From Gammaproteobacteria bacterium (GTDB taxonomy: Bacteria > Pseudomonadota > Gammaproteobacteria > GRL18): a stretch of 10,422 bases of DNA. A program made the position numbers and the translations under genes. The stretch spans positions 1 through 10,422 of the forward strand of contig DAOVUK010000063.1 of NCBI GenBank assembly GCA_030632625.1, written 5' to 3'. The notes below the pieces were generated by a model. That model did not search any database, was not told the origin of the DNA, and was given only the letters and a program-made list of their open reading frames with translations. Below, piece after piece: positions 1 to 10,422 of this stretch. Position 1 is the stretch's first letter. Each line of letters starts with the position of its first letter.

Positions 1-1
1 G

Positions 2-646
2 AAGTCTGAGCGGGTGAGAGTGTTAGAAAATGGTATTTATCACTCTTTTTCCAGAGTTTGCAGAACCAGTCCAACTCTGGATACCAGAGTATGGGTTGCT
101 TATTTCCAGAAGTGTCTGATTCAAGCATGGACTGGCCAATTTTTCATGCCGACAGCAAACAAAAAGCAGACAAAACAAAACTTCATAAAATCATCCAACA
201 CACAACCCGCTATAGTGATTGGCAATGGCCTGATAAAAAAAGTAAATAAACGCTATCAGAAACTTTTGAATGAAGATTTATGCCAATTTTATTACGGATC
301 CATCGCTAATCTACTACGAACAAAATACCGCAAGACTGATCCGATGTTAAACAATAAGGGTGTAAAGCGTATGCATCGTCTTGGAATTCATGCTATCGTA
401 CATGGTCATGTCAGCCAGACAACAGGGCAGAATATCAGTCTCCGTTCAGGTATGCTGCATTTTCAATGTGATGTTACATTAGATAGAAATTCAAGACAAA
501 AGGCAGGATTGGCTGAATTTGGTGCTGGCGTGACAAGCATCAGCCCAACAGGTAAAATTAAAGGGATCAGTACTGATTCTCCACAAGTAAAAATTTTTCA
601 ACCTGACAGAGTACGCTCTAATGTGGAGCAGCAAATTAATGAGTAA
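2..646 (+). CDS. Metallophosphoesterase-like protein, C-terminal part (GAK-type cluster), 5' end outside window
   Basis: The reading frame is open to the left edge, so this is the 3' part of a longer gene; the GTG at 14 is only the first start-like codon inside the window. The C-terminal half (about residues 115-195 counted from that GTG) carries HAIVHGHV, then a GQ..SLR.GM..F..DVTLDRNSR..AGL block and a GIST...VKIF tail. HGH fits the last metal-ligand motif (GHxH position) of calcineurin-like phosphoesterases. As I recall it, the CDxTLDRNSR block is typical of the phosphoesterase that accompanies amphi-Trp and CofD-like genes. The earlier ligand motifs (DxH, GDxxD, GNHD) are not visible and would have to lie upstream. 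The first 45 or so residues look atypical, so an upstream frameshift is possible. The 3' end overlaps the next gene by 8 bp (ATGAGTAA at 639-646), which implies translational coupling. The family call is from memory of motifs; the substrate is unknown. Confidence 0.6.
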   Translation, partial: KSERVRVLENGIYHSFSRVCRTSPTLDTRVWVAYFQKCLIQAWTGQFFMPTANKKQTKQNFIKSSNTQPAIVIGNGLIKKVNKRYQKLLNEDLCQFYYGSIANLLRTKYRKTDPMLNNKGVKRMHRLGIHAIVHGHVSQTTGQNISLRSGMLHFQCDVTLDRNSRQKAGLAEFGAGVTSISPTGKIKGISTDSPQVKIFQPDRVRSNVEQQINE

Positions 647-920
647 GGCAATGAAAAACAGTAAGTCAAATTTTCGCCATGAGTCTATACAGGATAATAA
701 ATCCATTCTGGCTATTTTAAAAGCCATTACCAAAGGTATTGAAAAAAATGAACTCACCTTTAGTGATGAAGAAGATACTATTATCATGCATCCTCGCGGT
801 CTATTAGCGCTTAAGGTCTCAGCCTCTCAGGATGGCAATGACAACCGTGTTAATATTCGCATCAAATGGCAAACTGAACCGGATAAGAAAAAACAAAAAT
901 CCAGTTTGAGCATCACCTGA
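639..920 (+). CDS. Amphi-Trp domain protein (GAK-type cluster)
   Basis: A small 93-residue protein. It begins, after a short basic leader, with FRHESIQDNKSI, followed by a helix and ..KGIEKNELTFSDEED, and ends in a strand of alternating hydrophobic and polar residues, VNIRIKW, with Trp at residue 77. That amphipathic strand closing with Trp, after an FRHES-type N-terminus, is the hallmark of the amphi-Trp domain. The domain has no known biochemical role; its recurrent neighbours are HprK-like kinases, ATP-grasp enzymes and CofD-like proteins. I chose ATG 639 over ATG 621 because it overlaps the upstream stop in the usual ATGAGTAA coupling arrangement, and GGAG at 625-628 lies 10 nt upstream. 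The C-terminus is a lysine-rich tail (PDKKKQK). The next gene starts 21 nt downstream, so the three genes form one transcription unit. Confidence 0.75.
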   Translation: MSKAMKNSKSNFRHESIQDNKSILAILKAITKGIEKNELTFSDEEDTIIMHPRGLLALKVSASQDGNDNRVNIRIKWQTEPDKKKQKSSLSIT

Positions 921-941
921 TATAAGGTAAATTGAGCATAA

Positions 942-2129
942 GTGAAAACAATCAATGTCACCCGAAGCGCGTCTATTCCTGATCCCATACGAATTAGCCG
1001 ATATCGTAAGGTTCCGGAACTCGGACCGAAAATTTTATTTTTCACTGGCGGCAGTGCACTCAATGGACTCAGCCAGCATTTAAAAAATTTTACTTATAAC
1101 TCCATTCATCTGGTCACACCATTTGATTCAGGCGGCAGCTCTGCCAAGTTACGCGATGCTTTTGCTATGCCGGCAATTGGCGACTTACGCAGTCGTATGG
1201 TTGCCCTGGCTGATGAAACAATCACCGGACACCCGGAAGTTTATCGTCTGTTTACTTATCGTCTATCCATGCATCAATCACAAAAAATACTCTTGCAGCA
1301 GCTCATGGCGATGGTTGAAGGAAACGATCCGTTAATCCAGGCTATTCCCAATCCTATGCGCCGGTTAATACGTAACCTGCTGGGATTTTTTACCCGGCAG
1401 ATGCCCAAAAATTTTGATCTGAAAGGCGCCAGTATTGGCAATCTGGCACTGGCTGGAGGCTACTTAAATAACCATAGGCATCTGGATCCGGTTATTTTCC
1501 TGTTTTCCAAGCTGGTCAATGTACAAGGTACTGTCCGGGCCATCATCAATGATGATCTCCACCTTGCGGCAGAACTCAAATCCGGAGAGATTCTGGTGGG
1601 ACAGCATCGAATGACAGGCAAGGAGGTCATGCCGATACAATCCAGAATCAAACATCTCATGCTGTCATCACATCCAGACAAATATGTGCCGGCCAAAGCC
1701 ATAATACGCAAAAAAAATCGTAAATTGATTCAAAATGCAGATTTAATCTGTTTCCCTCCGGGAAGTTTTTATTCAAGTTTAATGGCCAACCTTTTGCCGG
1801 AAGGTGTTATTTCTGCCATTGCCAGTAATAACAATCCAAAGGTATTTATTCCAAATCTCGGTAATGATCCAGAGCAGTTTGGCATGACACTCAGGGAAAG
1901 TATTGATTCACTCTTATCCATGATGAAACAAGCTTCACCCGCTGTATCAACTGATGCCTTGCTGAACTTCGTATTGCTTGATAGTAAGCATGGCAATTAT
2001 AACGGCTCGAACCTTGCAACGCTGAAAAAAAAGGGTATAGAAATTATTGATACCAGGCTGATATCACCTGAAAGTGCCCCTTATTACGATCCCGCTTTAC
2101 TTTCAAATGCACTACTTTCTCTGGTTTGA
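942..2129 (+). CDS. CofD/YvcK-like protein (GAK system CofD-like)
   Basis: A 395-residue member of the CofD/YvcK fold family. Motifs in order: a glycine-rich nucleotide loop FFTGGSALNG at about residues 33-42; TPFDSGGSSAKLRDAF (about 59-74) followed by PAIGDLRSRMVAL, matching the VTxxDDGGSSGRLR..GDIR region of YvcK; GASIGNLALAG (about 162-172), matching the HSIGNL loop; NADLICFPPGSFYSSLMANLLPEGV (about 265-289), matching the ADLI..GPGSLYTS..PNLLV.GI segment; and FIPNLGNDPEQFGMT. CofD is a 2-phospholactate transferase and YvcK binds UDP-sugars to control cell-wall and carbon metabolism. Members linked to amphi-Trp genes are uncharacterised, so the substrate cannot be stated. Start: GTG at 942, with AAGG at 924-927 and GAG at 934-936 upstream. 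It is the last gene of the cluster; a mobile-type repeat begins 30 bp after its stop. Confidence 0.8.
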   Translation: MKTINVTRSASIPDPIRISRYRKVPELGPKILFFTGGSALNGLSQHLKNFTYNSIHLVTPFDSGGSSAKLRDAFAMPAIGDLRSRMVALADETITGHPEVYRLFTYRLSMHQSQKILLQQLMAMVEGNDPLIQAIPNPMRRLIRNLLGFFTRQMPKNFDLKGASIGNLALAGGYLNNHRHLDPVIFLFSKLVNVQGTVRAIINDDLHLAAELKSGEILVGQHRMTGKEVMPIQSRIKHLMLSSHPDKYVPAKAIIRKKNRKLIQNADLICFPPGSFYSSLMANLLPEGVISAIASNNNPKVFIPNLGNDPEQFGMTLRESIDSLLSMMKQASPAVSTDALLNFVLLDSKHGNYNGSNLATLKKKGIEIIDTRLISPESAPYYDPALLSNALLSLV

Positions 2130-2158
2130 GATTCCTCCTTCTTCATGAGGCGTTTTTA

Positions 2159-2312
2159 TATACCCGTGATACTTGGAAATGCACCCCAAGGGCACTTCCT
2201 CCGGGGCGCAGCGAGGCATTTTGACTTAGAGCCGATTGAGTGTATAAGTACTACATGATTGAGGCTTTAAGTTAAAATAACGAAGTCTGCATTTTCAAGT
2301 ATCATGGGTATA
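2159..2312. mobile_element. MITE-like hairpin element with ~23-bp inverted ends and TA target duplication
   Basis: A 25-bp sequence at 2159-2183 reappears inverted at 2288-2312 with only two mismatches (tatacccgtgatacttgg.. against tatacccatgatacttga..). The outermost TA on each side can be read as a target duplication, leaving a 150-bp element at 2161-2310. Inside, 2218-2233 and 2263-2278 form a second inverted pair (attttgacttagagcc / ggctttaagttaaaat, 14 of 16), and a GC-rich patch (2184-2216, ccccaaggg...ccgggg) can fold locally. There is no coding capacity. Terminal inverted repeats with a TA duplication are the signature of non-autonomous elements moved by IS630/Tc1-type transposases. 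That assignment is inference; the inverted structure is directly visible. An intergenic palindromic repeat with a transcript role is the alternative. Confidence 0.7.
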
Positions 2313-2329
2313 AGAGACATGCTGCATTA

Positions 2330-2679
2330 TTAGCTGATAAACTTACCTTCACGCAATCGCTGAGCTTCCATTATTTCAATTTCATGTGCACCGGAAAACA
2401 CTAAGTCACTATCTGGAACAAAATCTAAATCCGGATTTAAACGTTCATATGTCACACTGTTTAAAATTGTCTTCATTGCATTTAAACGCGCCTTATATTT
2501 ATTATTAGAACGAATAATTGTCCAGGGTGTTGCAGCTGTATGGGTGTTTTTTAACATTTCATATTTAACATTAGTAAAATCATCCCAACGCTCCTGAGCC
2601 TGCACATCAATCTCAGAGAGCTTCCATTGTCTTAAGGGATCATGCTTACGCCGTTCAAACGCTTCGCCTGTTCTTCATT
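2330..2679 (-). pseudogene. Polyphosphate kinase 2 (PPK2) relic, C-terminal third, frameshifted
   Basis: Read on the minus strand, 2679-2330 encodes NEEQAKR, then after a one-base slip FERRKHDPLRQWKLSEID, then VQAQERWDDFTNVKYEMLK.THT...PWTIIRSNNKYKARLNAMK.ILN. This is the conserved C-terminal part of class I PPK2, which transfers phosphate between polyphosphate and nucleotides. The frame breaks at 2656-2660: the sequence has CAAAC (minus GTTTG) where one more base would join EEQAKR to FERRKHD. The catalytic N-terminal two thirds, with the Walker A and B motifs, are absent; upstream of NEEQ the sequence switches abruptly to unrelated coding sequence. The visible uninterrupted part is 2330-2653. 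It is therefore a gene remnant and cannot be functional as a kinase. A sequencing error could explain the single-base slip but not the missing N-terminus. Confidence 0.8.
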
Positions 2680-3105
2680 TCCTTATATCGGGTATTGGTC
2701 CGTAACATCTTTTTCATTTCATGATCATCAGCAAGAGGCATGCTTTCACCAAGTAAAATCAGATCAGGTACTCTTTGTGCAACACTATCCAAACAATCCT
2801 GTCCGGTAATAACTGTCACAAAAGAGATGCACTGAAGCTTACTTACTGCTCTGCTCAGATCATCCAGAGTCAATTTCGTATTTTTAGCAACACGGGATCT
2901 GATTGCAGTTCTGCGTTCTTCCGGCAGAGCAATCAAACCAATTTCACTTAAAATACCATCAGGACAAATCATGTCTTCAAAGGCATCACGGGTACCGAAA
3001 CTGGTGGGCGGGCCATAGATCTAAAAGAGACAGAAGCGGTTTTTTAATATGAATGGCAGTTAAACCACCAGAAAATGCAGACTGATATTTATTGCTAAAA
3101 TTCAT
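2655..3105 (-). pseudogene. Disrupted gene coupled to the PBP, ending in a degenerate receiver-like domain
   Basis: The ATG at 3105 follows the stop of the large upstream PBP gene directly (TGAATG), so this ORF was its operon partner. The first frame (MNFSNKYQSAFSGG..., 39 codons) stops at 2986-2988. Removing one base near 3018 would continue LLD into the second frame, YGPPTSFGTRDAFEDMICPDG..., which stays open to 2655. Its last 55 residues resemble a response-regulator receiver domain: VTVITGQDCLDSVAQ, then PDLILLGESMPL, then EMKKMLRTNTRY. The phospho-acceptor Asp of the usual LILLD motif is Gly, and the acidic N-terminal pocket is missing. At TRYKEM the receiver fold is cut and the next residues come from PPK2. 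The middle part (SEIGLIALPEERR..., LTLDDLSRAVSK) is not recognised. The receiver call is pattern-based and moderate. Confidence 0.5.
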
Positions 3106-6100
3106 TCAAAATAAATTTTTAAACAACTGATCCGAATCATCCATCAGCTTAGCTATTGGTTTAGCATTCTGGTGATTTTTAATTTTAAGGCGACTTTTAC
3201 CCGGCGATGAAGAAACCGAAGCCAGATGATGATGTTCTGTTTTGACATCATGTCTTGCAGCCAATTCAGTTTTCAATTCTGCAGCCGTTTTATTAGCAAC
3301 AATAGGACTAAGATGATCAGCAATCCGGGATAGAATTCTTACCGGAACTTTACTGGTAAAGTTATAACGCTCAATATCGCCTTCAGTGACACTCATGGTA
3401 ATACAGATCGCATATTTTGCTTTGCCCTCCCCACTATCCAGCACACTGAGCACGGCCGCAGAACGATTGATTGGCTTCTGGTTATATCGATTATCCCCGG
3501 TACCTGTTTTTGCGCCTGCTGACTGTACATATCGCATCAAAGGATGCCGGGACGCAAAAACAGCTGTACCCTTTTGTAAAACACCTGCCATTGCTTTTCT
3601 CACCACAATAGCAATGGCCCTGGGAATAATACGCTCCTGTTGATATTCAATCTTAAATGGTGTTTCAAATTCACTCCCCGGGGCCAGAATAATACGCTCA
3701 ATTGAAGAAATATTTTTTTCATGCAGACCATCATTTAACAAAGTTCCGGCCAGTTCAATCAATGACATAGGTGTATCACCAGAACTGCCTAAAACAACCG
3801 CATAAGAAGGCGACACCTTAAAAGGATAACCCAGCTTCTGCCATGCGGGTGTCACCCCTTTGCTAAAAGCCTGACGTTCCATATGAGTATACAAGGTATT
3901 CTTTATCCAGAATTTACTTGTTCTTAGCCAGTTTGATGTTTGCTCAATGATTCTTGCCTGCTCTACAGTAAGTGCATCAGACTCAGGCTCAGAGTATCGG
4001 CTATGCTGCTGGCGAACACGGGCAAGCAGCCATTTTTTTTCATAGTCAGTAATTCGCTTAAACCATGATGTCAGTCTGCGGTATTTCTCCAGTTCTTTAC
4101 TATAAGCGCTATTATACGATTTATTTTCAGAGTCTTTATCAACAGGCAAGTTCATTGTCTTGACAAATTCTCTGGCTCTGATAATAATTTCCCTGTTTGT
4201 TACCTCTTTCTTTTCATCAAGAGTCTCTTCAGCAAGATGTTCTTTTATAGTTTTCTCATCTGCAAGAGCAAAATCAGAAAAAGAGCTTTGAATACCTTCA
4301 ATAAAAAAATTCAAACCATCAAGATAAACTGCTTCTTCCTGTTTAACCGAATTATCGATGATTTTCTTTCTGACTGAATTTTTTTTGTCTGTCAAAATCG
4401 CTATTTTGTCATAACCAGACTGATCAATATAATAATCAACGACCTCGCGCATTAATCGCACAAAAGATACGTTAATTGATTCAGTCGTCATTTGCCATAG
4501 GTTAGGGTTTTTCCGATCATCACTTTTCTGATAGTTATGGAATTCATGCCAGCTTTCCCCGGTTAAAAATTTGCTCTCCGGATTTGCTGAAAATCGTCGT
4601 GACATGGCCCAGGCTAAAATTTGTTCCATTGTTGCCTGAGGGTATTTTTTAAGATAAGAAGCCAGCAGCCGTTTGATGGTCACAGATGACTTGCTATATT
4701 CTTTAAGCAAACTGGACTGCTTATATTGTTTACTGCCGGAATCCTTAAAAGTTGACGATAATAACTCTTGTTGTAAAAGCAGTGCTTCATCATGAATTAT
4801 CATCAGATAGTTGACCAGCACTCTGAGTTTAGCGGTTGAACCCCATTGAAAACGTCCCTGTTTTGCCGGGTTATAAACCACTTTTGACTGTGTGTCTGTA
4901 TTGGCCAGAATCTTCCAGTGACGCTCTGCATCTATTTCCAGTACGATGACACCATATTGAATCTGTTTTAATTCATCCAGACTGAGACTCTGCAGCAGAC
5001 CTTTCTGACGTCCCTGGACAAAGGGGGATTTTTGCGCGACACCAGTATACATATCATCTAAAATGCCGCGAATATCCTTTTCCAGTTGAGAGTCCGTGGT
5101 CATTTCGATAGCAACCGGCATATTATCAACCGTTTGTAAATTAATCTTCTTTGACTCTGCTTTACCTGATTTTCTGGCAACGGCCTGACGTATTAGATGA
5201 GTATAGTGATTGCGCGCACTTGAAGCCTCCCGGTGTAAGGCATAATCCAGTTTAAGGCGATGATTTTTCTGGGGCCGCCATTCCGGCTTCATTGCCCTGG
5301 CCTTCACATATAAGGCCGAATTAATTAATTGTTTTTTCTTTAGCCGTGACAAAAGTACATTGGCCTGTCTTGCTACTGCTTCAGGTGCCAGCAGCAATTG
5401 ACTGGGACGACGAATGGCTACAATTAAACTACAGATGTTTTTATAGGCCTGAGAACGAAGTTGCCTGTCTTTACTTTTTAACTGCCCATTCAATTCATCA
5501 ATGGTATAACCAAACCAGGCATAATAGGCTGCACCAAAACCCAATAACTCACCCGCATAAGATTTCGGCCCGCCAGCCATTGGTACGGTATTAAGAAAAT
5601 CAACCAGCGCTTTTTTAACCCGCCTGCCATTGTCACTTTCATACCCTGAGCCAGAGCCAGAAGCTGAGCTAATATCAGTGCTGCCGCCATATAAATGTAT
5701 GCCTGCACCAATCATTTGATTGATCTTATCGGTGATACTATGGGTTCTGCCGCCAGGTGTATTAGTAATTTTTTCCAGCGTTGTCATCAGGGTACTGCCG
5801 CCAGAATAGGAACCCTCGCCAGTGATCTTATATTGTACATACTCAGATGCACTCTTAATCATCCGGGGCCCTTCAATTAAATAATTGAGTTCAGCATCAC
5901 CTTTGTTTTTATCAAACACCAGATGCCGCAATTTATCATTTTCCCAGACTAATAGTGCTTTTAAAATAAAAGGTGAAATATGTTGAAAATCTTTAAATTG
6001 ATTAGGATGCTGATATTGATAAACTATTTTTTTATGACGATCCATTATTTTCAGGCCAGAAAACGCCTTACCCTGATAATGGTTAAAAGGGAAAATCCCC

Positions 6101-6888
6101 ATATCAAATAGCTTTTTTGCCTGGGGGGTTAAAACCAGGTGAGTCTCTTTGTCTACCTGAAATCCTGCATCATTTAACACATCAAACAACTGTGGATAAT
6201 AGGTCATACCGTCACGCTTCCAGCGGGGACTATCTGGAATGGGAATATCCCAACTTTGCGGCTTGCCTGGCATAATTTTTAATTGAGCCACTTTTTCAAC
6301 TTGAGCAGTCATATACCGAAAGCCGATTCCATAACGAATTTCTTCCCACATAATCAGCGTAACAAGTGCCAGGGCGATACAAGCGGCAAAAATACTGGTG
6401 TCTTTTTTTGCCAGAACATCCCATATCCGGACAAACAATTGAGGCACAAAAATAATCAAAAAGAGAGCAAAAATAAACGCCGGTTTTTCCGGCACAAAAA
6501 GATAATTCCAGTAAAAAACAATCACCGACAGAAAAATAGTCAGACTGGTAATTAGTAATCGATTCGGGCAAAAGAGCATCCATACCGACTGCTGATTACG
6601 TACCACGCCCTCATCCTGCAGCTCAAAAAGAGCAAAGTAATGCCAAACCATCTGAACGATAAAAATACATGACAGAAAGAGGCTCAGTTCTCCCTGTTTA
6701 AAACCTGCGGGTAATTGCCAAAAATACGAAATAAGCGCAACAACACCCATGCTCAATAACAATGATAGAAAAATAATACGTAAGAGCAGGTTGCCCAGCC
6801 AGAAGGAGGAACTTTTGTTTTGCTCAATATCACAAGAGTCGCAAGAATTATCAGCACCATTAAAGGCAGCACTAATGCTACTCGTCAT
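3106..6888 (-). CDS. Large divergent class A penicillin-binding protein (GT51-like plus transpeptidase) with polytopic N-terminus
   Basis: 1260 residues. Residues 30-185 contain about five hydrophobic helices (near 33-57, 68-88, 111-130, 136-155, 165-181), whereas class A PBPs normally have one. A GT51-like region follows: HISPFILKALLVWEND with candidate catalytic Glu316, GGSTLMTTLEKI at 363-374, FLNTVPMAGG at 431-440, and AYYAWFG. The E-D-R-F motif is altered to E-N-D-K, and a Gly/Ser-rich insert occurs at about 401-415. The transpeptidase region has S684-T-A-K687 (SxxK), S804-I-N806 (SxN) and K1127-T-G-T. SxN and KTG are about 320 residues apart because a charged, helical insertion occupies roughly 815-1015. 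It probably acts at the periplasmic face in peptidoglycan synthesis; glycosyltransferase activity is uncertain. Start ATG at 6888 has a strong AGGAAG ribosome site (6895-6900). It is translationally coupled to the broken ORF at 3105. Confidence 0.8.
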   Translation of the reverse strand: MTSSISAAFNGADNSCDSCDIEQNKSSSFWLGNLLLRIIFLSLLLSMGVVALISYFWQLPAGFKQGELSLFLSCIFIVQMVWHYFALFELQDEGVVRNQQSVWMLFCPNRLLITSLTIFLSVIVFYWNYLFVPEKPAFIFALFLIIFVPQLFVRIWDVLAKKDTSIFAACIALALVTLIMWEEIRYGIGFRYMTAQVEKVAQLKIMPGKPQSWDIPIPDSPRWKRDGMTYYPQLFDVLNDAGFQVDKETHLVLTPQAKKLFDMGIFPFNHYQGKAFSGLKIMDRHKKIVYQYQHPNQFKDFQHISPFILKALLVWENDKLRHLVFDKNKGDAELNYLIEGPRMIKSASEYVQYKITGEGSYSGGSTLMTTLEKITNTPGGRTHSITDKINQMIGAGIHLYGGSTDISSASGSGSGYESDNGRRVKKALVDFLNTVPMAGGPKSYAGELLGFGAAYYAWFGYTIDELNGQLKSKDRQLRSQAYKNICSLIVAIRRPSQLLLAPEAVARQANVLLSRLKKKQLINSALYVKARAMKPEWRPQKNHRLKLDYALHREASSARNHYTHLIRQAVARKSGKAESKKINLQTVDNMPVAIEMTTDSQLEKDIRGILDDMYTGVAQKSPFVQGRQKGLLQSLSLDELKQIQYGVIVLEIDAERHWKILANTDTQSKVVYNPAKQGRFQWGSTAKLRVLVNYLMIIHDEALLLQQELLSSTFKDSGSKQYKQSSLLKEYSKSSVTIKRLLASYLKKYPQATMEQILAWAMSRRFSANPESKFLTGESWHEFHNYQKSDDRKNPNLWQMTTESINVSFVRLMREVVDYYIDQSGYDKIAILTDKKNSVRKKIIDNSVKQEEAVYLDGLNFFIEGIQSSFSDFALADEKTIKEHLAEETLDEKKEVTNREIIIRAREFVKTMNLPVDKDSENKSYNSAYSKELEKYRRLTSWFKRITDYEKKWLLARVRQQHSRYSEPESDALTVEQARIIEQTSNWLRTSKFWIKNTLYTHMERQAFSKGVTPAWQKLGYPFKVSPSYAVVLGSSGDTPMSLIELAGTLLNDGLHEKNISSIERIILAPGSEFETPFKIEYQQERIIPRAIAIVVRKAMAGVLQKGTAVFASRHPLMRYVQSAGAKTGTGDNRYNQKPINRSAAVLSVLDSGEGKAKYAICITMSVTEGDIERYNFTSKVPVRILSRIADHLSPIVANKTAAELKTELAARHDVKTEHHHLASVSSSPGKSRLKIKNHQNAKPIAKLMDDSDQLFKNLF

Positions 6889-7250
6889 TTAACACTTCCT
6901 GTTCAAGTAAACCGGATCAATACCTGATAATTGATGATAAAGATAATGAAATAAATGGCATGTTGGTATGCAATGAAAGTAAGCAGAAAAATTGCATTAC
7001 AATCATTATTAAAATTAGGTGAGGATGATGAAATAATCAAGAAAATAACAAATTTATTCCTCTTAAAACGAGGACTGTTTGTTATTTTTCAGGGTACGTC
7101 ACAAAATTGTGACCATTCGCCTAAAGCGCCTACTGTTGGCAAACCCGGAGGCTTTGTGAACAACCGTTTTTAGCCGGGACAGGCTGCTGCTGAAACAGGT
7201 TTTTAAATTTTATTGTAACGGGCAAGTCTGGAAGATAAGCAAGAATGGAT
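6889..7250. other. Non-coding upstream region of the PBP gene, with dyad symmetry
   Basis: I see no convincing gene here. A 72-codon plus-strand frame at 6955-7173 has no recognisable motif and no good ribosome site. The part nearest the PBP gene is AT-rich; 7095-7205 is richer in GC and full of short complementary runs (aaagcgcct/aggcttt, cccgg/ccggg), so it may be a structured transcript or an old repeat. The region must contain the PBP promoter, but no clear -35/-10 pair stands out. Confidence 0.4.
7098..7113. promoter_or_regulatory. 16-bp dyad (GTCACAA-aa-TTGTGAC), possible operator
   Basis: Perfect 7-bp arms are separated by two bases. The site lies about 210 bp upstream of the PBP start codon, in otherwise gene-free DNA. 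The two-base spacer makes an RNA hairpin unlikely and a dimeric protein-binding site more plausible. It is not a CRP site, because the half-sites are in the opposite order with the wrong spacing. Its function is inferred from symmetry only. Confidence 0.3.
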
Positions 7251-7429
7251 GTAACTACTCAGCGTATTCATCTTTTACCACATAACTGCGTTGTTTTTGC
7301 CCTCTACCCTCAAGGGGCACCTAGAAAATGGTCACGTATTTGTATACGCTCACAGCGTCTGTGACAATTTAAAGAGAAGGACAAAAACGCCTTGTTCTGA
7401 GGCAAAATCTAAACACGCTGAATAGTTAC
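7251..7429. mobile_element. IS66-type MITE, 179 bp, with 8-bp target duplication
   Basis: The ends gtaactactcagcgt (7251-7265) and acgctgaatagttac (7415-7429) are inverted copies with 14 of 15 matches. Similarity between the arms continues inward, imperfectly, for about 55 bp (..cgtttttgtcc against ..gttgtttttgccc). Immediately outside, GAATGGAT occurs at 7243-7250 and again at 7430-7437, a clean 8-bp target duplication. Ends beginning GTAA with an 8-bp duplication are the known features of the IS66 family, so this is probably a non-autonomous derivative mobilised by an IS66 transposase. It has no ORF of its own. The right-hand duplication includes the last base of the neighbouring gene's stop codon, so the insertion landed at the gene's end without damaging it. 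Confidence 0.8.
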
Positions 7430-7436
7430 GAATGGA

Positions 7437-7778
7437 TTAACTATATTTTTTCATATTTTTACGTCGATTGCCGGCCTGTACAATCACCCCTTCTAAGGCA
7501 TCAATACCACTAATTTCTATGGTTTCATATAAATCATTAAGAGGCTGTAAAAAATATTTATCATCATGAATTCTTAATTGTCTGAAAATAAATTCACCTT
7601 CAACCTTGGCAATTACATAAGAACCATCTTTAACTACTGCTTCAGGATCAATAATAATCACTGTACCATGCTCAAATTCAGGTACCATGCTGTCTCCCAG
7701 CGCACGTAAAGCAAAGACTTCTTTAGCGCTGCAGCTGCCTTCAATCGGCGGCATTAAGCTTTCAGGTCTTTCTGACAT
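7437..7778 (-). CDS. S24 (LexA/UmuD-like) protein without DNA-binding domain
   Basis: 113 residues covering only the S24 peptidase-like fold. LRALGDSMVPEFEHGTVIIID at about 24-44 includes the nucleophile motif with Ser30 in GDSM; DGSYVIAKVEGEFIFRQL at 51-68 is followed by YFLQPLNDLYETIEI. In LexA and UmuD the general-base Lys sits in a TVK-R/K-L segment; here that position is Arg66 (IFRQL), so autocleavage is doubtful unless Lys58 or another residue substitutes. There is no helix-turn-helix and almost no leader before the fold, and a TAG directly before the ATG rules out a longer in-frame start. The ribosome site AAGTGAG lies 7 nt upstream. It could be a UmuD-like or phage-type regulator partner acting through protein contacts. 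The end of the gene carries a MITE insertion; tandem repeats lie 34-96 bp upstream. Confidence 0.75.
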   Translation of the reverse strand: MSERPESLMPPIEGSCSAKEVFALRALGDSMVPEFEHGTVIIIDPEAVVKDGSYVIAKVEGEFIFRQLRIHDDKYFLQPLNDLYETIEISGIDALEGVIVQAGNRRKNMKKYS

Positions 7779-7811
7779 CTATAAACTCACTTTAAAATAT
7801 TAATATGCAAT

Positions 7812-7874
7812 TGTTTTCTAAGAGCCTTCAGCTGTTTTCTAAGAGCCTTCAGCTGTTTTCTAAGAGCCTTCAGC
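7812..7874. repeat. Three perfect 21-bp tandem repeats
   Basis: The unit tgttttctaagagccttcagc occurs at 7812-7832, 7833-7853 and 7854-7874 without a single difference. Two turns of DNA per unit would place a bound protein on the same face each time, and the array lies 34-96 bp before the S24 gene start, so an operator array is possible. Perfect identity argues for recent expansion. Because the unit is a multiple of three, one minus-strand frame would read as a KALRKQL heptad three times, but no start codon supports its translation. Confidence 0.9.
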
Positions 7875-8028
7875 CAAATAAAATTTGCCGCTGTCGCTTT
7901 GCTAACATCAAAATAGCAAATAAGACGGTGGTAGAATTTTATGTTAGATAAGAGAAGCTTTAATAATAAATGAAAATCCAGTCAGCATCAAGATCAAATA
8001 GACTGTACTTCAGTATTCCGCACGGGAC

Positions 8029-8056
8029 GTAGAGACGTTGCATGCAACGTCTCTAC
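8029..8056. repeat. Perfect 28-bp palindrome
   Basis: Two 14-bp arms (gtagagacgttgca and its exact complement) abut with no spacer around a GCATGC core. There is no following T-run on either strand, so it is not an ordinary terminator. From memory, very similar GTAGAGACGTTGCATGCAACGTC palindromes are dispersed in many copies in cyanobacteria and some large sulfur bacteria; the similarity is a recollection, not a search. It is probably a dispersed palindromic element. Confidence 0.85.
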
Positions 8057-8093
8057 CATGGTATGGGAACAAGTGATTCACCGCGACACCAAT

Positions 8094-8124
8094 AAAAAAA
8101 GCCATTAGCTCAAATAAGAGCTGA
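8094..8124 (-). terminator. Probable Rho-independent terminator downstream of the pyrophosphatase relic
   Basis: On the minus strand a 7-bp stem, TCAGCTC...GAGCTAA (8124-8118 and 8111-8105, one G-T pair) with loop TTATTT, is followed after ATGGC by seven T residues (8100-8094). The spacer between stem and T-run is longer than ideal. A second small hairpin (AAGAC-TTTC-GTCTT in plus-strand sense, 8130-8143) precedes it. It would end transcription coming from 9115. Confidence 0.5.
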
Positions 8125-8141
8125 CTGATAAGACTTTCGTC

Positions 8142-8382
8142 TTACTTCATCAAGACAGACTTGTCGACAACGTCAACGTGCTCAACTTTCTTACAATGCC
8201 ACGTTTGCATCCGCGCCTGCTTCATCTTCCATTTGCAGCAGACCAATTGGGCGACACTGAATAACCGAGCCGAACTGCAGCGGCAGGGGCGTAACAACCA
8301 AAACATCAACGGCATCACCATCATCAGATAATGTATGCGGCACATAGCCGTAGTTACAGGGATAAACCATTGCAGTGCCAAT
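8142..8382 (-). pseudogene. ppa: Inorganic pyrophosphatase (family I) relic
   Basis: The minus-strand frame 8382-8191 reads [18 protein letters not shown], then [32 protein letters not shown] and [12 protein letters not shown], then a stop. This matches E. coli Ppa from about residue 48 to 107, including the Tyr of NYGY, the three Asp of the DGDxVDV motif (with P changed to A) and the two Asp of DEAGxDA; the following Lys104 is Asn. The N-terminal residues (equivalents of E20, K29, E31, R43) and the C-terminal YK pair are missing, and a TAA sits right before the fragment. Shifting frame after ANVAL gives KKVEHVDVVDKSVLMK, reminiscent of the DHIKDVNDLPELLK segment, ending at 8142 before the terminator. 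It is a truncated, frameshifted internal fragment and cannot be active. Confidence 0.85.
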
Positions 8383-8401
8383 TTAACTGCTGCCATAATT
8401 T

Positions 8402-9115
8402 TCAATTCTTTTTAATTTCCCTGGCAGCATATTGCCGATAGTATTTTTCCATAACATCCCTGACTGGCTGCGGATAATTAAGCGCCGTCATTTGGCCCAT
8501 ACCTTCGCTAAAAAATTGTTTTAAATCGTCCGGCAGATTGTGAATCAGAAATTGAAATGTCCTGTCCATCAAAGCGGGTTCATGGGTGCGAGTGGCAGTA
8601 ATAGCATAATTCAGTAATAAAACACGCCAGGGACGGCGGGGATCGCGATCATCCATATCATCCTGAATGGCCTGCTCGGTTGCATTGATGAGAATTTCAA
8701 TATTTGCCAGTAATTTTTTCAGTTCCAGCTGATCTCTGAGACGATTGGAAAGCGCTGCTATGAGATTAACAATAGGGGTAAGTTTAGAGATGGTGCCGCC
8801 AGACTTTGCAAACCAGAGACTGAACAGAAATAGAAATTCTTCAAAATAAGCAAAACTTTCCTGATGTTGTATTTGTGAGGAAAAGACCAGCAAACGATCA
8901 ATTAATAAAATCAGCTCGTTGCCGCGGGCATTAAATAATTCTATTTGAGTAGTATCGGATGAAATTTTTTCTGCACTGGATAAAAATTTGTCAATTTCAT
9001 CAAACGCCAGAAGCATATCATTATCTGAACGCCCCTGCTCTGCAAAAAATTGAGTCAGGCTGTCAGAACCTTTATGAAATATGGCAATGACATCTGACAA
9101 TTCATATTCTGACAT
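8402..9115 (-). CDS. Hypothetical helical protein, 237 residues
   Basis: I do not recognise this protein. It has no signal peptide or transmembrane helix and is predicted by eye to be almost wholly alpha-helical: an acidic N-terminal half (MSEYELSDVIAIFHKGSDS..., DEIDKFLSSAEK), a strongly hydrophobic helix at about 90-105 (FAYFEEFLFLFSLWFAKSGG) that looks like a buried core helix, and a basic end (EKYYRQYAAREIKKN). The ..DPRRPWRVLLLNYAITATRTHEPALMDRTFQFLIHNLP segment might be HEAT/TPR-like. ATG 9115 has only a weak ribosome site (GGGAT 7 nt upstream). Its stop at 8402 lies 20 bp before the pyrophosphatase relic, with which it probably shared a transcript. Length and clean coding suggest a real cytoplasmic protein. 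Confidence 0.7.
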   Translation of the reverse strand: MSEYELSDVIAIFHKGSDSLTQFFAEQGRSDNDMLLAFDEIDKFLSSAEKISSDTTQIELFNARGNELILLIDRLLVFSSQIQHQESFAYFEEFLFLFSLWFAKSGGTISKLTPIVNLIAALSNRLRDQLELKKLLANIEILINATEQAIQDDMDDRDPRRPWRVLLLNYAITATRTHEPALMDRTFQFLIHNLPDDLKQFFSEGMGQMTALNYPQPVRDVMEKYYRQYAAREIKKN

Positions 9116-9242
9116 GGCTGATCCCGGACATCATACTTGATGGTTTACTACTTCGATTCATGAATATATGAGGATATTTGCTTAGAATTCAATGTTACCC
9201 TTGTAATAATTACCGCTATTTTATTTAAAAGACCGATTACTA

Positions 9243-9271
9243 TTGAGATAGCGCTTGATTTAGCCTGCTAA
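9243..9271 (+). promoter_or_regulatory. Candidate sigma-70 promoter for the lipoprotein gene
   Basis: TTGAGA at 9243-9248 and TGCTAA at 9266-9271 are separated by 17 bp; a TGCTAAATA stretch could also act as an extended -10. The match is partial and unproven, but it is the best pair in the 229-bp gap (9116-9344) between the divergent genes, in which I see nothing else. Confidence 0.25.
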
Positions 9272-9344
9272 ATACATAAAAATCTAAGGACTGTCCGGGT
9301 TCGACTGGTTGGAAAAAGTATTCAAAACAATAAGGGATATTATC

Positions 9345-9911
9345 TTGCTTAGAATAAAAAAAACAGTTTCAGCATTCATCATTTCATGTTTGACCTTACT
9401 CCTGGTATCAGCCTGTGCAGAACTGGACAGCAGTAGTGCCATTAACCGCTTTCAAAAATCTGAAGATTTGTATCTCGCCTCTATGCGCTGGGGTGAATGG
9501 ACAAATGTACTCCAACTCACAAGAGACCGACCAGAAAAGCCCAGTGCTGAAAATTCTGAGAAATTGCAGCTAATGGCAGTAAAATCTGACCGCGATGAGC
9601 CTTCAGCAGAACAAGAGTCTTCAACTAATAAAAACCCCTCCTATAACGAACTTTTGAGCCATCTGGATACGATTAAGGTGACACATACTGAAGTCCTCAG
9701 TTCTGCACTGAGTGAAACTAAGGATACAGCTGAATCTCACATGATAATTGAATATCGTTTCGATACCAGTGTAAAAATTAATTCCATCCGCCATAAAGTT
9801 TCCTGGTGGCGCGATGAGAAAAGTGACAACTGGTTTACCGATACACCATTACCAAAAGAGTTTGATTTGCCAAAACGAAAAACCATTAAACTTTCACCAA
9901 AAAGATATTAG
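9345..9911 (+). CDS. Putative outer-membrane lipoprotein, unknown function
   Basis: The precursor is 188 residues: a basic n-region (LRIKK), a hydrophobic stretch and a lipobox V-S-A-C24, with Ala after the Cys, which favours the outer membrane. The mature part begins with AELDSSSAINRFQKSEDLYLASMRWGEW and has a Ser/Glu-rich low-complexity middle. It ends in a strand-rich segment with alternating charges, IEYRFDTSVKINSIRHKVSWWRDE...NWFTDTPLP. I recognise no family. I chose TTG 9345 over TTG 9309 because AAGGGA at 9332-9337 is an ideally spaced ribosome site and the result is a standard signal peptide; the longer form would add 12 residues with little ribosome-site support. It is monocistronic here, convergent with the next gene. 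Confidence 0.7.
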   Translation: MLRIKKTVSAFIISCLTLLLVSACAELDSSSAINRFQKSEDLYLASMRWGEWTNVLQLTRDRPEKPSAENSEKLQLMAVKSDRDEPSAEQESSTNKNPSYNELLSHLDTIKVTHTEVLSSALSETKDTAESHMIIEYRFDTSVKINSIRHKVSWWRDEKSDNWFTDTPLPKEFDLPKRKTIKLSPKRY

Positions 9912-9933
9912 GCTTTATAACATTCAACTCCTC

Positions 9934-9955
9934 TGCAGGGAGAACTTTCCCTGCA
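9934..9955. other. Hairpin between convergent genes
   Basis: A perfect 8-bp stem, TGCAGGGA / TCCCTGCA, with a 6-base loop, lies 23 bp after the lipoprotein stop. It is followed by AAAAG on the plus strand and has no T-run on either strand, so intrinsic termination is not established. It could still act as a transcript-stabilising or Rho-related structure for either convergent gene. Confidence 0.45.
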
Positions 9956-10005
9956 AAAGAGATGAGGCAGAACTTCAGGCGAAAGGTGTTCTTAAATTCC
10001 CTTCT

Positions 10006-10422
10006 TTATTTAGCAGGTGATGTCTGTCCCATTGCCGGATAAAAAACCAATTTGAAGGTACCCGCTTCTTTATCAAAATATTTTCCGGCAAACATACCTT
10101 CACGAAGCGTCTCAAGTGAATCTGCGTTAAAATAAATACGTTCCAGCAAATGCAGTTTATTGCCATCTTTACGATTTAGATTATATTGAAACTGAACCAG
10201 ACCATTATCAATATCCAGCAGTGTATAATTCACATTAAATGGATGGCTGTCGAGATTATAACTTTGTGAACGAAGGCCTTGTTTCACCTGAGGAATTAAT
10301 ACCGGACGAATCATTTGAAAACCAAACTTCGGCACCAGAGTATCCTGTACAAATCGTTCACTGTCTAAACCACTCACATTAAAGTCACCCTTTTTATTTT
10401 CATCAAAGATAAATTTAACATC
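10006..10422 (-). CDS. Hypothetical protein, C-terminal part, 5' end outside window
   Basis: The minus-strand frame is open from the right edge (DVKFIFDENKKGDFNV...) to the stop at 10006, giving at least 138 residues. An internal GTG at 10377 is not a likely start because coding-quality sequence continues upstream of it. The visible part is rich in alternating hydrophobic strands (FNVNYTLLDIDNGLVQFQYNLNR, TFKLVFYPAMGQ) and polar turns, consistent with a beta-rich soluble or periplasmic domain. No motif is recognised, and the N-terminus that might carry a signal peptide lies beyond the window. It converges on the lipoprotein gene with a 94-bp gap. Confidence 0.65.
   Translation of the reverse strand, partial: DVKFIFDENKKGDFNVSGLDSERFVQDTLVPKFGFQMIRPVLIPQVKQGLRSQSYNLDSHPFNVNYTLLDIDNGLVQFQYNLNRKDGNKLHLLERIYFNADSLETLREGMFAGKYFDKEAGTFKLVFYPAMGQTSPAK

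Follow-up and report, generated by a model that had tools for sequence, protein, structure and literature searches.

Amphi-Trp and CofD-like genes and a deleted phosphoesterase gene in the 3' portion of a GAK locus on a gammaproteobacterial contig

Results

The window, i.e. the whole stretch of 10,422 nucleotides that was analysed, is the complete contig C138 of the fragmented, 82%-complete gammaproteobacterial genome G000. It starts at base 1 of the contig, so that nothing upstream is readable. It contains the 3' portion of a GAK locus, consisting of a deleted phosphoesterase gene, the gene of an amphi-Trp protein and the gene of a CofD-like protein. The following features were located:

4–105, plus strand: dispersed repeat with 76–77% identical copies on the G000 contigs C18 and C517; overlaps the phosphoesterase remnant in its first codons
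58–243, plus strand: N-terminal phosphoesterase remnant (residues 7–65), 49% identity to the 443-aa protein of genome G004, E 7.5e-11
224–646, plus strand, other frame: C-terminal phosphoesterase remnant (residues 309–436, then to the stop), 74% identity to the G004 protein, 216 bits
231–243, plus strand: deletion junction in an A-rich run, where both phosphoesterase remnants overlap
651–920, plus strand: amphi-Trp domain protein, 89 aa; TIGR04354 62.5 bits, PF20068 30.4 bits
942–2129, plus strand: GAK CofD-like protein, 395 aa, GTG start; TIGR04357 539.5 bits, PF01933 124.2 bits
2159–2312, strand not applicable: MITE-like element between the CofD-like gene and the PPK2 tail, terminal inverted repeats of 25 nt
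2330–2641, minus strand: C-terminal tail of polyphosphate kinase 2 (PPK2), last 103 of 312 residues, 80% identity to the PPK2 of genome G008; PF03976 54.5 bits

The initial annotation had described a tightly spaced or overlapping plus-strand unit of three genes. This arrangement holds for the amphi-Trp and CofD-like genes, with gaps of 4 bp between the open reading frame 2–646 and amphi-Trp and of 21 bp between amphi-Trp and CofD, but amphi-Trp, starting at 651, does not overlap the preceding reading frame, and the phosphoesterase gene is broken. The PPK2 tail is convergent with the GAK genes, and the MITE-like element is present in G000 in 12 pieces of at least 89 bases, the window copy counted.

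The reading frame 2–646, previously taken for a phosphoesterase gene, turned out to comprise two out-of-frame remnants of a 443-aa calcineurin-like phosphoesterase. An intact gene at this position was rejected, since neither NCBIfam (E ≤0.1) nor Pfam (family cut-offs) yielded a match to the frame, and its homology to the G004 protein is split over two frames. As the remnants occupy different frames, roughly 75 codons at the start of the reported reading frame represent a wrong-frame reading, which overlaps the dispersed repeat. The middle ~245 residues are gone. The motifs DxH, GGDxxDKG, GNHD, HAG and GH are invariant in 15 full-length relatives; the first four fall in the missing stretch and only the late GH is retained. 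A search of G000 with the 443-aa G004 protein revealed no other pieces at E ≤0.001. In the G004 gene, the stretch that is missing from the window is bounded by A-rich runs on both sides. Given the fragmented and 82%-complete genome, the deletion could be an assembly error; as assembled, the window does not contain a working phosphoesterase gene.

The amphi-Trp assignment was borne out by the NCBIfam model TIGR04354 (62.5 bits, cut-off 31). This score and that of PF20068 were computed on the reading frame with a start at 621; judged from relatives, the start typical of the family is the ATG at 651. The signature strand ending in Trp is present as described, with a Trp that is shared by all 18 aligned rows (window row counted) and closes the last strand of the predicted fold. 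Gilvimarinus agarilyticus and Sedimenticola are among the organisms from which amphi-Trp relatives are named. The identification of the CofD-like protein was likewise correct: it scored 539.5 bits against the GAK CofD-like model TIGR04357 (cut-off 340) and has retained the nucleotide-binding motifs noted earlier, namely an N-terminal GGS loop (FTGGSALN, residue 34) and the motif FDSGGSSAKLR (residue 61).

An HprK-like kinase and an ATP-grasp protein had been expected upstream. Both are encoded in G000, adjacent to each other, but on another contig, C159, where the ATP-grasp protein reached 444.8 bits (TIGR04356, cut-off 300) and the HprK-related kinase B (HprK-B) 322.3 bits (TIGR04355, cut-off 200). 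Altogether C159 holds five further GAK genes, for a PhoU-kinase, the GAK ATP-grasp protein, HprK-B, a SixA-NUDIX protein and a histidine phosphatase, all of them full length. The link between C159 and the window rests on membership in the same genome and on synteny with G004, there being no joined sequence. In G004, which belongs to the same genus, ATP-grasp, HprK-B, histidine phosphatase, PhoU, phosphoesterase and amphi-Trp genes lie within ~5.4 kb on one strand; this run holds most of the C159-type genes and ends in the phosphoesterase followed by amphi-Trp. The membership of the window locus in GAK is thus supported by two proteins in the window that pass curated cut-offs, CofD and amphi-Trp, together with the ATP-grasp protein and HprK-B elsewhere in G000.

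All four models of the NCBIfam GAK system (TIGR04354, TIGR04355, TIGR04356 and TIGR04357) were matched over their cut-offs in G000, the window and C159 contributing two each. G000 differs from this system in that the set is split over two contigs, the phosphoesterase is deleted and XXXCH has no match over the cut-off. XXXCH, perhaps a GAK-defining gene, was proposed to lie nearby; it was over the cut-off in none of the 25 genomes with a GAK ATP-grasp gene (best score in G000 21.7 bits, cut-off 40) and was rejected as part of this GAK type. The core was deduced from 12 wider loci of Pseudomonadota, chosen by their ATP-grasp gene. PhoU-kinase, HprK-B and phosphoesterase were present in 12/12, histidine phosphatase in 11/12, amphi-Trp in 10/12 (one beyond four other reading frames), SixA-NUDIX in 5/12 and CofD in 2/12. 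The GAK core in these loci is PhoU-kinase, ATP-grasp, HprK-B, histidine phosphatase, phosphoesterase and amphi-Trp. The profile scans yielded no GAK-named model for PhoU-kinase, histidine phosphatase or phosphoesterase. Reading the genes as a defence system was discarded: at E ≤0.01, PADLOC gave no match for seven of eight proteins; the eighth, SixA-NUDIX, was matched weakly in its NUDIX part (17.7 bits).

The view that CofD forms one recurring unit with GAK genes held in part: CofD co-occurs with GAK but is not a constant member, adjoining the operon in two of the 12 wider loci. A GAK ATP-grasp gene was also found in five of six genomes over the CofD cut-off, compared with 14 of 398 overall (hypergeometric 1.5e-7, ignoring phylogeny). 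Among 24 family genomes, the seven with a CofD match (three over the cut-off) all belonged to the 12 with ATP-grasp (0.0023). Five named genomes tested, some of them incomplete, contained CofD without ATP-grasp, HprK-B or amphi-Trp over the cut-off (the CofD of three was scored, all over the cut-off). Because the proteins of L005, L010 and L012 pass TIGR04357 in genomes without other GAK genes over the cut-off, passing this model is not sufficient for GAK membership. G004 has no CofD, and G066 has CofD and no ATP-grasp. CofD is therefore an optional GAK partner, which co-occurs with the system and also stands alone.

The PhoU-kinase is a PhoU-like domain of ~220 residues fused to an APH-type small-molecule kinase. 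The C159 protein scored 38.7 bits for PhoU and 29.8 bits for APH and differs from the separate families in uniting both parts in one protein. At E ≤0.01, PF01895 was matched by 12 and APH by all of 16 PhoU-kinases; the best PDB match is a solved PhoU (E 3.5e-10, profile positions 7–225), and the catalytic loop HGDxNxDN and the motif IDxHR occur in 16/16. HprK-B has the P-loop GGGKST and NDR in 17/17. The C159 ATP-grasp enzyme is RimK-like by sequence, with LysX and RimK as nearest PDB matches, but it falls below the rimK_fam cut-off (122.4 vs 143.4 bits). The GAK enzymes differ from RimK, MptN and LysX ligases in all 17 sequences by a change of RGG to SGG, of ExN to EVS, and by a KPLxSTKARGM loop. 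Membership in this group with changed motifs does not tell ligase and kinase apart. The histidine phosphatases of GAK match the branch 1 family and not the acid phosphatases.

Genes related to phosphate adjoin GAK in the genus of the window. A free-standing PhoU gene lies inside the G004 operon, the HprK-B gene of G012 is preceded by two PhoU genes and a Pst-like transporter set, and PPK2 is convergent with the GAK operon in G008, and PPK2 tails occur in the window and in G015 (47-residue match near a contig end). An HMM search of 13 wider loci revealed no free-standing PhoU, Pst-like set or PPK2 beside GAK, barring PstB-model hits to two ABC ATPases at L090; such neighbours were seen in the window genus only. 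PstB-model hits alone were not counted as a nearby Pst gene, and outside L066 they were judged by length and setting to be other ABC ATPases. A Pfam check covered the ATPase and the binding protein at L066, the two membrane proteins being Pst-like by likeness only.

Discussion

The gene content of GAK agrees with the earlier proposal of a putative small-molecule modification through phosphorylated intermediates. The reading that we tentatively prefer, at a probability of about 0.4, is a phosphate-linked cycle in which a small phosphorylated metabolite would be built and broken down, with CofD as enzyme of an optional branch. The PhoU-kinase fusion and the HprK-type P-loop kinase would phosphorylate the metabolite, HprK-B alternatively acting on a partner protein. 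The RimK-like ATP-grasp enzyme, with its changed conserved motifs, would ligate or further phosphorylate it, and the histidine phosphatase, NUDIX and phosphoesterase proteins would break it down. Amphi-Trp may be a small accessory or regulatory subunit, and the CofD-like protein an optional nucleotidyl- or phospho-transferase with the fold of the YvcK/GlmR family and a different ligand. A gating of the cycle by phosphate status is suggested by the PhoU domain. Since this locus no longer provides the phosphoesterase step, the flux in G000 may be one-way or dependent on the histidine phosphatases.

By sequence, the CofD-like protein is nearest to YvcK/GlmR, with a changed active site. It might instead be a uridyltransferase of the GlmR/YvcK type or a UDP-sugar sensor serving the cell envelope, its adjacency to GAK being incidental; we consider this rather unlikely. 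The closest solved relatives by sequence are the YvcK structures 2ppv, 2hzb and 2o2z. PMC10128056 gives D40, D41 and N198 as the catalytic trio of GlmR. Matched by manual counting on the alignment to the YvcK structures, the counterparts of D40 and N198 are kept as D62 and N283 in 8/8 CofD_A rows of alignment A2, but the position of D41 is a Ser in 29/29 rows of alignment A7. Of the UDP-GlcNAc residues named for B. subtilis YvcK/GlmR in PMC5482804, R301 corresponds to Arg in 2/29 (A7) and 3/11 (A2) rows and to Tyr in the window, and the Y265 region does not align. Since the GlmR of Listeria also lacks Y265, according to PMC10128056, this loss alone says little. The protein further misses the TIGR01826 cut-off for YvcK (116.8 vs 196 bits). 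An incidental adjacency would agree with the separate position of CofD_A, away from the remaining GAK genes, in loci of Pseudovibrio, Neptuniibacter and Marinobacterium as well as in G066. This last genome carries CofD_A without the GAK block at the genomic site where G074, a species of the same genus, has both. The co-occurrence of CofD and GAK above chance speaks against it.

The window locus could also be a dying fragment without a working system, in which phosphoesterase and PPK2 were truncated and CofD was rearranged next to a MITE. Two truncated genes and the MITE-like element indeed surround amphi-Trp and CofD, and the nearest relatives G008 and G012 have CofD on contigs of 9.8 and 5.0 kb without GAK genes. 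Against this stand the five full-length genes on C159 and the dN/dS ratios, which suggest purifying selection on CofD (0.09 vs G012, dS 1.2) and amphi-Trp (0.088 vs G004, dS 1.6) and point to constraint on ATP-grasp (0.047) and HprK-B (0.067, both vs G004), although all ratios are rough with dS above 1 (1.2 to 2.8). We regard decay of the locus as improbable.

Equally improbable appears a modification of a protein or peptide by RimK-like tail addition or HprK-like serine phosphorylation. Relatives of RimK and HprK act on proteins, and LysX and RimK are the structures nearest to the ATP-grasp enzyme, but besides amphi-Trp no candidate substrate gene recurs in the mapped core. In 11 of the 12 wider loci, the operon combines an APH-type kinase with two or more phosphohydrolase proteins, which fits small molecules better.

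Synthesis of an F420-like cofactor, with the CofD-like transferase and a CofF/MptN-like ATP-grasp enzyme adding glutamate, is very unlikely: MptN is the best non-GAK NCBIfam match of the C159 enzyme (162.4 bits, cut-off 350; RimK family and LysX next) and an ATP-grasp copy of G007 weakly matches CofF (35.7 bits), but the RGG and ExN of RimK are replaced in 17/17, CofD adjoins the operon in just two of the 12 wider loci, and CofH, needed for the deazaflavin, is over the cut-off in 3/17 CofD-bearing genomes and not in the 82%-complete G000. With CofH in so few of these genomes, F420 synthesis was rejected as a general role of CofD. The window protein shares the Pfam CofD domain (124.2 bits) with 2-phospho-L-lactate transferase but has no TIGR01819 match at E ≤0.1.

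GAK might, by analogy, be a bacterial counterpart of the inositol-pyrophosphate phosphate signalling of eukaryotes, an idea to which we give even less weight. The ATP-grasp enzyme would then be a small-molecule polyphosphate or pyrophosphate kinase and not an amino-acid ligase, histidine phosphatases and NUDIX would strip groups, and the PhoU-gated kinase would couple the signal to phosphate. The comparison draws on the loss of RGG and ExN in 17/17, the histidine phosphatase and often NUDIX of the operon, and the fusion of PhoU to the core kinase. A comparable removal of groups is attributed to the phosphatase domain that Vip1/PPIP5K carries next to its ATP-grasp kinase. Vip enzymes are described, in PMC4325660, as a RimK/ATP-grasp kinase combined with a histidine acid phosphatase; the structure of Asp1 resembles RimK among others, and Asp1 controls the inositol pyrophosphate to which the phosphate regulon of fission yeast responds, as stated in PMC9765450. 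Since the GAK phosphatases are of branch 1 and PPIP5K was absent among 10 PDB sequence hits of the ATP-grasp enzyme, any likeness to Vip/PPIP5K would be convergence.

GAK genes are named in public annotation, and searches of an open-access library listed no functional paper on them. The label 'GAK system CofD-like protein' also reaches proteins in genomes without other GAK genes. The survey sharpens the list of GAK parts: PhoU-kinase, histidine phosphatase and phosphoesterase are as steady as the named genes, and CofD is optional. It also yields a site of presence and absence within one genus and a hypothesis of a phosphate-linked function that is testable in carriers.

Composition and state of the locus

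Three plus-strand genes of the window had been taken in the initial annotation for a GAK unit, and two of them were borne out. The CofD-like gene at 942-2129 scored 539.5 bits against the GAK CofD-like model TIGR04357 (cut-off 340) and the amphi-Trp gene 62.5 bits against TIGR04354 (cut-off 31). By comparison with its family, amphi-Trp starts at the ATG at 651 and comprises 89 amino acids; its predicted structure (mean pLDDT 86) consists of four strands and a single helix, the last strand ending in the conserved Trp, and structural comparison of this model gave no convincing relative. The expected HprK-like kinase (HprK-B, 322.3 bits) and ATP-grasp (444.8 bits) genes were present in the same genome on a second contig, C159, which carries, on a single strand and in this order, PhoU-kinase (a PhoU-like domain fused to an APH-type kinase), ATP-grasp, HprK-B, SixA-NUDIX and histidine phosphatase, and ends about 0.3 kb past the latter. 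The genome is incomplete (3.36 Mb, 533 contigs, 81.6% complete), and the window is the entire contig C138, so that base 1 is the contig start, where a dispersed repeat is located. In G004, a genome of the same genus, the order is PhoU-kinase, ATP-grasp, HprK-B, histidine phosphatase, PhoU, phosphoesterase, amphi-Trp and then an MgtE-type transporter. By synteny with G004, contig C159 probably precedes C138 in the window's genome. G004 has no SixA-NUDIX at its GAK locus and no CofD in the whole genome, and two GAK gene orders coexist in the genus. The window holds part of a real GAK locus, split by assembly and with one gene broken; the GAK membership of this locus is near certain.

The broken gene is the supposed phosphoesterase, ORF 2-646, for which NCBIfam gave no family and Pfam none over the cut-off. 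A search of the genome with the 443-aa phosphoesterase of G004 returned two pieces only, both inside the window:

58-243, one frame: phosphoesterase remnant, residues 7-65
224-607, another frame: phosphoesterase remnant, residues 309-436

As assembled, ORF 2-646 is not an intact phosphoesterase. Of the motifs DxH, GGDxxDKG, GNHD, HAG and GH, invariant in 15 full-length relatives, the window retains the last one, GH. The two pieces join within an A-rich run, and A-rich runs flank both ends of the missing stretch in the G004 gene; the loss would thus fit a slippage deletion. An assembly fault is a conceivable cause of the same deletion.

Downstream of CofD, the window contains:

2159-2312: MITE-like element with 25-nt terminal inverted repeats, between CofD and the PPK2 tail
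2330-2641, minus strand: PPK2 C-terminal tail (last 103 residues), convergent with the GAK genes
2655-2972, minus strand: receiver-domain-like ORF (14.9 bits, under the cut-off of 30.2), adjoining the truncated PPK2
3106-6888, minus strand: 1260-aa protein with a weak transglycosylase match only (19.2 bits, cut-off 27)
7437-7778, minus strand: Peptidase S24-like protein, 113 aa (70.1 bits)

Pieces matching the MITE-like element number 27 across the genome, of which 12, counting the one in the window, reach 89 bases or more. Elsewhere, the genome carries two near-full PPK2 copies of this type. As with the tail in the window, a full PPK2 in G008 and a 47-residue PPK2 tail match in G015, both of the same genus, are convergent with the GAK genes. 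The dN/dS values of 0.09 for CofD (against G012, dS 1.2) and 0.088 for amphi-Trp (against G004, dS 1.6) suggest that both genes are under constraint. The GAK locus in the window is read as one on which selection still acts, its 3' half damaged. CofD relatives come, among other named sources, from a Lucinoma symbiont, a Thiotrichaceae bacterium and Thiogranum, which suggests that the organism is a sulphur-oxidising gammaproteobacterium.

Core genes and proposed function

Of 398 Pseudomonadota genomes, 14 had a GAK ATP-grasp (E up to 1e-60), the window's genome included, and in 13 it was over the cut-off. One locus, chosen by ATP-grasp, was taken from each of the 13 other genomes; L098, with a partial ATP-grasp and HprK-B only, was left out of the counts. 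PhoU-kinase, HprK-B, phosphoesterase and, by choice, ATP-grasp occurred in all 12 remaining loci, histidine phosphatase in 11, amphi-Trp in 10 (including L093, where four other ORFs separate it from the GAK genes), SixA-NUDIX in five, and a separate NUDIX and the CofD-like protein (CofD_A) in two each. In none of 25 genomes with GAK ATP-grasp did an XXXCH gene, proposed earlier as a further partner, pass the cut-off.

No functional study of the GAK system was found in the open-access literature searched, though the system is named. PhoU-kinase matched APH in 16/16 and PhoU in 12/16 proteins (E up to 0.01), its best PDB match is a solved PhoU (profile positions 7-225), and the catalytic motifs HGDxNxDN and IDxHR are intact in 16/16, as are GGGKST and NDR in all 17 HprK-B proteins. 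The nearest PDB sequences of ATP-grasp are LysX and RimK, and its nearest NCBIfam model outside GAK is MptN. The RGG and ExN motifs seen in the listed PDB alignments are replaced by SGG and EVS (17/17), which makes a change of acceptor or chemistry probable. The phosphoesterase, the histidine phosphatase and the NUDIX domains all belong to phosphohydrolase types, and the sharing of one operon by kinases and phosphohydrolases suggests that a phosphorylated small molecule is cycled reversibly. We propose this mechanism tentatively, at somewhat less than even odds.

Several features point to a link with phosphate: the PhoU domain; a PhoU gene in the G004 operon; in G012 (L066:6838-13891), two PhoU genes and a Pst-like transporter set, whose two membrane proteins are named from likeness alone, preceding HprK-B on the same strand; and PPK2, next to GAK in G008 and present as a tail in both the window and G015. 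These PhoU, Pst-like and PPK2 neighbours are restricted to the window's genus; the 13 wider loci had none except PstB-model matches to two ABC ATPases (L090). In three of these 13 loci, two of one genus (L095 and L097), a gene for an ApaH-type diadenosine tetraphosphatase directly adjoins the operon:

L092:9729-10607, assigned by family
L095:4918-5739, assigned by family
L097:4933-5754, assigned by sequence likeness only

CofD as an optional partner

The nearest solved structures of the CofD-like protein are YvcK. The GlmR/YvcK residues D40, D41, N198 and R301, as described in PMC10128056 and PMC5482804, were located by our counting on an alignment to YvcK structures. D40 is retained as D62 (29/29 rows) and N198 as N283 (28/29), whereas the D41 position is Ser in 29/29 and the R301 position Arg in only 2/29. 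Judged by this pattern, the protein is probably an enzyme with a ligand other than UDP-GlcNAc. Of 17 genomes bearing CofD, three had CofH over the cut-off, and the window's was not among them, which counts against a role in F420 synthesis.

CofD is an optional partner of GAK. It was over the cut-off in six of 398 genomes, five of them with GAK ATP-grasp (hypergeometric 1.5e-7), and in 24 family genomes all seven with a CofD match fall among the 12 with ATP-grasp over the cut-off (p 0.0023), the significance of both being overstated because related genomes are not independent. Four of these seven proteins were under the TIGR04357 cut-off. Longer CofD-like proteins (590-603 aa) whose N-terminal part looks hydrophobic, below this cut-off, lie inside GAK operons:

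L025:8666-10468
L026:9111-10883
L027:3274-5085

Three of the four CofD proteins under the cut-off, those of G007, G011 and G016, are longer, with an extra N-terminal part hydrophobic by eye, and are encoded beside GAK genes.

Two genomes of one genus, G066 and G074, share the CofD gene and its flanks (70-75% identity) and differ in the stretch from CofD to the next gene, 0.37 kb in G066 versus 7.8 kb with the GAK block in G074. From this comparison, in which the whole-genome searches of G066 covered CofD and ATP-grasp, the GAK block appears to have been gained or lost as a unit in this genus, CofD staying. The loci L105 (G066) and L089 (G074) present an empty and an occupied GAK-block site adjoining the same CofD gene.

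Against an obligatory link, five CofD-bearing genomes, two each from Pseudovibrio and Marinobacterium and one from Neptuniibacter, some of them incomplete, had no ATP-grasp, HprK-B or amphi-Trp over the cut-off; four of the five gave weaker ATP-grasp matches (up to 88.5 versus 300 bits). The L005 CofD scored 546.3 bits, higher than the window's own. Proteins of L005, L010 and L012 were over the cut-off of the 'GAK system CofD-like' model in genomes where none of the other three NCBIfam GAK genes passed its own cut-off. The label 'GAK system CofD-like' extends past the GAK system itself.
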